DNA from: Propionibacteriaceae bacterium
GTDB lineage: Bacteria; Actinomycetota; Actinomycetes; Propionibacteriales; Propionibacteriaceae
Length of the DNA: 59,701 nt
NCBI GenBank assembly: GCA_017882685.1
Contig: JADGPA010000016.1
Coordinates: 1-59,701 of the forward strand
Direction: 5' to 3'
In this document: positions 1 through 59,701 of the stretch, in pieces
How the letters are laid out: each line of letters opens with the position of its first letter
Numbering within the stretch: the first letter of the stretch is position 1
Notes under the pieces: model-generated
Told to the model about the DNA's origin: nothing
Seen by the model: the letters and a program-made list of their open reading frames with translations, nothing else
The model's database searches: none
Made by a program: the position numbers and the translations under genes

Positions 1-1
1 C

Positions 2-742
2 AAGTCCAAGGTGATGAGCAACATCAAGGCCCGCGAAGCCCTCGCCCTTTCCACGGACCGCAGCGCCTACGTTGCTGCCGCTGGTGGCGACACCGTCGTG
101 AAGGCAACCAACTCGCTGATCAACCCAGGCCTGCCGGCCTTCCCAAACACCCCGCTGCTGGCGGGCGACAAGGGCGACCCGGCCAAAGCGAAGGAGGCCC
201 TCACGGCTTCCGGCCTGACCATGCCGGTCAAGATCAACGTGACCTACCGCAAGAACGACACCAACGACAAGGTGTTCTCCGGCCTGAAGACCGGCTGGGA
301 CGCGGCAGGGTTCGAAACCAACCTGATCGGGATTCCCGCCGACCAGTACTACGGCACGCTGCAGTCCCCGGACTCGGCCACCAAGTACGACGTCAGCTGG
401 GCCGGCTGGGGTGCTGACTACCCGTCGGCCTCCACGGTGATCCCGCAGCTGCTCGATTCTCGCAGCCAGATCAGCTCCGGTGGCCCCGGTCAGGACTATG
501 GCTACTACGACAATGCCGACTTCAACGCCGCCATTGACAAGACCATGGCTATCACCGACGCCACAGCGCGCGAGAAGGCCTGGGGCGACCTGGACACTCA
601 GGTTGTCACCAAGGACTTCGCGATCGTTCCGCTGATCAACGATCAGTTCGTGTTCGTCCGCGGAGCCAACGTCGAAGGCGCCGTCGTGAACAACACGTTC
701 ACCGGCTACTACGACCTGGCGAACGTCAGCGTCAAGCACTAA
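2..742 (+). CDS. Peptide ABC transporter substrate-binding protein (family 5), C-terminal part
   Basis: The reading frame is open from the first bases, so the gene begins upstream of the window; about 246 C-terminal residues are visible. The segment resembles the last lobe of DppA/OppA-type extracellular binding proteins: KAREALALSTDR near the start (typical helix 'vReAlalaiDR'), a stretch with repeated tyrosines and the pattern 'WAGWGADYPS' (family 'w.ad..dp..'), and a C-terminal 'VPLINDQFVFVRG'. It would bind peptides outside the membrane and deliver them to the permease. Three transport genes follow on the same strand, which supports the role. The N-terminal signal and lipobox are outside the window, so the ligand class cannot be refined. 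Confidence 0.88.
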   Translation, partial: KSKVMSNIKAREALALSTDRSAYVAAAGGDTVVKATNSLINPGLPAFPNTPLLAGDKGDPAKAKEALTASGLTMPVKINVTYRKNDTNDKVFSGLKTGWDAAGFETNLIGIPADQYYGTLQSPDSATKYDVSWAGWGADYPSASTVIPQLLDSRSQISSGGPGQDYGYYDNADFNAAIDKTMAITDATAREKAWGDLDTQVVTKDFAIVPLINDQFVFVRGANVEGAVVNNTFTGYYDLANVSVKH

Positions 743-750
743 CAACAAGG

Positions 751-783
751 GTCAGGGGGTGCGCCTCGTGCGCACCCCCTGAC
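751..783 (+). terminator. Strong intercistronic hairpin after the binding-protein gene
   Basis: A perfect 14-bp inverted repeat (arms 751-764 and 770-783, loop CTCGT) begins 8 nt after the stop codon of the binding-protein gene and ends about 18 nt before the permease start. There is no T-tract, only a C-run. Such hairpins between a binding-protein gene and its permease genes usually stabilise the upstream mRNA or partially terminate, so that binding protein is made in excess. That role is inferred from position. Confidence 0.75.
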
Positions 784-801
784 TCCCCCCTAGGAGACTG
801 C

Positions 802-1815
802 ATGTTCTGGTTCACCCTTAGGCGACTGGTGTCAGTCGTTGCCATGGTCTTCCTGATCACGGCGACCACTTTCGCGCTCTTTTACGCCTCGCCGATCGAC
901 CCAGCTCGTTACACCTGCGGGAAGAACTGCACTCCCACCATCCTTGAGGGCAACCGCAAGGCCCTCGGGTACGACAAGCCCGTCTTGGTGCAATACTCCA
1001 ACTTCATCGGCGGCCTCTTCGTCGGTCGTGACTTCCCCGACAACGACGAACTGAAGGCCCAGCACCCCGAGCAGATCGTCCACTGCCCGGCACCGTGCCT
1101 CGGATACTCCCCCTCGCAGCACCGCACGATCAACGAGATGGTCGGTGAAGCCTGGCCGATCTCCCTGTCCATCGCCCTCGGGGCCTTCATCTTGTGGATG
1201 ATCGTCGGCGTTGGCGGCGGCATCGTGGCAGCCCTGAACAAGGGCAAGTGGCAGGACCGCACCATCGTCGGCTCGGCGCTCGTCGGCTTCTCGCTGCCGA
1301 CCTTCTTCGTCGGCCTCGTGCTCCTGACGTTTCCCGCCATCAAGTGGGGCTTGGTACCCATCCCGAACTATGTGCCATTTGGCACCAGTCCGGTGAAGTG
1401 GGCACAGAACCTGATCCTGCCCTGGGTGACCCTCGCCTTCTTCTTCGCTGCGAGCTACGTGCGGCTCACCCGCGCCTACATGATCGAAACCATGAGCGAG
1501 GACTACATCCGCACCGCCAACGCCAAGGGCGTGGCGAAGTGGGCGGTCATCTTCCGCCACGGCCTGCGGGCAGTCCTCACCCCGATCGTGACCGCTGCCG
1601 GCCTCGACCTCGGCGGCCTGCTGGGCGGCGCCATCATCACAGAAAGCGTGTTCTCGATGCACGGCCTCGGCTACCTGGCGGTGCACTCGGTCACCACGAT
1701 GGACCTGCCGACCATCGTCGCGCTCGTCATGATCGTCTCGACGTTCATCGTCCTGGCCAACATGGTGGTGGACATCGCCTACGGCTTCATCGACCCGAGA
1801 GTGAAACTGAGCTGA
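802..1815 (+). CDS. Dipeptide/oligopeptide ABC transporter permease (DppB/OppB type)
   Basis: This 337-residue membrane protein has the N-terminal helix of DppB proteins (FTLRRLVSVVAMVFLI), a long extracytoplasmic segment with cysteine pairs (CGKNC, CPAPC), then five hydrophobic segments. The cytoplasmic EAA-type loop is at about residues 235-255 (TANAKGVAKW...RHGLRAVL), followed by the family-typical 'GGAIITESVFSMHGLGYL'. It forms half of the membrane channel for peptide uptake. An AGGAG ribosome site precedes the ATG by 5-6 nt. The stop codon overlaps the next ATG by one base. Unusually, the gene that follows is an ATPase and not the expected second permease (DppC/OppC). Confidence 0.92.
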   Translation: MFWFTLRRLVSVVAMVFLITATTFALFYASPIDPARYTCGKNCTPTILEGNRKALGYDKPVLVQYSNFIGGLFVGRDFPDNDELKAQHPEQIVHCPAPCLGYSPSQHRTINEMVGEAWPISLSIALGAFILWMIVGVGGGIVAALNKGKWQDRTIVGSALVGFSLPTFFVGLVLLTFPAIKWGLVPIPNYVPFGTSPVKWAQNLILPWVTLAFFFAASYVRLTRAYMIETMSEDYIRTANAKGVAKWAVIFRHGLRAVLTPIVTAAGLDLGGLLGGAIITESVFSMHGLGYLAVHSVTTMDLPTIVALVMIVSTFIVLANMVVDIAYGFIDPRVKLS

Positions 1816-2834
1816 TGAGCCCCTTCCTTCGCGTCACAGACCTCAAGGTTCACTTCCCCACCGACGACGGCGTCGTCCGGGCAGTGGACGGGCTCACCTT
1901 CGAGCTCGAGAAGGGCAAGACCCTCGGCATCGTCGGCGAGTCCGGTTCGGGCAAATCGGTCACGTCGCTGGCCATCATGGGACTGCACCGCGGGTCGCGG
2001 GCCAAGCTGAGCGGCGAGGTCGAGCTCGACGGCCAGGACCTGCTGAAGATCTCGGACGAGGAACTGCGCAGTCTTCGGGGGCGCAGGATGGCGATGATCT
2101 TCCAGGATCCCCTGTCCGCGATGCATCCGTACTACACCGTGGGACAGCAGCTCACAGAGGCGATCCAGGTCCACGAGAACGTCGCCAAGAAGGTGGCTCG
2201 GACCAAGGTCATGGACATGCTGGGACGGGTCGGCATCCCGAACCCCAACAAGCGCATCGACCAGTACCCGCACGAGTTCTCCGGCGGTATGCGCCAGCGG
2301 GCCATGATCGCAATGGCCCTGATCAACGACCCGGAACTGCTGATCGCCGACGAGCCGACCACGGCACTCGACGTCACCGTCCAGGCCCAGATCCTCGACC
2401 TGATGCGCGACCTGCAGAACGAATTCGGTTCGGCGATCATCATGATCACCCACGACCTCGGCGTCGTGGCGGAAATCGCCGACGACGTCCTGGTGATGTA
2501 CGGCGGCAAGTGCATCGAGTACGCAGAGGTCGACAGCGCGTTCCACCAGCCTGACCATCCCTACACCTGGGGCCTGCTCACGTCGATGCCGCGGCTCGAC
2601 CGGCTCAAGCAGGATCGCCTGCTGCCGATCGCCGGCAACCCGCCGTCGCTGATCAACCTGCCACCCGGTTGTGCGTTCCACCCCCGCTGCGCGTTCCGCG
2701 AGTTCGCTCCGCGCGCGTGCGACGAGATTGTCCCTGATCTGCTCGAGTCCTACCCCAAGCACGACTCCCGCTGCCACATCCCCGTTGCCAAACGCGCTGA
2801 CCTGTTCGCGAACGTCATCGCCCCGAGGCTGTAG
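1815..2834 (+). CDS. Peptide ABC transporter ATP-binding protein (DppD/OppD type)
   Basis: A 339-residue ATPase with Walker A GESGSGKS, signature FSGGMRQR and Walker B LLIADEPTTALDVT, ending with the oligopeptide-transporter C-terminal domain whose cysteines (GCAFHPRCAF and two later Cys) are typical of the OppD/DppD subfamily and bind an iron-sulphur cluster in some members. It energises peptide uptake as one half of the ATPase dimer. The ATG at 1815 shares a base with the permease stop (TGATG), so translation is probably coupled. A longer open frame runs upstream, but that part lies over the permease gene and has no family similarity, so this start is preferred. Confidence 0.93.
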   Translation: MSPFLRVTDLKVHFPTDDGVVRAVDGLTFELEKGKTLGIVGESGSGKSVTSLAIMGLHRGSRAKLSGEVELDGQDLLKISDEELRSLRGRRMAMIFQDPLSAMHPYYTVGQQLTEAIQVHENVAKKVARTKVMDMLGRVGIPNPNKRIDQYPHEFSGGMRQRAMIAMALINDPELLIADEPTTALDVTVQAQILDLMRDLQNEFGSAIIMITHDLGVVAEIADDVLVMYGGKCIEYAEVDSAFHQPDHPYTWGLLTSMPRLDRLKQDRLLPIAGNPPSLINLPPGCAFHPRCAFREFAPRACDEIVPDLLESYPKHDSRCHIPVAKRADLFANVIAPRL

Positions 2835-2842
2835 GAGTAACC

Positions 2843-3823
2843 GTGAGCCTGCTGACCATCACCGATCTCAGGAAGTACTTCCCCACCTACACCACCAAGC
2901 TCTTCCGTTCCGAGGGTGCCCCGGTCAAGGCCGTGGACGGACTGTCGCTCAGCCTCAACGCCGGCGAGACGCTCGGCCTGGTCGGGGAGTCCGGCTGCGG
3001 CAAGTCGACCGCCGGACGCACCATCCTCCGCCTCCTGGAGCCGACCTCCGGGACGATCGAGTTCGAGGGCCGTGACGTCACCAAGGTCAAGGGTGAGGAG
3101 CTGCGCAAGCTGCGCCGCGAGCTGCAGATGGTGTTCCAGGACCCCTACGGCTCGCTGAACCCGCGGCACCCGGTGGGCGCGATCATCGCTGCGCCCTTCG
3201 AGATCCAGGGCGTCACTCCCACCGGCGGAGTGAAGAAGGCCGTCCAGGAGCTGATGGAGCGCGTCGGCCTCAACCCCGAGCACTACAACCGCTACCCGCA
3301 CGAGTTCTCCGGCGGCCAGCGGCAGCGCATCGGCGTGGCCCGTGCGGTCGCCCTGAAGCCGAAGATGGTGGTCTGCGACGAGCCGGTCTCCGCGTTGGAC
3401 GTGTCCATCCAGGCGCAGGTGATCAACCTGCTCGAGGACATCCAGAAGGAGCAGAACCTTGCCTACGTCTTCATCGCCCACGACCTGAGCGTCGTGCGCC
3501 ACATCTCCGACCGCGTCATGGTGATGTACCTCGGCCGGACGATGGAGGTCGCCGACCGGATCGGGCTGTACGAGCGACCGATGCACCCCTACACCCAGGC
3601 CCTGATGTCGGCTGTGCCCGTCCCGGAGCCGCGCCGTGACCGGGAGCGGATCCTTCTGGTCGGCGACCTACCCAGCCCGCAGAACCCGCCGTCGGGCTGC
3701 GTGTTCCGCACCCGGTGTGCCTACGTGCAGGAGCGTTGCGCCGCCGAGGTGCCGCTGCCTGTCGAGCTCGAGCCCGGCCACATCGTGGCGTGCCACTTCC
3801 CGGCCATCCGCAACGTGATCTGA
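2843..3823 (+). CDS. Peptide ABC transporter ATP-binding protein (DppF/OppF type)
   Basis: A 326-residue ATPase with Walker A GESGCGKS, signature FSGGQRQR, Walker B MVVCDEPVSALDVS and the 'NPPSGCVFRTRCAYVQERC' C-terminal oligopeptide domain. It is the partner ATPase of the preceding gene, starting 8 nt after it from a GTG with AGGAG overlapping the previous stop. The second-ATPase identity follows from the N-terminal linker (LRKYFPTYTTKLFR...VKAVDGLSL) that is typical of OppF. It ends the operon; the next gene is convergent. Confidence 0.93.
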   Translation: MSLLTITDLRKYFPTYTTKLFRSEGAPVKAVDGLSLSLNAGETLGLVGESGCGKSTAGRTILRLLEPTSGTIEFEGRDVTKVKGEELRKLRRELQMVFQDPYGSLNPRHPVGAIIAAPFEIQGVTPTGGVKKAVQELMERVGLNPEHYNRYPHEFSGGQRQRIGVARAVALKPKMVVCDEPVSALDVSIQAQVINLLEDIQKEQNLAYVFIAHDLSVVRHISDRVMVMYLGRTMEVADRIGLYERPMHPYTQALMSAVPVPEPRRDRERILLVGDLPSPQNPPSGCVFRTRCAYVQERCAAEVPLPVELEPGHIVACHFPAIRNVI

Positions 3824-3844
3824 GCTGGGCTACCCGAACTGGGG

Positions 3845-4783
3845 CTACTCCGGCAGCCCGTCCCGGTCGGCCCACTCCAGCAATGTGTCGAGCCGGTGGG
3901 CCACGTCGTCGATACCTCCGTGCGGGTCGCCGGTCTTCGCGAACCTCGCCGGGACTGTGGCCAGCGTCAGCTCCTTCGGAGCGATATCGGCGAGTTCGTC
4001 CCAGCCGAACGGCGTCGACACCGTGCCTTCCGGAACGCCGCGCACCGACCACGCACTGGCGATGGTGTGGTCGCGGGCGTTCTGGTTGAAGTCGACGAAC
4101 ACGTGCTCGGGGTCGCGATCCTTTCGCCACCAGGTGGTGGTCACGTCGTCGGGCATGCGACGTTCCACCTCCCTCGCGAAGGCGAGCGCTGCGCGGCGCA
4201 CCTCGCTGAAACCCCATTCGGGGACGATCCGCACATAGATGTGCAGCCCGCTGCCGCCGGAGGTCTTCGGGAAGCCGGCGACGCCAAGCTCCTCGAGCAC
4301 TTCATGGGCAACGCCGGCCACCCGGCGGACGCGTTCGAACCCCGCCTGAGGCATGGGATCCAGGTCGATGCGCCACTCGTCCGGCTTCTCCACGTCGGCC
4401 CGTCGCGAGTTCCAGGGGTGGAACTCGACCGTGGCCATCTGCACGGCCCAGATCACCGCGCCGAGCTCGGTGACGCACAGCTCGTCGGCGGTACGGCCGT
4501 AGCGCGGGAAGTACACGTTGACGGTCTCGACCCACGGCGGGGCCCCGGACGGCAGCCGCTTCTGGTGCACCTTCTCCCCCGATAGGCCGGACGGGAACCG
4601 GTGCAGCATGCATGGCCGCTCCCGCAGCGCCCGGACGATGCCGTCGCCGACCGAGAGGTAATAGTTGGCCAGGTCGAGCTTGGTCCAACCCCTCGCCGGG
4701 AAGTACACCCGTTCCGGGCTGGTCAGGCGGACCACCCGCGGGCCCACCTCGAGCTCAATCGGTTCGCCTGCCGCCTCCACCAT
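3845..4783 (-). CDS. Stand-alone LigD-type polymerase domain (primase-polymerase)
   Basis: A 312-residue protein that matches the polymerase domain of bacterial NHEJ ligase D. Visible family motifs are TKLDLANYY near residue 35, the metal-binding DxD at D140/D142 (WRIDLDP), the nucleotide-binding SGGSGLHIYV around residue 175, and VFVDFNQNARDHTIASAWSVR with the third catalytic acidic residue. The family adds nucleotides (often ribonucleotides) at double-strand break ends. There is no ligase or phosphoesterase domain here and no ku gene in the window, so it acts in trans with partners elsewhere or is used in another repair pathway. Convergent with the oppF-type gene, 21 nt apart. Confidence 0.9.
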   Translation of the reverse strand: MVEAAGEPIELEVGPRVVRLTSPERVYFPARGWTKLDLANYYLSVGDGIVRALRERPCMLHRFPSGLSGEKVHQKRLPSGAPPWVETVNVYFPRYGRTADELCVTELGAVIWAVQMATVEFHPWNSRRADVEKPDEWRIDLDPMPQAGFERVRRVAGVAHEVLEELGVAGFPKTSGGSGLHIYVRIVPEWGFSEVRRAALAFAREVERRMPDDVTTTWWRKDRDPEHVFVDFNQNARDHTIASAWSVRGVPEGTVSTPFGWDELADIAPKELTLATVPARFAKTGDPHGGIDDVAHRLDTLLEWADRDGLPE

Positions 4784-4823
4784 GGCGCCAAGCTACCCGC
4801 AGCCCTCGCGAATGGTCGAGGAC

Positions 4824-5774
4824 TCAGGACGCAGTGATCAGGTCGTGGAAATGCGCCACCCGTTTCGCGGCGGCGCCCCCCGGTGACCACTGCTCGATGG
4901 CCGCGCACGACGTCGCCATGCCCCAACCGGCAGCCTCTGCGAAGTCGAACCCTGCCTCCAGCCGGGAAACCAGGCCACCCAGGAAGGCGTCCCCAGCACC
5001 GATCGGGTTCCTGACGTTGACCTTCTGGCCCGGCAGCACCCCGGCACCTTCGCGCGTCACCCACGCCAGCCCGGCCGAACCAGCGGTGACGACAACGGCG
5101 TCGATCCCGCGCTCGTGCAGGCCCGCGGCCGCCCCGGCTGCGCGGGCGAGGGCGTCGTCCCCGACACCGGTCACCTCGGGTGCGGTCCCGCCGGTGAGGA
5201 TCGCCTCCGCTTCGGCGAGGTTGGGTGTGATCAGCGCGGGCAGGGCGGGCCCCCGAAGGGCGAGGGGCATCCAGGCCGGGCCGGTGTCCAGGGCCAGCCG
5301 GGCACCGGTAGCTGCGATCGCAGCCACGAGGCCAGCCAGCGCCTCGGGCCCGACCCCGGGCGGGAAACTGCCGCTGCAGATCACCCAAACACCTGGACGC
5401 AGTCCGGCGGTCGACGCCTGCACGAAGTCGTCCCACCTGGCAACTGATACCGGTGCGCCGGGACCGTTCAGGACGGTGACACGGCCGTCGTCCTCGAGCA
5501 CGATGATCGACTCCCGCACGGTGCCGGAGCAGGCGTGGCTGGTCACGTCCATGCCCTCTGCGCGCAGCGTGTCGAGGTACCAGTTCGAGCCAGTGGCAGG
5601 CAGCAACACGTGCACCCGGGGCGCCGCACCGTTGGCGAGACAGCCGCGAGCCGCCGACACCGACTTGCCCGCAGGGTAGGCGCGGTTCTGCCGCACCCTC
5701 TCCACCGTGCCCGGCGTCAGGGTGTCGAGGATCACCAGGCGGTCGATCGTCGGATTCGGGCAGATCGCCAGCAC
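4824..5774 (-). CDS. PfkB-family sugar kinase (1-phosphofructokinase/hexose kinase-like)
   Basis: A 316-residue ribokinase-fold kinase. The N-terminus 'AICPNPTIDRLVILD' and the C-terminal PfkB signature NPIGAGDAFLGG (with the catalytic Asp of GAGD) place it in the 1-phosphofructokinase/tagatose-6-phosphate kinase branch, which phosphorylates sugar phosphates. The substrate-binding GGKGxN motif of that branch is replaced by AGKSVSAARG, so the substrate may differ. No PTS or sugar operon genes are adjacent; it is transcribed alone, divergently from the NifX-like gene. Confidence 0.82.
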   Translation of the reverse strand: MLAICPNPTIDRLVILDTLTPGTVERVRQNRAYPAGKSVSAARGCLANGAAPRVHVLLPATGSNWYLDTLRAEGMDVTSHACSGTVRESIIVLEDDGRVTVLNGPGAPVSVARWDDFVQASTAGLRPGVWVICSGSFPPGVGPEALAGLVAAIAATGARLALDTGPAWMPLALRGPALPALITPNLAEAEAILTGGTAPEVTGVGDDALARAAGAAAGLHERGIDAVVVTAGSAGLAWVTREGAGVLPGQKVNVRNPIGAGDAFLGGLVSRLEAGFDFAEAAGWGMATSCAAIEQWSPGGAAAKRVAHFHDLITAS

Positions 5775-5926
5775 CCACAGCCTCCTTCTCTTTCGCCTGC
5801 ACCAAACCTAGCGGCGGCCGACCTCCCGTTGCTCCTCAAGGTCACCCCGATTCCCGCCGTCTACCCCGATTCCGATCCACCTTGCCTACCATGAGGAGTC
5901 CGCGAGCCACCGAACCAGGAGAAGTC

Positions 5927-6262
5927 ATGATCGTCGCAACACCTGTCACCGCTGAGGGCCAGTCCGCAGCAGCCTGGGGCAAGGCCCACTGGATCGGCGT
6001 TGCCGGCGTTGAGGACGGCGCCGTCACCACCTGGCAGGTCCACGAGGTCGGCTGGGACGTCTCGCACGATGAGGGCACCCACGGCTCGCACCACGCACGG
6101 ATCGTCCGCTTCATCAAGGAGCAGGCGATCGACGCGGTCGTGGTCGACCACATGGGGCCCGGCATGGTGCAGGTGATGCAGACGATGGGGATCCCGGTGC
6201 TCCCGGCCAGCCCGGGCGATGCCCGGGACTCCATCCTTGCCGCCCTGGCCTCTGTGGCCTAG
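5927..6262 (+). CDS. NifX/NifB-type dinitrogenase-cofactor domain protein
   Basis: The 111-residue product begins MIVATPVTAEGQ and continues with a small alpha/beta fold ending in 'AVVVDHMGPGMVQVMQTMGIPVL', the pattern of the dinitrogenase iron-molybdenum cofactor biosynthesis family (NifX, NafY, NifB C-terminus). Proteins with this single domain in organisms without nitrogenase have no settled role; metal-cluster carriage is the family idea. The ATG at 5927 is chosen because AGGAG lies 5 nt upstream and the domain begins there; an in-frame ATG at 5891 would add 12 residues. Its stop codon overlaps the convergent thiQ stop in a shared CTAG. Confidence 0.75.
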   Translation: MIVATPVTAEGQSAAAWGKAHWIGVAGVEDGAVTTWQVHEVGWDVSHDEGTHGSHHARIVRFIKEQAIDAVVVDHMGPGMVQVMQTMGIPVLPASPGDARDSILAALASVA

Positions 6263-7254
6263 CTCTCCGCTCCGCCGGCAAGGACCACGCACCCGGCAGG
6301 ATCGAGCCGTACAGCGATCGTGCGCCGACGGTCGGCGTGGGTCGAGAGTTCGCGGGTCCGCACCCTCCCGACGCCCCCGCCGGGAACGGTGACGCTGAAC
6401 TCGGTGCCACCGCGGCGCGGGCGGACGCCAAGGACCGGCACCTCCGTGCCGGTCGGGTCCGCCACCAATCCGTCCGGGCCGACGGCGACCACACCCGCCG
6501 GAATTCCCGGCCAGCCAAGGGACACCGCCCGGGCAGCGTCGAGGGTCAGCCGGTAGCCGAGGAAGCCGGCCACCTCTGCGTCCACCGGCTGCCGCCACAA
6601 CGTGGCGGGGTCGTCCACCTGCAGCAGCCGGCCACCGGCCAGCACCGCCACCCTGTCGGCGATGGCGAACGCCTCGTCCTGGTCGTGCGTGACGTACAGC
6701 GCGGGCGTCCCGGTGGCTTGCAGGATGGTGTCCAGCACGCCCAGCAGGTGCTCGCGGAGCCCGGTATCGAGGGCGGACAGGGGCTCGTCCAGCATCAACA
6801 ACCGCGGCTGGGCAGCCAGCGATCGGGCGAGCGCCACCCGCTGGGCCTGGCCACCGGACAGCGCGGTCACCGGACGCGCCCCGTAACCGGCCAGCCCTAC
6901 CAGGTCGAGCAGCTCCGCGACCCTGCGGTCACGCTCGCCGCGCTCACGTCCGGCAAGGGCGTAGCCCACGTTGCCGGCAACGGAGAGGTGCGGGAACAGC
7001 TGGCCGTCCTGGAACATCATCGCGAACCCCCGCCGGTGCACTCCGACGGCGGTGAGGTCGACCCCGTCCCAGCTGACCGTGCCGGCGGCCAGCGGCTCCA
7101 GCCCTGCCACCGCCCGCAGCAACGACGACTTGCCTGAGCCGGACGCACCGAGGAGCGCGACGACCTCGCCGGGAGCCACGTCGAGGGAAACCCTGTCGAC
7201 GGCAACCGTCGGGCCGTAGCGCACCACGGCGTCGCGGATCGCCAGCCCGGTCAC
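6259..7254 (-). CDS. thiQ: Thiamine ABC transporter ATP-binding protein
   Basis: An ABC ATPase of about 331 residues with Walker A GASGSGKS, Q-loop FQDGQLFPHLSV, signature LSGGQAQR and Walker B LLMLDEPLSALDT. It is of the iron/thiamine/spermidine importer class and carries roughly 110 extra C-terminal residues (TOBE-like). The GTG at 7254 overlaps the permease stop (GTGA), the same coupling used upstream between thiB and thiP; an ATG at 7284 is the alternative and adds 10 residues. The thiamine assignment comes from the operon and its TPP riboswitch rather than from the ATPase itself. Confidence 0.85.
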   Translation of the reverse strand: MTGLAIRDAVVRYGPTVAVDRVSLDVAPGEVVALLGASGSGKSSLLRAVAGLEPLAAGTVSWDGVDLTAVGVHRRGFAMMFQDGQLFPHLSVAGNVGYALAGRERGERDRRVAELLDLVGLAGYGARPVTALSGGQAQRVALARSLAAQPRLLMLDEPLSALDTGLREHLLGVLDTILQATGTPALYVTHDQDEAFAIADRVAVLAGGRLLQVDDPATLWRQPVDAEVAGFLGYRLTLDAARAVSLGWPGIPAGVVAVGPDGLVADPTGTEVPVLGVRPRRGGTEFSVTVPGGGVGRVRTRELSTHADRRRTIAVRLDPAGCVVLAGGAES

Positions 7255-8921
7255 CACGGGTTCACGTCCTTCGGTCCGATCCATTCGGCCAGCCCCATCA
7301 CCGTCGCGGTCAGCACAGCAAGCACGACAGATGCTGACATGGCCATGCCGAAGTTCTCCGCGCCGGGCCGCCCGATGAGTCGGAAGATGACCACCGGCAG
7401 GGTCGGACGATCTGGACGGGAGAGGAACGAGGTGGCCCCGAACTCCCCCAGCGAGGTGGCGAAGGCGAACCCGAGCGCCAGCCCGAGCCCGCGCAGGGCG
7501 AACGGCAGGTCAATGGTGCGCACGATGCGTCCCGGACCGGCACCGAGCGTCGCCGCGGCCTCGTGCAGCCGCGGGTCGATCGCCCGCAGCGTCGGCAGCA
7601 GGGTGCGCACCACCAGCGGCAGCGCCACCACGGCCTGGGCGATCGGGATCAGCGCCCACGACGAGCGCAGGTCGAGCGGTGGCCGGTTGAGGGTGATCAG
7701 GAAGCCAAAGCCGACGGTGACGGCCGAGACACCCAGCGGGAGCATGAACACCGCGTCAAGGGTGCGCAGCGCGCGACGTCCCGGCGCGGAGGCGGGCCGG
7801 CGCGACAGCACGTAGCTGACCAGGAGGCCGAGGAACAGCGCGATCGCCGTCGCAGCAGCGGCCGTTGCCAGCGAGTTCGCCAGCGACTGCCAGACGCTCA
7901 CCGTGAGCTGGCCCGCATCGCCGGACAAGGCGAGGTAGTTGCCGAGCCCTACGCCGGTCACGGTCTGGAACGAGCGCCACACGAGGCTGGCCATCGGGGT
8001 GACGAGCAGGCCGAGCACGACGACGGCTGTGAGGACGGCGGACGCGGCGTCCGCCCGACCCAGCGGGGCGTCGGCGGGGTTGCCGGAGAGGCGCAGCGCG
8101 CGCTCCTGGCGGGCGCGGGTGGCTCCGGCGATGATCAGGGTTCCGCTGACCACCACGAGTTGCAGGATCGACAGCGCTGCCGCGGCCTGCAGGTCGAGCA
8201 GTTGGGTGGTCTGGTACCAGATCTCGGTCTCGATGGTGCCGTAGCTGGCCCCGCCGAGCACCAGCACAACTCCGAAGGCCGATGCGCAGAACAGGAACAC
8301 CAGCGAAGCAGCGGACGCGATCGCCGGCGCCAGGGCCGGCAGCGTGACGCTGGCGAGGACGCGGAGACGGCCGGCTCCCAGCGTCCGGGCAGCGTCCTCC
8401 GCGCGCGGGTCGAGCCGCGACCACAGGGCGCCGACTGTGCGCACCACCACCGAGTAGTTGAAGAACACCAGGGCTGCGACGATCGCCGTGAACGACTCCT
8501 GCAGGCCGAGGAAACCGAGCGGCCCGTGCGTGGCAAGCAGCGACTGGAAGGCCACCCCCACCACGACGGTGGGCAGGACGAACGGCACGCTCACCACCGC
8601 GCGCAGCAGCCGGCGCCCGGGAAAGCGGCGGCGGTACAGCAGGTGTGCACCCGGAACCCCTAGCAGCACGGCGACCGCCGTCCCCGCCACTGCCTGGCCG
8701 AGGGTCTGGCCGACGATCCGCCAGGTGCGCGGCGCCACCAGCACCTCGCGGACGCCGTCGAGCGTGAACCCGGCCTCGTCGACAAAGCCTCGGACGACCA
8801 GCGCAGCCACCGGCCAGGCGAAGAAGACGCACAGGAACGCCACCGGCACCGCTGCGGCCATGGCCCAGGCGAGAGGATGGCCCCCCACCCCGGCCCTGCT
8901 CCGCCCGGTGGCTACGCTCAC
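7251..8921 (-). CDS. thiP: Thiamine ABC transporter permease, fused two-domain type
   Basis: A 556-residue permease with about twelve hydrophobic segments and two EAA-type coupling loops (EDAARTLGAG in the first half, HEAAATLGAG in the second), i.e. two permease domains in one chain as in ThiP and FutB. It would form the entire membrane channel for thiamine. The GTG at 8921 overlaps the thiB stop codon (GTGA), which decides the start; the open frame extends further upstream but over thiB and in low-complexity shadow. It lies between thiB and thiQ. Confidence 0.87.
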   Translation of the reverse strand: MSVATGRSRAGVGGHPLAWAMAAAVPVAFLCVFFAWPVAALVVRGFVDEAGFTLDGVREVLVAPRTWRIVGQTLGQAVAGTAVAVLLGVPGAHLLYRRRFPGRRLLRAVVSVPFVLPTVVVGVAFQSLLATHGPLGFLGLQESFTAIVAALVFFNYSVVVRTVGALWSRLDPRAEDAARTLGAGRLRVLASVTLPALAPAIASAASLVFLFCASAFGVVLVLGGASYGTIETEIWYQTTQLLDLQAAAALSILQLVVVSGTLIIAGATRARQERALRLSGNPADAPLGRADAASAVLTAVVVLGLLVTPMASLVWRSFQTVTGVGLGNYLALSGDAGQLTVSVWQSLANSLATAAAATAIALFLGLLVSYVLSRRPASAPGRRALRTLDAVFMLPLGVSAVTVGFGFLITLNRPPLDLRSSWALIPIAQAVVALPLVVRTLLPTLRAIDPRLHEAAATLGAGPGRIVRTIDLPFALRGLGLALGFAFATSLGEFGATSFLSRPDRPTLPVVIFRLIGRPGAENFGMAMSASVVLAVLTATVMGLAEWIGPKDVNPW

Positions 8922-9970
8922 CCGACGACCGTGGCCGTCCAGGCCTTGATCCAGGTGTCGCGGCCCGCGGCGAGGGCGTCGATCGACACCTCGATGGGGT
9001 CGTTCACGACCGCTGCATGCGCGAGCCAGTCGGCCGGCAGCTTGGCGTCCGGGTCCACGGGATACATGTACATCTGCTTGGGGATCTCCGCCTGCACCGT
9101 GGCCGACAGCATGAAGTCGACGAACTTCCGCGCCCCGACCTCGTTCTGGGCGCCAGCGAGGACCGCGGCGTACTCGACCTGGCGGAAGCACGTGCGGGTC
9201 AAGGCCTCTGTGGCCGGCTCGTAGGCCGGGGAGGAGTTGTAGGACACAACGAGCGGACGGTCGCCCTTGCCGGAGGAGCCGGAGAATTCGACGGTGTAGG
9301 CCTCCGTCCAACCCTTCACGACCTTGACGCCGTTCGTCTTCAGGGCCGTCCAGTAGTCGAGGTAGCCGGGGTCGCCCTTCTCGCCGACGGTGGCGGCGAG
9401 GAACGCCAGTCCGGGTGAGGACGAGGCGGGGTTCTCCACAACAAGCAGGTCTTTGTACTCGGGCTTGACCAGGTCGTCCAAGGTCTCCGGGACGGCCAGC
9501 TTGTGGGCCTTGAACCAGCCGGTGTCGGCGTTCAGACAGACGTCGCCGTAGTCGACAGGGGTGAGCGAGTCCTTGTCGTCGGCGGCATAGGCGGCAGCGC
9601 CGGGCGGCAGCGCCGGCGAGGCATAGGGCCTCACCACGCCTTCGGAGATGGCCCGCCCGGCAAAGGTGTTGTCGATGCCGTAGACCACGTCTCCCAAGGG
9701 GGCGTCCTTGGTGAGCACCAGCTGGTTCACCAGCGTGCCGACATCGCCGGGTGCGACGAACTTCACGTCGTAGCCGGACGACGCCTTGAAAGCAGCGATA
9801 GTGGCGTCGCTGAGCGCGAAGGAGTCATGCGTGATGACGGTGAGGGTCTTGCTCTCCGTCGGCGCCGCCGACGTGGTGGCCGGGGCGGGGCTGCCCGGCA
9901 CGGCTGCGGGGCCGCCGCAACCGGCAAGCAGGACGGCGCTGAGCGCCACCGCCGCGAATCGATGTGACAT
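8918..9970 (-). CDS. thiB: Thiamine-binding lipoprotein of the ABC importer
   Basis: A 350-residue exported protein with a lipoprotein signal (ALSAVLLAGC, lipid-modified Cys18), a Ala/Pro/Thr linker and then 'KTLTVITHDSFALSDATIAAFKASSGYDV', which is characteristic of ThiB ('vlTydSF...gp...FE...g..v'). The later 'GDVVYGIDNTFAGRAISEGV' and 'KQMYMYPVDPDAKLPADW' also fit. It captures thiamine or its phosphates at the cell surface. GGAGGAG lies 4 nt upstream of the ATG and can be paired by an upstream CCTCC. It is the first gene of thiBPQ, directly downstream of a TPP riboswitch. Confidence 0.92.
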   Translation of the reverse strand: MSHRFAAVALSAVLLAGCGGPAAVPGSPAPATTSAAPTESKTLTVITHDSFALSDATIAAFKASSGYDVKFVAPGDVGTLVNQLVLTKDAPLGDVVYGIDNTFAGRAISEGVVRPYASPALPPGAAAYAADDKDSLTPVDYGDVCLNADTGWFKAHKLAVPETLDDLVKPEYKDLLVVENPASSSPGLAFLAATVGEKGDPGYLDYWTALKTNGVKVVKGWTEAYTVEFSGSSGKGDRPLVVSYNSSPAYEPATEALTRTCFRQVEYAAVLAGAQNEVGARKFVDFMLSATVQAEIPKQMYMYPVDPDAKLPADWLAHAAVVNDPIEVSIDALAAGRDTWIKAWTATVVG

Positions 9971-9972
9971 TG

Positions 9973-10012
9973 CTCCTCCAAATGCCTCGGAGGGCCCGGG
10001 AATGGTCCCGGG
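9973..10012 (-). promoter_or_regulatory. Expression platform of the TPP riboswitch
   Basis: Between the aptamer and thiB there are two hairpins. One is a perfect 7-bp stem with a 4-nt loop (9995-10001 with 10006-10012). The other pairs CCTCC at 9989-9993 with the ribosome site at 9975-9979 of thiB. The second arrangement would hide the ribosome-binding site; there is no U-run after the first hairpin. Translational control is therefore the more likely mechanism, by inference. Confidence 0.6.
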
Positions 10013-10017
10013 GAGAA

Positions 10018-10105
10018 AATCCCGACTCCCTACGCCGGTGCTAACCGGATCAGGTTCGAGGGTCTGCGGCTGCCCGCACTCTCAGCGCCGTGGCGCTCCC
10101 CTGTC
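10018..10105 (-). promoter_or_regulatory. TPP (THI-box) riboswitch
   Basis: Read on the minus strand, the segment contains the two conserved halves of the THI element: GCTGAGA (pyrimidine-sensor side) and, after a variable stem, GACCCTCGAACCTGATC followed by CGGTTAGCACCGGCGTAGGGA. The flanking P1 strands are GGGGAGCGCC and GGGAGTC. TPP binding should switch off the thiBPQ genes downstream. The motif match is essentially complete. Confidence 0.95.
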
Positions 10106-10224
10106 TTCACCCAACGCTAGCACTCGCCCACGCGTACCCCCGGCGTCCGCCAGCCCGCACGCCGGTGCTGGAAACCGGGCAGAAGTGGTGGTCGAATAGC
10201 GGTACTGCCTACCGAGGAGACCCG

Positions 10225-11652
10225 ATGATCCACCCGTTCTACCTTTCCGGTGTGCCCACCCTGGGTGAGGGGAGCTTCGAGGTCAGGTCACCCTTCGACG
10301 GCAGCCTGGTTGCCGAGGTGTCGCGTCCGACCGCCGCCCAGGCAGAGCAGGCTGCGGCCGACCTCGACGCGGTGCGCGCGGAGGCTCAGGCATTGCCGGC
10401 CCATGTGCGGGCCGCGGCGCTGGACCACATCAGCAAACGGCTCGCGGAGCGCACCGACGAGATCGCAGCGCTGATCACCGCGGAGAACGGCAAGCCGATG
10501 ATGTGGGCGAAGTCCGAGGTGGGCCGCGCGGTGTCCACCTTCCGCTGGGCGGCAGAGGAGGCCCGGCGCTTCGCCGGCGACCTGATGCGGCTCGACACCG
10601 AACCGGCCCAGACCGGACGGATGGCTGTCGTGCGCCGGTTCCCACGCGGCCCGGTGCTGGCGATCACCCCGTTCAACTTCCCGCTCAACCTTGTGGCCCA
10701 CAAGGTGGCACCTGCGATCGCCGTCGGGGCGCCGATCCTCGTCAAGCCCGCGCTGAAGACCCCGCTGTCGGCCCTTGTGCTCGCAGAGATCGTCGCGGAG
10801 ACCGACCTGCCACCGCGGATGTTGTCGGTACTGACCATCGGCCACGCCCAGATGGAGCCCCTGGTGACCGACCCGCGGCTGCCGGTGGTCTCCCTGACCG
10901 GCTCCGACGCAGTCGGCGAGCAACTGCGCGCCTCCGCGCCCCAGAAGCACGTGATCACGGAGCTCGGTGGGGACGCTGCCGTGATCGTCGAGCCCGACTG
11001 GCCCGACCTCAAGGCCGCAGCAGCCCGCATCGGCCTGTTCGGTTGCTACCAGGCGGGACAGTCGTGCATCGGCGTCCAGCGCGTGCTGGTGCACACCTCG
11101 ATAGCGGAGAAGTTCAGCGCGGAACTGGTGACTGCCATGGAGGGGCTGCGCCAGGGCGACCCGACCGATCCGGAGGTGCAGGTGGGCCCGGTGATCGACG
11201 CGAGGGCTGCCGAGCGCATCAACGGCTGGGTGGCCGACGCCACCGGGAAGGGTGCGCGCCTACTCACCGGCGGCACCGCCGTTGGCACCCTGGTGGCCCC
11301 CACCCTGCTGGCCGACGTGCCGGCCGACGCCATCATCGCCGACAACGAGGTGTTCGGGCCGGTGCTCACGCTCACCTCCTACGACACCATCGAGGAAGCG
11401 TTCGCCAAGGTGAACTCGTCCCGCTACGGGCTGCAGGCCGGCGTGTTCACCACCCTGCTGACGACGGCGTTCGCCGCCCACCGCGAACTCCAGGTGGGGG
11501 GCGTCATCATCGGTGATGTGCCCACCTTCCGCGCAGATCAGATGCCCTACGGCGGCTGGAAGGCCTCAGGCAGCGGACGCGAGGGCGTGGCCTCGGCCAT
11601 GGACGACCTGACCGACGCCCGCGTCCTCGTGCTGACGGGGCTTCCGCTCTAG
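10225..11652 (+). CDS. Aldehyde dehydrogenase family protein
   Basis: A 475-residue NAD(P)-dependent dehydrogenase. The general base E246 lies in ELGGDAA and the nucleophile C281 in GQSCIG, 35 residues apart as expected; 'PRGPVLAITPFNFPLN' and 'LVKPALKTP' are the cofactor-binding signatures, and 'MPYGGWKASGSGREG' the C-terminal one. It oxidises an aldehyde to the acid; the closest look is the succinate-semialdehyde/lactaldehyde branch, but the substrate is not readable. The ATG at 10225 has GAGGAG 7 nt upstream. It is divergent from thiBPQ and probably monocistronic. Confidence 0.9.
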   Translation: MIHPFYLSGVPTLGEGSFEVRSPFDGSLVAEVSRPTAAQAEQAAADLDAVRAEAQALPAHVRAAALDHISKRLAERTDEIAALITAENGKPMMWAKSEVGRAVSTFRWAAEEARRFAGDLMRLDTEPAQTGRMAVVRRFPRGPVLAITPFNFPLNLVAHKVAPAIAVGAPILVKPALKTPLSALVLAEIVAETDLPPRMLSVLTIGHAQMEPLVTDPRLPVVSLTGSDAVGEQLRASAPQKHVITELGGDAAVIVEPDWPDLKAAAARIGLFGCYQAGQSCIGVQRVLVHTSIAEKFSAELVTAMEGLRQGDPTDPEVQVGPVIDARAAERINGWVADATGKGARLLTGGTAVGTLVAPTLLADVPADAIIADNEVFGPVLTLTSYDTIEEAFAKVNSSRYGLQAGVFTTLLTTAFAAHRELQVGGVIIGDVPTFRADQMPYGGWKASGSGREGVASAMDDLTDARVLVLTGLPL

Positions 11653-11673
11653 GTTCCCTTCGCCCTCACCGAC

Positions 11674-11717
11674 TTGTCAGAACCTGGCTGAGCTATGGCG
11701 CAGCCAGGTTCTGACAA
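11674..11717 (+). repeat. 17-bp perfect palindromic inverted repeat
   Basis: The arms 11674-11690 and 11701-11717 are exact reverse complements separated by a 10-nt loop; allowing one mismatch the arms grow to 20 bp. It starts 21 nt after the aldehyde dehydrogenase stop and ends 50 nt before the DUF853 ATG. No T-run follows, so it may be a non-canonical terminator, an mRNA stabiliser, a dispersed repeat or a protein site. Confidence 0.8.
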
Positions 11718-11766
11718 CTCGGGAGGTGGCGCGCCTGAAGGCGGGTTTTGTGCCAGTCTTGGGCGC

Positions 11767-13362
11767 ATGACTGCGCAGTCCGAGGCCATCGAGAAGATCA
11801 AGACCGGCTACACATTTACCACGCCGTCCATCGACCTTGGCGTGCTGATAGTCGACGGTGCGCCGGACCCTGACGTAAGGATCCGGCTGTCCATGTCGAT
11901 GCTGAACCGGCACGGCCTCGTGGCCGGCGCCACCGGCACCGGCAAGACTCGCACCCTGCAGCTTCTGGCCGAGGCGATCTCCGGCGCAGGGGTCTCGGTG
12001 TTCGCTGCCGACATCAAGGGCGACCTCTCCGGCATCGCGATCCCGGGCGAGCCGAGCGAGAAGCTGCTAGCCCGTACGCAGAAGATCGGGCAGGTCTGGT
12101 TGCCGGCCGGCTGCCCCACCGAGTTCTACGCCCTCGGCGGCCAGGGGACCGGCGTTCCGCTGCGCGCCACGGTCTCCTCCTTCGGCCCGATCCTGCTGAG
12201 CAAGGTGCTGGGCCTCAACGAGACCCAGGAGTCGAGCCTCGGGCTGGTATTCCACTATGCAGACACCCAGGGCCTGCCGCTGCTCGACCTCGCCGACCTG
12301 AAGGAAGTGCTGCTGTACCTCACCGGCGACGAGGGCAAACTGGAGCTGAAGCAGCTCGGCGGCCTTTCCGCCGCCACCGTCGGGGTCATCCTGCGCACGC
12401 TGGTCACCCTGCAGACCCAGGGTGCGGACGAGTTCTTCGGCGAGCCCGAGTTCGACACCCGCGACCTGATCCGCACCTCCGCGAGCGGTGCGGGCGTCAT
12501 CTCGCTGCTGGAGCTGCCGAACCTGCAGGACCGTCCGCAGATCTTCTCCACCTTCCTGATGTGGGTGCTGGCCGACCTTTTCCACGACCTGCCGGAGATC
12601 GGTGACGTGGACGTGCCCAAGCTCGTGTTCTTCTTCGACGAGGCACACCTGCTGTTCGACGGCGCCTCCAAGGCGTTCCTCGACGCGATCGCCCAGACCG
12701 TGCGGCTGATCCGTTCCAAGGGCGTCGGCATCTTCTTCGTGACCCAGTCGCCCACCGACGTGCCCGACAACGTGCTGGCCCAGCTCGGCTCGCGCGTGCA
12801 GCACCAGCTTCGGGCGCACACGCCGAACGATGCGAAGGCCCTGAAGGCCACCGTCCAGACCTACCCCACCAGCCAGTACGACCTCGCCGAGACCCTGCAG
12901 GGGCTGGGCATCGGCGAGGCGATCATCACCGTCCTCAACCCCGATGGCGCCCCGACGCCGGTCGCCTGGACGCGGATGCTGGCCCCGGGTGCATCGATGG
13001 GTCCGATGCCGGCGGACTGGCTCGCCAACGGGGTCGCGTCGTCGGCGATGCAGGCCAAGTACGGCCAGGACATCAACCGCGACTCCGCCTACGAGATGCT
13101 CGCGCGCCGACTGGAGGCCGGTGCAGCCAAGGCACAGGCCGAGTCCGACGCGGCGGCGCAGGCCAAGCAGCAAGCAGCACAGCACAAGGCTGAGGCTGCC
13201 CAGGAGCGGGCATCGGCCCCGCGGACCTCCTCGAGGACCTCCTCCCGTCCGGCGCCCCGGTCGGGCGTCGAGCGGGTGCTGGGCTCGGCCACTTTCTGGA
13301 ACCAGGTCATCCGTGTCGGCGGCCAGGTCGTCCGCACCATGTGGGGCACAGCCAAGCGCTGA
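11767..13362 (+). CDS. HerA-like DUF853 ATPase
   Basis: A 531-residue P-loop ATPase with Walker A GATGTGKT (K60), 'FAADIKGDLSGIA' typical of the DUF853 group, Walker B 'KLVFFFDEAHLLFDGA', and 'GVGIFFVTQSPTDVPDNVLAQLGSRVQHQLRA'-region sensor motifs. It belongs to the FtsK/HerA superfamily of hexameric translocases; bacterial DUF853 members have no proven role. The C-terminal 90 residues are Ala/Gln/Lys/Arg-rich, probably coiled coil, then a basic Ser/Arg/Pro linker and a short conserved tail (SATFWNQVIRVGGQVVRTMWG). The ATG at 11767 is chosen because homology starts there; upstream frame runs through the palindrome. Confidence 0.87.
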   Translation: MTAQSEAIEKIKTGYTFTTPSIDLGVLIVDGAPDPDVRIRLSMSMLNRHGLVAGATGTGKTRTLQLLAEAISGAGVSVFAADIKGDLSGIAIPGEPSEKLLARTQKIGQVWLPAGCPTEFYALGGQGTGVPLRATVSSFGPILLSKVLGLNETQESSLGLVFHYADTQGLPLLDLADLKEVLLYLTGDEGKLELKQLGGLSAATVGVILRTLVTLQTQGADEFFGEPEFDTRDLIRTSASGAGVISLLELPNLQDRPQIFSTFLMWVLADLFHDLPEIGDVDVPKLVFFFDEAHLLFDGASKAFLDAIAQTVRLIRSKGVGIFFVTQSPTDVPDNVLAQLGSRVQHQLRAHTPNDAKALKATVQTYPTSQYDLAETLQGLGIGEAIITVLNPDGAPTPVAWTRMLAPGASMGPMPADWLANGVASSAMQAKYGQDINRDSAYEMLARRLEAGAAKAQAESDAAAQAKQQAAQHKAEAAQERASAPRTSSRTSSRPAPRSGVERVLGSATFWNQVIRVGGQVVRTMWGTAKR

Positions 13363-13418
13363 CCACCCCTCGGCGAGGAATGGGGACGGTTCTCCTTTTC
13401 CGCCACCAACCGAGGTGC

Positions 13419-14663
13419 CTAAGCGAGGTCCTCCAGCGGGACGGACGGGTCGGCCAGCCGCTCGCGGGAGACGGGCGTGCCCTCCCGGATCAGCGCCTGG
13501 ACGGCGTCGATGGTGTCCCACACGTTGATGTGCATGCCGGCGAGCACTTTCACGCCGTCACCTTCGGGCACCACCCAGAACGCCATGAACTCGTTGCTGG
13601 AGGTGTCGCCACGGACGACCAGCTCGCTGTCGGTATCACGCGGCACGTAGCCCGCGTACTCCAGCCCTGCGTCGTACTGGTCGGAGAAGAAGAACGGCAC
13701 CGGGTCGTAGGCGACATCGACGCCCGCCATCGAACGGCCGGCTGCGAGCCCGCCGTCATTGGCGTTGGCCCAGTGCTCGACGCGGAGGTGGCGTCCGAGC
13801 AGCCGGCTCTCCCAGTTCGCGACGTCGCCGGCGGCCCAGATGCCTGGGACGCTGGAGCGCAGCGCTGCATCGGTGACCACGCCGTTGTCGATGGCCACCC
13901 CGGCGGTCTCGGCCACTTCGGTGCTGGGCCGGATGCCGACGCCGATCACCACGGTCTGCGCGGGGATGGTGTCGCCGGCATCGGTGTTCACCGCGGTCAC
14001 GTGGTCGGTACCGGAGAAGCCGGTCACGCCGGTGCCCAGCCGGAACTCCACCCCGTGCGCGGTATGGAAGTCAGCGAACCAGGCCCCGATCCGCTCCCCC
14101 ATCACCGCCAGCAGGGGCGCCGTTGTCGGCTCGACGATCGTCACGGTGCACCCGTGCTGCCGGGCGGCGGCAGCCACCTCCAGGCCGATCCAGCCGGCGC
14201 CGACCACCACAACGTCGCCACCGCCGCGCAACCTGCCGAGAAGTGCGAGGGAGTCGTCCATTGTGCGCAGGTAGGTCACGCCGGGTAGGTCGCCGCCGGG
14301 CACCTCCAGGCGGCGGACGACCGAGCCGGTGGCCAGCAACAACCGGTCCCAGGGGATCGCGGTGCCATCGGCGAGGGTCACCGTCCGCTCGTCGACGGAG
14401 ATCGTTGTCGCCTGCTGGCCCAGCCGGAGAGTCACCCCCTGCTCGCTGTACCAGCCCTCGGGGTGCGGATAGGCGACGTCGGCCTCGGCCTTCCCTTGCA
14501 GCACGTCCTTCGACAGCGGGGGACGCTCGTAGGGCAGGTGTTCCTCCGCGCTGACCACGGTGATCCCGCCTTCGCGATCGTGCTCGCGGATGCCCTCCAC
14601 CGCGCGGGCAGCGGTCAGGCCGCCGCCGATGATCACATAACGCACAACTTCGTCGTCGCTCAT
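13419..14663 (-). CDS. FAD-dependent ferredoxin/rubredoxin-type reductase
   Basis: A 414-residue pyridine-nucleotide-disulphide oxidoreductase-like protein. The FAD-binding dinucleotide fold is at the N-terminus (YVIIGGGLTAARA), 'ERPPLSKDVLQG' is the hallmark of the ferredoxin reductase group (rhodocoxin/putidaredoxin reductases), the NAD(P) fold is at about residue 150 (VVVGAGWIGLEVA), and 'VPGIWAAGDVA' is the second FAD motif. The C-terminal quarter is the reductase C-terminal domain. It would pass electrons from NAD(P)H to a ferredoxin, perhaps for a P450 or dioxygenase; no partner is adjacent. Convergent with the DUF853 gene. Confidence 0.88.
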   Translation of the reverse strand: MSDDEVVRYVIIGGGLTAARAVEGIREHDREGGITVVSAEEHLPYERPPLSKDVLQGKAEADVAYPHPEGWYSEQGVTLRLGQQATTISVDERTVTLADGTAIPWDRLLLATGSVVRRLEVPGGDLPGVTYLRTMDDSLALLGRLRGGGDVVVVGAGWIGLEVAAAARQHGCTVTIVEPTTAPLLAVMGERIGAWFADFHTAHGVEFRLGTGVTGFSGTDHVTAVNTDAGDTIPAQTVVIGVGIRPSTEVAETAGVAIDNGVVTDAALRSSVPGIWAAGDVANWESRLLGRHLRVEHWANANDGGLAAGRSMAGVDVAYDPVPFFFSDQYDAGLEYAGYVPRDTDSELVVRGDTSSNEFMAFWVVPEGDGVKVLAGMHINVWDTIDAVQALIREGTPVSRERLADPSVPLEDLA

Positions 14664-14756
14664 GGTCCAACTCTGCTCCGCACGCCCAAGCCCGATGGGG
14701 ACGGGGCGCTCAGCCGACGTGGACCGAATGACGAACCGGGCCCATCTTGGGCGGGG

Positions 14757-16523
14757 TCAGCTGATCTTGATGCCCCAGATCCGCCGGGCATAGGACGCCA
14801 CGACGATCATGTTGCCGTAGACCGCGGGGGAGGCCTCGGTGTTCTTGCCGAGGCTCAGCGTGGACAGGTCCGCGCCGGTGTTCGGGTCGAACAGGTGCAT
14901 GGTGCCGCCGGAGTCGGTGACGATGCCGTACGCCTTGCCCGTCGTCGACGTGATCTGCACCGGCGAACTCCAGGAGTACCGCCTCAGGTGGCGCTTCCAG
15001 ACCAGCGCGCCGGTCTTGCGGTCGAGGGCAACCATGTCGCCCTGCGTCAGGCTGGAGGTCTTCGACACGTTGAAGATGATCAGGTCAGAGATCTCACCTG
15101 TGCCGAGCAGGGGGGTGGCAAGGAGGCCGCCGTTGTTGGGCTGGTCGTTCAGGGTGGGCACGGTGTACTCCCAGACCAGCTGACCGGTGAGGGCGTTGAT
15201 CTTGCGCAGGTTGGTCACCTGCGCTGCCCCGCTGCCGGGCGTGCGCTTGTCGAGGGTGTTGCCGTGGTAGAGGAAGACCCCGTCGGGGGTCTGCTCCAGA
15301 ACCATGGACGCGTCGGAGTCGTCACCGACGTCGCGGACCCACACCACCGACATCGTGTTCGCATCCCAGCAGATCAGGTTGCCGTCATTGTCGGAGGCGA
15401 ACATCAGGTTGCGATAGGCGACGGCCGAGGACTCGATGCCGAACTTGTGGCTGGACGGTGTGCGGTACTCCATGCGGGTCAGCTGCGGGTCGACGCTGAC
15501 GGTCTTCGCCGCAGGATCGAACGTCGCGTTCAGCTTGGCCTTGTAGACCAGGCCGTTCTCTCCCGGTTCGATCAGGGTGTCGGACGCGGCATTGACCAGC
15601 CCGGAGGAGTCGAAGGCACCCCAGTCCTTGCGGGGGGCCGCCGGGTCGGACCCCGTCCAGTCAGCCACCTGCTTGTTCTGGATCAGGTCGAAGATGCGGT
15701 ACTGCCACGGGCAGTTCACGCCGTTCATGTCGTTCAGTCCCTGCCCGGTGTAAAGCAGCGGGTAGCCGCGCGGGTCGATCGAGCCGGTGCCCTTGTAGCC
15801 GCAGCCGGTCTCGATCGGAGCCCTGGTCTGCTTGCCGGTGGCCAGGTCGAGCCGGTAGATCACGCCGGTGAAGGTGGGGTAGATCACCTCGGTGAAGTTG
15901 GCGTCGTTCGTGAACTCGTCTGCGTAGCCCATGGCCTTGCGGGTGGCCTCGGGCCAATGGACGAGCAGGGGCTGCCCCGTCCAGCCGGCACCGGGCCAGT
16001 ACGAACCATCGCCGCGCACCTCGCCGGTGTCCTGGGTCCAGGCCACCTGCAGCTTGGCGTCCTTGACCTCGGCTGTGCCGTAGGCCGGCGCGCTGCGGGC
16101 GTTGTTGCCGCGGAACACCAGCACGCCGGGCACCTGGGTGTAGGTCTGCGGGTCGCCGAACGCGACGGTGTCGCCCGGCCGGTAGTCCTTGACCGGTTGC
16201 CCGTTCGCATCGACGACGCGCCAGGTGAAGTCACCGGTGGCGTCGGTCATCGCGTTGGTCGTCCAGCCGTCGGCATCCGGCGTCGCCGCGCGGTAGGCCG
16301 GGACGCTGGCCAGCGGTAGCGCAAGCCGCGCCGGGTCGGTCTCCGGGTTGTAGGTGGGTGTGGTCACGGCCGAGGGCTGGTTCGGGCGGGTCCCCGCCGT
16401 CACCGGTCCGTCGGGGATCGCGCAGGCGGCGAGGCCGAGTACGAGGGATCCGCCCAGAATCAGCGCCGTCCCGCGACGACGGGTCAGCTTCCAGCCGGGC
16501 GTGCGGGTCTGATGTGTGCTCAT
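14757..16523 (-). CDS. PQQ-repeat beta-propeller lipoprotein
   Basis: A 588-residue exported protein: basic N-terminus, hydrophobic stretch and lipobox LAAC (Cys34), then repeated beta-propeller blades. Blade-like repeats include 'DLATGKQTRAP', 'DANTMSVVWVRDVG', 'NALTGQLVWEYTV', 'DRKTGALVWKRHL' and 'DPNTGADLSTLSLG', the W-x-D-x-x-T-G pattern of PQQ-like propellers. A two-tryptophan catalytic PQQ site is not evident, so a structural or binding role is more likely than an alcohol dehydrogenase. The upstream TPR gene lies 58 nt away on the same strand and could be co-transcribed. Confidence 0.82.
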   Translation of the reverse strand: MSTHQTRTPGWKLTRRRGTALILGGSLVLGLAACAIPDGPVTAGTRPNQPSAVTTPTYNPETDPARLALPLASVPAYRAATPDADGWTTNAMTDATGDFTWRVVDANGQPVKDYRPGDTVAFGDPQTYTQVPGVLVFRGNNARSAPAYGTAEVKDAKLQVAWTQDTGEVRGDGSYWPGAGWTGQPLLVHWPEATRKAMGYADEFTNDANFTEVIYPTFTGVIYRLDLATGKQTRAPIETGCGYKGTGSIDPRGYPLLYTGQGLNDMNGVNCPWQYRIFDLIQNKQVADWTGSDPAAPRKDWGAFDSSGLVNAASDTLIEPGENGLVYKAKLNATFDPAAKTVSVDPQLTRMEYRTPSSHKFGIESSAVAYRNLMFASDNDGNLICWDANTMSVVWVRDVGDDSDASMVLEQTPDGVFLYHGNTLDKRTPGSGAAQVTNLRKINALTGQLVWEYTVPTLNDQPNNGGLLATPLLGTGEISDLIIFNVSKTSSLTQGDMVALDRKTGALVWKRHLRRYSWSSPVQITSTTGKAYGIVTDSGGTMHLFDPNTGADLSTLSLGKNTEASPAVYGNMIVVASYARRIWGIKIS

Positions 16524-16581
16524 CGCCAGCGAGTCTAGGCGTCGCCACTGTGGCCTCGTGGGACGGCTGGCCGCGACGGCC

Positions 16582-17364
16582 TCAGGACGGTCGGGCCGGG
16601 CTCGGCGGGGCGGGTCCGCCGGTGAGCAACTCGAGCTCCTCGTCGACGTAGGGGTCGGCTTCGCCCGCTGCCAGCAACTCCGCCTTGAGCGCGCGCTGGA
16701 TCGCCAGCGCCTCCCCCGTCCGGCCGAGGTTGCGCAGCGTCCACGCGACCATCCAGCGCGCGATCAACACCTCACCGGCCGTGCCGGTGCGCACGCGCGC
16801 GGCGAGCGCCTGCTGGAACATCGCGAGCGCGGGCTCCCACTCCCCTGCGTCGGCGTGGGTCATGCCCAGGTTGTTCAGCAGGGACGCCTCCCAGCGGCGC
16901 GCGGCCGGCTCCGCCGAGGCCCGCGATACCTGGAGCGCCTCGTCCATGATGGCCGCCTGCTTCTCCGGTGCTGAGACCAGAGCGACCATGTGCAAGGCAT
17001 CCACCAACAGCGCGTCCGACCCGGCTCGACGGGCCCCGGTGACGGCGGCCTCGAAGCAGGAACGGGCGTCGTCCGGATCGCCGGCCGAGCGGAACAGCCG
17101 CCCTCGCTCCAGCTCGATCCGCGTGCCCACCTCGGGGTTGAGGGCGGAGGCTTCGTCAAGCTGGGCCATCAGGCGTCGCTCAGCCAGCAGGCGGTCGAGG
17201 GTGGCATGGCCCTCCGCGAAACGGTCCTGCAGGCCCAGCGCACGGGCCACCTGCGTCAGCAGCACCAGGCGTTCCCCGCCCGTCTCAGCCTCGGCTGCAG
17301 CACGGAAGCGCTGCTCCGATGCAGCCGGGTCGTCGAAGTCCCACAGGGGCGTCGGATCGATCAC
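16582..17364 (-). CDS. Tetratricopeptide-repeat protein
   Basis: About 260 residues made of helical pairs with TPR-like spacing: 'NLGMTHADAGEWEPALAMFQQALAAR' and 'WTLRNLGRTGEALAIQRALKAEL' are the clearest repeats, and the middle contains 'GDPDDARSCFEAAVTGAR'. It is probably a cytoplasmic scaffold; partners unknown. The GTG at 17364 with AAGGA about 8 nt upstream is preferred; a longer frame to 17472 adds 36 residues of low-complexity sequence. No membrane segment or signal is seen. Confidence 0.78.
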   Translation of the reverse strand: MIDPTPLWDFDDPAASEQRFRAAAEAETGGERLVLLTQVARALGLQDRFAEGHATLDRLLAERRLMAQLDEASALNPEVGTRIELERGRLFRSAGDPDDARSCFEAAVTGARRAGSDALLVDALHMVALVSAPEKQAAIMDEALQVSRASAEPAARRWEASLLNNLGMTHADAGEWEPALAMFQQALAARVRTGTAGEVLIARWMVAWTLRNLGRTGEALAIQRALKAELLAAGEADPYVDEELELLTGGPAPPSPARPS

Positions 17365-17521
17365 GGCACCATCCTTGTCCCTCGAGGCCTGCGCTGCCAG
17401 CAGCAATTCACGTTGTGACTGCGGGCAGGGGGACCGGCTGCCAAATGCCTGCGGGCGGTTCCCGAACCCCACCGGAGCGCCGAGTCCGGACAGCCGTGAC
17501 GCACCCCACTACCCTGCTCGC

Positions 17522-18265
17522 ATGGCATCGGTGACACGGGGGCTAGCGCGGGCAGCGCTGTTCGTCTTCGGTGCCGCTCTCACCGCCAACGCGGCCTGGC
17601 TCGCCGTGACGGCCAACCTCACCCTCGGCACCGCCATGGTGGCGCTGCTGGGGCTCGGCTGCCTTGCCAGCGGCATCTGGTTCTCGCGGCTCACCCGACA
17701 CCGGGTGATCGCCGCCGTCGCGCTGCTCGTCGTCGTTGCGATCATCGGACTGTCCAGCTTCCTGGCCAACTACGGCACGAACGACAACGCCCTCTACGAC
17801 GAGGACGCCGTGGTGGTGCTCGGCGCCGCCGTGCACGGGCGCGAACTGTCCAACACGCTCGTGGGACGCCTTGATGCTGCGCTGTCCTACCACCAGCGGA
17901 ATCCCGCAGCCCTCGTCGTGGTGTCCGGCGGCCAGGGGCCACAGGAGGAGATCCCTGAGGCCGTGGCCATGCGCCAGTACCTGCTGGACCATGGCGTGCC
18001 CGACGACCACATCATCGTCGAGGACCGCTCGACGTCGACGGAGGAGAACTTCGCCAACGCCCGCGTCCTGCTCGACCGCGTGCTGCCGGCGAGGTACTCC
18101 GTGGCCTTCGTCACCGACGAGTTCCATGTCTACCGGGCCGAACGGATCGCCGCGTCAGCCGGGCTCACTGCAACGCACGTCAGCGGCCGCACCCCGTGGT
18201 ACTTCTGGCCGGCCAACTACCTGCGTGAGAGCGTCGCCGTCGCGCTCAACTGGCTCGGGCTCTGA
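17522..18265 (+). CDS. YdcF/SanA-like DUF218 membrane protein
   Basis: A 247-residue protein with two or three N-terminal hydrophobic segments followed by a DUF218 domain. The domain's landmarks are DAVVVLGAAVHG, VVSGGQGPQEEIPEA, the 'EDRSTSTEENFANA' acidic motif, and VTDEFHVYRA. SanA/YdcF/ElyC relatives act in envelope integrity and peptidoglycan/polyisoprenoid metabolism; the specific reaction is unknown. The short start at 17522 is chosen because the membrane segment begins right after it; the longer open frame upstream overlaps the TPR gene on the other strand and is a shadow. Confidence 0.85.
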   Translation: MASVTRGLARAALFVFGAALTANAAWLAVTANLTLGTAMVALLGLGCLASGIWFSRLTRHRVIAAVALLVVVAIIGLSSFLANYGTNDNALYDEDAVVVLGAAVHGRELSNTLVGRLDAALSYHQRNPAALVVVSGGQGPQEEIPEAVAMRQYLLDHGVPDDHIIVEDRSTSTEENFANARVLLDRVLPARYSVAFVTDEFHVYRAERIAASAGLTATHVSGRTPWYFWPANYLRESVAVALNWLGL

Positions 18266-18285
18266 GGCTGGTTAGGCTGCTCGGT

Positions 18286-18816
18286 ATGCTGCCGACCCTT
18301 CACAGCGAGCGCCTCACCCTGCGTCCCTGGACGCTGGAGGACGCCGAAACGGTCTTCGACATGTACTCGCGCTGGGATGTCATGCGCTTCCTCGGCACGA
18401 ACCCGACCGTCATGACCGAGCCCGAGCAGGCCGAGGAGAAGATCGCGATCTGGAATGCCTTTCCGGGACCGTTGCACGGCGTGTGGGCGATCGTCCCGAC
18501 CGGGGAGGACCGGCCGGTCGGCACGGCCCTGCTCAAGCTCCTGCCCCACAGCGGCACCAAGGCCCCTTCCTCGGACACAGAGGTGGGCTGGCACCTCCAC
18601 CCCGACGCCTGGGGAAGCGGCTACGCCACGGAGGCCGGTGGACGCCTGCTGGCCCACGCCTGGTCGCACGACCTCGCGCAGGTCTTCGCCGTCACCTATC
18701 CGGAGAACACGCCGTCCCAGGCGGTGTGCCTGCGGCTGGGCATGGCGCCCCTGGGCATGACCGACAGCTACTACGACATCAGCTGTGCGCTGTTCCGGGC
18801 CGACCGGCCCGCCTGA
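18286..18816 (+). CDS. GNAT-family N-acetyltransferase (RimJ/RimL type)
   Basis: A 176-residue acetyltransferase. The start 'LHSERLTLRPWTLEDAETVFDMYS' is the RimJ/RimL N-terminal pattern, 'EVGWHLHPDAWGSGYATEAGGRLLAHAW' holds the acetyl-CoA pyrophosphate loop (WGSGYATEA), and 'ENTPSQAVCLRLGMAPLGM' the C-terminal motif. The acceptor could be a protein amino terminus or a small amine. It sits 20 nt after the DUF218 gene on the same strand, so the two may be cotranscribed. Confidence 0.86.
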   Translation: MLPTLHSERLTLRPWTLEDAETVFDMYSRWDVMRFLGTNPTVMTEPEQAEEKIAIWNAFPGPLHGVWAIVPTGEDRPVGTALLKLLPHSGTKAPSSDTEVGWHLHPDAWGSGYATEAGGRLLAHAWSHDLAQVFAVTYPENTPSQAVCLRLGMAPLGMTDSYYDISCALFRADRPA

Positions 18817-18844
18817 CCGTCGACGGGCAAGTGCCGCAGCGGCC

Positions 18845-18871
18845 GGAGGAGGAGGAGGAGGAGGAGGAGGA
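18845..18871 (+). repeat. (GGA)9 trinucleotide repeat
   Basis: Nine uninterrupted copies of GGA lie 28 nt after the acetyltransferase stop and about 50 nt before the cardiolipin synthase start. The purine run resembles a stacked Shine-Dalgarno sequence but is too far from the GTG to serve as its ribosome site. Copy number may vary between strains by slippage. Confidence 0.9.
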
Positions 18872-18923
18872 GTTGCATTTGGGCTGACCCGGCGACAACG
18901 GGGTTGATCGATACCTTTGCCCC

Positions 18924-20408
18924 GTGGATCCCACTGGCATTGCGCTGCACGCGCTCGGCGTCGACCTGTTCGGACTCGGCGTCCGCTTGGTCGCGCTTCT
19001 GGTGATCCCGGTGAACCGGCGCCCGTCGTCGGCGATGGCGTGGCTGCTAGCGATCTTCCTGATCCCCTACGTCGGCATCATCGCCTTCCTCATGATCGGG
19101 AACCCGAAGCTGCCCAAACGACGTCGCGCCCAGCAGCGCGAAATCAACGGCATGCTGGACGTGCTCACCTGGGACACGCCCGAGCTGGAGCAGGAGCCCG
19201 GCCAGGAATGGGTCGGCTCGATCGCCCGCCTGAACCGGAACCTCGGCTCGCTGCCGATGATCGGCGGAAACGCCGCCACCCTCATCGAGGACTACGAGGA
19301 CGCGCTGCACCAGATGGCCGCTGCAGTGGACGCCGCCGAAAGCTACGTGTTGTGCGAGTTCTACATTCTCAGCGTTGACGCCACGACGCAGGAGTTCTTC
19401 GCTGCGCTGGAACACGCCGTGAAGCGCGGCCTGACGGTCCACGTGCTGTTCGACCACATCGGATCGCGGCGGGTGGCCGGCTATCGAGCCACGACCCGAC
19501 ATCTGGACGCCATCGGCGTGGAGTGGCAGCCGATGCTCCCGGTGATGCCGCTCAAGGGCAAGTACCAGCGTCCCGACCTCCGCAACCACCGCAAGATCCT
19601 GGTGCTGGACGGCCAGGTCGGGTTCATGGGATCGCTCAATCTCATCGACCGCAGCTACAACAAGTCGTCCAACATCAGGCGCGGGTTGAAGTGGCAGGAG
19701 CTGGTCACCCGGGTCGAGGGGCCAGTGGTGCAGGCCATGAACGCGGTATTCCTCTCCGACTGGTACTCAGAAACCGGCGTGATCCTCACCGCCCAGGCGC
19801 AGGTGCTCCCCGATCGGGCCGGCAGGCTGAGCATCGTGCCCGTCCCCCGCCTCGGCGACCTCGATTGCCAGGTGGTGCCCAGCGGTCCCGGATTCGACAA
19901 CGACAACAACCTCAAGCTGTTCAACTCGCTGCTCTACATGGCCCGCCGTCGGGTGAGCATCACCAGTCCGTACTTCGTGCCGGACGAGTCCCTGATAGCA
20001 GCGATCACCACGGCGGCCGAGCGCGGCGTGGCCGTGGAGCTGTTCGTTGGCGAGGTGGCAGACCAGCCGGTTGTCTACCACGCCCAGCGCTCGTACTACG
20101 AGGTGCTGCTGCGCGCGGGAGTGCGGATCTACCTCTACCCGGCGCCGTACATCCTGCACGCCAAGCACCTCACGATCGACGACGACCTTGCGGTGATCGG
20201 CTCCAGCAACATGGACATGCGCTCGTTCGGGCTGAATCTCGAAGTCACCCTGATGGCCAGCGGACGCACCTACACCGACGCCATGCGCGCTGTGGAGGAC
20301 CACTACCGGGCGGTGAGCCGAGAACTGACCCTCGACGAGCACCTGCACCAGGGTATCGTGACCCGACTGTTCGACAACCTGGCTCGGCTGACCTCGGCGC
20401 TCCAGTAG
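18924..20408 (+). CDS. cls: Cardiolipin synthase (phospholipase D family)
   Basis: A 494-residue membrane enzyme with two N-terminal hydrophobic segments ('LGVRLVALLVIPVNRRPSSAMAW', 'LLAIFLIPYVGIIAFLMIG') and two PLD/HKD motifs: H222 in NHRKILVLDGQ..GSLN and H412 in LHAKHLTIDDDLAVIGSSN. It joins two phosphatidylglycerols, or PG with another lipid, into cardiolipin. The start is a GTG at 18924; no strong ribosome site is next to it, so a leaderless or weakly initiated mRNA is possible. It is followed convergently by a small secreted-protein gene. Confidence 0.92.
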   Translation: MDPTGIALHALGVDLFGLGVRLVALLVIPVNRRPSSAMAWLLAIFLIPYVGIIAFLMIGNPKLPKRRRAQQREINGMLDVLTWDTPELEQEPGQEWVGSIARLNRNLGSLPMIGGNAATLIEDYEDALHQMAAAVDAAESYVLCEFYILSVDATTQEFFAALEHAVKRGLTVHVLFDHIGSRRVAGYRATTRHLDAIGVEWQPMLPVMPLKGKYQRPDLRNHRKILVLDGQVGFMGSLNLIDRSYNKSSNIRRGLKWQELVTRVEGPVVQAMNAVFLSDWYSETGVILTAQAQVLPDRAGRLSIVPVPRLGDLDCQVVPSGPGFDNDNNLKLFNSLLYMARRRVSITSPYFVPDESLIAAITTAAERGVAVELFVGEVADQPVVYHAQRSYYEVLLRAGVRIYLYPAPYILHAKHLTIDDDLAVIGSSNMDMRSFGLNLEVTLMASGRTYTDAMRAVEDHYRAVSRELTLDEHLHQGIVTRLFDNLARLTSALQ

Positions 20409-20434
20409 AGCTGAAGCAGCCTCGCGGACTTCGC

Positions 20435-20824
20435 TCAGGGCTTGATGGTGACCGAGGCCGAACCGGCTTCCGGCGAGCTGGCGGTGGTCTTGATCACGAG
20501 CTCGCCGCCCGCCTGCCCGTCCAGAGCCGCGACGGTGACCAGCGGCTTCTTGATGCGACCGGTCTCCGCGGAGCCGGTCGTCGTCAGGATACGGGCGGCC
20601 CTCTTACCCTTGGCCGTCTTCACGATGATCTTGTAGGTGGCACGGTATTTGGACCTGTTCGCCAGTCGATAGACCTTGATCACGTCGCCGCGACCGTCGC
20701 CGTCCACGTCGGCCTTCCCGGTCTGCACGCGGTGGGTCTTCGCCTCCGCGGTCGCAGGGGCCTGGAGCAATGTGCCCGTGATCGCCAGGCCGGCTGCCAG
20801 AATCGTGATTGCCAAGGTCGGCAT
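20435..20824 (-). CDS. Small secreted protein with a calcium-binding-like DVDGDGRGD motif
   Basis: A 129-residue protein with a clear Sec signal (hydrophobic 'LAITILAAGLAITGTLL', cleavage near ATAEA|KT) and one FG-GAP/dockerin-like loop, DVDGDGRGDVIKVY, of the kind that binds calcium. The remainder is beta-rich and ends SASVTIKP. It has only one such repeat, whereas FG-GAP propellers have several, so it is not a full propeller. Function unknown. It is convergent with cls and has its own promoter region in the 175-bp gap upstream, in which I saw nothing else. Confidence 0.72.
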   Translation of the reverse strand: MPTLAITILAAGLAITGTLLQAPATAEAKTHRVQTGKADVDGDGRGDVIKVYRLANRSKYRATYKIIVKTAKGKRAARILTTTGSAETGRIKKPLVTVAALDGQAGGELVIKTTASSPEAGSASVTIKP

Positions 20825-20999
20825 TGGCTACGTCCTCGTCTGTGGGTACCGGTTCGATGGTAGGAGTGCTCGCGAACCTCCCGCAGTCGATCGGCGGCAC
20901 TCGCACAGCGCTCCGCGCCCGGGGCGGATGCCATTCAGCCGTTCGGAATGGCAGCACAGACTTCGCTCGAGAGCCGGCCGGAGAGGTTCGTTGCTGGGA

Positions 21000-21344
21000 T
21001 CAGCCCTCGCGCTGCTTCAGGCGCTGGCGCTCGGCGACCACGTCGCGGTAGGAGTTGCGCTCATGCATCAGCCAGCCGGGCGGATCGGCGAGCAGAGCGC
21101 CGATCTGTTCCGCGTCCAGCGCGTCCTCGATGCCGCCGCGAACGAGCCCGGAGCGGGAGACACCGAGCTTCTCGGCAACGACATCCCTCGGGAAGGGTCC
21201 GTTGCGTCGCAGCTCGACGAGCCATTCCGGCGGGTCGGAGCGCAGCGCGTCCAGTTCCTCCCTGGTGATCGGCGAGTTCTGGAATTCCGCCGGTGCGGCC
21301 GGGAGGTAGATCCCGAGCTTGCTCGCGGCGGTGGCTGGCTTCAT
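21000..21344 (-). CDS. DUF5997 family protein
   Basis: A 114-residue soluble protein with the sequence pattern of the actinobacterial DUF5997 family: 'KPATAASKLGIYLPAAPAEFQNSPITREEL', 'PPEWLVELRRNGPFPRDVVAEKLGVSRSGLVRGG' and 'ADPPGWLMHER'. The middle part 'DVVAEKLGVSRSGLVRGGI' looks like a helix-turn-helix, so DNA binding is possible. It is divergent from the LysR-type effector-domain gene with only 31 bp between the starts, a pairing that I recall as common for this family. Confidence 0.8.
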   Translation of the reverse strand: MKPATAASKLGIYLPAAPAEFQNSPITREELDALRSDPPEWLVELRRNGPFPRDVVAEKLGVSRSGLVRGGIEDALDAEQIGALLADPPGWLMHERNSYRDVVAERQRLKQREG

Positions 21345-21375
21345 GGTCTGGCTCACGTCGGGCAGGATAGCTTGT

Positions 21376-22068
21376 GTGACCTCCTCCGAACCTGATGCGC
21401 ACGGCTCAGCCTCCGGTGAGCCCGGGCTGCGCGTCGGCTTCGTGCCCGGCGTGACCCTCACCAAATGGCGACGGGTCTGGGCCGACCGGCTGCGCAGGGT
21501 GCCCCTCGACGTGGTCGAGGTCGCCCAGGCCGGCCAGCGCGCCGCGCTCGTCGCCGGCGACGTGGACATGTGCTTCGTCCGCCTGCCCATCGACACCGAC
21601 GGTCTGCACGCCATTCCTCTCTACGACGAGGTGCCGGTGGTCGTCGCCCCCAAGGACCACCCGGTGGCCGCCTTCGACGAGGTGAGCCTCGCCGACCTGG
21701 AAGGAGAGACCTTCGTCGGTGATGACGACGAAGCCACGGGAGTCGACCGGGTCTCTTGGGGCGCGGGAATCATGCTCGTGCCGCTGTCGGTCGCCCGGTC
21801 GCACAGCCGACGCGACCTCATCCACCGTCCGGTCACCGACGCTGCACCGACAACGGTTGCGCTGGCCTGGCTGGTCGACAACCCCAACGAGTTGATCGAG
21901 GAGTTCATCGGCATCGTTCGCGGCCGGACGGCGAACAGCTCGCGGACGGCGTCGCGGGCATCATCCGGAGAGGCAAAGCCGGCACCGGCGAAGAAGCGCC
22001 CACCCGCACCGGCCAAGGGCGGCCGGCGCGACGGCGGACGTCCGGCCCGAGGCCAGCGCCGCCGCTGA
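21376..22068 (+). CDS. LysR-type substrate-binding domain protein without HTH
   Basis: A 230-residue protein that begins where a LysR regulator's effector-binding domain would begin ('LRVGFVPGVTLTKW', 'MCFVRLPIDTDGLHAIPLYDEVPVVVAPKDHPVAA'), with no N-terminal winged helix. The last 35 residues are Lys/Arg/Pro/Gly-rich (PAKKRPPAPAKGGRR...) and probably disordered and nucleic-acid or polyanion binding. The GTG at 21376 has AGGA 9 nt upstream. It may work together with the DUF5997 protein, which could supply the DNA-binding part. This split-regulator idea is an inference. Confidence 0.78.
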   Translation: MTSSEPDAHGSASGEPGLRVGFVPGVTLTKWRRVWADRLRRVPLDVVEVAQAGQRAALVAGDVDMCFVRLPIDTDGLHAIPLYDEVPVVVAPKDHPVAAFDEVSLADLEGETFVGDDDEATGVDRVSWGAGIMLVPLSVARSHSRRDLIHRPVTDAAPTTVALAWLVDNPNELIEEFIGIVRGRTANSSRTASRASSGEAKPAPAKKRPPAPAKGGRRDGGRPARGQRRR

Positions 22069-22074
22069 TCGCAG

Positions 22075-23079
22075 CTACCTGTGGCGCCCGGACTTGAGGA
22101 CGGCCTGGTACTGGGCCCGCTCGTAGGTGGACGGGTCGGGCACCGACGCAGCGCTCATCGCGCCACGCAGTTCGTCGAAGCTGGCATACCCGTGCTCGTC
22201 CAGCCACCGCTCGGTCTCGCCGAGGATCTCGGTGATCGCCTCCGGGCCGCGGCGCAGGACGGCGGAGGTTGTGCATGCGATGTTGGCGCCGACGAGGATG
22301 GCCTTGACTACCTCCGTGCCGGTGTGGACGCCGGAGGTACAGGCGAGGCTCACCTCGGGCAGCTGGCCACGCAGGATGCCGAGCCAGCGCAGGGCGAGCC
22401 GCTGGTCGTCGGGATCGGAGAGTTCGGCCCGGGCGAAGAGCCGCAGGTCGTCGAGGTCGAGGTCGGGGGCGTAGAAGCGGTTGAACAGCACCAGGCCGTC
22501 AGCGCCGGCGTCCACGGCCAGTGAGGCGAACGTCGACAGCGCCGAGTAGTACGGCGACAGCTTGACGGTGAGCGGGATGTCGACGGCGATCTTCACGGCT
22601 TCGATCGCAGCCAGGTGCGCCATCTCGACCTCGGCAGCCCCGCGTGCGGGGTTGGCCTCCACCGAGTACAGGTTGAGCTCGAGCGCGTCCGCGCCGGCGT
22701 CGGCCAGCTCGGAGGCGTACCGCTGCCAGGAGCCGGGACGGGTGGCGTTGAGGCTGGCGATCACCGGGATCTTCAGCTGGTCCTTCGCCTGCTTGAGCAA
22801 CCTCCGGTGACGTCCGGCGCCGAGGTTCGGCTGGTCGAGGTCCGGCAGCGGACCACCAGAGAACTCGGCGAAGTCCTCACCGGCTTGCATCATGTCCGAC
22901 AGTTGCGTCTCTTCGTCGACCACCTCCTCCTCGAAGAGGGACGGCAGCACGACCGCGGAAGCCCCGGCGGCCTCAAGGGCCAGCAGGGAGTCGATGCGGC
23001 CGGTCAGTGGCGAGGCTGAGGCGATCAGCGGCCCGCTCAGAGACAGTCCGAGGTAGCTGGTGCCCATCTGGGGGCTCAT
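22075..23079 (-). CDS. Dihydroorotate-dehydrogenase-like FMN protein
   Basis: A 334-residue TIM-barrel protein of the class 1 DHOD/PreA fold: 'GPLIASASPLTGRIDSLLALEAAGASAVVLPSLFEEE' at the N-terminus, 'ADALELNLYSVE', 'PLTVKLSPYYSALSTFASLAVDAGADGLVLFNRF' and 'VVKAILVGANIACTTSAVLRRG' near the phosphate-binding end. The conserved substrate-site Cys of pyrimidine DHODs is not evident, so it is unlikely to make orotate. Its ATG overlaps the nifJ stop by 4 nt (ATGA). This gene is commonly next to nifJ and probably serves electron flow or maturation of the oxidoreductase; that is inference. Confidence 0.82.
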   Translation of the reverse strand: MSPQMGTSYLGLSLSGPLIASASPLTGRIDSLLALEAAGASAVVLPSLFEEEVVDEETQLSDMMQAGEDFAEFSGGPLPDLDQPNLGAGRHRRLLKQAKDQLKIPVIASLNATRPGSWQRYASELADAGADALELNLYSVEANPARGAAEVEMAHLAAIEAVKIAVDIPLTVKLSPYYSALSTFASLAVDAGADGLVLFNRFYAPDLDLDDLRLFARAELSDPDDQRLALRWLGILRGQLPEVSLACTSGVHTGTEVVKAILVGANIACTTSAVLRRGPEAITEILGETERWLDEHGYASFDELRGAMSAASVPDPSTYERAQYQAVLKSGRHR

Positions 23080-26000
23080 GATTCCTCCTTGACGACCGGC
23101 AGGGCTCGTTCGAGGCCCGCCAGTTGCGAGTAATAGTGCCAGCGTTCGTCGGCATCCGCTTGTGCAAGCAATACCAATTGCTCGGCCCTGGCCGGATTTG
23201 CCCGTGCCAGCATCGAAAAGCGCGTTTCGTTCATCATGAAGTCACTCACCGGGAGGGTTGGCTCCTTGCTGTCGAGATGCAGCGGCGAGCCCTCCGTCCC
23301 GGGACGGTACCGGTACAGCGGCCAGTACCCGCTGGCGACAGCTTCGCTTTGGTGACTCATCGACGTCGCCATGTCGATACCGTGCGCGATGCAGGTGGAA
23401 TAGGCGATCAGCAGCGACGGCCCCGGCCACGCCTGCGCCTCCAACATCGCGCGAATGGTCTGCTGTTGGTTAGCCCCGATGGCCAGCTGGGCGACGTAGA
23501 CATTGCCGTAGGCCTGGGCCAGCAGACCAAGATCCTTCTTCGGTGTCGACTTGCCCGCGGTCGCGAACTTCGCCGTCGCACCACGCGGTGTCGCCTTGGA
23601 CGCCTGCCCGCCGGTGTTGGAGTACACCTCGGTGTCGAGGACAAGGATGTTGACGTTCCGGCCGCTGCTCAGCACGTGGTCGAGGCCGCCATAGCCGATG
23701 TCGTAGGCCCACCCGTCGCCGCCGACGATCCACACCGCCTTGTCCACCAGCTCGTCCGCCAGGGAGAGCAACGCCCGGGCTTGGTCCTTCACGCTCCCTG
23801 AGGAGCCGGGGGTGAGGAACGAACCCCCGGCGTCATCCCCCACGTTCGCTGAGGAGGCTCGTGAGCTTGCGAACGAGGCGTCACGAAGGGCAGCTGAGAA
23901 GCTGGCGTCGGCGGCCCTTCGTGACGCAGGGACCGTTTCGAGATGCCTCCCCAGCACCCGCTTGAGCTCTGCGACGCGGGCGCGCTGCTCGGCGAGGACG
24001 GCTTCCTCGGACTGGTTGGCGGCAAGCAGGGCGTCGGCGAGGTCGTGGCCGACCTCGTTGCGCAGGAGTTCGAGGAGCCGGCGGGCCTCAGCCTGCTGCA
24101 ACTCCTGGGCGATTCGCATACCAAGTCCGAACTCGGCGTTGTCCTCGAACAGCGAGTTCGACCAGGCCGGGCCACGGCCGTCGGCGTTGGTCGTGTAGGG
24201 CGTGGTGGGCAGGTTGCCGCCGAAGATCGACGAGCACCCGGTGGCGTTGGCAACGATCATCCGGTCGCCGAACAGCTGGGTGAGCGTCTTGATGTACGGG
24301 GTCTCACCGCAACCGGAGCAGGCGAGCGAGAACTCGAACAGCGGCTGCAGTTGCGCGACCCCCTTCACCTGGTCGTGGCGCACCAGTGTCCGGTCGATCT
24401 CGGGGAGGCCCAGGAAATACTCGAAGTTCACCCGCTCGACCTCCCGGTGCTCTGCCGCAGGGAGCATGTTGAGCGACTTGTGCTTGAGTTCGCTCTTCGA
24501 GCGGGCGGGGCAGACGTCGACACAGATACCGCAGCCGGTGCAGTCGTCTGGCGCGACCTGGACGATCAGCTGCCGGCCCGGGAGCTGCCGATCCTTGTAC
24601 TCCTTGTGCTGCAGGGTCCCGGGCGCGTCGGCGAGGTCCTCGGGAGTGGCCAGCTTGATGCGGATGGCGGTGTGCGGGCAGGTGATCGCGCACTTGCCGC
24701 AGTCGATGCACAGCGAGGCATCCCAGATCGGAAGCTCTGCGGCAAGGCCGCGCTTCTCCCACTTCGCCGTCCCGGTGGGCCACGCCCCGTCCACCGGCAG
24801 CGCGCTCACCGGCAGCAGGTCACCCTGACCGTGCAGCATCGCGCCGGTGACCCGCCGGACGAAATCGCCTGACTCCTCGGGCAGCGCAGGCAGCCGGTGG
24901 GTGTGACTGGACGGCTGCAGCGCGGCCGGCAGTGGCTCAAGGGCTGCGATCGCCGCGTCGATGGCGGCGAAGTTGCGCTCGACGACGGTGCGGCCGCGAC
25001 GGCCGTAGGTCTTCTCCACCGACTCCTTGATCGCGGCGATCGCTTCGTCTGTCGGCAGCACGCCGGAGAGGTAGAAGAAGCACGGCTGCATGACGGTGTT
25101 GATCCGCCTGCCGAGGCCCACCGACTTCGCCACGGCTTCGGCATCGATCACCCAGGTGCGCAGCTTCTTGTACGCGATCTCCGCCTGCACCTCCACCGGG
25201 AGGTGGTCCCAGGTGTCGGGGCCGTACGGAGAGTTCAGCAGCAGGGTGGCGCCGGGCTTCGCCACATCGACCGTCTTCATGGCGGTGAGCAGGTCGAACT
25301 GACCGACGGCGACGAAGTCTGCCCGCTCGACAAGGTAGGTGGCCCGTACCGGCGAGCTGCCGAACCGGAGGTGGGAGACGGTGACGGCCCCCGCCTTGCG
25401 GGAGTCGTAGACGAAATAGCCCTGCGCATGGGCGTCGGGCTGCTCGCCGATGATCTTCACCGAGTTCTTGGCTGCGCCGACGGTGCCGTCCGACCCCAGC
25501 CCGAAGAACACGGCGGAGAGGTGGTCGTCGGGAACGCGGAAGTCGTGGTCCGGCGTGAGCGAGAGGTGCGTGACGTCGTCGATGATGCCGACGGTGAACC
25601 GCGGCTTGGGGTCGGCCTTCGACAACTCGTCGAACACCGCCTTCGCCATCGCCGGGGTGAACTCCTTGCTGGACAGGCCGTAACGCCCGCCGATGACACG
25701 CGTTTCGGCGGCCCTTCGTGGCGCTCGCTGCACCGGCTCCTCAGGGACCGTTCCTCCACCCACGGTCCCTGAGGAGGCTGGTGAGCTTGCGCGTTCTCCA
25801 CCCACGGTCCCTGAGGAGGCTGGTGAGCTTGCGAACGAGCCGTCACGAAGGGCGTGCGACGCGGTGGCCAAAGCAACCAGGACGTCGGCGTGCAGCGGCT
25901 CGGCAGGCGCGCCGACCTCCTTGGTGCGGTCGAGGACGGCGATGCTGGTGACCGTCGGCGGCAGCGCGGCAAGGAACGCGTCGGTCGGGAACGGCCGGTA

Positions 26001-26936
26001 CAGCCGGACGGTGAGCATGCCGACCTTCTCGCCGCGACGGACGAGCTCGTCGACGGTCTCTGCGAGGCAGCCGGCCGACGATCCCATCGCGACCACCACG
26101 CGCTCGGCATCGGGAGCGCCGTGGTAGTCGACCAGCGAGTAGCGCCGTCCGGTGCGCGCTGCCAGCTCGTCGAACACCTGGGCCACGGTCTCGGGCACCG
26201 CGAAGTGGAACGGGTTGGCCGCCTCGGCCGCCTGGAAGAACGTGTCGGGGTTCTCCGCGACGCCGCGGATCACGGGTGCGTCCGGGGTGAGCCCGCGGGC
26301 ACGATGGGCCAGCACGTCGTCCTCACGCACGAGGGCGCGCAGGTCGCCGTCGCCCAGAAGCGCGATGGTGCTCACCTCGTGGCTGGTACGGAAGCCGTCG
26401 AAGAAGTGCACGAACGGCACCCGGGTGCGCAGCGTCGCCGCATGCGCGACCAGGGCGAAATCGTGCGCCTCCTGCACCGAGGATGCGGCCAGCATCGCCC
26501 AGCCGGTCATGCGGGCGGTCATCACGTCGGAATGGTCGCCGAAGATGCTCAGGGCGTGGGTGGCGACCGTCCGCGCAGCGACGTGGATCACCGCAGGCGT
26601 GAGCTCGCCGGCGATCTTGAACATGTTGGGGAGCATCAGCAGCAGGCCCTGCGACGCGGTGAAGGTTGTCCCGAGCGTGCCTTTGGTGACAGCGCCGTGG
26701 AGCGCGCCGGCCGCGCCGGCCTCGGACTGGAGCTCAACGACCTCGGGGACGCCGCCCCACAGGTTCGGCTTGCCCCCGGCCGACCAGGCGTCCGCCGATT
26801 CGCCCATTGCCGACGACGGAGTGATCGGATAGATCGCGATCACCTCGCTGAGGGCGTGCGCAACGCGCGCGACGGCCTCGTTCCCGTCCAGCGTTGCGCG
26901 GTCTACACGTCCACTGGCCACCCGATCTTCGATCAC
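23076..26936 (-). CDS. nifJ: Pyruvate:ferredoxin (flavodoxin) oxidoreductase with two in-frame repeat insertions
   Basis: A 1286-residue single-chain enzyme that converts pyruvate and CoA to acetyl-CoA and CO2, reducing ferredoxin or flavodoxin. The N-terminal 'IAIYPITPSSAMGE' is the pyruvate/TPP domain I, 'VIGGRYGLSSKEFTPAMAKAVFDEL' starts domain III, two 4Fe-4S ferredoxin motifs (CIDCGKCAITCPH and CTGCGICVDVCP) follow, then the C-terminal TPP part with CSGCGETPY, NATGCSSIFGGNLP and GGDGWAYDIGYGGLDH, and further cysteine 'YSTCIAHG'. Usual length is about 1170-1200. The extra residues come from two low-complexity segments at about 358-409 and 998-1049, each made of palindromic repeat DNA. Both keep the frame. 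The start at 26936 is an ATG; the frame continues intact to the stop. Confidence 0.94.
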   Translation of the reverse strand: MIEDRVASGRVDRATLDGNEAVARVAHALSEVIAIYPITPSSAMGESADAWSAGGKPNLWGGVPEVVELQSEAGAAGALHGAVTKGTLGTTFTASQGLLLMLPNMFKIAGELTPAVIHVAARTVATHALSIFGDHSDVMTARMTGWAMLAASSVQEAHDFALVAHAATLRTRVPFVHFFDGFRTSHEVSTIALLGDGDLRALVREDDVLAHRARGLTPDAPVIRGVAENPDTFFQAAEAANPFHFAVPETVAQVFDELAARTGRRYSLVDYHGAPDAERVVVAMGSSAGCLAETVDELVRRGEKVGMLTVRLYRPFPTDAFLAALPPTVTSIAVLDRTKEVGAPAEPLHADVLVALATASHALRDGSFASSPASSGTVGGERASSPASSGTVGGGTVPEEPVQRAPRRAAETRVIGGRYGLSSKEFTPAMAKAVFDELSKADPKPRFTVGIIDDVTHLSLTPDHDFRVPDDHLSAVFFGLGSDGTVGAAKNSVKIIGEQPDAHAQGYFVYDSRKAGAVTVSHLRFGSSPVRATYLVERADFVAVGQFDLLTAMKTVDVAKPGATLLLNSPYGPDTWDHLPVEVQAEIAYKKLRTWVIDAEAVAKSVGLGRRINTVMQPCFFYLSGVLPTDEAIAAIKESVEKTYGRRGRTVVERNFAAIDAAIAALEPLPAALQPSSHTHRLPALPEESGDFVRRVTGAMLHGQGDLLPVSALPVDGAWPTGTAKWEKRGLAAELPIWDASLCIDCGKCAITCPHTAIRIKLATPEDLADAPGTLQHKEYKDRQLPGRQLIVQVAPDDCTGCGICVDVCPARSKSELKHKSLNMLPAAEHREVERVNFEYFLGLPEIDRTLVRHDQVKGVAQLQPLFEFSLACSGCGETPYIKTLTQLFGDRMIVANATGCSSIFGGNLPTTPYTTNADGRGPAWSNSLFEDNAEFGLGMRIAQELQQAEARRLLELLRNEVGHDLADALLAANQSEEAVLAEQRARVAELKRVLGRHLETVPASRRAADASFSAALRDASFASSRASSANVGDDAGGSFLTPGSSGSVKDQARALLSLADELVDKAVWIVGGDGWAYDIGYGGLDHVLSSGRNVNILVLDTEVYSNTGGQASKATPRGATAKFATAGKSTPKKDLGLLAQAYGNVYVAQLAIGANQQQTIRAMLEAQAWPGPSLLIAYSTCIAHGIDMATSMSHQSEAVASGYWPLYRYRPGTEGSPLHLDSKEPTLPVSDFMMNETRFSMLARANPARAEQLVLLAQADADERWHYYSQLAGLERALPVVKEES
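23790..23945. repeat. REP-like palindromic repeats inside nifJ (second insertion)
   Basis: This segment contains CCCTGAGGAG followed by a GGGGG/CCCCC hairpin, then GCTGAGGAGGCTCGTGAGCTTGCGAACGAGGCGTCACGAAGGGC-like sequence (23848-23891) and finally the inverted GCCCTTCGTGACGCAGGGACCG (23914-23935). The ends match those of the other nifJ insertion in both orientations. It encodes about 50 residues of Ala/Ser/Gly-rich sequence in nifJ where relatives have a short loop. Confidence 0.8.
25710..25862. repeat. REP-like palindromic repeats inside nifJ (first insertion)
   Basis: The block holds an inverted copy (GCCCTTCGTGGCGCTC...CTCCTCAGGGACCG), then two direct copies of CACGGTCCCTGAGGAGGCTGGTGAGCTTGCG starting at 25761 and 25803 (period 42 nt) and ends CGTCACGAAGGGC at about 25853. 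A 42-nt period is 14 codons, so nifJ gains a repeated 14-residue unit ASSPASSGTVGGER. The two copies and the inverted copy have the layout of paired bacterial REP elements. Confidence 0.82.
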
Positions 26937-26953
26937 CCGGTCATTCTCGCGCC

Positions 26954-29900
26954 TCAGAGGGGCTGACGGCCGACCGTCCCGACGATGGCTTTCCGGTACT
27001 CGGGATTGCTGAACCGGGCATATTCCGCCTCCGCAGCCTTGATCCGGGTCGCGACGTCGAGCCGTTCGGTGGGCTCCTCGTTGCCGGGGGTCGTGCTGAA
27101 CTGCTGCAGCGCGGCGAGGCCGGCTGCCGCGCGGGTGGCCGCCGCGGCCTGCTTGGCGTCCAGCCGGGCCCCGTACCAGTCCGAGCCGACGATCGACTCC
27201 CGGGTGAACAGGGCGCGGAACTCCGGGGAGTCCAGGACCCAGCCTTCGGCGGTTCGTCCGTTGGCCATGATCTCGAGGAGGGCCCGCAGCGGCGGGATGG
27301 CCAGCGCGATCGTTGCATCGTCGAAGTAGGCCTGAGCGACCCGCTGGTGGGTCGTGACGATGGTGGCCATCGACTCGGCGAACACGTCGGGGTCCTGCAG
27401 CTCGGGACGCAACATCTCCTCGGTGAAGACAGCGTGCGGGTGCAGGAAGATGCGGCCGAAGTACTTGCGCGCGAACGCCTGCGTCATTCGGTAGCCCAGG
27501 CGACTGGCCAGCACAGGCTGCCCGTTGTGCTCGAAATCCTCCATCTTCTCCAGGGCGCCCTCGGTGTAGAGGTTGGCGGCCGTGCGCTCCTTCGCGGTCA
27601 TCCGGGAGAACACCTCAGGCACGAGCATCGAGATGTCGTGCTCCACCCGGAAGTTCGGTCCGACGTAGCCGGCGCACGAGACCCAGCCGTCGTAGCCGGT
27701 GAGCGCGTACGAGAGCAGGGCTGCATTCAGATCGATGATGGCGGGCAGGGCGTTGAACGGACCCTTTGTCATCGCACCCTCGGAGCCGGCTCCGGTGGTG
27801 GACGGCGACTTGCCGGTCATCGAGGAGATGAATTCGGCGAAGAGTTCCGGCAACTCCAGGAAGTGCAGCGGGCTGAACGAGCACAGGGGCGGCACCGGAC
27901 CGTCGGGTGGGTTGTTCCGCCGGCCGGCGGCGACCACGTCCACCGGCAGCGGCAGGGCCGCGTGGGACGGCAGTCGGCGGACCAGGTGCGCGGCAAGGTC
28001 GGCAACGGCCGTGGCGGCTGCGTTCGTGCGGTCGGGCCTCTTCTGCAGGTAGCGCGGGTTCTTGCTGGGCTTGCCCAGAACGAGCCGCGGGTTGGCCGAG
28101 CTGACGAAGAAGGCCGGTGAACTGCCTTCCGCGGAATCGGCGACAGCGCTGATCAGGTTCGCCATCGGCGCGGTGAACGCGGAGAACGCCACCGCGTCGT
28201 CGCGCATCTCGATGGCGTCGGCGCGGGTGAGCGGCTCGAAGTTGGAGAGGAACGTGCCGGGGCCGGCGATGTCGGCTTCGGCCTGCTTGTCGTAACCGCG
28301 GTGGATGGCGTCGTCGGGACGCTGGAACAGCAGCTCCTCGCAGTTTTCCACCAGCTTGTAGGACCGACCGGTGGGCAGCCCAACCATGTGGCCATCGACG
28401 ACGACGGAGGCGGTGATGTCGTCCTCGGTCTGCACCTTCACGGCCGGGTTGAAGTCATGCCGCAGGCCGAACAGCCGCCACGAGCCATCGGTGTCGAAGC
28501 CCACCCGCAGCATGTTGACGTTGATCTTGTCGCCGTCCAGCCGCAGGGCGTTGCCGAGGCGCCCGTTGATGATGCCGACGGTGAAGTGGCCGCGCCAGTC
28601 GCTGCCCCACTCCGGTCGGTAGAAGCGCTTGACGACGAAGACGAGCTCCTTGATGTGCTGGGGGATCGAGTTCAGCCAGGCGCTGTAGTCACCCGTGTAC
28701 TCGGTCTCCGAGGGGGTCAGCAGCTTGATCACGCTGCCGATGCTCCGGTCGTCGTCGAGGATCAGCCGCCGGTCCGTGCCGTTGGCCGACGGGTCGGCGA
28801 ATCGGTCGGAAAAGTCCTTGGCGAGGATGGCAGCCACCGCGTCCATGTCGTTGTCGAAGTCGGGCGAGTAGGCGTTGCCGAAGATGAATGCGTCGGTGAT
28901 GGCCTTGGAGATCTCGGACTTGCCGCCACCGGAGACGGTGCTCGGCTTGTGGCAACTGGTCGCTGTCGGGACGGTGCCGACGAGGCTCCACTGGGTGCGG
29001 TCGGCGGCCTGCTGCACCATTCGCACCTGGTAGCCGTCAGGGCTGAGGTAGGTCTTGTCCGCCCGCAGGCGAAGCGAGCCCTGGCCGTTGTCAGGGTTGT
29101 CCCAGGTGACGGTGAGGGTGCGCAGCGAGTAGGTCGGGTTGGAAGGCACCAGCACGATGTGTGGCTGCTCGGCGTCCAGCGCGTGTCCCTCGGGCTGCGC
29201 GACGAAGCGGTCGGGGTCGCGCTCGCGCACGCTGGCGAGGGTGTACTCCGTGCCGGCGGAGCTGACCGTGTACTCCTGGCCCAGGTTGTAGCTGGGGAAC
29301 ACCAGCGCGCCGCCGGCGTGTTCCTCCTCGGCGTTGCCGAAGAGGTTCGCCGAGTAGCTGATCTGGGTCTTCACTTCCTTCTTGCAGTAGCCGAAGTAGT
29401 TGTCGGCGATCACGGTGACGATCACGCCGCGGGCGTCGCGGGCGCACGCCTTGAACGCCTGACCGCCGTTGTACAGCTCGCCCTCGTCCGTCCAGCACAT
29501 GCCGTCACGCCGCTGACGGTCGGTGGCCTCGCTGGTGTGCGGCAGGCCGAGGGACGCCTTGGTGACGCGGGTGAGGTGGGGGGCGAGGATGACCGCACCG
29601 GTGTGGCCGGTCCAGGTCTCCGGCTTCAGGGAGGCGTCATTCTCCGGCAGGTAAGGGTCGCCACCGTTGCCGAAGATGCCTTCGACGAAGTCGAGGTTGG
29701 CCACGAGCCCACCGGGCACGATGAACCGGGTCTCCATGCGCTTCTCACGCACGTAGCCGGGCACGGCCGGCGCAACCAGCGGACGCAGCTGGAGGGAGAC
29801 GAAGCAGGACGCCGGCTCCTCCTGGTTGGCGGTGTAGGGAAGCACCAGGTCGACCTGCGGGGGCTGGAACGCGAGCTCCAGCAGCCGGGCGAACACCGCC

Positions 29901-30349
29901 TTCGGCACGCCGATCTTGTCGTCGGGGATCGGCAGGCCGCCCTCGGCGATGTGGAACACGCCCGCGGTGGTGCGGCGGTCGTTCGCCGGGTTGTGGAGGA
30001 CGCCGTTCGCCAGCCGGTAGCTGCTCAGCAGCGGGGAGTTGTAGGAGTCCGCGTCGTATGGCAGCGACAGCTCGCGGGCAAGCCCGGCCTCGTCGAGCAC
30101 GAACGTTCGACGGGGGAGCTTGGGGCTCACCCCCGTGTCGGCCAGGTAGTCGTCCAGCCAGTTCTGGATACGGCTGTCCGCCGCGCACAGCCGGTCGGCG
30201 AGGCGCCGGCTCAGTTCGCGCTGCCGGGCGAGGATCGGCGCGACGAGCTTCGCCGTCTGCGTGTCCTGGACCTCGGCGGGCAGCGGCAGGCCGAGCTGGG
30301 CCAGACGGAGACTGATGGCGGCATTCTGGGTCGGGGCCATGCCCCCCAT
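26954..30349 (-). CDS. Probable pyrophosphate-dependent PEP carboxykinase (PEP carboxytransphosphorylase)
   Basis: A soluble protein of 1131 residues with no transmembrane segment or signal. Visible motifs are ADNYFGYCKKEVKTQISYSANL at about residues 313-335 and a P-loop-like GGGKSEISK at about 473-481, which matches the kinase-type loop of PEPCK enzymes. Length near 1130-1190 and these motifs fit the PPi-type PEPCK described from Entamoeba and Propionibacterium freudenreichii: PEP + CO2 + Pi to oxaloacetate + PPi, and the reverse. I recognise it from memory of that family; I could not compare sequences. The context, 18 nt from the start of nifJ, suits a pyruvate/PEP node. Starts at 30340 (ATG) and 30358 (TTG) are alternatives. 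Confidence 0.72.
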   Translation of the reverse strand: MGGMAPTQNAAISLRLAQLGLPLPAEVQDTQTAKLVAPILARQRELSRRLADRLCAADSRIQNWLDDYLADTGVSPKLPRRTFVLDEAGLARELSLPYDADSYNSPLLSSYRLANGVLHNPANDRRTTAGVFHIAEGGLPIPDDKIGVPKAVFARLLELAFQPPQVDLVLPYTANQEEPASCFVSLQLRPLVAPAVPGYVREKRMETRFIVPGGLVANLDFVEGIFGNGGDPYLPENDASLKPETWTGHTGAVILAPHLTRVTKASLGLPHTSEATDRQRRDGMCWTDEGELYNGGQAFKACARDARGVIVTVIADNYFGYCKKEVKTQISYSANLFGNAEEEHAGGALVFPSYNLGQEYTVSSAGTEYTLASVRERDPDRFVAQPEGHALDAEQPHIVLVPSNPTYSLRTLTVTWDNPDNGQGSLRLRADKTYLSPDGYQVRMVQQAADRTQWSLVGTVPTATSCHKPSTVSGGGKSEISKAITDAFIFGNAYSPDFDNDMDAVAAILAKDFSDRFADPSANGTDRRLILDDDRSIGSVIKLLTPSETEYTGDYSAWLNSIPQHIKELVFVVKRFYRPEWGSDWRGHFTVGIINGRLGNALRLDGDKINVNMLRVGFDTDGSWRLFGLRHDFNPAVKVQTEDDITASVVVDGHMVGLPTGRSYKLVENCEELLFQRPDDAIHRGYDKQAEADIAGPGTFLSNFEPLTRADAIEMRDDAVAFSAFTAPMANLISAVADSAEGSSPAFFVSSANPRLVLGKPSKNPRYLQKRPDRTNAAATAVADLAAHLVRRLPSHAALPLPVDVVAAGRRNNPPDGPVPPLCSFSPLHFLELPELFAEFISSMTGKSPSTTGAGSEGAMTKGPFNALPAIIDLNAALLSYALTGYDGWVSCAGYVGPNFRVEHDISMLVPEVFSRMTAKERTAANLYTEGALEKMEDFEHNGQPVLASRLGYRMTQAFARKYFGRIFLHPHAVFTEEMLRPELQDPDVFAESMATIVTTHQRVAQAYFDDATIALAIPPLRALLEIMANGRTAEGWVLDSPEFRALFTRESIVGSDWYGARLDAKQAAAATRAAAGLAALQQFSTTPGNEEPTERLDVATRIKAAEAEYARFSNPEYRKAIVGTVGRQPL

Positions 30350-30508
30350 TGTGGTCAACGATCACCCGCGCCGGCGTCTGGTCTCGCCCCGGCCGGACGG
30401 GCTTGACGCGCAGGCGCCGTCCTGATGACCGGCCGGCCCCTGCCGGAGTCCCGCCTGGAACCGGGTCATCGTTGGCGGGGCAAGCACCCCAGGGCACGAG
30501 CGTGCAAT

Positions 30509-30522
30509 CCCCCAAAAGGGGG
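30509..30522. promoter_or_regulatory. CCCCC-AAAA-GGGGG hairpin between PEPCK and membrane-protein genes
   Basis: A 5-bp GC stem with a four-A loop, followed 9 nt later by a related sequence ACCCCAAAAG and then the 10-bp palindrome AAAGCGCTTT at 30538-30547. The region is the divergent promoter area of the probable PEPCK gene (start 30349) and the membrane-protein gene (start 30629). A regulator or attenuator is plausible; no consensus promoter is obvious. Confidence 0.45.
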
Positions 30523-30591
30523 ACTGGAATCACCCCAAAAGCGCTTTCCGGCCGATATTAGGCGTCCGCCGGTCCCATTCTTATGCGAACC

Positions 30592-30611
30592 TTGGTGGCC
30601 TTTGCCACCAA
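30592..30611 (+). promoter_or_regulatory. 8-bp hairpin or operator just upstream of the 30629 gene
   Basis: TTGGTGGC and GCCACCAA are exact reverse complements separated by four bases, ending 17 nt before the ATG at 30629. It could be an operator or a 5'UTR hairpin in front of the membrane-protein gene. Confidence 0.5.
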
Positions 30612-30628
30612 ACGGGTAGCCTGTTCCC

Positions 30629-31258
30629 ATGGGGTATGTATGGGCAGGTGTGATCGAAATAGGCTTGGGACTGGTTTTCTGTTTCCTCGGCCACTCGGCC
30701 GCAAGGGTGGTCCTGGGCCTGTGGGGGGCCGTGATCGGCTACTTTGCGGGAGCGCTGCTGTACGTGGCGCTCTACCAGTGGCTGGGCGGCGGCTGGATCG
30801 CAGCCGTGCCCGACTGGGTCTTCTCCGTTGCGCTGGCGCTGGTGATGGCCTGGCTGTCCTTCGCCTTCTACGCGATGGGCGTGCTGCTGTCCATGGGGGC
30901 AGTGGGCTGGGCGATCGGCCAGGTGGTCTCTCAGGGTCTGCACCTTCCCGCGTGGCTGACCCTCGCGCTCTCGGTTGTTCTCGCCGCGGGGTTGGTCATG
31001 GTCGGCTGGGCGATGAACCTCCCGCGCCTCCTGCTGATCCTGATCACAGCCCTTGTCGGCGCCGCGGGGGTCATCGACGGCGTCCAGCAGATCATGGGGC
31101 ACCGTCTACCCTGGGCCGACGAGGCGTTCTGGCGCCTGCAGACCAACACGGCCGTGGTCTGGAGCGCTGCGTACATCGTGCTGGTGATCCTGGGCATTTT
31201 CGTGCAGGCCAGGCAGAAGTCCGGGCGGACGCTGCGCGAGGCCTACGGCAAGGACTGA
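30629..31258 (+). CDS. DUF4203-like multi-pass membrane protein
   Basis: A 209-residue protein with about seven hydrophobic helices spaced evenly ('GVIEIGLGLVFCFLG', 'VVLGLWGAVIGYFAGALLY', 'FSVALALVMAWLSFAFYAMGVLLSMGAVGWAIG', 'LALSVVLAAGLVMVGWAM', 'LLLILITALVGAAGVIDGVQQI', 'VVWSAAYIVLVILGIFVQ') and a short basic C-terminal tail. The small-residue-rich membrane pattern resembles DUF4203/TM7S3-like proteins. No catalytic residues stand out. Function unknown; it starts its own transcription unit, divergent from the PEPCK gene. Confidence 0.75.
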   Translation: MGYVWAGVIEIGLGLVFCFLGHSAARVVLGLWGAVIGYFAGALLYVALYQWLGGGWIAAVPDWVFSVALALVMAWLSFAFYAMGVLLSMGAVGWAIGQVVSQGLHLPAWLTLALSVVLAAGLVMVGWAMNLPRLLLILITALVGAAGVIDGVQQIMGHRLPWADEAFWRLQTNTAVVWSAAYIVLVILGIFVQARQKSGRTLREAYGKD

Positions 31259-31611
31259 GCCGATCCTGCTGATTGCGTCGCTGCACAATTGCCGCATTCT
31301 CGGCCGCGTTTCTCCGCGTCCGGGAAATCAGATATCGCGGCTGGCCAGGAATCTGCCGTCGGCATCAAGATGAATGGCCGTACAAGCTTCTCAACCCGCT
31401 GACGCTCGCTCATCAAGACGGGGAGCCGACGCCCGAAGCGCTCCACGGCAGTCCTCAGACGGCCCGCAGCCACCAGCCGCTCATCAAGGCAAGGCGGGCC
31501 CGGATTGCGCCGACGCTTGGCGCCGCTGATCGATTCCGTCGTGTGAGGCCGGCGGGTCAGTCCGATCGGATTCCTGCGCCGCAGATCGGGTGCGTGAAAT
31601 AGGATCGGTGC
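31259..31611. other. Gap of about 350 bp without a recognised gene
   Basis: No convincing gene. A minus-strand frame from about 31600 down to 31243 is stop-free and reads '...DERLVAAGRLRTAVERFGRRLPVLMSERQRVEKL...' ; this has a soluble-protein look but lacks a good start or family motif, and it could be a remnant. The plus strand of the last 60 bp must hold the promoter of the next gene ('TAGGATCGGTG' lies just upstream of the start). Confidence 0.4.
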
Positions 31612-32004
31612 ATGCTGATCGTCACGAGTAACGACATTCCCGGCTACCGCATCGAGGCGGTGCTCGGCGAGGTCATGGGCATGACCGTCCGGAGCGCCAA
31701 CATTGGCGCCAACTTCGTCGCCAGTTTCCGCGCGATCGGCGGTGGGGAGGTGGACGAATACACCCGCCTCGTCTACGACAGCCGCCAGCAGGTGATGCAG
31801 CGAATGTGGCAGGACGCGGTCAGCCGCGGCGCCAACGCGATCACGGCGATGCGCTTCGACACCGGCTCCATCGGCCAGGCCTTCACCGAGGTGTGCGCCT
31901 ACGGCACGGCCGTCGTGGTGGAACCGATCGCCCAGGGCCAGGCCGGCGCCACCAAGCAGTCCGTCGGGGTGGTCGCGAACCAGGGTCAGGCCCCGCAGGG
32001 CTGA
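31612..32004 (+). CDS. YbjQ/UPF0145 family protein
   Basis: A 130-residue protein with the YbjQ pattern: 'IVTSNDIPGYRIEAVLGEVMGMTVRSANIGANFVASFRAIGGGEVDEYTRLVYDSRQQVMQRM' and 'GANAITAMRFDTGSIG...EVCAYGTAVVVEP'. The family forms pentameric beta/alpha assemblies and has been called heavy-metal binding, but the biological role is not established. A single ATG precedes the motif; the C-terminal 25 residues are Gln/Gly-rich and likely flexible. Convergent with the next gene, with the two stops directly adjacent. Confidence 0.85.
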   Translation: MLIVTSNDIPGYRIEAVLGEVMGMTVRSANIGANFVASFRAIGGGEVDEYTRLVYDSRQQVMQRMWQDAVSRGANAITAMRFDTGSIGQAFTEVCAYGTAVVVEPIAQGQAGATKQSVGVVANQGQAPQG

Positions 32005-32247
32005 TCAGGCCTTGTTGTCGGGTGCGCCCGCGTCCGGGCCGGTCTTGCCGGTCTTCCTCTGGCGTCCGGAAACGCCGCCGTGCACCTGCCAGTACTCCTG
32101 GACGCCCTTGATGATCGAGACGATGCCCATCGCGAGGATGAACCAGTCGAAGATGCTGGCGTCCCGCGTCATGAAGTAGAGGGCCGCCCCGATGGCAACG
32201 ATGCCGGCGATCAGGTACATCAGGGGACGGTTCTTGGGATCGTTCAC
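32005..32247 (-). CDS. Small two-helix membrane protein
   Basis: An 80-residue protein with two hydrophobic helices ('LMYLIAGIVAIGAALYFM' and 'FDWFILAMGIVSIIKGVQEYW') and a hydrophilic charged tail. It resembles small membrane proteins annotated only as hypothetical in actinobacteria. No function can be read from it. The start ATG at 32247 is preceded by a gap of 142 bp to the glycerate kinase stop. Confidence 0.68.
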   Translation of the reverse strand: MNDPKNRPLMYLIAGIVAIGAALYFMTRDASIFDWFILAMGIVSIIKGVQEYWQVHGGVSGRQRKTGKTGPDAGAPDNKA

Positions 32248-32389
32248 GATGGCAGCCTAGCCGTCGGCAGGTCGGAAGCGTCCCGCAGTCCTCACGTCGT
32301 GTTCGGCGCCGTCAGCGTGTTTTGAGGGTGTCCGTGCTGTGACCACGAGGCGCACCCCCGCAGCCGTCGCACCATCTTCGGTATCGAGT

Positions 32390-33523
32390 TCACCGTCTGT
32401 CGCTGAGCTCGCCCCGCAGCCAGCGTCCGACCGCATCGGCCACCGCCAGCTCGAGGTTCGCTGGCCCTTCGCGCAGTGCCGTCGCCAGATCCACCGACTC
32501 CCCGACGATCGGGACGCAGGCCTCGAACCCGAGATCGGCAATACCCTCTCCCAGCCGGCCAGCGAAGGCCATCACCGGCACCCCGTGACGCCTGGCCACA
32601 GACAGCACCCCGGCCGGGGTCTTGCCCGCCGCGGTTTGCGCGTCGAGCGCCCCCTCGCCGGTGAGCACGAGGTCGGCTCGGGCGATCGCCCGGTCGAGCC
32701 CCGTTGCCTCCGCGACCACCTCGACGCCGGGACGCAGCCGTGCACCCAGCGAGAGGAAGGCCATGCCCAGTCCACCCGCGGCGCCAGCACCCGGCAGGTC
32801 CCGGACATCGGGCAGCCCGGCGGCGACAAGGGCGTCGGCAAGGCGGGCGAGGGTGGCGTCCAGCACCGGAACCTGCGCCGGGGTGGCGCCCTTCTGCGGG
32901 CCGAACACCTGCGACGACCCGAGCGGCCCCAGCAGCGGGTTGGTGACATCGCTGGCCAAGTCGATCCTCAGGCCGGCCAGCAGCGGCTCCAGCCCGGAGA
33001 CATCAACGCGCGCCAACCGGGCCAGGCCAACGGGGGAGGGCGCGACGTCCGCGTCGGCGGCATCGAGCAGCCGGACACCCAGCCCGACCAGCAGCCCGGC
33101 ACCGCCGTCGGTGGTCGCCGAGCCACCCAGGCCCACGAGCAGCCGGTTCGCGCCGGCGGCCACGGCACCCAGCACCAGGTCGGCCACCCCTCGGGAGTCC
33201 GATCGCATCACGTCCCGCTCCGCTGGCTCGACGAGCCCGATGCCGATGGCGGCAGCCACCTCCAGCACGGCGAGACCGTCGGATGTCAGGCCGTAGCCAG
33301 CCCTGACGGGGCGGCCGAGCGGGTCCCTCGCCGACACGTCGCGCCGCACCGCACCGAGCGCTGCGACCAGCGTTTCCATCGTCCCCTCACCGCCGTCGGC
33401 CATCGGCATGAGCATGCACTCGGCCTCCGGGGTCGCCCGCCGGACCCCGCGAGCCATGGCAGCGGCCGCCTCGGGGGCCGTCATCGACTCCTTGAACGAG
33501 TCGGGGGCAAGGACGATCCTCAT
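32390..33523 (-). CDS. Glycerate kinase (GlxK/GarK family)
   Basis: A 377-residue kinase with the family start 'RIVLAPDSFKESMTAPEAAAAM', 'CMLMPMADGGEGTMETL' and the glycine-rich 'LLVGLGGSATTDGGAGLL', followed by 'DVTNPLLGPLGSSQVFGPQKGA' and 'VLTGEGALDAQTAAGKTP'. It phosphorylates D-glycerate with ATP, normally to 2-phosphoglycerate, feeding glyoxylate, serine or sugar-acid breakdown into glycolysis. It follows the tandem MarR gene by 19 nt, so the two regulators and this enzyme may form one transcript. Confidence 0.93.
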   Translation of the reverse strand: MRIVLAPDSFKESMTAPEAAAAMARGVRRATPEAECMLMPMADGGEGTMETLVAALGAVRRDVSARDPLGRPVRAGYGLTSDGLAVLEVAAAIGIGLVEPAERDVMRSDSRGVADLVLGAVAAGANRLLVGLGGSATTDGGAGLLVGLGVRLLDAADADVAPSPVGLARLARVDVSGLEPLLAGLRIDLASDVTNPLLGPLGSSQVFGPQKGATPAQVPVLDATLARLADALVAAGLPDVRDLPGAGAAGGLGMAFLSLGARLRPGVEVVAEATGLDRAIARADLVLTGEGALDAQTAAGKTPAGVLSVARRHGVPVMAFAGRLGEGIADLGFEACVPIVGESVDLATALREGPANLELAVADAVGRWLRGELSDRR

Positions 33524-33542
33524 GTGTTCACTCTGGCAGCGG

Positions 33543-34367
33543 TTACGCGATGTCGTCCGACCTCGAACGGATCAGGGCCGAACCCATCACGTCGGCAAGC
33601 ACCTCGGCGTGCCGCTCGAGCACGTCCAGCGCCGCCTCTGCAGCCTTGGCACCCTTCGGGGTGAAGCTGACAAGGACGGCCCGGCGGTCGCCCGCGTCGG
33701 GGCCCTGCGTGCGCAGTACGAGACCCAGTGCCTCGAGGCGGTCGAGCAGCGTGCTGGTGCCGCTGCTCGACATCCGCAGCGCAGCCGCGAGTTGGGCCGG
33801 CCGGAGTCCGCCGTGCTGATGGATCAGGGCCATCACGAAGCGCTCACGCCATTCCAGCGGTCCGAGCGGTCGCATGGCAGCACTGACGTCGTCGACGTAG
33901 GCGGCGCCGACGCTGCCGAGACGTTCCCCGGCCTCCAGCACGGACTGGTCTGACCAGGTGTCCGGCCCGGCCGGGAATCCCAGGAGGTTGGTGCACGTGC
34001 GCAGCTCGTCGGCACGCCCGAGCAGCACCTGTCGCAGTGCCTTCTCGAAGGCACGCAGGCGTGCATCACCCTTCGGGCTGAGCCCGAGGCGCATCGAGCG
34101 GCGGTCGGTGCTGTCGACCGACCGATCGACCAAATCCTCTGCCTCGAAGCGAGCGAGGGCGTGGGACAAGGAACTGCGCGACATCCCCAAGGACTCGGCG
34201 AGCCGGCTCGGCGTAAGGCCCGGGCGCGTATGCAGGGCGAGCAGGATCTGCACCTGCCGGTTGCCGGAGTTGCCCGCGCCGAGCGTCTCGACCGCAGCCT
34301 GGGTGAGGTCGACGGTCAGGGTGAACAACAGCACGCCGGCCTGCAACATGGTGTCGCGATCAGGCAT
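33543..34367 (-). CDS. Tandem MarR-family regulator (two winged helices in one chain)
   Basis: 274 residues with two MarR-like halves. The first reads 'LLALHTRPGLTPSRLAESLGMSRSSLSHALARFEAEDLVDRSVDSTDRRSMRLGLSPKG' and the second 'LIHQHGGLRPAQLAAALRMSSSGTSTLLDRLEALGLVLRTQGPDAGDRRAVLVSFTPKG'. Each has a helix-turn-helix plus a wing with the DRR-type Arg motif. Usual MarR proteins are about 140-160 residues and dimerise; here the dimer may be built into one polypeptide. The start overlaps the end of the upstream regulator by 8 nt. Target genes are likely to be its own operon, including glycerate kinase. Confidence 0.85.
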   Translation of the reverse strand: MPDRDTMLQAGVLLFTLTVDLTQAAVETLGAGNSGNRQVQILLALHTRPGLTPSRLAESLGMSRSSLSHALARFEAEDLVDRSVDSTDRRSMRLGLSPKGDARLRAFEKALRQVLLGRADELRTCTNLLGFPAGPDTWSDQSVLEAGERLGSVGAAYVDDVSAAMRPLGPLEWRERFVMALIHQHGGLRPAQLAAALRMSSSGTSTLLDRLEALGLVLRTQGPDAGDRRAVLVSFTPKGAKAAEAALDVLERHAEVLADVMGSALIRSRSDDIA

Positions 34368-34833
34368 GGGTGGGTACCGCCGGGCACATTCCGGGACGGG
34401 CGAAGGGGGCCAGCGTCATGGGTTCCGGAGCCAGTGCGTCGATCAGGCCTTCGTGGTCGCGGGACGCACCGAGTCGCGCGCCCCATCGGCGTCCGATCGA
34501 GACTGCGGCAGCACCCTGGTGCGGCGAGGCCCCCAGGTGCTCGGCTAGGGCTTCGACGAATGACTCGTCCGCCAACCCTGCGGACGGCCCCCAAGAGGCC
34601 CGACTGCCCGCAACCGTCGGCGCGTAGGCCTTCGATGGGCGGCCCCTTCCGTGGGGAGGCTGCCGGCGAACCGACACCCACCCGGCGTCGAGCAACGTCT
34701 TCAGGTGGAGGCGCATGGTGTTGGGGTGACCGCCGAGGGCGCCTGGCAATTCTGCGACGGTCATCGGACGCTGCGAACCGACCAGTGCCCGGCGTACGCG
34801 AAGCACGGCGGCACTGAGGTTGTCCGGAACCAT
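34360..34833 (-). CDS. ArsR-like winged-helix regulator, probably internally shortened
   Basis: 157 residues with an N-terminal wHTH (RRALVGSQRPMTVAELPGALGGHPNTMRLHLKTLLDAGWVSVRRQPPHGRGRPSKAYAPT, the DeoR/ArsR style with a glycine/arginine wing). The C-terminal part ends 'LAPFARPGMCPAVP', which looks like the final motif of longer (about 220 residue) relatives, but the usual segment between the middle helix ('GRRWGARL') and that motif is missing. This in-frame loss of about 60 residues is inferred from memory of the family. It is the first gene of the regulator/kinase operon. Confidence 0.72.
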   Translation of the reverse strand: MVPDNLSAAVLRVRRALVGSQRPMTVAELPGALGGHPNTMRLHLKTLLDAGWVSVRRQPPHGRGRPSKAYAPTVAGSRASWGPSAGLADESFVEALAEHLGASPHQGAAAVSIGRRWGARLGASRDHEGLIDALAPEPMTLAPFARPGMCPAVPTHA

Positions 34834-35074
34834 TCCTGGCGGCCCCTTCTAGCGGGATAGACCCGACCAGAATTCACTGTAGTATTGTTTATTCACATCG
34901 GCTTGGAGTAATTGAAGTCGCCAACAGATCACCGTCGCAGCACCCCTCCGCGGCGAGTCCGTCGGGGGCCCCCGGGACGTCCGCCGACCCGCCCGGCCTC
35001 CGGCGGCAACAATTCTGGCCGCTACGGCCGGTAGGTCATCTGTTTGCCGCCCGCGTCCATGAAGCTAGGTTGCC

Positions 35075-35938
35075 TCAGCTGGTGACGTCCTTGTTGCGGA
35101 ATCGCAGCCATGCCAGGAGCAGGAACACCGCAGCGTAGGCCGTGTCCACCCAAAGGCCGGTGACGATGCGGTCGGTGAAGACCGGGTCGCGCAGCAGGTC
35201 GACGAACGACATCCAGCGGTCGACCAGCAGCCACGGGTGCAGCCAGTCCAGCTGCGGGACGGCGTCCAGGATCCACAGCAGGGTGCTCAGCATGGCCGTG
35301 GCGACGGTGGCAGCGATCGGCTGCTCGGTGAGGGTGGAGATGAACAGCCCGATCATGGCCAGCGCGCTCAGGCCGGCGGCCAGATAGGCGACGGCGAGGA
35401 GCAGTCGCAGCAGGCCCTCTACCACTCCGAGACGGGTGCCGGACAAGGTGGTGAGCGGTCCGATGTTGAACAGCACGGCCCCGGTGAGCAGACCGCTGAG
35501 CGCGACGACGGCTGCCCCCACGAGGCTGCCGATGGCCAGCGAGACAGCCTTGATCACCAGCAGGCGGCCGCGCGCCACCGGAGCGATCAGGAGGTAGCGC
35601 AGCGTCCCCTGGTTGGCTTCGCCGGCGACCGCGTCCCCGGCAAGCACGGACACGGCGAGCGGCAGGAACAAGGCGATCTCCACGCTGAGGCCGGCGAACC
35701 CGAGGAAGATCCCGTTGCCGGCGACCGCGGATATCAGGTCACCGCCAGGCGAGCGGGGATGCCGGACCGCGGAGACCTTGAGCGCGATCCCGACCAGCAC
35801 GACGAGCCCGAACAGGACGCCGAGGCCGACCCGGTTGCGCCGGCGACCGAACACCAGCCCCAGCTCGGAGCCGAGCAGCCGGAACCATGCCCGCACCGGA
35901 CGGGAGCGGCGCGGGACCGCCACCTCAGCCGCTGACAT
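35075..35938 (-). CDS. ABC-2 type transporter permease
   Basis: A 287-residue membrane protein with a basic N-terminus and about six hydrophobic segments ('VGLGVLFGLVVLVGIALKVSAV', 'GIFLGFAGLSVEIALFLPLAVSVLAGD', 'VVALSGLLTGAVLFNIGPL', 'LLLAVAYLAAGLSALAMIGLFISTL', 'TVATAMLSTLLWIL', 'TAYAAVFLLLAWLRF'). The motif 'DAVAGEANQGTLRYLLIAPVARGRLLVIKAV' is the ABC-2 coupling segment. It forms the membrane part of an exporter with the ATPase directly upstream, overlapping it by 14 nt. The exported substrate is unknown. Confidence 0.9.
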   Translation of the reverse strand: MSAAEVAVPRRSRPVRAWFRLLGSELGLVFGRRRNRVGLGVLFGLVVLVGIALKVSAVRHPRSPGGDLISAVAGNGIFLGFAGLSVEIALFLPLAVSVLAGDAVAGEANQGTLRYLLIAPVARGRLLVIKAVSLAIGSLVGAAVVALSGLLTGAVLFNIGPLTTLSGTRLGVVEGLLRLLLAVAYLAAGLSALAMIGLFISTLTEQPIAATVATAMLSTLLWILDAVPQLDWLHPWLLVDRWMSFVDLLRDPVFTDRIVTGLWVDTAYAAVFLLLAWLRFRNKDVTS

Positions 35939-36878
35939 CGAAACCCTCCCCGGTGAGCTGTACGAACAGGTCCTCCAGTGTCGGGGTGACCTGCACGAAC
36001 TCGGCGACGGTGATCCCCGCCCGCACCATGGCCTGCACGATCCACTCCGGCGCGACCTCGCCGAGGCTGCCGCCGATGCCGCCGTCGATCTCCGTGCCGT
36101 CGGAGACGCCGATGGTAGCCAGCACGGCCAGGGCTGGCACCGGGTCGCGGGTGCGCATGCGGAACCGGGTGGCGGTGAGGGCCCTGAGTTCGCTCATCGG
36201 GCCCTGGGCCACCAACTTGCCCGCCCGCATCACGCCCAGGTGGGTGCAGAGCTGCTCCACCTCTGCCAGCAGGTGGCTGGAGACGAAGACGGTTGTTCCG
36301 TCGGCGGCGAGTTCCGCGATCAGGTGCCGCACCTCGCGCGTCCCCTGCGGGTCGAGGCCGTTGGTGGGTTCGTCGAGTACCAGCAGTTCGCGGGGTTGTA
36401 GCAGCGCGGCGGCGATCCCCAGGCGCTGGCGCATGCCCAGCGAATAGGCGCGGTACTTCTTGGTGGCCGCAACGGTCAGGCCAACCCGGTCGAGCGCCGC
36501 AGCAACCCGAACGGACGCGGTACTCGGGTCACTGCGCCGGTCGGCGGCATCCAGTCGCAGCAGGTTGGCCCGTCCGGAGAGGTAGGGGTGGAAGGCCGGG
36601 CCCTCGACCAGGGCACCGACGCGCGGCAGCACGTCGGTGGCAGCCGACGGCATTGCCTGTCCCAGCACGCTGCACCCGCCACCGTCCGGGCGGACGAGGC
36701 CGAGCAGCATGCGGATGGTCGTGGTCTTGCCGGAGCCGTTCGGCCCGATGAACCCGTAGACCGCGCCGCGCGGCACGTCCAGATCGATGGCATCAACGAC
36801 GAGTTGGCTTCCGAAGCGCTTGGCGAGCGCCGCAGAAGCGACCGCAGGCGAGTCCTCCGATGCCTGCGATTCAGCCAT
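35925..36878 (-). CDS. ABC-2 type transporter ATP-binding protein
   Basis: A 317-residue ATPase of the exporter (CcmA/DrrA) type: Walker A GPNGSGKT, signature YSLGMRQRLG, Walker B LLVLDEPTNGLDPQGTREVRHL, and a C-terminal tail. It powers the permease that overlaps it by 14 nt. The preceding gene in the transcript direction encodes an exported LolA-like protein, 18 nt away, suggesting a three-gene operon for moving lipid or lipoprotein-like cargo, an inference from gene order. Confidence 0.93.
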   Translation of the reverse strand: MAESQASEDSPAVASAALAKRFGSQLVVDAIDLDVPRGAVYGFIGPNGSGKTTTIRMLLGLVRPDGGGCSVLGQAMPSAATDVLPRVGALVEGPAFHPYLSGRANLLRLDAADRRSDPSTASVRVAAALDRVGLTVAATKKYRAYSLGMRQRLGIAAALLQPRELLVLDEPTNGLDPQGTREVRHLIAELAADGTTVFVSSHLLAEVEQLCTHLGVMRAGKLVAQGPMSELRALTATRFRMRTRDPVPALAVLATIGVSDGTEIDGGIGGSLGEVAPEWIVQAMVRAGITVAEFVQVTPTLEDLFVQLTGEGFDVSG

Positions 36879-36896
36879 CGGTGCTCCGGTCTTGGC

Positions 36897-37976
36897 TCAC
36901 TTGGCGGCGAGTGCCTGGTAGAGCCGTTCGGGCACCACCGAGCCGACGGCAACCCGGCCGTCGTCAGTGATCACGGCGTTCACGAGGCTCGTGCTGAACA
37001 GTCGTCCCTTGCCCCAGTCGCCGGAGACCACCGGCAGCGAGTCGAGCAGCACCTTGGCCTGCCCGTTGGGCTTGTCGGTCGTGGGCATGTCCATCACAGC
37101 GACGGTTGCCCAGCCGGAGCCGAAGGTCTTCGGCTTCGTGCCGGTCTTCTTCCCCGACGCGGACGGGGCGGAGGCGTCAGCCTTGTGCTCGGTGACGGTC
37201 ACGCCGGCCGGCGGCTGGAAGTCGAAGACCGACGGTGCTGGCACGGCGTAGTCGATCGAGGTGGCGGCGACGGTGACGGCGTCCTGGCCGTCATCGGCGA
37301 TCACCCGCAGGCCCAGCGGAACGAAGCGCTCCGCGTCCACGGAAACGCGCACCTGGCTGATCAGGCTGTCGCCGTCCTTCGGGGTGAGAACCAACTGGTA
37401 GACCGCGCGCCCGGCAACGTAGCCGGTGCCGGAGGTGGCCACGTCCGTGGTGGGGCTGAGCTTGTCGAGCAGGTCCTTGATGGCCGTGGTCGGCGACACC
37501 GGGATGCCCGACGGCTTCGGGGTCGGCGCCTCGATCTTCGAGTGCACGGCCTCCTGCTTGGTGCTCGACCACGCCCACACGTCCAGGCCGTTGCGGGTGA
37601 TCGAGCTCTCGGTCGTTCCGTCGACCAGGGCAACCTTCGCTTTGTCCGGCTCTGCAAGCCAGACCCTGACGGTGTGGGTCCCGGTCAGGAGGGCAAGCGC
37701 CGAGCTGAGGTCGTTGCCGGCATCGCCGAGGTCGGAGGGGAGTGCCGGCAAGCCGAGGTCGCTGCGCTGCTCGAAGGTGGCGCTCAGGCCGTCCACCTGC
37801 GCTGCGGCGACCTTGCCGAGAAGCTCTGCGGGCGTCAGTGGCGGCAGTACCGGGTCGGCCGCCGCTCCCCTTACGGCCAGGCCGGTGATGCCTGCTGCCG
37901 CGAGCACTCCGGCGGCGACGAGTGCCAGTGTCCGTGTCCGCGCGGACTTCGGCTGCGTGACCTGATGTGAGCTCAT
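36897..37976 (-). CDS. LolA-like exported protein
   Basis: A 359-residue protein with a long signal/anchor ('TLALVAAGVLAAAGITGLAVRG') and then a LolA/LolB-type beta fold: 'AAAQVDGLSATFEQRSDLGLPALP', 'TVRVWLAEPDKAKVALVDGTTESSITRNGLDVWAWSSTKQEAVHS' and 'YQLVLTPKDGDSLISQVRVSVDAERFVPLGLRVIADDG' (MucB/DUF2092-like). These proteins bind a lipid chain in a hydrophobic cavity. It is the first gene of an operon with an ABC-2 exporter. In an organism without the classical outer membrane this suggests lipid transfer at or beyond the cytoplasmic membrane. Confidence 0.8.
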   Translation of the reverse strand: MSSHQVTQPKSARTRTLALVAAGVLAAAGITGLAVRGAAADPVLPPLTPAELLGKVAAAQVDGLSATFEQRSDLGLPALPSDLGDAGNDLSSALALLTGTHTVRVWLAEPDKAKVALVDGTTESSITRNGLDVWAWSSTKQEAVHSKIEAPTPKPSGIPVSPTTAIKDLLDKLSPTTDVATSGTGYVAGRAVYQLVLTPKDGDSLISQVRVSVDAERFVPLGLRVIADDGQDAVTVAATSIDYAVPAPSVFDFQPPAGVTVTEHKADASAPSASGKKTGTKPKTFGSGWATVAVMDMPTTDKPNGQAKVLLDSLPVVSGDWGKGRLFSTSLVNAVITDDGRVAVGSVVPERLYQALAAK

Positions 37977-38160
37977 GACTCAATGATGCCCCCGATCGCA
38001 ACCCCTTCATCGACGCCAGGGCGGGAGCGTGTGGGCGTGGTACGCGCTTCCTGTGTGTCTGCTGAGCATCGGTCGCAGACCGGCCCCCATGCTTGCTGGC
38101 TGTCACTCGATAGGGGTCTGTTGAGGGCTTGCCGGACTTCCTAGCATATTGCTATCGCCC

Positions 38161-38182
38161 CGTCCAGGGTTCGCCCTGGACG
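38161..38182 (+). terminator. 9-bp stem with TTCG tetraloop
   Basis: CGTCCAGGG and CCCTGGACG are perfect reverse complements around a TTCG loop. The hairpin sits between the LolA operon start (minus strand, 37976) and the truncated DUF2200 remnant. No gene ends right next to it on either strand and there is no T-tract, so its use as terminator is unproven. The rest of the 37977-38306 gap shows no gene; a TAGCATATTGCTA near-palindrome lies at 38142-38154. Confidence 0.6.
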
Positions 38183-38306
38183 CTCGACTCACGCCGACCT
38201 ATGGGGGGCGCCGGGGTCATGTCGCGTGTTGGAGTGACGCTGCGCAAGGAGGGGAACGCGGGCCACTCCAGCAGGGCGGCATTATGCGACGACGGAGGGG
38301 CAGATC

Positions 38307-38393
38307 GTGGCGGGACACCGGATCCTTGCGACCAGCTTCGCCAGCATCTACCCGCTCTGCGTCCAGACGGCAGCAATCACTTCAGTGTGCTGA
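38307..38393 (+). pseudogene. DUF2200 gene fragment (N-terminal end only)
   Basis: A GTG preceded by GGAGGGG starts a frame reading [20 protein letters not shown], the typical start of DUF2200 proteins (about 120 residues). After roughly 20 residues it runs into the 3' end of the broken alcohol dehydrogenase gene on the opposite strand and stops at 38391. The rest of the gene is missing, apparently cut away by a deletion near 38370. Confidence 0.7.
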
Positions 38394-39274
38394 TGTCGAT
38401 GACGAAGCGGTAGCGGACGTCGGAGGCGAGGACGCGCTCGTAGGCCTCGTTGATCTGCCCCGCCGGTATCAGTTCGATGTCGGACGATGCCGTGCTCGGC
38501 GCAGAAGTCGAGCATCTCCTGGGTCTCGCGGATGCCGCCGATGCCCGACTCGGCGAAGGAGCGCCGGTTCCCGAACAGGGTGAAGACGTGGAGCGGCAGT
38601 GCCTGCGGGGGCGCCCCGACGTTGACCATGGTGCCGTCGAGGGCGAGGAGGCCGAGGTAGGCGTCGAGGTCGATGACCGCGCTGACGGTGTTGATGATCA
38701 GGTCGAAGCTGCTGTGGAGCTGCTCGAACGTGGCTGGGTCGCTGGTGGCGTAATGGCCGGCCTTCCAGTGCCGCAGCGGGGAATAGGTGGTGATGCCGGC
38801 ACACAGCAGCGGCGCAGCCGCCTCGTACGGGATCGACTCGGGTACCCGCAGCACGAAGTCCTCATCCACCACCACATGGGTGGAGTAACCACCCTGCGTG
38901 ACGGTGCCGTCGGTGTCGACCGAGGCGTAGGTGCCAATGTTGCCGTTCAGGCAGTACTGCTCCTCACCGGCCAGACAGTTGACGCACTCCCGACAGGAGT
39001 TGACCATGCAACCCACACCCACACGGTCACCGACCGCGTGCAAGCTGACGTCCGTGCCAACCTCGGCGACGACGCCGACAATCTCGTGCCCGACGGGTGA
39101 GCGGATAGGCCACCGGCCCCCAGTCCCCACGGACGGTGTGGATGTCGGAATGGCAGATGCCGGCGTACCGGATCTCGATCAGCACATCCTTGGGCCCACG
39201 TCCCGGCGCTGGATGGTGGTAGGAACGAGGGGCTCGGTCGCCGAGGGAGCGGCGTAGGCGTTGACGGTGAGCAT
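38377..39274 (-). pseudogene. Zinc-dependent alcohol dehydrogenase, broken in several places
   Basis: A normal Zn-ADH of about 350 residues can be reconstructed over several frames. The ATG at 39274 ([13 protein letters not shown]) is fine, but the frame changes near 39195, again near 39094 and again near 38485; the recognisable parts are '[24 protein letters not shown]' (zinc-site Cys-His), '[12 protein letters not shown]', '[15 protein letters not shown]', '[30 protein letters not shown]'. At about 38755 the protein goes from LRHWKAG directly to HYATSD, so about 45 residues of the NAD-binding fold (GxGGLG region) are lost. It is not functional as read. Confidence 0.85.
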
Positions 39275-39441
39275 GCGTGTCCTTCAGGTCCATGTCGGGG
39301 GTCCAGGGCGACAACGTGCGCGCCCGGCGATACGAGGCTATCCAGGGCACGGTACGCGTGGGAGGTTCCCCGGGTACCTCCCCCCACCGTCCTCGGGGGC
39401 CAGCTCACACCTAGCCGGGTCTGGTGGGCCACACTGGCGGG

Positions 39442-39669
39442 GTGGAGATCGAAATCAGCGATGACAGCATCCGTTTGGGGCAATTGCTCAAGTTCGCAAG
39501 TGTCGTCACTGACGGTGGCGAGGCCAAGGCGTTGATCGCGAGCGGCGACGTACGTGTCGATGGCGAGCCAGAAACCAGGCGCGGCCGCCAGGTGCACGTC
39601 GGCTCGCTGGTGGAGGTGGATCTTCCGCAGGGACGGCAGGAGCTTCGCGTGGTAGCGCCCAAGGCCTGA
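39442..39669 (+). CDS. S4-domain RNA-binding protein (YbcJ/YlmH-like)
   Basis: A 75-residue protein with one S4 domain: 'IRLGQLLKFASVVTDGGEAKALIASGDVRVDGEPETRRGRQVHVGSLVEV'. The S4 domain binds structured RNA; small stand-alone members are thought to act in ribosome or rRNA/stalled tRNA quality control. The GTG at 39442 fits the domain; a GTG at 39424 would add six residues. The upstream gap (39275-39441) holds a 7-bp stem GGGAGGT/ACCTCCC at 39360-39382. It lies 71 nt before cobQ on the same strand. Confidence 0.8.
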   Translation: MEIEISDDSIRLGQLLKFASVVTDGGEAKALIASGDVRVDGEPETRRGRQVHVGSLVEVDLPQGRQELRVVAPKA

Positions 39670-39740
39670 CGAGGTTGGAGTGCTTCGAGCGGCACGGCCC
39701 GAACAAGAACTCGCGGAAGTTCAAATGGGAGGATGCCCCG

Positions 39741-41183
39741 GTGACAGGTCTCCTGGTGGCGGGCATATCCTCCGATGCAGGCAAGTCGCTCATCGCGGCC
39801 GGCCTGTGCCGCGCCTGGGCGCGGCAGGGCATCAAGGTGGCGCCGTTCAAGGCCCAGAACATGTCCAACAACTCGATGGTCTGCCCTGACGGCTCCGAGA
39901 TCGGACGTGCCCAGTACCTGCAGGCGATCGCGGCCGGCGTCGAGCCGTCGTCGGTGCATAACCCGGTACTGCTGAAGCCGGCGACGGACCGGCGAGCCTT
40001 CGTCGTACTGCGCGGCCAGCCGGGCGGCACCCTGGAGGCCGGGGAATACGCCAGCGGCCGCACCCGGCTGGCGGAAGCAGCGTTCGAGGCGTATCGCGAA
40101 CTCGCGTCCAGCTACGACCTGGTGGTGTGCGAAGGGTCCGGTTCGCCGGCCGAGATCAACCTCCGCAAGGGGGACTACGTCAACCTCGGCCTGGCTCGGG
40201 AGTTCGATCTGCCGGTCATCCTCGTCGGCGACATCGATCGTGGCGGGGTGCTGGCCTCGATCTACGGCCACTGGGCAATCCTGGACGACCCCGACCGCGC
40301 CACCCTCGGCGGCTACCTGATCAACAAGTTCCGCGGCGACCAGTCGGTGCTCGACCCGGGGCTGGATGAACTCACCGCACGGACGGGCCTTCGTTGCTTC
40401 GGCGTGATGCCCTGGCTGAACCAGGTCTGGCTGGACAGCGAGGACGCCCTCGCGTTCGCGAAATGGCCCCGGCTGCCCGGTCGTGCCGGAACCCTGCGGA
40501 TCGCCGCGATCAGATTCCCGCGCATCTCGAACGCCACCGACCTGGATGCCCTCGCCGCCGAACCGGGCCTCGACGTGTTCGTCACAGCCAGCCCCCAGGA
40601 CATCACCTCCGCCGACCTGGTGGTGTTGCCCGGCAGCCGCTCAACACTTGCCGACCTGGCCTGGTTGCGAGAACTCGGACTGGCCGACGCCCTGGTGCGA
40701 CGGGCCCGCGCCGGCGGTCCGATCCTGGGCATCTGCGGCGGCTACCAGATGCTCACCGAGAGGATCGACGACCCGGTCGAGTCCCGGCTGGGCACAGCAG
40801 CCGGGCTCGGCCTGCTACCGGCCCGGGTCCGGTTCAGTGAGGAGAAGATCCTCGGACGCCCAACGGGGTCATGGAGGGAGAACCTCGTGGTCGGCTACGA
40901 AATCCACCATGGCGTCGTCGAGACCGCCGGCGGCGAGCCCTTCCTCGACGGCATCCACGTCGACAGCACCTGGGGCACGATCTGGCACGGAGCTTTCGAG
41001 AACGACGCCTTCCGTCGCGCCTGGCTGACCGAGCTGGCCAGCGCCGTCGGTTCCACCTGGCGGCCGGCCGAAGGCGCACCCGGCTTCGCCGAGCGCCGAC
41101 AACTCATGCTCGACAGCCTCGCTGACGCCCTCGAACAGACCGTGGACCTGGCGGCACTTCTGACCCTCACCGGCCACCGCTGA
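39741..41183 (+). CDS. cobQ: Cobyric acid synthase (glutamine-hydrolysing)
   Basis: A 480-residue amidase-ligase with an N-terminal ATP-binding P-loop-like fold (LLVAGISSDAGKSLIAAGLCRAW, 'NMSNNSMVC', 'EIGRAQYLQA') and a C-terminal class I glutaminase domain containing C332 in GICGGYQML and the catalytic-type His in 'YEIHHGVVE'. CobQ amidates the b, d, e and g side chains of adenosylcobyrinic acid a,c-diamide in cobalamin synthesis. Chosen start is a GTG with GGGAGGA 8 nt upstream; the longer ATG-like frame from 39675 extends into a different upstream peptide. No cobalamin riboswitch is seen, and no other cob gene is in the window. Confidence 0.93.
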   Translation: MTGLLVAGISSDAGKSLIAAGLCRAWARQGIKVAPFKAQNMSNNSMVCPDGSEIGRAQYLQAIAAGVEPSSVHNPVLLKPATDRRAFVVLRGQPGGTLEAGEYASGRTRLAEAAFEAYRELASSYDLVVCEGSGSPAEINLRKGDYVNLGLAREFDLPVILVGDIDRGGVLASIYGHWAILDDPDRATLGGYLINKFRGDQSVLDPGLDELTARTGLRCFGVMPWLNQVWLDSEDALAFAKWPRLPGRAGTLRIAAIRFPRISNATDLDALAAEPGLDVFVTASPQDITSADLVVLPGSRSTLADLAWLRELGLADALVRRARAGGPILGICGGYQMLTERIDDPVESRLGTAAGLGLLPARVRFSEEKILGRPTGSWRENLVVGYEIHHGVVETAGGEPFLDGIHVDSTWGTIWHGAFENDAFRRAWLTELASAVGSTWRPAEGAPGFAERRQLMLDSLADALEQTVDLAALLTLTGHR

Positions 41184-41199
41184 CCGACTTGGTGTTGCC

Positions 41200-41275
41200 T
41201 CAGAGTCCATGGCCGGCTCGGAGCCACGTGATGTAGTCAGCGATGCCTTTGTCGAGGCGCCTCGGGCCGGACCCC
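41200..41275 (-). pseudogene. C-terminal scrap of an NAD-dependent epimerase/dehydratase gene
   Basis: Between cobQ and the next gene, the minus strand reads GPRRLDKGIADYITWLRAGHGL then stop. This is close to the usual last 20 residues of short-chain sugar-nucleotide epimerases ('...GL.dYv.WLr...'). No start or upstream part of such a gene remains. The reading is by eye and based on a short stretch. Confidence 0.4.
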
Positions 41276-41290
41276 TGCGCGCGGCCCCGG

Positions 41291-41530
41291 CTATCCGGCC
41301 AGGGCGCGATCCACGAGGACGCCGACGAGGAAGCCGCCGCCCCAAAGGAGCAGGCCGATCAGGGCCAGGGTGAGCCAGTGCGGACCGGTGCGCTGGATGG
41401 GCTGGAACTCCAGCTCGTCATCGTCGGCTTCCGAGATCGCCGCAGTGTCGTCGTCGGTCTCTTCTCGCATGGTGAGGCCGTGGTCGGCGAATATCTGGGT
41501 GGCTTCGCTGGGGTTGGCTTCGTTCGACAC
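41291..41530 (-). CDS. Small single-helix membrane protein at the end of the efflux operon
   Basis: A 79-residue protein with an acidic N-terminal half (EETDDDTAAISEADDDELEFQP) and one C-terminal hydrophobic helix 'WLTLALIGLLLWGGGFLVGVLV' followed by DRALAG. The GTG at 41530 with AGAAGGA upstream is preferred over the GTG at 41557 that overlaps the permease stop. Position right after the MacB-type permease suggests a small accessory to the pump, but no function is readable. Confidence 0.65.
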   Translation of the reverse strand: MSNEANPSEATQIFADHGLTMREETDDDTAAISEADDDELEFQPIQRTGPHWLTLALIGLLLWGGGFLVGVLVDRALAG

Positions 41531-41556
41531 TTGTTGGTCCTTCTGCTGGGGCTGCA

Positions 41557-42831
41557 CTACTCGTAGCGCAGCGCGTCAATGGGCTTGAGGGATGCGGCTC
41601 TCATGGCGGGATAGATCCCGAAGAAGAGGCCGACGGCGAGAGCGAAGCTGAATGCGAGGGCAACCGAGTAGGGAGCCACGATTGCTTTGAAGCCGGCTAT
41701 CTCGATCTGGCAGATCAGGTAGCCCAGGCTGATGCCGGCGAGCCCGCCTATCACCGAGAGCATCACTGCTTCCAGCAGGAACTGGAAGATGATGTCGTAC
41801 TTGCCGGCCCCGATGGCCTTGCGGATCCCGATCTCGCGGGTTCGCTCGGTCACGGTCACCAGCATGATGTTCATCACCCCGATGCCACCGACGAGCAGCG
41901 AGATCCCGGCGATCGCCCCGAGGAGCACCGTGAAGATGCTGGTGATCGAACTGGCCGCGCTCAGGAAGCTCGCCGAGTTGGAGACATTGAAGTCGCGATC
42001 ATCGGCTGTGGTGTGGTGCCGGGCATCGAGGATGGATTCCACCTGGGTCTGGGCGTCGTTCACCGTGTCTGCCGAGGAGGCCTGGACCGAGATACTGCTC
42101 AGGTTGCCGTAGCCGGACAGGTGGTCCTGGACAGCCGTGGCAGGAGCGATGATGCGGTCGTCTGAATCGATCTGCCCGGTGGATCCCTTCGCTTCGAGGA
42201 TGCCGATGACGGTGAAGGCCTTGCCGTTGAGCCGGATCGTCTTGTTGAGGATGTCGGCCCCGTCCCCACCGACGAGGTCCTTCGCGACCGTCGGTCCGAC
42301 AAGAAGGACCCGGGAATGGGCGCTGTAGTCGGCATCGGTGAACGCCCGGCCGGAGGCGACCGTGTCGTTGTTGATCGAGAGGTAGGCGGCCGTACTGCCG
42401 GTCGTGCTGTTGACCGTGTGGGACGCGCTCTCGTACGTGGCGGCGACCGAGGACGCAGTGACCACGGGTGCCACCTCGACGACATCAGGCGCAAGGGTCG
42501 GGTCGCTCAAGGCCTCGGCGTCAGCCATGGTCAGCGTGGCCGCCCGGGTCGAGGTTCCGGTATCGGTGGTCGTGGTGTCTCCGCCCCCGGAGCCGGCGCC
42601 TGCACCGCCGCCGAAGAACCCTCCGCTGCTGCTTCCCGGACGCACGGTCAGGGTGTTGGTGCCCAGGCTGCTCAGGGTGTCGGTGACGCTCTGGCTTGCG
42701 CCGGTGCCGACCGCAACCAGCACGATCACCGACGCCACGCCGATCAGGACACCAAGCATGGTGAGCGCGGACCGCGCCTTGTTGGCCGTGACGCCCCGCC
42801 AGGCGAACTTGACGCTCTCGGAGACGTTCAT
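41557..42831 (-). CDS. MacB-type ABC transporter permease
   Basis: A 424-residue protein with one N-terminal hydrophobic helix ('SALTMLGVLIGVASVIVLVAVG'), a large extracytoplasmic MacB core (with a Gly/Ser/Thr-rich stretch GGFFGGGAGAGSGGGDTTTTDTG), and three C-terminal helices with 'GIGVMNIMLVTVTERTREIGIRKAIGAGK' and 'GGLAGISLGYL'. This is the FtsX/MacB fold that couples ATPase motion to extrusion of peptides or drugs. Its ATG overlaps the ATPase gene stop by 4 nt. It works with the two genes upstream in the transcript. Confidence 0.92.
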   Translation of the reverse strand: MNVSESVKFAWRGVTANKARSALTMLGVLIGVASVIVLVAVGTGASQSVTDTLSSLGTNTLTVRPGSSSGGFFGGGAGAGSGGGDTTTTDTGTSTRAATLTMADAEALSDPTLAPDVVEVAPVVTASSVAATYESASHTVNSTTGSTAAYLSINNDTVASGRAFTDADYSAHSRVLLVGPTVAKDLVGGDGADILNKTIRLNGKAFTVIGILEAKGSTGQIDSDDRIIAPATAVQDHLSGYGNLSSISVQASSADTVNDAQTQVESILDARHHTTADDRDFNVSNSASFLSAASSITSIFTVLLGAIAGISLLVGGIGVMNIMLVTVTERTREIGIRKAIGAGKYDIIFQFLLEAVMLSVIGGLAGISLGYLICQIEIAGFKAIVAPYSVALAFSFALAVGLFFGIYPAMRAASLKPIDALRYE

Positions 42832-43583
42832 GAGGCCCGTCCCGTCGTCTGGCGCAGGCGCGGCGGAGGTGCGGCCACGGCCACGAGCCTGCGATCGGAG
42901 GAGATCATGCCGTCGCGCATCTTGATCACACGTTTGGCGTGCGAAGCGACCTCCTCCTCGTGCGTGATCACCACGAGGGTGCGGCCGGCAGCGGAGAGAT
43001 TGTCGAACAGGTCCAGCACTTCGTCTGTGCTGTGGCTGTCGAGGGCGCCGGTCGGCTCGTCTGCCAGCAGGAGGACGGGTTCGGTCACAATGGCGCGTGC
43101 GATGGCCACTCGCTGCTGTTGTCCGCCGGAGAGTTCAGCGGAGGTGTGGTCGACCCGAGGAGCCAGCCCCACCAGGTCGAGCGCCGCAAGCGCCCTGCGG
43201 CGCCGTTCGCGTCCGGACACCCCGGCGTAGGCCATGGGCAGTTCGACATTGGACAGTGCTGTGGTTCGCGCGATCAGGTTGAAGTTCTGGAACACGAAGC
43301 CGATCTTGCGGTTGCGGATCTTCGACTGTTGCTGATCGTTCAGCAGCCGCACCTCGACCCCGTCGAGGCGGTAGCTCCCCTTCGTGGGCACGTCCAGGCA
43401 ACCGATGATGTTCATCAAGGTGGACTTGCCCGAACCGGAGGCACCCATCACCGCGACGTAGTCGCCACGCTCGACCGTCAGGTCGACGCCGTCAACGGCG
43501 TGCACGACAGCCTCGCCTTCGCCGTAGGTCTTGAAGACGCCGCGCAGGTCGATGACCGGACGACCAAGCCTGTTGGTATTCAT
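42828..43583 (-). CDS. MacB-type ABC transporter ATP-binding protein
   Basis: A 251-residue ATPase with Walker A GASGSGKS, Q-loop 'VFQNFNLIARTTALSNVELPMAYAGV', signature LSGGQQQR and Walker B LLLADEPTGALDSHST. It belongs to the LolD/MacB/FtsE class. ATGA overlaps link it to the adaptor gene before it and the permease after it, so all three are made together. It probably powers an efflux pump for antimicrobials or lipids. Confidence 0.93.
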   Translation of the reverse strand: MNTNRLGRPVIDLRGVFKTYGEGEAVVHAVDGVDLTVERGDYVAVMGASGSGKSTLMNIIGCLDVPTKGSYRLDGVEVRLLNDQQQSKIRNRKIGFVFQNFNLIARTTALSNVELPMAYAGVSGRERRRRALAALDLVGLAPRVDHTSAELSGGQQQRVAIARAIVTEPVLLLADEPTGALDSHSTDEVLDLFDNLSAAGRTLVVITHEEEVASHAKRVIKMRDGMISSDRRLVAVAAPPPRLRQTTGRAS

Positions 43584-45118
43584 CGGGCGGAGCTGCTTGC
43601 GCCCGCGCCCGGGAACCCGTTCGATTCCGACACGCCGGTGTTGGAGAGCACAACGACGTCGCCTTCGGCCACCCCGCTGGTGATCTCGGTGCCCGTGGTC
43701 CCGACCATGCCCGTTGTGACCTCGACCTTCGACCGCTTACCGTCGACGACCTTCATCACGTAGCTCTGGGTGCCGTCGGTGGCGATGGCGCTGGTCGGCA
43801 GGTACAACACGTCCTCCGACGACGCCGTGGTGATGGAGATGCTGGCCGTCTGTCCGACCCGGACCGTATCCGGAGGGGACTCCAGCGAGACGCGCGTCTT
43901 GTACTGGACGACGTTGTCGGTCACGGTGCTCTGCGGATCGACCGAGACCACCTTTCCCTTCATCTCGGTGCCGGAGGCCGGGAGCGAGATGGTCACCGGC
44001 TGCCCAACCTTCACCGCGGTCGCGTCGGCCTCGGCGATGGAAGCTGTCACGTTCTTGCCGGTGGGATCCACCAGGGTGACCAGGCCGGTCCCAGACGTGT
44101 CGCTTGTGCCCGAAGAGCTCGCGCCGGAAGAAGACTGGCCGACAACGGCGTTCACGGTGGAGACCGTGCCATCGAAAGGCGCACGCAGCACGGTGTCCTC
44201 GATCGCCGTCCGAGCCTGGTCGATGGCAACGTTCGCCGAGTCGATCTGGGCCTGCGCGGACGCGACGGTGCCACCCTTGGCACCCTGCTGGGCGACAGCG
44301 ACCGTCGCCTTGGCGGATGCGAGCGCCTTCTTGGCAGCATCTCGCGAACCGGTTTGGGTGGTGACATTCTGCCGATCCTTCAGCAGGGTGCTGTCCTTGG
44401 ACTGTTCGGCGGTCGCCAATGAGGCCTTGGCGGAGGCCACCGAAGTGGCATCGGTGACCAGCTGGCTCTGAAGATCGGCGATCTTCGCGTTCGCGGTGTC
44501 CTTCTCAGCCTGGGTTGTGGCGGCGGCCAGCTCCCCTTGCGCGGCCGTGAGCGCCGTCTGGTGTGCGTTCTGTTCCTGCGTAGCCGAATCCACCTTGTCC
44601 TGCGCGGCGGCCACAGCGCTGCCCTGCTGGCTCTTGTCGTACGCGTAGGTCTCCTTGGCGGCGTCGAGCGCCTTCTGGGCGTTCGTCAATGACTGCTTTG
44701 CCGAGGCGATGGACGCGGCGTCGGACTTCTTCTCTGCGCTCGTCCGGCCCTGGGTTGCCGTCGTGAGCCCGGCCTCCGCGGCCTTCAGGGTGGCCTGCGC
44801 CGAATCGAGTTGCTGTTGCGCGGCCGTGTCGTCCACGGCCACCAGCTTGTCGCCGACGGTCACCTTGCGGCCTTCCTTCACGTACACCTTCGTCACCACC
44901 CCCCCGGTGCCGGCCATCTGGAGATTGGCGGTGAGCCCGCTTTGTACGTTGCCGCTCGCGGTCACCGTGGCGTCGAGCCTGCCGCGAACGACCTTGGTCG
45001 TCGGGATGTTCGCGTTCGGGTCGGTGCGGGGCGTGACCAGCGCGATCCCGCCGGCCACGGTGAGTCCCAGCAGGGTCACGCCAAGAAGGCTGTTGACGAT
45101 GACGCGGCGCCGGTTCAT
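43580..45118 (-). CDS. HlyD/MacA-type efflux adaptor (membrane fusion protein)
   Basis: A 512-residue protein with a single N-terminal helix ('VNSLLGVTLLGLTVAGGIALV'), a lipoyl-like half motif, then a very long (about 250 residues) alpha-hairpin rich in Ala, Gln, Lys and Ser ('AQQQLDSAQATLKAAEAGL...'), and beta-barrel/membrane-proximal domains ('VLRAPFDGTVSTVNAVVGQSSS', 'GQTASISITTASSEDVLYLPTSAI'). It bridges the pump to the cell surface. The ATG at 45118 is chosen because the hydrophobic helix follows; the frame continues upstream to 45229 over the divergent promoter. Confidence 0.88.
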   Translation of the reverse strand: MNRRRVIVNSLLGVTLLGLTVAGGIALVTPRTDPNANIPTTKVVRGRLDATVTASGNVQSGLTANLQMAGTGGVVTKVYVKEGRKVTVGDKLVAVDDTAAQQQLDSAQATLKAAEAGLTTATQGRTSAEKKSDAASIASAKQSLTNAQKALDAAKETYAYDKSQQGSAVAAAQDKVDSATQEQNAHQTALTAAQGELAAATTQAEKDTANAKIADLQSQLVTDATSVASAKASLATAEQSKDSTLLKDRQNVTTQTGSRDAAKKALASAKATVAVAQQGAKGGTVASAQAQIDSANVAIDQARTAIEDTVLRAPFDGTVSTVNAVVGQSSSGASSSGTSDTSGTGLVTLVDPTGKNVTASIAEADATAVKVGQPVTISLPASGTEMKGKVVSVDPQSTVTDNVVQYKTRVSLESPPDTVRVGQTASISITTASSEDVLYLPTSAIATDGTQSYVMKVVDGKRSKVEVTTGMVGTTGTEITSGVAEGDVVVLSNTGVSESNGFPGAGASSSAR

Positions 45119-45232
45119 CGAACGCCTGCCTGGTGGAGGCCTGTGACAACGGCCAATGCGTGAAGGATCGATTGCATGCCGCCCAGCATGACCGGCCAAG
45201 ATGCCAAGGTCCGGGGAGGATTCTGCCAAGAT

Positions 45233-45265
45233 GGTGAGAACCGGCCGACTCTCACCAAACTCTCA
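45233..45265 (+). promoter_or_regulatory. Direct and inverted repeats in the efflux/two-component intergenic region
   Basis: ACTCTCA occurs twice, at 45248-45254 and 45259-45265, with an 11-bp period. That is the spacing of two OmpR/PhoB-class response-regulator half sites. GGTGAGA at 45233-45239 is the exact reverse complement of TCTCACC at 45250-45256. The site lies between the divergent adaptor gene and the response regulator, so it is a good candidate operator for autoregulation and efflux induction. Confidence 0.6.
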
Positions 45266-45288
45266 TCAGCAGCGCTCATGCTGTGTTC

Positions 45289-46002
45289 ATGGACGAATCA
45301 GGAACGGCTGCGCGGATCCTCATCATCGATGATGAGCCCTACATCACGGAGATGCTCACCATGAGCCTGCGCTATGTCGGTTTCGAGGTTGCAGGCGCGC
45401 TCTCTGGTACGGAAGGGCTGGCGCTGGCCAGGAGCTTCACGCCCGATCTCGTCATCCTCGACATCATGCTGCCCGACATCCTCGGCTACGACGTCCTGCT
45501 CGCCCTGCGGCGTGAGAGCGATGCCCCGGTGCTGTTTCTCACTGCGAGGGATTCGGTGGACGATCGCGTTCACGGATTGACCCACGGTGCCGACGACTAC
45601 GTCACCAAGCCCTTCAGCCTGGAGGAGGTGGTGGCTCGGGTGGGTGCGATCCTGCGTCGCACCAAGACCGGTGGCGGTTCGGTCGCCGTACCCGAGGTGC
45701 TGCGCTACGGCGATCTGGCGATGGACGAGGATGGCCACGAAGTATGGCGGCAAGGGCAGCTGATCAACCTGTCCCCCACCGAGTTCGCCCTGCTGAGGTT
45801 CCTGCTGCGCAACGCCGGCAGGGTCATGTCGCGGGCGCAGATCCTCGAGCACGTGTGGCACTACGACTTCAACGGTGACTCCAGTGTTGTCGACTCCTAC
45901 ATCCGCTACCTGCGCCGCAAGGTGGACGCCGTGGATCCGCCGCTGATCGAAACCGTACGCGGAGTCGGTTACACGCTGCGGCTCCCCAGGGACCAGCGAT
46001 GA
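45289..46002 (+). CDS. OmpR-family response regulator
   Basis: A 237-residue two-domain regulator: a receiver domain with the phosphoacceptor D58 (LVILDIMLPD), conserved 'ARDSVDDRVHGLTHGADDYVTKPF' with the Lys, and a C-terminal winged-helix domain ('LSPTEFALLRFLLRNAGRVMSRAQILEHVWHYDFNGDSSVVDSYIRYLRRKVD'). It would bind the tandem repeats just upstream. The start at 45289 (MDESGT) is chosen over a GTG at 45283 by context. Its stop overlaps the sensor kinase start (ATGA). Confidence 0.95.
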   Translation: MDESGTAARILIIDDEPYITEMLTMSLRYVGFEVAGALSGTEGLALARSFTPDLVILDIMLPDILGYDVLLALRRESDAPVLFLTARDSVDDRVHGLTHGADDYVTKPFSLEEVVARVGAILRRTKTGGGSVAVPEVLRYGDLAMDEDGHEVWRQGQLINLSPTEFALLRFLLRNAGRVMSRAQILEHVWHYDFNGDSSVVDSYIRYLRRKVDAVDPPLIETVRGVGYTLRLPRDQR

Positions 46003-47429
46003 GGCCCCTTTCGCTGCGGAATCGCCTCGTCGTGGGGGCTGTGAGCCTGGTCGCCCTCGGTCTGCTGATCGCGGACCTGGCCGGGGTACTGCTCTTCAAG
46101 TCCTTCCAGCTGCAACAGGTGGACGACCAACTGAGGGCGCCGTTCGGTGCGAGACCGCCGCAGCAAGTCAACGACGTGATGGCGCAGGCGTGTACCGCGA
46201 GCCACTCCGCCGACCGGCCGCAACTTCCTACGAGCTTCACCATCATCACCCTCGATTCAACCGGACGGCCGACCTGTCAGGCGCCCCAAGACTCGGAGGC
46301 CATAGACACCGGATCGCTGACCGTTGACCGGCTGTCCAGCGCAGCCTCCAGCCAGGAGATCATCGACCTCGGACCCGAGCCGGGACGACCCGCGACCTGG
46401 CGGGCACGCGTGCTCCAGTTCGACAACGGCTACGCGGTGCTCGCGGTCTCGCTCACCGAAGTCAATCAGGCGATCCGCAGGCTCATCCTGATCTCACTCA
46501 CCGTCGGGGCAATCATCCTGGCCGTTGCTGCCCTCGCCGGGATCGTCGTGGTCCGGATCGGGCTACGACCGTTGACGGCGATCGAACGCACCGCTGAGGA
46601 AATCGCGGCCGGCAACATCTCTCGGCGCATCGACGTCCGATCCGACAAGACCGAAGTGGGTCGCCTCGGCGCCTCCTTGAACAGCATGCTGACCCAGATC
46701 GAAGCGGCATTCGCAGAGCGTGACCGGATCGAAGCAAGACTCCGCAGATTCGTCGCCGACGCCAGCCATGAACTTCGCACCCCGCTCGCCACGGTTCGAG
46801 GCCACGCCGAACTCGTCCGCAAGGGCATTGCCACCAGCCCGGAGGACGTGCAGCGCATCGTCGGAAGGATCGAATCGGAGTCGATTCGCATGTCGACCCT
46901 GGTCGACGACCTCCTCCTCCTTGCCCGGATGGACAGCACACGCGTGCTCGAGCAGCGGCCCGTCGACGTCCTGTCGATCACCGTCGACGGCGTCACTGAT
47001 GCACGCGTGCGAGCTCCAGGGCGCGGGATCTCGGTCACCAATCCCAATGAGCCACCATGGCTGGACGTCCCACCCACCGTCATGGGCGACAGCGTCCGGC
47101 TGCAGCAGATCCTCACCAACCTGCTCACCAACGCGATCAAGTACACCCCCCCAGACACGCCCATCGAGGTGCAAGTCGGAGCCATCGGCACCAGCGTCCA
47201 CGTCGCCGTGATCGACCACGGACCCGGGCTGAAGGTCGGGAACGAAGAGCTCGTCTTCGAGCGGTTCTTCCGTGAGGATCCGGGTCGGGCCAGGGGCAGC
47301 GGTGGTGCAGGGCTCGGCCTCGCAATCGCTCACTCCCTCGCCGAGAAGCACGGAGGAACCCTTCGGTACCGGCCAACAGCCGGCGGGGGCAGCACCTTCG
47401 AGCTTGCTCTCCCCCTGGCCACGATCTAG
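45999..47429 (+). CDS. Sensor histidine kinase
   Basis: A 476-residue membrane kinase. Helix 1 is 'LVVGAVSLVALGLLIADLAGVLLF', an extracytoplasmic sensor loop of about 120 residues follows, then helix 2 'LILISLTVGAIILAVAALAGIVVVRIGL', a HAMP domain, the phosphoacceptor H257 in DASHELRTPL, and the ATPase with N box 'NLLTNAIKYT', G1 'DHGPGL' and G2 'GAGLGLAIAHSLAEKHGG'. It phosphorylates the response regulator with which it overlaps. The divergent MacAB-type operon is the likely target, as in antimicrobial-sensing modules of Gram-positives. Confidence 0.95.
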   Translation: MRPLSLRNRLVVGAVSLVALGLLIADLAGVLLFKSFQLQQVDDQLRAPFGARPPQQVNDVMAQACTASHSADRPQLPTSFTIITLDSTGRPTCQAPQDSEAIDTGSLTVDRLSSAASSQEIIDLGPEPGRPATWRARVLQFDNGYAVLAVSLTEVNQAIRRLILISLTVGAIILAVAALAGIVVVRIGLRPLTAIERTAEEIAAGNISRRIDVRSDKTEVGRLGASLNSMLTQIEAAFAERDRIEARLRRFVADASHELRTPLATVRGHAELVRKGIATSPEDVQRIVGRIESESIRMSTLVDDLLLLARMDSTRVLEQRPVDVLSITVDGVTDARVRAPGRGISVTNPNEPPWLDVPPTVMGDSVRLQQILTNLLTNAIKYTPPDTPIEVQVGAIGTSVHVAVIDHGPGLKVGNEELVFERFFREDPGRARGSGGAGLGLAIAHSLAEKHGGTLRYRPTAGGGSTFELALPLATI

Positions 47430-47511
47430 GGGTGCGCACTCGTGGCCGGCAAGTTCGTCAATGAAGAATGGCAGGGCTCCTTACTGCACGTCCGTGCCTC
47501 GCCTCGCGAGA

Positions 47512-47538
47512 GCCCCCGCCTCCAAGCCCGCCGGGGGC
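47512..47538. terminator. 7-bp GC hairpin between convergent genes
   Basis: GCCCCCG and CGGGGGC are exact reverse complements separated by 13 nt, in the 129-bp gap between the sensor kinase and the convergent glycosidase gene. It may serve both strands as a terminator. No T-tract is present. Confidence 0.45.
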
Positions 47539-47558
47539 AGGAAGACGGCGCTCAACGC

Positions 47559-49589
47559 TCACTGGTGCAGGACCGTCACATCCTGGCCCGCGCCCTCGCG
47601 GGCGAACACCGGGATCACGTCGACCGGGGCTGCGACCGTGAGCCACTGGCCCCCTGAGTGCACCTGGCCGGTGTGGATGTCGGTCCAGGATGCGCCGGCA
47701 GGGAGGTAGAGCTTTCTGCACGTCGCGTGTGCCTCGATAACCGGGGCGACCAGGAGGTCCGGCCCGAACATGTACTGGTCGACCAGGTTCCAGCTCTGCG
47801 GGTCGTCCGGAAACTCGTGGAACAGCCCGCGCATGACCGGTTGGCCGAACTCATGAGCATCGGCCATCACCCGCCGGGTGTAGGGGCGCAGCGTCTCACG
47901 CAGGCGGACGTAGCGGGCGAGGATGTCATAGACGTCATCGCCGAAGCTCCAAAGCTCGTTGGGGGCTCCGGTCGGGCACCGTAGAGACCCGTCGGCGGCC
48001 GAGACGTCTTGCTGGGGCCTGCGATCTCCGTGCATGCGCATGACCGGGCAGAAGGTGCCGAACTGGAACCAACGGACGAGCAGGTCTCGGAAGTCGGGGT
48101 CCTCGATGTTCCCGCCGTGGAAACCGCCGATGTCGGTGGTGAACCAGGGGATGCCCGCGACGCCGAGGTGGATACCTGCCGCGATCTGGTTGCGCAGGTC
48201 CTCCCAGGTTGAGTGGATGTCACCGGACCACACCAGCGCGCCGAAGCGCTGACTTCCGAGCCAGGCGCAGCGGACGAGGTTGACGATGTCCTCCTGACCG
48301 GCGGCGCGCTGTCCCTCATAGAACATGCGCGAGTAGGCCTGGGGGTAGATGTTGCCGATCTGGACGTTGGGTCCGGCGTGGTACCGATAGTTGTCGAAGT
48401 CGTAGACGCCGTACTCCGGCTCCGCTTCGTCCAGCCAGAACACCTTCACGCCGAGGTTGTGGTAGTTGCGCTTGCAGATCTCCCACACGGTTTCGCGGGT
48501 ACGTGGGTTGGTCACGTCGATGAACACGCTGGGGCCCTGGAAGCCCATGTGGATGCCCATGCCACGCTCGGTTCGGACCAGGAGGTTCTCCTTCTTGAAG
48601 CGCCCGAAGTTCTCCGATTCCAGCGAGACCTGCGGCCAGATGGAGACCATGAGCTCAACCCCGAGCTCCTTCAGCTCGGCCACCATGGCCGCGGGGTCGG
48701 GCCAGAATTCGTTCTCGAAGCGGTAGTCACCCATCTTGGGCCAGTGGAAGAAGTCGGCAACGATGACGTCGAGCGGGAGGCCGCGGCGATGGTGCTCGCG
48801 AGCAACCTCCAGAAGCTGTTCCTGGTTCCAGTAGCGGAGTTTGCACTGCCAGTAGCCCAGCCCGTATTCGGGCATCATCGGGACGTGTCCGGTGGCGTCG
48901 GCGAGCGCCGAGCTCAGTCGGGCGGGAGTGGATCCGACGGTGACCCAATAATCGAGCTGGTCGGTGGACTCGGCGACCCATTCGGTGCGGTTGGATGCGA
49001 AGGTGGCAGAGCCGATCGCCGGGTTGTGCCACAGGAATCCGTAACCGGCGCTGGAAATCACGAACGGCACACTGGCCTGGGAGTTGCGGTGCGCGAGTTC
49101 CAGGGTGGAACCCTTCAGGTCGGCGACGGCCTGCTGGTACTGGCCCATGCCGTAGAGCTTCTCGTCACGGATCGATTCGAAGGATGCTTTGACCCGGTAG
49201 CTTCCCGACTGTGGGCGGTACTCCCGCGCCTTCAGCTTCAGCGACCCGCCCTCGTCCAGTTCCTTGAGCACCGTTTGCCCGCGGCCGTCCCTGACCTCGA
49301 GGGTGCAGCGAAGGACCTTGTGACCGACCTGATCGTCGTGGAACTCGCGGGCTCTGAGAATCGCGGTGATTTCACCGTTGACCATCGTGGCGGCTTCGCC
49401 GTCCACGCTGATACCGACGGGCTGAGGCGGCTGCGGCAGGAGGGCGAAATCGTTGTCGACCACGTGACCCGAAGCTGAACTGCGGACGCGCAGCGAGTGC
49501 GCTCCCCAGGCCTGAACGACCAGCGTCTCCCCATCACCGCGCCAAGTGACGGAGTCCGGGCCGACTTCAAAGATGCTTGTCACATTCAT
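47559..49589 (-). CDS. Glycoside hydrolase family 31 (alpha-xylosidase/alpha-glucosidase-like)
   Basis: A 676-residue glycosidase of the GH31 TIM-barrel family. Barrel motifs are 'YGLGYWQCKLRYWNQEQLLEVAREHHRRGLPLDVIVADFFHW', the nucleophile D387 in VFWLDEAEPE and the acid/base D457 in WSGDIHST, followed by 'GGFHGG' and 'RWFQFGTFCPVMRMHG'. The FWLDEAEPE pattern is found in alpha-xylosidases of the XylS group, so xyloglucan- or xylose-containing oligosaccharides are likely, but alpha-glucosides cannot be excluded. No signal peptide, so it acts on imported sugar. It closes the transport operon, 66 nt after the second permease gene. Confidence 0.9.
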   Translation of the reverse strand: MNVTSIFEVGPDSVTWRGDGETLVVQAWGAHSLRVRSSASGHVVDNDFALLPQPPQPVGISVDGEAATMVNGEITAILRAREFHDDQVGHKVLRCTLEVRDGRGQTVLKELDEGGSLKLKAREYRPQSGSYRVKASFESIRDEKLYGMGQYQQAVADLKGSTLELAHRNSQASVPFVISSAGYGFLWHNPAIGSATFASNRTEWVAESTDQLDYWVTVGSTPARLSSALADATGHVPMMPEYGLGYWQCKLRYWNQEQLLEVAREHHRRGLPLDVIVADFFHWPKMGDYRFENEFWPDPAAMVAELKELGVELMVSIWPQVSLESENFGRFKKENLLVRTERGMGIHMGFQGPSVFIDVTNPRTRETVWEICKRNYHNLGVKVFWLDEAEPEYGVYDFDNYRYHAGPNVQIGNIYPQAYSRMFYEGQRAAGQEDIVNLVRCAWLGSQRFGALVWSGDIHSTWEDLRNQIAAGIHLGVAGIPWFTTDIGGFHGGNIEDPDFRDLLVRWFQFGTFCPVMRMHGDRRPQQDVSAADGSLRCPTGAPNELWSFGDDVYDILARYVRLRETLRPYTRRVMADAHEFGQPVMRGLFHEFPDDPQSWNLVDQYMFGPDLLVAPVIEAHATCRKLYLPAGASWTDIHTGQVHSGGQWLTVAAPVDVIPVFAREGAGQDVTVLHQ

Positions 49590-49655
49590 TCGCTTTCTTG
49601 GTGGTGGAGCGGGGCCGACCGGACGGGGCCGGGTCGCGAGATCTTGGGGGAGCGC

Positions 49656-50465
49656 CTAATCCTTCACGGCACCCGCCGTCACGCCGGCGGAGACGTACTT
49701 CTGTGCAACCACCAGCAGCACAGCTGCCGGGATGGAAGCCACCACTGCCGTCGCCATCATCGGGCCCCACTCCTGGTTCTGAGCTCCGATGTAGTTGTAG
49801 ATACCCATGGTGATCGGACGGAGGAGTCCGCCCTCACGATTGAGGGTGGAGGCGAACAGGAAGTCTGACCACGACCAGAGGAAGGCGAACAGCGATGCGG
49901 TGATCATCGAGTTCCTCGAGATCGGCACGACGATCGCGGAGAAGACCCTCCAGGTTGAGGCCCCGTCGATCTCGGCGGCTTCGATCAGTTCCCGTGGAAT
50001 CCCGGCCATGAATGCCGTGAGCAGCATGACGGCGAACGGCACCGCGATGGTGGAGTCGGCGAGGATCAGTCCGGGAACGGTGTTGAGCAGGCCGATCCGG
50101 TTGTAGATCGAGTAGAACCCGAGAGACATGACCACGGCAGGCACCATCTGGGCGACGATGAGGATGAAGCTCAACGTCCTGCCGCCGGGGAAGGACAGCT
50201 TGGCCAGGCCGAAGGCGGCCGGCGTGGCGATCGCCAATGTGAGCAGCACGGTTCCGATCCCGATGAGGACGCTTGTGGCGAGGTAAGGGAGCTGCTGGCT
50301 CAGGACGACGCCGTAGTGGTCAAGGGTGAAGTCGATCGGGATCAGGTCGCCTCGGCGGATGCTTGCCCGGTTGGTCAACGAGACATTGACCATCCAGTAG
50401 ATCGGGAACAGCATGACGGCAGTCAGCACGACGGCGACAGGCGTCTTCCAGGGTGCCCGGCGCAT
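49656..50465 (-). CDS. Carbohydrate ABC transporter permease (MalG type)
   Basis: A 269-residue permease with six hydrophobic segments starting 'VAVVLTAVMLFPIYWMVNVSLTNR' and the EAA motif 'IEAAEIDGASTWRVFSAIVVPISRNS'. It makes a heterodimeric channel with the other permease and imports the sugar. Its ATG follows the MalF-type stop by one nucleotide. It carries the usual CUT1 MalG C-terminal 'QKYVSAGVTAGAVKD'. No ATPase gene is in the operon, so a shared (MsmK-like) ATPase from elsewhere is likely. Confidence 0.9.
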   Translation of the reverse strand: MRRAPWKTPVAVVLTAVMLFPIYWMVNVSLTNRASIRRGDLIPIDFTLDHYGVVLSQQLPYLATSVLIGIGTVLLTLAIATPAAFGLAKLSFPGGRTLSFILIVAQMVPAVVMSLGFYSIYNRIGLLNTVPGLILADSTIAVPFAVMLLTAFMAGIPRELIEAAEIDGASTWRVFSAIVVPISRNSMITASLFAFLWSWSDFLFASTLNREGGLLRPITMGIYNYIGAQNQEWGPMMATAVVASIPAAVLLVVAQKYVSAGVTAGAVKD

Positions 50466-50466
50466 G

Positions 50467-51417
50467 TCAGTCCTCCCGCCGGCGCTGCATCACGAGATAT
50501 ACGACCCCGAAGGCAAGTGCCACGAGCAGCAGGATCGTCCCAACAGCCGAGGCCTGGGAGTACCTGATGACCGTGGAGGCCCCCTTGCCGAAGGCCATCC
50601 CGTAGGACCAGGTAGCCAGCGTCTGGGAGCTGCCCGCCCCCGTGGTCATGATCCAGATGATGTCCACCACCTTGAGTGTGTAAACCAGTCCGAGCAGGAC
50701 GGTGATGACCGAGACCGGACGCAGTAAGGGCATGGTGATTCGCCAGAACTGTTGCCAGGGACTCGCCCCATCGAGGGAGGAGGCCTCGTACAGGTCGGTG
50801 GGGATGTTCTGAAGGCCGGAGTAGAGGATCACAAGGTTGAACGGGATCCCGAGCCAGATGTTGGCGATGGTGACAGACATCAGCGCGTTGTCGGCGTTCA
50901 GCCACCACACGGGATCGATCCCGAAGACGCCGAGGAACGAATTGATGACGCCGCTGTCGGGGTTCATCATCCATTGCCACACGGTTCCGGAGACGATCAC
51001 CGGCAGCAGCCAGGGCACGAGGAACATCCCACGCAAGGCTGCCGACAGGCGGAACTGCCCTCCGTGGAAGAACACCGCCAGAGCCAGTCCGATGACGTAC
51101 TGGAAGAGGATGGACACCACGGTGAAGGTTGCGGTCTGGCTGACGACTCGCCAGAACCTGGGGTCGGAGACAACTTCACGGTAGATGTCCAGCCCGACGA
51201 AGGGCGCCCCGCCACGGACGAAGGACCCCCGGTCGAACCGGTGCAAGCTCATGGTGACGTTCTCGATCAGCGGATAGGCGTAGAACACCACCAGGTACAC
51301 CAGCAGTGGTGCCACGAACGCGATGGCGACCCACCTCGTGGATCTCCTCCGCCTTGGCCTCTGCGTGACCGCCGAGGGCGAATGCCCGGTCGCGGCAGAG
51401 GACACCGGTGTCGTCAT
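50467..51417 (-). CDS. Carbohydrate ABC transporter permease (MalF type)
   Basis: A 316-residue permease of the CUT1 MalF class with N-terminal basic segment, six hydrophobic helices ('AIAFVAPLLVYLVVFYAYPLIENV', 'MFLVPWLLPVIVSGTVW', 'VTIANIWLGIPFNLVILYSGL', 'VITVLLGLVYTLKVVDIIWI', 'GTILLLVALAFGVVYLVM') and EAA motif 'YEASSLDGASPWQQFWRITMPLLRPV'. Partner of the MalG-type gene that starts one nucleotide after it. Confidence 0.9.
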   Translation of the reverse strand: MTTPVSSAATGHSPSAVTQRPRRRRSTRWVAIAFVAPLLVYLVVFYAYPLIENVTMSLHRFDRGSFVRGGAPFVGLDIYREVVSDPRFWRVVSQTATFTVVSILFQYVIGLALAVFFHGGQFRLSAALRGMFLVPWLLPVIVSGTVWQWMMNPDSGVINSFLGVFGIDPVWWLNADNALMSVTIANIWLGIPFNLVILYSGLQNIPTDLYEASSLDGASPWQQFWRITMPLLRPVSVITVLLGLVYTLKVVDIIWIMTTGAGSSQTLATWSYGMAFGKGASTVIRYSQASAVGTILLLVALAFGVVYLVMQRRRED

Positions 51418-51442
51418 GGTTGCTCCGTCCGCTCGTCGGAAG

Positions 51443-51480
51443 GGTGCCCGCCCACGGGGCCGGGTCCGTGGGCAGGCACC
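51443..51480 (-). terminator. Strong intercistronic hairpin after the sugar-binding protein gene
   Basis: Two 15-nt arms (51443-51457 and 51466-51480) are reverse complementary except for one position that still pairs as G-U; loop 8 nt. It begins 8 nt after the stop codon of the binding-protein gene and lies before the MalF start. It mirrors the hairpin after the peptide-binding gene at 751-783 in position and strength. The probable effect is more binding protein than permease. Confidence 0.75.
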
Positions 51481-51488
51481 ATGCTCCC

Positions 51489-52748
51489 CTACTTGCCGGC
51501 GGCGGTCGCGAAGGCCGACTTGACGGCGGTCGCGTCCCCGGCAGCGTTCAGCGCGCCCTGGATCGCCTCAGACAACTGCGAGGAGACCTCCACGTACTTG
51601 GCGCCGAGTTCGGTCGTGCGGCCCTGTGCGCCTTCGACCGACTTCACCCAGGGCTGCCAGACCGGGTTGGACTTGACCTGTGCTGCCCGCACGTCCGGCT
51701 TCGCAGACAGGTAGCCCAGGGTCTCGTTGGTCTTCAAAGCGGCGTCACCGTCGGTGAGGCACTTGATCACGGCTGCGGCGTTCGCGTAGTGGTTGTCAGC
51801 ATCCTTGGCCTGCACCGGGGCCACGGCGAACTCACCGCCCGTCGGAACGGGCGCGACTCCGCCAGCCTTGGACGGGATTGCCAGGACGCCGATCTTGAAC
51901 TTGGCCTGCGCGGCTGCGGACGCGAACCAGGAGCCGTTCTCGGCGAAGCCGTACTTGCCCGTGAGGAACAGGTCCCAAGCGGCGGACTGGTTGTCGGTCA
52001 CCGCGGACTTCGGCGCCCAACCCTTGCCGATCCAGTCCGAGATCAGCTGACCCGCGGAGACGGACTGGTCGGAGGAGACGTCGTTGAGGTTCGCGCCGGC
52101 GCCCCAGAACCAGGGCAGGAACTGGAACACGCCTTCTTCACCCGTCACGCCGGAGAAGGTGATGCCCTTGCCACCCGAGGCGGCGACCTTCCCGATCGCT
52201 GCGTTCAACGCGTCCCAGCTCGTGATCGAGGCCGGATCGACGCCCGCCTTCTTCAGCAGGTCCTCGTTGTAGTACAGGCCCAGGGCGTTCGAACCGAACG
52301 GCACGCCGTAAGCCTCACCGTTCACGATGCCGGGGCCCATGAGGTTGGCGTCCACCCCGGTGGTGTCGATGTTGGCCTGCTTGGCCGTCGCCACCAGGCC
52401 GGAAGACACGGCCTCGGGCATCATCGGATTGTCCAGCACCACGATGTCAGGGGCATTGCCCTCCTTCACCGCGGTCGTCAACTGGTTGAACAGATCCGAT
52501 TGCGGTGCGCTGGTGCGCGTGATCGTGGAGCCCTGCGGGGCGCAGGCCTTCACAAGCTTGTCCCAATCCGAGCCGTCAGTGCGTTGGGGGTAGGGATCCC
52601 AGAACTTGATGTCGGCCGTGGTGGTGCCCTTGGTGGCTTCACCGCTGGCGCTGGGGGCGGCGGGCTGGGGCGTTGTGCATGCCGCCAAGGCCATGCATGC
52701 CGCCAGAGCCACGCCTGCCGATACTCGGCGACCCGGGGACTTCGTCAT
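51489..52748 (-). CDS. Sugar ABC transporter substrate-binding lipoprotein
   Basis: A 419-residue lipoprotein with signal 'VALAACMALAAC' (lipid-modified Cys24; a second Cys at 18) and a CUT1 binding-protein body: 'IKFWDPYPQRTDGSDWDKLVKACAPQGSTI', 'APDIVVLDNPMMPEAVSSGL', 'NGEAYGVPFGSNALGLYYNEDLLKKAGV' and 'TWDALNAAIGKVAAS'. It captures oligosaccharide for the two permeases. The ATG at 52748 follows an operator region with two palindromes. It is the first gene of the operon. Confidence 0.92.
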   Translation of the reverse strand: MTKSPGRRVSAGVALAACMALAACTTPQPAAPSASGEATKGTTTADIKFWDPYPQRTDGSDWDKLVKACAPQGSTITRTSAPQSDLFNQLTTAVKEGNAPDIVVLDNPMMPEAVSSGLVATAKQANIDTTGVDANLMGPGIVNGEAYGVPFGSNALGLYYNEDLLKKAGVDPASITSWDALNAAIGKVAASGGKGITFSGVTGEEGVFQFLPWFWGAGANLNDVSSDQSVSAGQLISDWIGKGWAPKSAVTDNQSAAWDLFLTGKYGFAENGSWFASAAAQAKFKIGVLAIPSKAGGVAPVPTGGEFAVAPVQAKDADNHYANAAAVIKCLTDGDAALKTNETLGYLSAKPDVRAAQVKSNPVWQPWVKSVEGAQGRTTELGAKYVEVSSQLSEAIQGALNAAGDATAVKSAFATAAGK

Positions 52749-52807
52749 CTCCTGTACCTCTCCGTTGAGCCCGACCCACTGTCGGGAAGTACTGTGCCGC
52801 CAGTTCT

Positions 52808-52823
52808 AGCGAACCGGTTCGCT
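52808..52823. promoter_or_regulatory. LacI-type operator 1 (16-bp palindrome)
   Basis: AGCGAACCGGTTCGCT is a perfect 16-bp palindrome with the central CG step typical of LacI/GalR operators. It lies about 60 nt upstream of the binding-protein ATG (minus strand), close to where that operon's promoter must be. Confidence 0.85.
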
Positions 52824-52857
52824 ACTGACTGTCCTACGAGCTTCGACCACAGTCAAG

Positions 52858-52871
52858 GCGAACCGGTTCGC
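52858..52871. promoter_or_regulatory. LacI-type operator 2 (14-bp palindrome)
   Basis: GCGAACCGGTTCGC repeats the core of operator 1 exactly. The two centres are 49 bp apart. It lies between operator 1 and the 3' end of the LacI gene, and may help the repressor to loop or bind cooperatively. Confidence 0.85.
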
Positions 52872-52930
52872 TGTGACCATTTCGTTATCTTCGGCAGAGT
52901 CGAGAGGCTATTGCCCTCAGAGGGGCGCCG

Positions 52931-53947
52931 TCAGGCAGGGCGCGCGACACTCCCCCGAAGGATGAGGCTCGGCTCGATCAGTCGCGATTCCGCGGAAGCG
53001 TCAGGTGCATTCAACCGACGCATGAGGAGCTCAACCGCCACCTGCGACACAGCCAAGGGCTCCGAGGCCACGGACGTCACGTCCAAAGCGAACAGCTGCG
53101 CGAGTTCTGCGGAGTGCAGCGAGACCACGCTTCGGTCGCCGGGGATCCGTAACCCACGCTCGTGCAAGACGAACGGCAGCATCGCAGCAGCCGTGTCATT
53201 GTGCACGAGCATCGCGCGTGGCTTTCTGGGGTCGGACACCAACTCGGCAAGATCCCGGCGTACAAGTTCGGGTTCGACCGGCAGCGGCTGCTCCACCAGG
53301 TGCAACCCGCGGTCCACCGCGCGCTGCCGGGCCGCGTCCGCGAATCGAACCGCGTAGGTTGCGCCCGACTCATACAACTCAACCGGCCATTGGACGAAGG
53401 TCGCATGATCGTGGCCGGCGTCCACGAGATGGTCGACCAGCATCCGCGCCCCCGCGGCGAAGTCCAGGTCGACAGCGTCGATGGACATCGTGTCCTGCGG
53501 CATCCCGATGAGCACCGCCGGGAAGCCCGCCGACGCGATCGGTTCCAGCCGGGGATCGCCATTCACCAGACTGAGGAGGATCAGGCCATCGACCTGTCGC
53601 CCGGCGATCATGCGGCGCACCGCGGCTACTCCATCCGCTTCGGTCAGAAGCACGATGGAGTAGCCGTATTCCCTGGCAGCGTCCGACAGATCGATGAGAT
53701 ACGTCGCGAGAGCCGGGCTGAACTCGGCCTCATGGAACCGCACCACCACGCCGATGGACATTGTGCGGGAGGTGGCGAGCGCGCGCGCGCCGGCGTTCAC
53801 CGAGAAGTTCAGCTTCTCGATGGCGGCCTCGATCTTCTGACGTGTCGGAGGCGTGACCAGCTTTCTTCCCGTCAACACTGAAGAAACCGTGCTTCGCGAG
53901 ACCCCCGCCTCGCGGGCGACATCACCGATCGTGGCCACCGTCCCCAC
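52931..53947 (-). CDS. LacI-family transcriptional regulator
   Basis: A 338-residue regulator: helix-turn-helix 'ATIGDVAREAGVSRSTVSSVLTGRKLVTPPTRQKIEAAIEKLNF', hinge, then periplasmic-binding-protein-like core 'SIGVVVRFHEAEFSPALATYLIDLSDAAREYGYSIVLL' ending 'LILRGSVARP'. It probably represses the sugar importer and GH31 gene, sensing the imported sugar, through the palindromic sites. It precedes the operon on the same strand. A related site upstream of its own start suggests autoregulation. Confidence 0.93.
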   Translation of the reverse strand: MGTVATIGDVAREAGVSRSTVSSVLTGRKLVTPPTRQKIEAAIEKLNFSVNAGARALATSRTMSIGVVVRFHEAEFSPALATYLIDLSDAAREYGYSIVLLTEADGVAAVRRMIAGRQVDGLILLSLVNGDPRLEPIASAGFPAVLIGMPQDTMSIDAVDLDFAAGARMLVDHLVDAGHDHATFVQWPVELYESGATYAVRFADAARQRAVDRGLHLVEQPLPVEPELVRRDLAELVSDPRKPRAMLVHNDTAAAMLPFVLHERGLRIPGDRSVVSLHSAELAQLFALDVTSVASEPLAVSQVAVELLMRRLNAPDASAESRLIEPSLILRGSVARPA

Positions 53948-53969
53948 CTTCCTGAGCCGACGGGCGCCA

Positions 53970-53983
53970 GCGTACCGGTTCGC
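53970..53983. promoter_or_regulatory. LacI-type operator 3, imperfect, upstream of the regulator gene
   Basis: GCGTACCGGTTCGC differs from operator 2 at one position. It lies 23 nt upstream of the regulator's start codon (minus strand), so the protein could limit its own expression. Confidence 0.7.
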
Positions 53984-54040
53984 CGGCGGCAGTTCGTTCT
54001 GCGCTTTGCTGGCTGCGGGGGCGCTCGTTTTCGGGTTTGG

Positions 54041-54214
54041 TCAGCGACGGATCCCGATCAGGAGGATCCATCCGTAGTAGACGGCGACCGCAATGCCGCT
54101 GACGAACTGGGCAAGGAGCCAGTACAAGCCACCACCGACAACCGCGTGGTCAACGGCCCGGGCCACGACTCCGTTGGCGCGGCTCGCGGTGGGGTGTTGA
54201 CGGAGATGAGGCAT
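54041..54214 (-). CDS. Small membrane protein (57 residues)
   Basis: A short ATG-started frame of 57 residues. A basic N-terminus (MPHLRQHPTASRANG) leads to a hydrophobic helix 'GLYWLLAQFVSGIAVAVYYGWILLIG' and ends IRR. It looks like a small integral membrane protein; no recognised family. The ribosome site is weak, and the next gene on this strand, the DMT-type transporter, lies 21 nt upstream of it (stop at 54236), so co-transcription is possible. Confidence 0.5.
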   Translation of the reverse strand: MPHLRQHPTASRANGVVARAVDHAVVGGGLYWLLAQFVSGIAVAVYYGWILLIGIRR

Positions 54215-54235
54215 CCGAGTTCGGCGATTCGGTTC

Positions 54236-55066
54236 TCATTTATGGGCAGTTGCCTCGGTCGAGTGCCGTGCGAGCAGGATGCAGCCAGCGAGGGTAAGGA
54301 AGAAGCCGAGCGCAGCCGGGGCTGCCATGCCGGGTCGCACCTGGTCTCCGAGCCAGACGAGCCCGATGGTTGCCGGCACCAGTGTTTCCACAGCGAAGGT
54401 GATGGCAGTGGCCGTTGTGACTGCCCCGCGTTGGAGTGCCAGGCCGAACGCAACCAATCCGATGGCGGCATAGATCGCCAGGGCCCACGACACCGGGTCG
54501 AGCACGAGACGCCACAGGTCGTGCGGAACGGTGAGGACTCGCGCTGCCACCCCCAGGCCTGCAAAGCCGAGTCCTGCGGTGACGGCCAGCAGGGGCGGCC
54601 CGAAGGAGTCGCGAAGGCGATTCGCGAGAAGACCGAGCGTCGACACGGGTGCGGCCAGCCCGAGCAGGAGCCAGGCTGTCCAACCCTGGAGGGCTGTACC
54701 GGGGCCTTCTGCGCCGCTGGCAGCCAGGAGGATCAGGCCGGCAGCGACCGCCACCAGGGCAACAACCTCTCTGCGAGTCAGGTGAACACCGAGAAAGAGC
54801 ACGGCGAGGACAGCCGTTACGGCGACACTGGAGGCGATCACCGACTCAACGACGAAGAGCGGGAGACCGCGCAGGGCGACGATGGAAGCGAGGAACCCCG
54901 CCCCGTCCAGCGCCAGCCCGACCACGTAGAGTCGGGCGGCCCAAAGCCGAGTCCAACGGCTGCCAGCATCGGAGTCGGCGGCTCGACGCAGACCGATCGC
55001 CTGCAGCACGGTGCCAGCCCCGTAGAGCAAGGCGGCGCCGAGCGCGCAGACAAGGCTCAGGATCAT
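54236..55066 (-). CDS. DMT/EamA-like multi-pass transporter
   Basis: A 276-residue membrane protein with about nine hydrophobic helices ('LVCALGAALLYGAGTVLQAIGLR', 'ASSVAVTAVLAVLFLG', 'VALVAVAAGLILLAASG', 'AWLLLGLAAPVSTLGLL', 'LLAVTAGLGFAGLGVAARVL', 'LAIYAAIGLVAFGLAL', 'TAITFAVETLVPATIGLVWLGDQV', 'AALGFFLTLAGCILLA'). This pattern fits the drug/metabolite transporter superfamily in a shortened form. Substrate unknown. Confidence 0.72.
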   Translation of the reverse strand: MILSLVCALGAALLYGAGTVLQAIGLRRAADSDAGSRWTRLWAARLYVVGLALDGAGFLASIVALRGLPLFVVESVIASSVAVTAVLAVLFLGVHLTRREVVALVAVAAGLILLAASGAEGPGTALQGWTAWLLLGLAAPVSTLGLLANRLRDSFGPPLLAVTAGLGFAGLGVAARVLTVPHDLWRLVLDPVSWALAIYAAIGLVAFGLALQRGAVTTATAITFAVETLVPATIGLVWLGDQVRPGMAAPAALGFFLTLAGCILLARHSTEATAHK

Positions 55067-55114
55067 GAAGCCACCCTGACACGGAAAGGATTCGGGTATT
55101 CGGGGCGATGCAAT

Positions 55115-55969
55115 CTATGCCCGGGTGGCCGCAACGTTGGCAGCAACGATGGCCTGAACCCCGGCTGCGTTGGGGTGATCACCATCGTCGGCCAGCAGCG
55201 GCGTGGGGTCCTCATCTCCGCTGCTCTTGAACGGCTTCACCAGGTCGACGGTCAGGTCACCGCTGCTGCTCGCTGCGTTCGCGATCGCATGGTTGGCTGA
55301 CTTGGTGACTTCGACACTCCAGTCGATCTGCTCCTGGCCGCCATCGGCCCGTGCGACGGCGCCGTCTGTGAAGACGTTCCAGTAGTTGTCCACCAATACC
55401 GTCATCGGCTGCCCCGCCCGGAGTGACCTGACGAGGCTGAGGACGGACGCAAGGCGTGTTCCCATGGTGTCGACCTGCGGTTTGTAGCAGGTAGCGTCGC
55501 AGTCGCTTTGATTCCACGAGTCAAGGGCGTCACTGAGGTCGTTGGCCCCGATGATGACGATGAGGATGTCGGCGTTGGCGACTTCGCGGCGCGCGTTGGC
55601 ATCCTGGTGAAGCTGGTCAAGCAGATCGTTGGTGGTGTAGCCCGGCACCCCGAGGTTCGTTGCCGTCACGTCCCGCCCTGTCCGGTCGGCCATCGCGTGG
55701 GCAAAGCCCGTCATGATGGTTTCGCAGTTGCAGTTTGTGCCTGCCATCACAGAGTCCCCGATTCCCACGACGTGCAGCGGCGCCAGGGGGGTCGAGCTCT
55801 GCGTGGTTCGTGGCATTGCCGCGGAGTGTGTCGGCGAGACCTCGACCGGGGGGTCTGCGACCGGCCAGGCTGACGTGACTGAGAAGACGGCTACCAGAGC
55901 GGCGGCCAGCACCACCAGACCCGTGGCCCAGACGAGGATGGCTGTGCCCCTCGGACGGATTCGACGCAT
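55115..55969 (-). CDS. Secreted SGNH-hydrolase-like protein
   Basis: A 284-residue protein with an N-terminal hydrophobic anchor ('AILVWATGLVVLAAALVAVFSV'), a Ser/Thr/Pro linker and an SGNH hydrolase body: block I 'VVGIGDSVMAG', block III 'IIGANDLSD', and block V 'DGDHPNAAG' with the Asp-x-x-His. An odd 'TNCNCET' follows block I. It could remove acyl groups from a lipid or polysaccharide at the surface. The ATG overlaps the esterase stop (TGATG), so the two proteins are co-translated. Confidence 0.82.
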   Translation of the reverse strand: MRRIRPRGTAILVWATGLVVLAAALVAVFSVTSAWPVADPPVEVSPTHSAAMPRTTQSSTPLAPLHVVGIGDSVMAGTNCNCETIMTGFAHAMADRTGRDVTATNLGVPGYTTNDLLDQLHQDANARREVANADILIVIIGANDLSDALDSWNQSDCDATCYKPQVDTMGTRLASVLSLVRSLRAGQPMTVLVDNYWNVFTDGAVARADGGQEQIDWSVEVTKSANHAIANAASSSGDLTVDLVKPFKSSGDEDPTPLLADDGDHPNAAGVQAIVAANVAATRA

Positions 55970-57057
55970 CACCCGGCCGCACCGGACTTGGCCAGCCATT
56001 CCAGTGCCGGTGCCAGGTAGGCCTTGTAGTTGTGATAGTTGTGCCCGCCGGTCGGGAACGTGATCAGGGTCACGTTGGGGTCGCCATGCGTTGCGGCCGC
56101 CATCTGGTCAGTCGCATTGCCCGCCCAGATGTCCTGTTTCCCGGCAATCATCAGCAGCTTCCCGCCGCGCATCCCGTACTGGCTGTACAGCCACATTGGG
56201 GAATTTTCGTTTTGCAATTGTGCGTTTCCGCCGAACAGGTCACCGGTGGTGTTGTCCAGATAGGTGTCGAACTGGCCGCCGAAGCTCACTGCCGCCGCGA
56301 AACTCGTGGGGTGTTTCAGGAGCAGCTTCGCCACGCAAAGGGCGCCGGTGCTCCAGCCCAGCAAGGACCATTGCTTTCCGAGCGGTTCGACCCGGTATTT
56401 GGCTTGGAGGGCGTTGGGGACGTCGGTTGTGAGCCAGGTCTCGGCCTGGGGGCCGTTGGGGACATCAACGCATTCGGTATCACGGGGCGGGGCGATCATG
56501 ATGGGCGGGAACACTGCGACGAAGGGCTTGACCTTGCCGGAACTGACTGCCTGGCTCGCGACGTTGGCGAAGTCATATTCCGTGTAGAGGTGTTGGGGCT
56601 GGGATGGCTGGCCTGGCAGGAACATCACCACCGGGTACTTGGTCTTTCCGCTTGCCTTGTATCCCGGTGGGAGCCATACCAGGCTGTCCGCGGTGACTCC
56701 CGACGTGGAATGAACGGTCATCACCTCGACAGAACCTGCCCCCTTACTCGTCCCCGTACCCGCACCCGGACCCGCGTCCACCTGAATGGGTGGCGGGGCG
56801 TCACCGCTCAACCCGAACAGGTCGCTCCAGGAGGAATAGAACCCGTACTGGTTGTTCACGTAGAGGAAGATCGACGTCATCGCCAGCAGTTGGGCCAGCA
56901 GGATCACGCCAATCCGGCCCGCGACCACCAGCGCAAAGGGCGGGCCACCGGAGGTGCTGGCGCGTCGGCGGGACCACAAGATTACGATGAGAACAGGTAG
57001 TGCCACGGCCAGGGCCACGCTGAGGACAAATACTGGCTGCCCGGTCAGGTCGAACAT
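55969..57057 (-). CDS. Membrane-anchored alpha/beta-hydrolase esterase (antigen 85-like)
   Basis: A 362-residue protein with an N-terminal membrane region ('VFVLSVALAVALPVLIVILW', 'ALVVAGRIGVILLAQLLAMTSIFLYV') and an external esterase domain. The domain has 'VEVMTVHSTSGVTADSLVWLPPGYK', nucleophile S236 in GWSTGALCVAKL, and the base-type His in 'GGHNYHNY'. The fold is that of esterase D / antigen 85 / FrsA-like proteins that act on acyl esters. It overlaps the SGNH gene; lysX is divergent from it, with 117 bp between the starts. Confidence 0.85.
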   Translation of the reverse strand: MFDLTGQPVFVLSVALAVALPVLIVILWSRRRASTSGGPPFALVVAGRIGVILLAQLLAMTSIFLYVNNQYGFYSSWSDLFGLSGDAPPPIQVDAGPGAGTGTSKGAGSVEVMTVHSTSGVTADSLVWLPPGYKASGKTKYPVVMFLPGQPSQPQHLYTEYDFANVASQAVSSGKVKPFVAVFPPIMIAPPRDTECVDVPNGPQAETWLTTDVPNALQAKYRVEPLGKQWSLLGWSTGALCVAKLLLKHPTSFAAAVSFGGQFDTYLDNTTGDLFGGNAQLQNENSPMWLYSQYGMRGGKLLMIAGKQDIWAGNATDQMAAATHGDPNVTLITFPTGGHNYHNYKAYLAPALEWLAKSGAAG

Positions 57058-57174
57058 TCCGGACTCCCTTTCCTGTGAGGCGGCGGGGGCTCTCAATTTG
57101 CCACTGTACCCACGCGACTCGGGTGACGCGGGGTAACCTCCGACTTGCCGGGGCAATCGGGGGAAGGTAGCCAG

Positions 57175-59701
57175 ATGCCGAAACAGGGTGATCGAGCACT
57201 CTTCCCCGATCGTGGCGCACGGATCCTGACAACCGTGTACGCGTTGTCCACCGTTGTCGCGCTGGTGACCTGGCTGTTGGGTCATTGGGGCAGCCCGCAG
57301 CCGAACTGGCTGGAGCTGGTGGTCACCCTTTTCAATGTGCCGCTGTCGCACTCGATAGCCTCCATCGCTCTCCTCGGCCTGATCACCAGAGCCCTGCTCG
57401 GCCGTAAACGGATCGGCCTGGTTGCGGTGGCCGTCTGCCAGCTGTTCGGCATGTACCTGGGCCTCGCTGTCCTGGTGTCCTGGCCGACGAGCCCCCTGTT
57501 TCGCGGGTGGCGCACCGAGCATGCGCTCTACCTGTGGCTCGACATCGCCTCCCTGCCTCTGGGGGCGCTCATCCTCGTGGGCCTGTGGCGAATCCGATCT
57601 GCCTTCACCGGACAGGTCCGCAAGGGCTCGTGGTGGCGGGCCACGCTCGTCGCGATCCTGGGAATCTGCGTCACCTTCCTGGCAACCGTAGGTCTTCTCA
57701 TCCTGACTCAACCGGTCGGATCGCCCCCCGGGTGGGATCGTCTCTTGGCAGTGCTGTTCCGTGGGCTCAGTGAGACCGGACGCGACTACCGGGAAGACAT
57801 GGCCTCGGTGCCTACGTGGGTGCCGACGGTCACGTCAGCCCTGATCACGGTGACCATGCTGGCGGCGGTGACGGTCTTCCTTCGGTATGCCAGGGACACC
57901 ACGAGCTGGTCGGGTCGGCGCGAGTTGGAGATCCGGCGCCTGGTCCACCGGTACGGAGCCTCCGACTCGTTGGCCTACTTCGCCACCCGCAGGGACAAGT
58001 CCTCCGTCTTCTCTCCCGACGGGCAGGCCGTCATCACCTACCGCGTCTCCTCTGGAGTGTCGCTGGCTTCCGGGGATCCGATCGGGAAGCCGGAATCGTG
58101 GCCGGCCGCGATCAGCGCCTGGAAGGACGAAGCCACCCGGTTCGGCTGGATCCCTGCCGTTCTTGCAGCCTCCACCGACGGGGCCCGCCGCTACGCGCAA
58201 CAAGGACTTCACGTGATGGCTTTGGGCGACGAGGCGGTCCTCGATGCCCACACCTTCACCCTCGCCAACAAGAAGCTCTCGGCAGTGAGGGTCGCTGCCC
58301 AGCACGCCCGCAAGGCCGGGCTCACCGTCGAAATCGACTACCAGGGACAGATCCCTCCCGAGGAGCTGGCCAAGCTGCTTCACGACGCGGACCGGTGGCG
58401 CCACGGTGACACCGAGCGCGGATTCTCCATGGCACTGAATCGCTCCGGCGATCCCGCTGACGCCCACATGCTGTTCGTCCAGGCACGCAATGATCGTGGC
58501 GAGCTCGTCGGGTTACTCACGTTCGTCCCTTGGGGTCCAGGCGGGGCGTCCCTTGACGTCATGCGGCGAAGCCCGGATGCCCCCCACGGGGTAACCGAAC
58601 TCATGGTGAGCCACCTGATGGGCACAGCGTCGAAGCTGGGGATCCGTTGGGTTTCGCTGAACTTCTGCATGTTCCGCCGCGTCTTCAGCCAGGCCGCGGA
58701 GGTCGGCGCCAGCACCTTCACCCGGCTGAACTCCTCCTTCCTTGACCTGTTTGACCGGTTCTGGCAACTCGACCGGCTGTACCGGGCCAACCGACAGTAC
58801 GACCCGCGCTGGGAGCCACGCTTCATCTGCTACGACGACCGCGTGGGCCTGCCGCAGATCCTGGTCGCTGTGGGTTCTGCTGAAGGCTTCCTGCCCCGAT
58901 ACGGCTTCACCGGGCCCTCTGGTGAGCACCGTCTGACCCAAGCAGAACTCGCCGAGGTTGACGAGCTGGAACTGCAGCCGCGAGCAGACACCGCTGAACC
59001 TGAGGCCCGACAGCCCGCAGGGTTCCGTATCCGGCTTTCGCACCTGCAGGCCCTCGCCGAGAGATCCGACGCTCCCTACACACCGGGCAGCCGCAGCGGA
59101 ATGTTGACGGTGGCCCAGGTGCTGTCCGCCCCGTGGAACAGTGCCAACACAGTCGACCTGTCCGGCCGCATCAGGTCCGTCCGGGATCACGGCGGGGTGG
59201 TCTTCGCCACCCTGACCGACCGCGACGCAGCCGTTCAGCTCCTCCTCGAACGCGACCGGCTCGACCCGGCTGCCTTCGACGCTTTTCGCCACCTCGTCGA
59301 TCGCGGCGACATCGTCGCAGTAACCGGCACGTTGGGCTTCTCCCGAAACACAACGCCATCCCTGGTCGTGGAAACCTGGAGCGTCCTGGCCAAGGCCCTC
59401 CACCCGATCCCCTTCGGTGAACTGACCGATCCCGAGACCCGCTTGCGCAGACGCTCCACCGACCTGATCGCGAACCCCCAACAGGCCGACCTGCTGCGGC
59501 AGCGCAGCGCCGTGGTCACGGCGCTGCGCAAGACGCTGGACAGGGAGGGCTACACCGAAGTCGAGACCCCGATCCTGCAGCGCATCCATGGCGGCGCCAG
59601 CGCACGCCCCTTCAAGACCCACATCAACGCCTACGGTCTCGACCTGTCGCTGCGGATCGCGCCAGAGCTCTACCTGAAACGGCTCGTCGTCGGCGGCCTG
59701 G
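57175..59701 (+). CDS. lysX: Bifunctional lysyl-phosphatidylglycerol synthase / lysyl-tRNA synthetase, 3' end cut by window
   Basis: 842 residues are visible and the frame is still open at the window end. The first 215 residues form about six membrane helices; a cytoplasmic aminoacyl-transferase domain follows ('YFATRRDKSSVFSPDGQAVITY', 'FGWIPAVLAAS', 'RWVSLNFCMFR'); then an OB-fold ('VDLSGRIRSVRDHGGVVFATL') and the class II LysRS core, with 'EGYTEVETPILQRIHGGASARPF' and 'LSLRIAPELYLKRLVVGGL'. LysX charges lysine onto tRNA and transfers it to phosphatidylglycerol, lowering the surface negative charge and giving resistance to cationic peptides. The ATG at 57175 has GGGGAAGG 7-12 nt upstream. 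Confidence 0.93.
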   Translation, partial: MPKQGDRALFPDRGARILTTVYALSTVVALVTWLLGHWGSPQPNWLELVVTLFNVPLSHSIASIALLGLITRALLGRKRIGLVAVAVCQLFGMYLGLAVLVSWPTSPLFRGWRTEHALYLWLDIASLPLGALILVGLWRIRSAFTGQVRKGSWWRATLVAILGICVTFLATVGLLILTQPVGSPPGWDRLLAVLFRGLSETGRDYREDMASVPTWVPTVTSALITVTMLAAVTVFLRYARDTTSWSGRRELEIRRLVHRYGASDSLAYFATRRDKSSVFSPDGQAVITYRVSSGVSLASGDPIGKPESWPAAISAWKDEATRFGWIPAVLAASTDGARRYAQQGLHVMALGDEAVLDAHTFTLANKKLSAVRVAAQHARKAGLTVEIDYQGQIPPEELAKLLHDADRWRHGDTERGFSMALNRSGDPADAHMLFVQARNDRGELVGLLTFVPWGPGGASLDVMRRSPDAPHGVTELMVSHLMGTASKLGIRWVSLNFCMFRRVFSQAAEVGASTFTRLNSSFLDLFDRFWQLDRLYRANRQYDPRWEPRFICYDDRVGLPQILVAVGSAEGFLPRYGFTGPSGEHRLTQAELAEVDELELQPRADTAEPEARQPAGFRIRLSHLQALAERSDAPYTPGSRSGMLTVAQVLSAPWNSANTVDLSGRIRSVRDHGGVVFATLTDRDAAVQLLLERDRLDPAAFDAFRHLVDRGDIVAVTGTLGFSRNTTPSLVVETWSVLAKALHPIPFGELTDPETRLRRRSTDLIANPQQADLLRQRSAVVTALRKTLDREGYTEVETPILQRIHGGASARPFKTHINAYGLDLSLRIAPELYLKRLVVGGL

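Follow-up and report, generated by a model that had tools for sequence, protein, structure and literature searches.

The nifJ gene of this Propionibacteriaceae genome carries palindromic repeats inside its reading frame, which raises the question of what these repeats are, how they came to lie in a coding sequence, and how the encoded enzyme accommodates them. The window, as used here, is the whole stretch of DNA that was analysed (59,701 nt). Other genomes are referred to by handles such as G166.

Two repeat arrays within nifJ

nifJ lies at 23076–26936 on the minus strand and encodes a pyruvate:ferredoxin (flavodoxin) oxidoreductase of 1286 aa with an intact reading frame. The protein scores 1583.1 bits against TIGR02176 (cut-off 911.35) and matches the Pfam domains POR_N, PFOR_II, POR, EKR, Fer4, and TPP_enzyme_C. 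Of the named species represented in the 80 retained nifJ loci, Propionimicrobium lymphophilum is the closest (62%). nifJ is adjoined at 26954–30358 (minus strand) by a gene for an 1134-aa protein that matches nothing in Pfam at E up to 0.01 and nothing in NCBIfam at E up to 0.001; in size alone it is reminiscent of the PPi-dependent PEP carboxykinase of propionibacteria.

The first array (site 1, 25705–25853, residues 362–409) is built from three repeat units, one in gene orientation and, in the opposite orientation, one truncated and one complete. The unit in gene orientation (25705–25752, minus strand, ends read from the sequence), TVPEEPVQRAPRRAAE, has a shortened inner part. It is followed on the plus strand by a unit whose 3′ part is missing (25762–25791, read as ASSPASSGTV) and by a full unit that matches the exact pattern (25804–25853, read as ALRDGSFASSPASSGTV). 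The truncated and the complete opposite units together make a tandem period of 42 nt (25754–25833, plus strand), in which identical 38-nt copies at 25754–25791 and 25796–25833 encode ASSPASSGTVGGER/ASSPASSGTVGGG. The 42-nt copies are in frame, so that ASSPASSGTVGGER occupies residues 369–382, and VIGGRYGLSSKEFTPA starts at residue 414. The inverted copy is formed by the arms 25721–25751 and 25762–25792, which are 77% complementary. An earlier note on this DNA had described an inverted copy and two direct 42-nt copies, read in frame as a 14-residue repeat near residues 358–409. Both statements are confirmed by the identical 38-nt copies, the inverted arms and the reading frame, the interval given in that note corresponding to residues 359–409. 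The repeat copies named there are present, but the first one on the plus strand lacks its 3′ part. The region 25700–25865 folds more stably than all 200 shuffled sequences both as RNA (z = −4.26) and as DNA (z = −4.91).

A second array is found in the same gene (site 2, 23791–23937, about residues 1000–1049). It starts with a unit opposite to the gene that has the complementary stem CCGGGGGT/ACCCCCGG and lacks its 3′ end (23791–23835, plus strand, boundary read from the sequence). A full unit in the same orientation with an exact pattern match, ALRDASFASSRASSANV, lies at 23842–23891 (plus strand), and a remnant in gene orientation without a stem-loop (TVPASRRAAD, 23908–23937, minus strand) completes the array.

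Both inserts are predicted to be disordered loops. nifJ was modelled with AlphaFold2 in two overlapping parts (residues 1–690 and 640–1286, 46-row alignments) because the full-length protein is beyond the folding limit. The mean pLDDT is 80.7 and 83.8 for the two parts, respectively, whereas the block means of the inserts are 27–48 at residues 361–410 and 32–57 at residues 1000–1049. pLDDT falls below 50 at residues 366–408 and 1010–1045, with confident secondary structure on either side. These very low values are partly expected, since nearly all alignment rows lack the insert. Alignments with phmmer to the solved pyruvate:ferredoxin oxidoreductases 6cin and 7plm break at 359–412 or 360–407 and at 952–1040 or 971–1055; the latter break is broader than the site 2 insert itself.

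A dispersed hairpin with conserved ends and a variable stem

The repeat unit is a hairpin whose ends are conserved, whose loop is mostly of the GAG..CGA type, and whose stem varies yet stays complementary. It consists of ACGGTCCCTGAGGAG, the variable stem, the GAG..CGA loop, the complementary stem, and CGTCACGAAGGGCC. A palindromic unit had rightly been recognized in the earlier note, but the full unit is about 48–50 nt long and not 28. A genome-wide search for the exact pattern CTGAGGA..TCACGAAGGG gave 24 matches (13 forward, 11 reverse) and none in the reversed control; as had been expected, the unit is thus not unique to nifJ. Shorter patterns are noisier. GGTCCCTGAGG gives 29 matches compared to 2 in the control, and GTCACGAAGGGC with up to one mismatch gives 93 compared to 16, part of these 93 places (30 loci) being examined. 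In the window alone, GGTCCCTGAG with up to one mismatch is found 8 times, no more than the 8.04 expected by chance. Rfam returned no match over 22000–28000 at E up to 1.

Conservation extends beyond the search pattern. Among 99 distinct units from the genomes examined, CGGTCC precedes the pattern (74–98% per column) and a C follows it (86%), whereas columns 2–7 of the stem are only 34–62% conserved and comprise 61 different 6-nt 5′ arms. Despite this variability the arms pair: over the first five positions of 83 units, pairing reaches 87%, compared to a mean of 39% and a maximum of 47% when the arms were re-dealt in 2000 shuffles. In 21 units of equal length, 97.1% of the cells are paired, and 45 cells are changed on both sides, compared to 13.4 in shuffles and 4–9 when the arms were slid. 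All five variable inner stem pairs are changed on both sides in this set, a number that is no higher than in shuffles (4.4). The 21 units were chosen with exact ends, and their outer pairs therefore hardly vary; the outer CCCT/AGGG pairing is likewise present and mostly imposed by the search pattern. With regard to MITE criteria, no target-site duplication was identified, and at nifJ neither a target-site duplication nor an exact empty site is readable because the linkers of the relatives diverge.

The strong predicted fold at site 1 and the compensatory stem changes across the unit family are what would be seen if hairpins in the nifJ mRNA slowed ribosomes or stabilized the message and were kept for that reason. 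Such a role at the RNA level appears highly improbable, as the covarying set includes units from in-gene loci as well as from loci that were not called so, which makes the constraint seem the element's own; moreover, the remnant at site 2 has no stem-loop and several relatives carry no unit at the nifJ sites. The combination of fixed ends and loop with a stem that is free as long as it is self-complementary would fit recognition of folded single-stranded DNA, a rather unlikely reading taken up below. Integron attC sites also combine conserved ends with a variable self-complementary stem, a likeness that concerns architecture only and not membership.

Copies inside genes and their reading frame

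In the stretches of the window genome examined, 51 regex matches were obtained. Once 7 had been discarded as chance matches, 44 units remained, which form 31 clusters. The unit lists start from matches to the unit ends and are missing decayed copies. A cluster was called in-gene when, by codon usage trained on the window, the same frame was best on both sides and open through the repeats. This codon test was passed by 15 of the 31 clusters. One flank of the cluster in the Fpg/Nei gene is weak in the test, which is taken to be a stretch running past the gene start. The rhodanese cluster was added by hand, as the frame is kept through the CGSG motif and two stretches match rhodanese in Pfam. In total, 16 of the 31 clusters and 28 of the 44 units lie in frame in 12 genes. 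The unit thus resembles REPs as a short palindromic repeat with many dispersed copies (24 exact, or the 44 looser units), but it is not predominantly extragenic in this genome, and the earlier expectation that such repeats normally lie between genes did not hold here.

Two in-frame sites each are found in ligD, an lhr-type helicase gene, nifJ, and a dihydrolipoamide acyltransferase-like gene that scores below the NCBIfam cut-offs. One site each is found in genes for an AAA ATPase, a beta-lactamase-family hydrolase, a GH3 hydrolase, an Fpg/Nei glycosylase, and a rhodanese, and in pyrD, ileS, and dnaX. The repeats are between or outside matched domain stretches at 9 of the 16 sites (two in nifJ, two in ligD, and one each in dnaX, ileS, the AAA ATPase, the hydrolase, and GH3). 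They are inside such stretches in pyrD, nei, lhr (both sites), and probably rhodanese. Most clusters of the relatives lie outside genes: by the codon test alone, applied to the clusters examined, none of which is within 200 nt of a stretch end, the in-gene share is 9/21 in G166 (6/18 minus three loci that were selected as nifJ or ileS), 3/19 in G150, 5/18 in G181, and 0/6 in G133.

The coding copies are read almost exclusively in one frame per orientation. Counting copies of at least 30 nt and leaving out shorter matches, forward units are read as the xVPEE type in 31 of 32 cases and reverse units as the ALRD type in 8 of 10. The forward exception is the stemless nifJ remnant, the match of which begins in flanking sequence. 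Of the reverse units, the two that deviate are composites in ileS (L252) and in a G150 gene (L306), in which one unit is apparently nested in the loop of another and the other frame is used. An alternative frame is also open across 25 forward units and remains unused in 24 of them. When frame choice is counted per gene (17 genes), the chance of this outcome is 7.6e-6 under the assumption of equal odds for two frames. So strong a bias towards one frame suggests something beyond a passive filtering of stops and may reflect peptide selection or a phase preference of insertion.

Variation among relatives and relation to known repeats

Exact matches occur in 9 of 197 family genomes, and the reversed control gave one match in each of 2 genomes. 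The counts are 24 in the window genome, 37 in G166, 42 in G150, 142 in G181, 7 in G133, and 2 in G064. G169, G183, and G099 have a single match each; these may be chance events, and the one in G099 looks so. Within the genus, 6 of 30 genomes have an exact match. In a phylum sample without other family members, a slightly stricter pattern matched 2 of 396 genomes including its own (1 of 395 others), the other match having a 37-nt middle and being a candidate only.

At nifJ, the presence of the unit, its absence, and its copy number all vary. The closest nifJ found is that of G166 (92–94% identical, split over two contigs), which has one unit per site. Seven nifJ copies (G169, two in G150, two in G146, G137, and G058) have no paired unit ends at either site with 2–3 mismatches allowed. 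At site 1 the window has a linker of 57 residues, compared to 20 in G166 and 7–20 in the seven unit-free copies, where these residues are unconserved; at site 2 the lengths are 64, 34, and 16–45 residues, respectively. The comparison agrees with the expectation that relatives without the unit are shorter at this place and that related strains differ in presence and copy number. A plain gain of residues, however, is clear only for the window, because some unit-free relatives have site 1 linkers about as long (19 residues in G169, 20 in one G150 copy) as the one-unit linker of G166 (20 residues). Beside simple addition, older linker sequence was thus possibly replaced. In place of the unit, the nifJ of G022 (L229) carries at site 1 an unrelated TTD-rich tandem repeat of 51 residues.

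The same linkers are filled in different ways. In G181 (L224, L266, L268), CGTC palindromes of the CGTCATCCCGG type lie in frame at both nifJ sites, and its pyrD linker holds the CGTC type together with an apparent remnant of the main unit (EEPRGSGVTKG). One G150 copy of pyrD reads like that of the window (TVPEEPRGTSGVTKG), and pyrD was not found in G166. In ileS, one place of the linker has differing arrangements in the window genome, G166, and G181. Filled and unfilled linkers were thereby compared for pyrD and ileS as well. The varied fillings at nifJ, pyrD, and ileS mark these linkers as tolerant places, and the palindromes of another family at both nifJ linkers of G181 point to site tolerance rather than target specificity.

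Two further explanations can be weighed at this point. The genome is a 215-contig draft of 88.9% completeness and the nifJ of G166 is split, and the arrays could accordingly be thought an assembly artefact or the ordinary slippage of a GC-rich low-complexity linker. This is scarcely credible given that relatives whose genomes were assembled separately also carry the unit, and that it recurs at many unrelated loci, partly in inverted copies and with stems that covary. The loops could alternatively have been selected as protein features, for example as binding or regulatory linkers, the element being domesticated. Almost one frame per orientation and the filling of the same linkers in different species would fit this idea, but the window genome and G166 have different copy numbers or inner sequences at each of the four orthologous sites that were compared, the inserts are predicted to be disordered, and the host proteins are unrelated to one another, which leaves domestication improbable.

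Very probably, a lineage-restricted mobile REP-like hairpin is tolerated in frame in permissive linkers of nifJ. A mobile element present in part of the genus and in a few relatives would have been copied into two such linkers, one joining domain II to the domain that follows it and one just before the C-terminal thiamine-diphosphate domain. The copies would have been retained where the frame is open through them and the small-residue or polar, probably disordered peptide was tolerated, and further insertion and tandem duplication would later have changed their number locally. The loop is presumably translated and retained in the protein, with a near-neutral effect, and the element may still be moving. 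The core claim of the earlier note, REP-like repeats inserted in frame into nifJ, stands with the dispersed family, its absence from the same place in several relatives, and the predicted disordered loop.

How the element would move was approached through Y1 transposases. Thirteen Y1 matches were obtained in nine genomes tested, seven of which were positive, and 12 loci were examined. None of the 12 has a unit beside the transposase (no tail within 1 mismatch, heads only at 2 mismatches); the genes are flanked instead by GGGGAC-type inverted repeats and resemble TIR-flanked transposases described in PMC3733652. Presence does not track either: three Y1 matches but no unit were obtained in G146, 7 units but no Y1 match in G133, and G137 lacks both. 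A RAYT (Y1) as mobilizer was therefore rejected. The two Y1 genes of the window genome (L237, about 1300–2310; L243, about 1255–2370) likewise have flanking inverted repeats of the GGGGAC type.

The unit is a real and new-looking family of a known kind, set apart by its high intragenic share in the window genome, its variable complementary stems, and its near-fixed frame. Membership in the GTAG superfamily of REPs was rejected, as there is no unpaired GTAG end and the end columns read CGGTCC and C-C-G-C-C. The CGTC superfamily, defined in PMC3733652 by a CGTC tag followed by an 8–9 bp stem with AT in its first two positions, does not fit in position or stem, since the unit has its CGTC on the 3′ side of the stem, with ACGAAGGG after it. 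The G181 palindromes (CGTCATCCCGGCGAACGCCGGGAT) fit this tag and AT-starting stem; they share the nifJ sites and the pyrD linker with the unit and are unrelated to it in sequence. According to a survey (Di Nocera 2013, PMC3733652), GTAG and CGTC REPs are similar to the unit as short, dispersed palindromes with grouped and inverted copies. Some lie inside genes of several bacteria. Many of these genes serve DNA repair, genes for DNA ligase and for tRNA synthetases are also among the targets, and different REPs occupy roughly the same site of Xanthomonas recB. These REP families also hold differing stems, so that the stem variability of the unit is a difference of degree; they are mostly intergenic in the survey, whereas about half of the clusters in the window genome are in genes. 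The word "Actinobacteria" does not occur in the main text of that paper. A limited search of non-subscription literature on REP/RAYT and intragenic REPs in Actinobacteria and on palindromic repeats in Propionibacteriaceae brought up no report of the unit family.

Rickettsia palindromic elements (RPEs) are a close parallel in gene placement, being described in PMC2229807 and PMC10969869 as palindromes in frame in unrelated conserved protein genes; in-frame insertion into unrelated protein genes is likewise found here in 12 genes. By these descriptions RPEs are about 105–150 bp in length, whereas the actinobacterial unit is much shorter and has very variable stems. RPE-4 and RPE-6 are listed as CGTC-type REPs in PMC3733652.

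It is possible, though rather unlikely, that the family represents a new class of mobile hairpin recognized by its structure, as folded single-stranded DNA and by a putative enzyme, that at the same time supplies housekeeping enzymes across part of the genus with a portable linker peptide of one frame per orientation. With this family, protein-coding palindromes reach an actinobacterial lineage whose genome is around 3 Mb or larger. The core enzymes nifJ, ileS, pyrD, and probably further ones exist naturally with the linker filled or unfilled, which makes neutral, harmful, or useful inserts directly testable, and the unit is a way into the recognition and copying of a repeat with a freely changing stem.

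Elsewhere in the window, a strong hairpin lies between two open reading frames at 11669–11722, with 25-nt arms that are 92% complementary and a 4-nt loop. Its arm motif TTGTCAGAACCTGG has 7 matches in the genome with at most one mismatch, on 5 contigs, and none in the control; it perhaps represents a second palindrome family.
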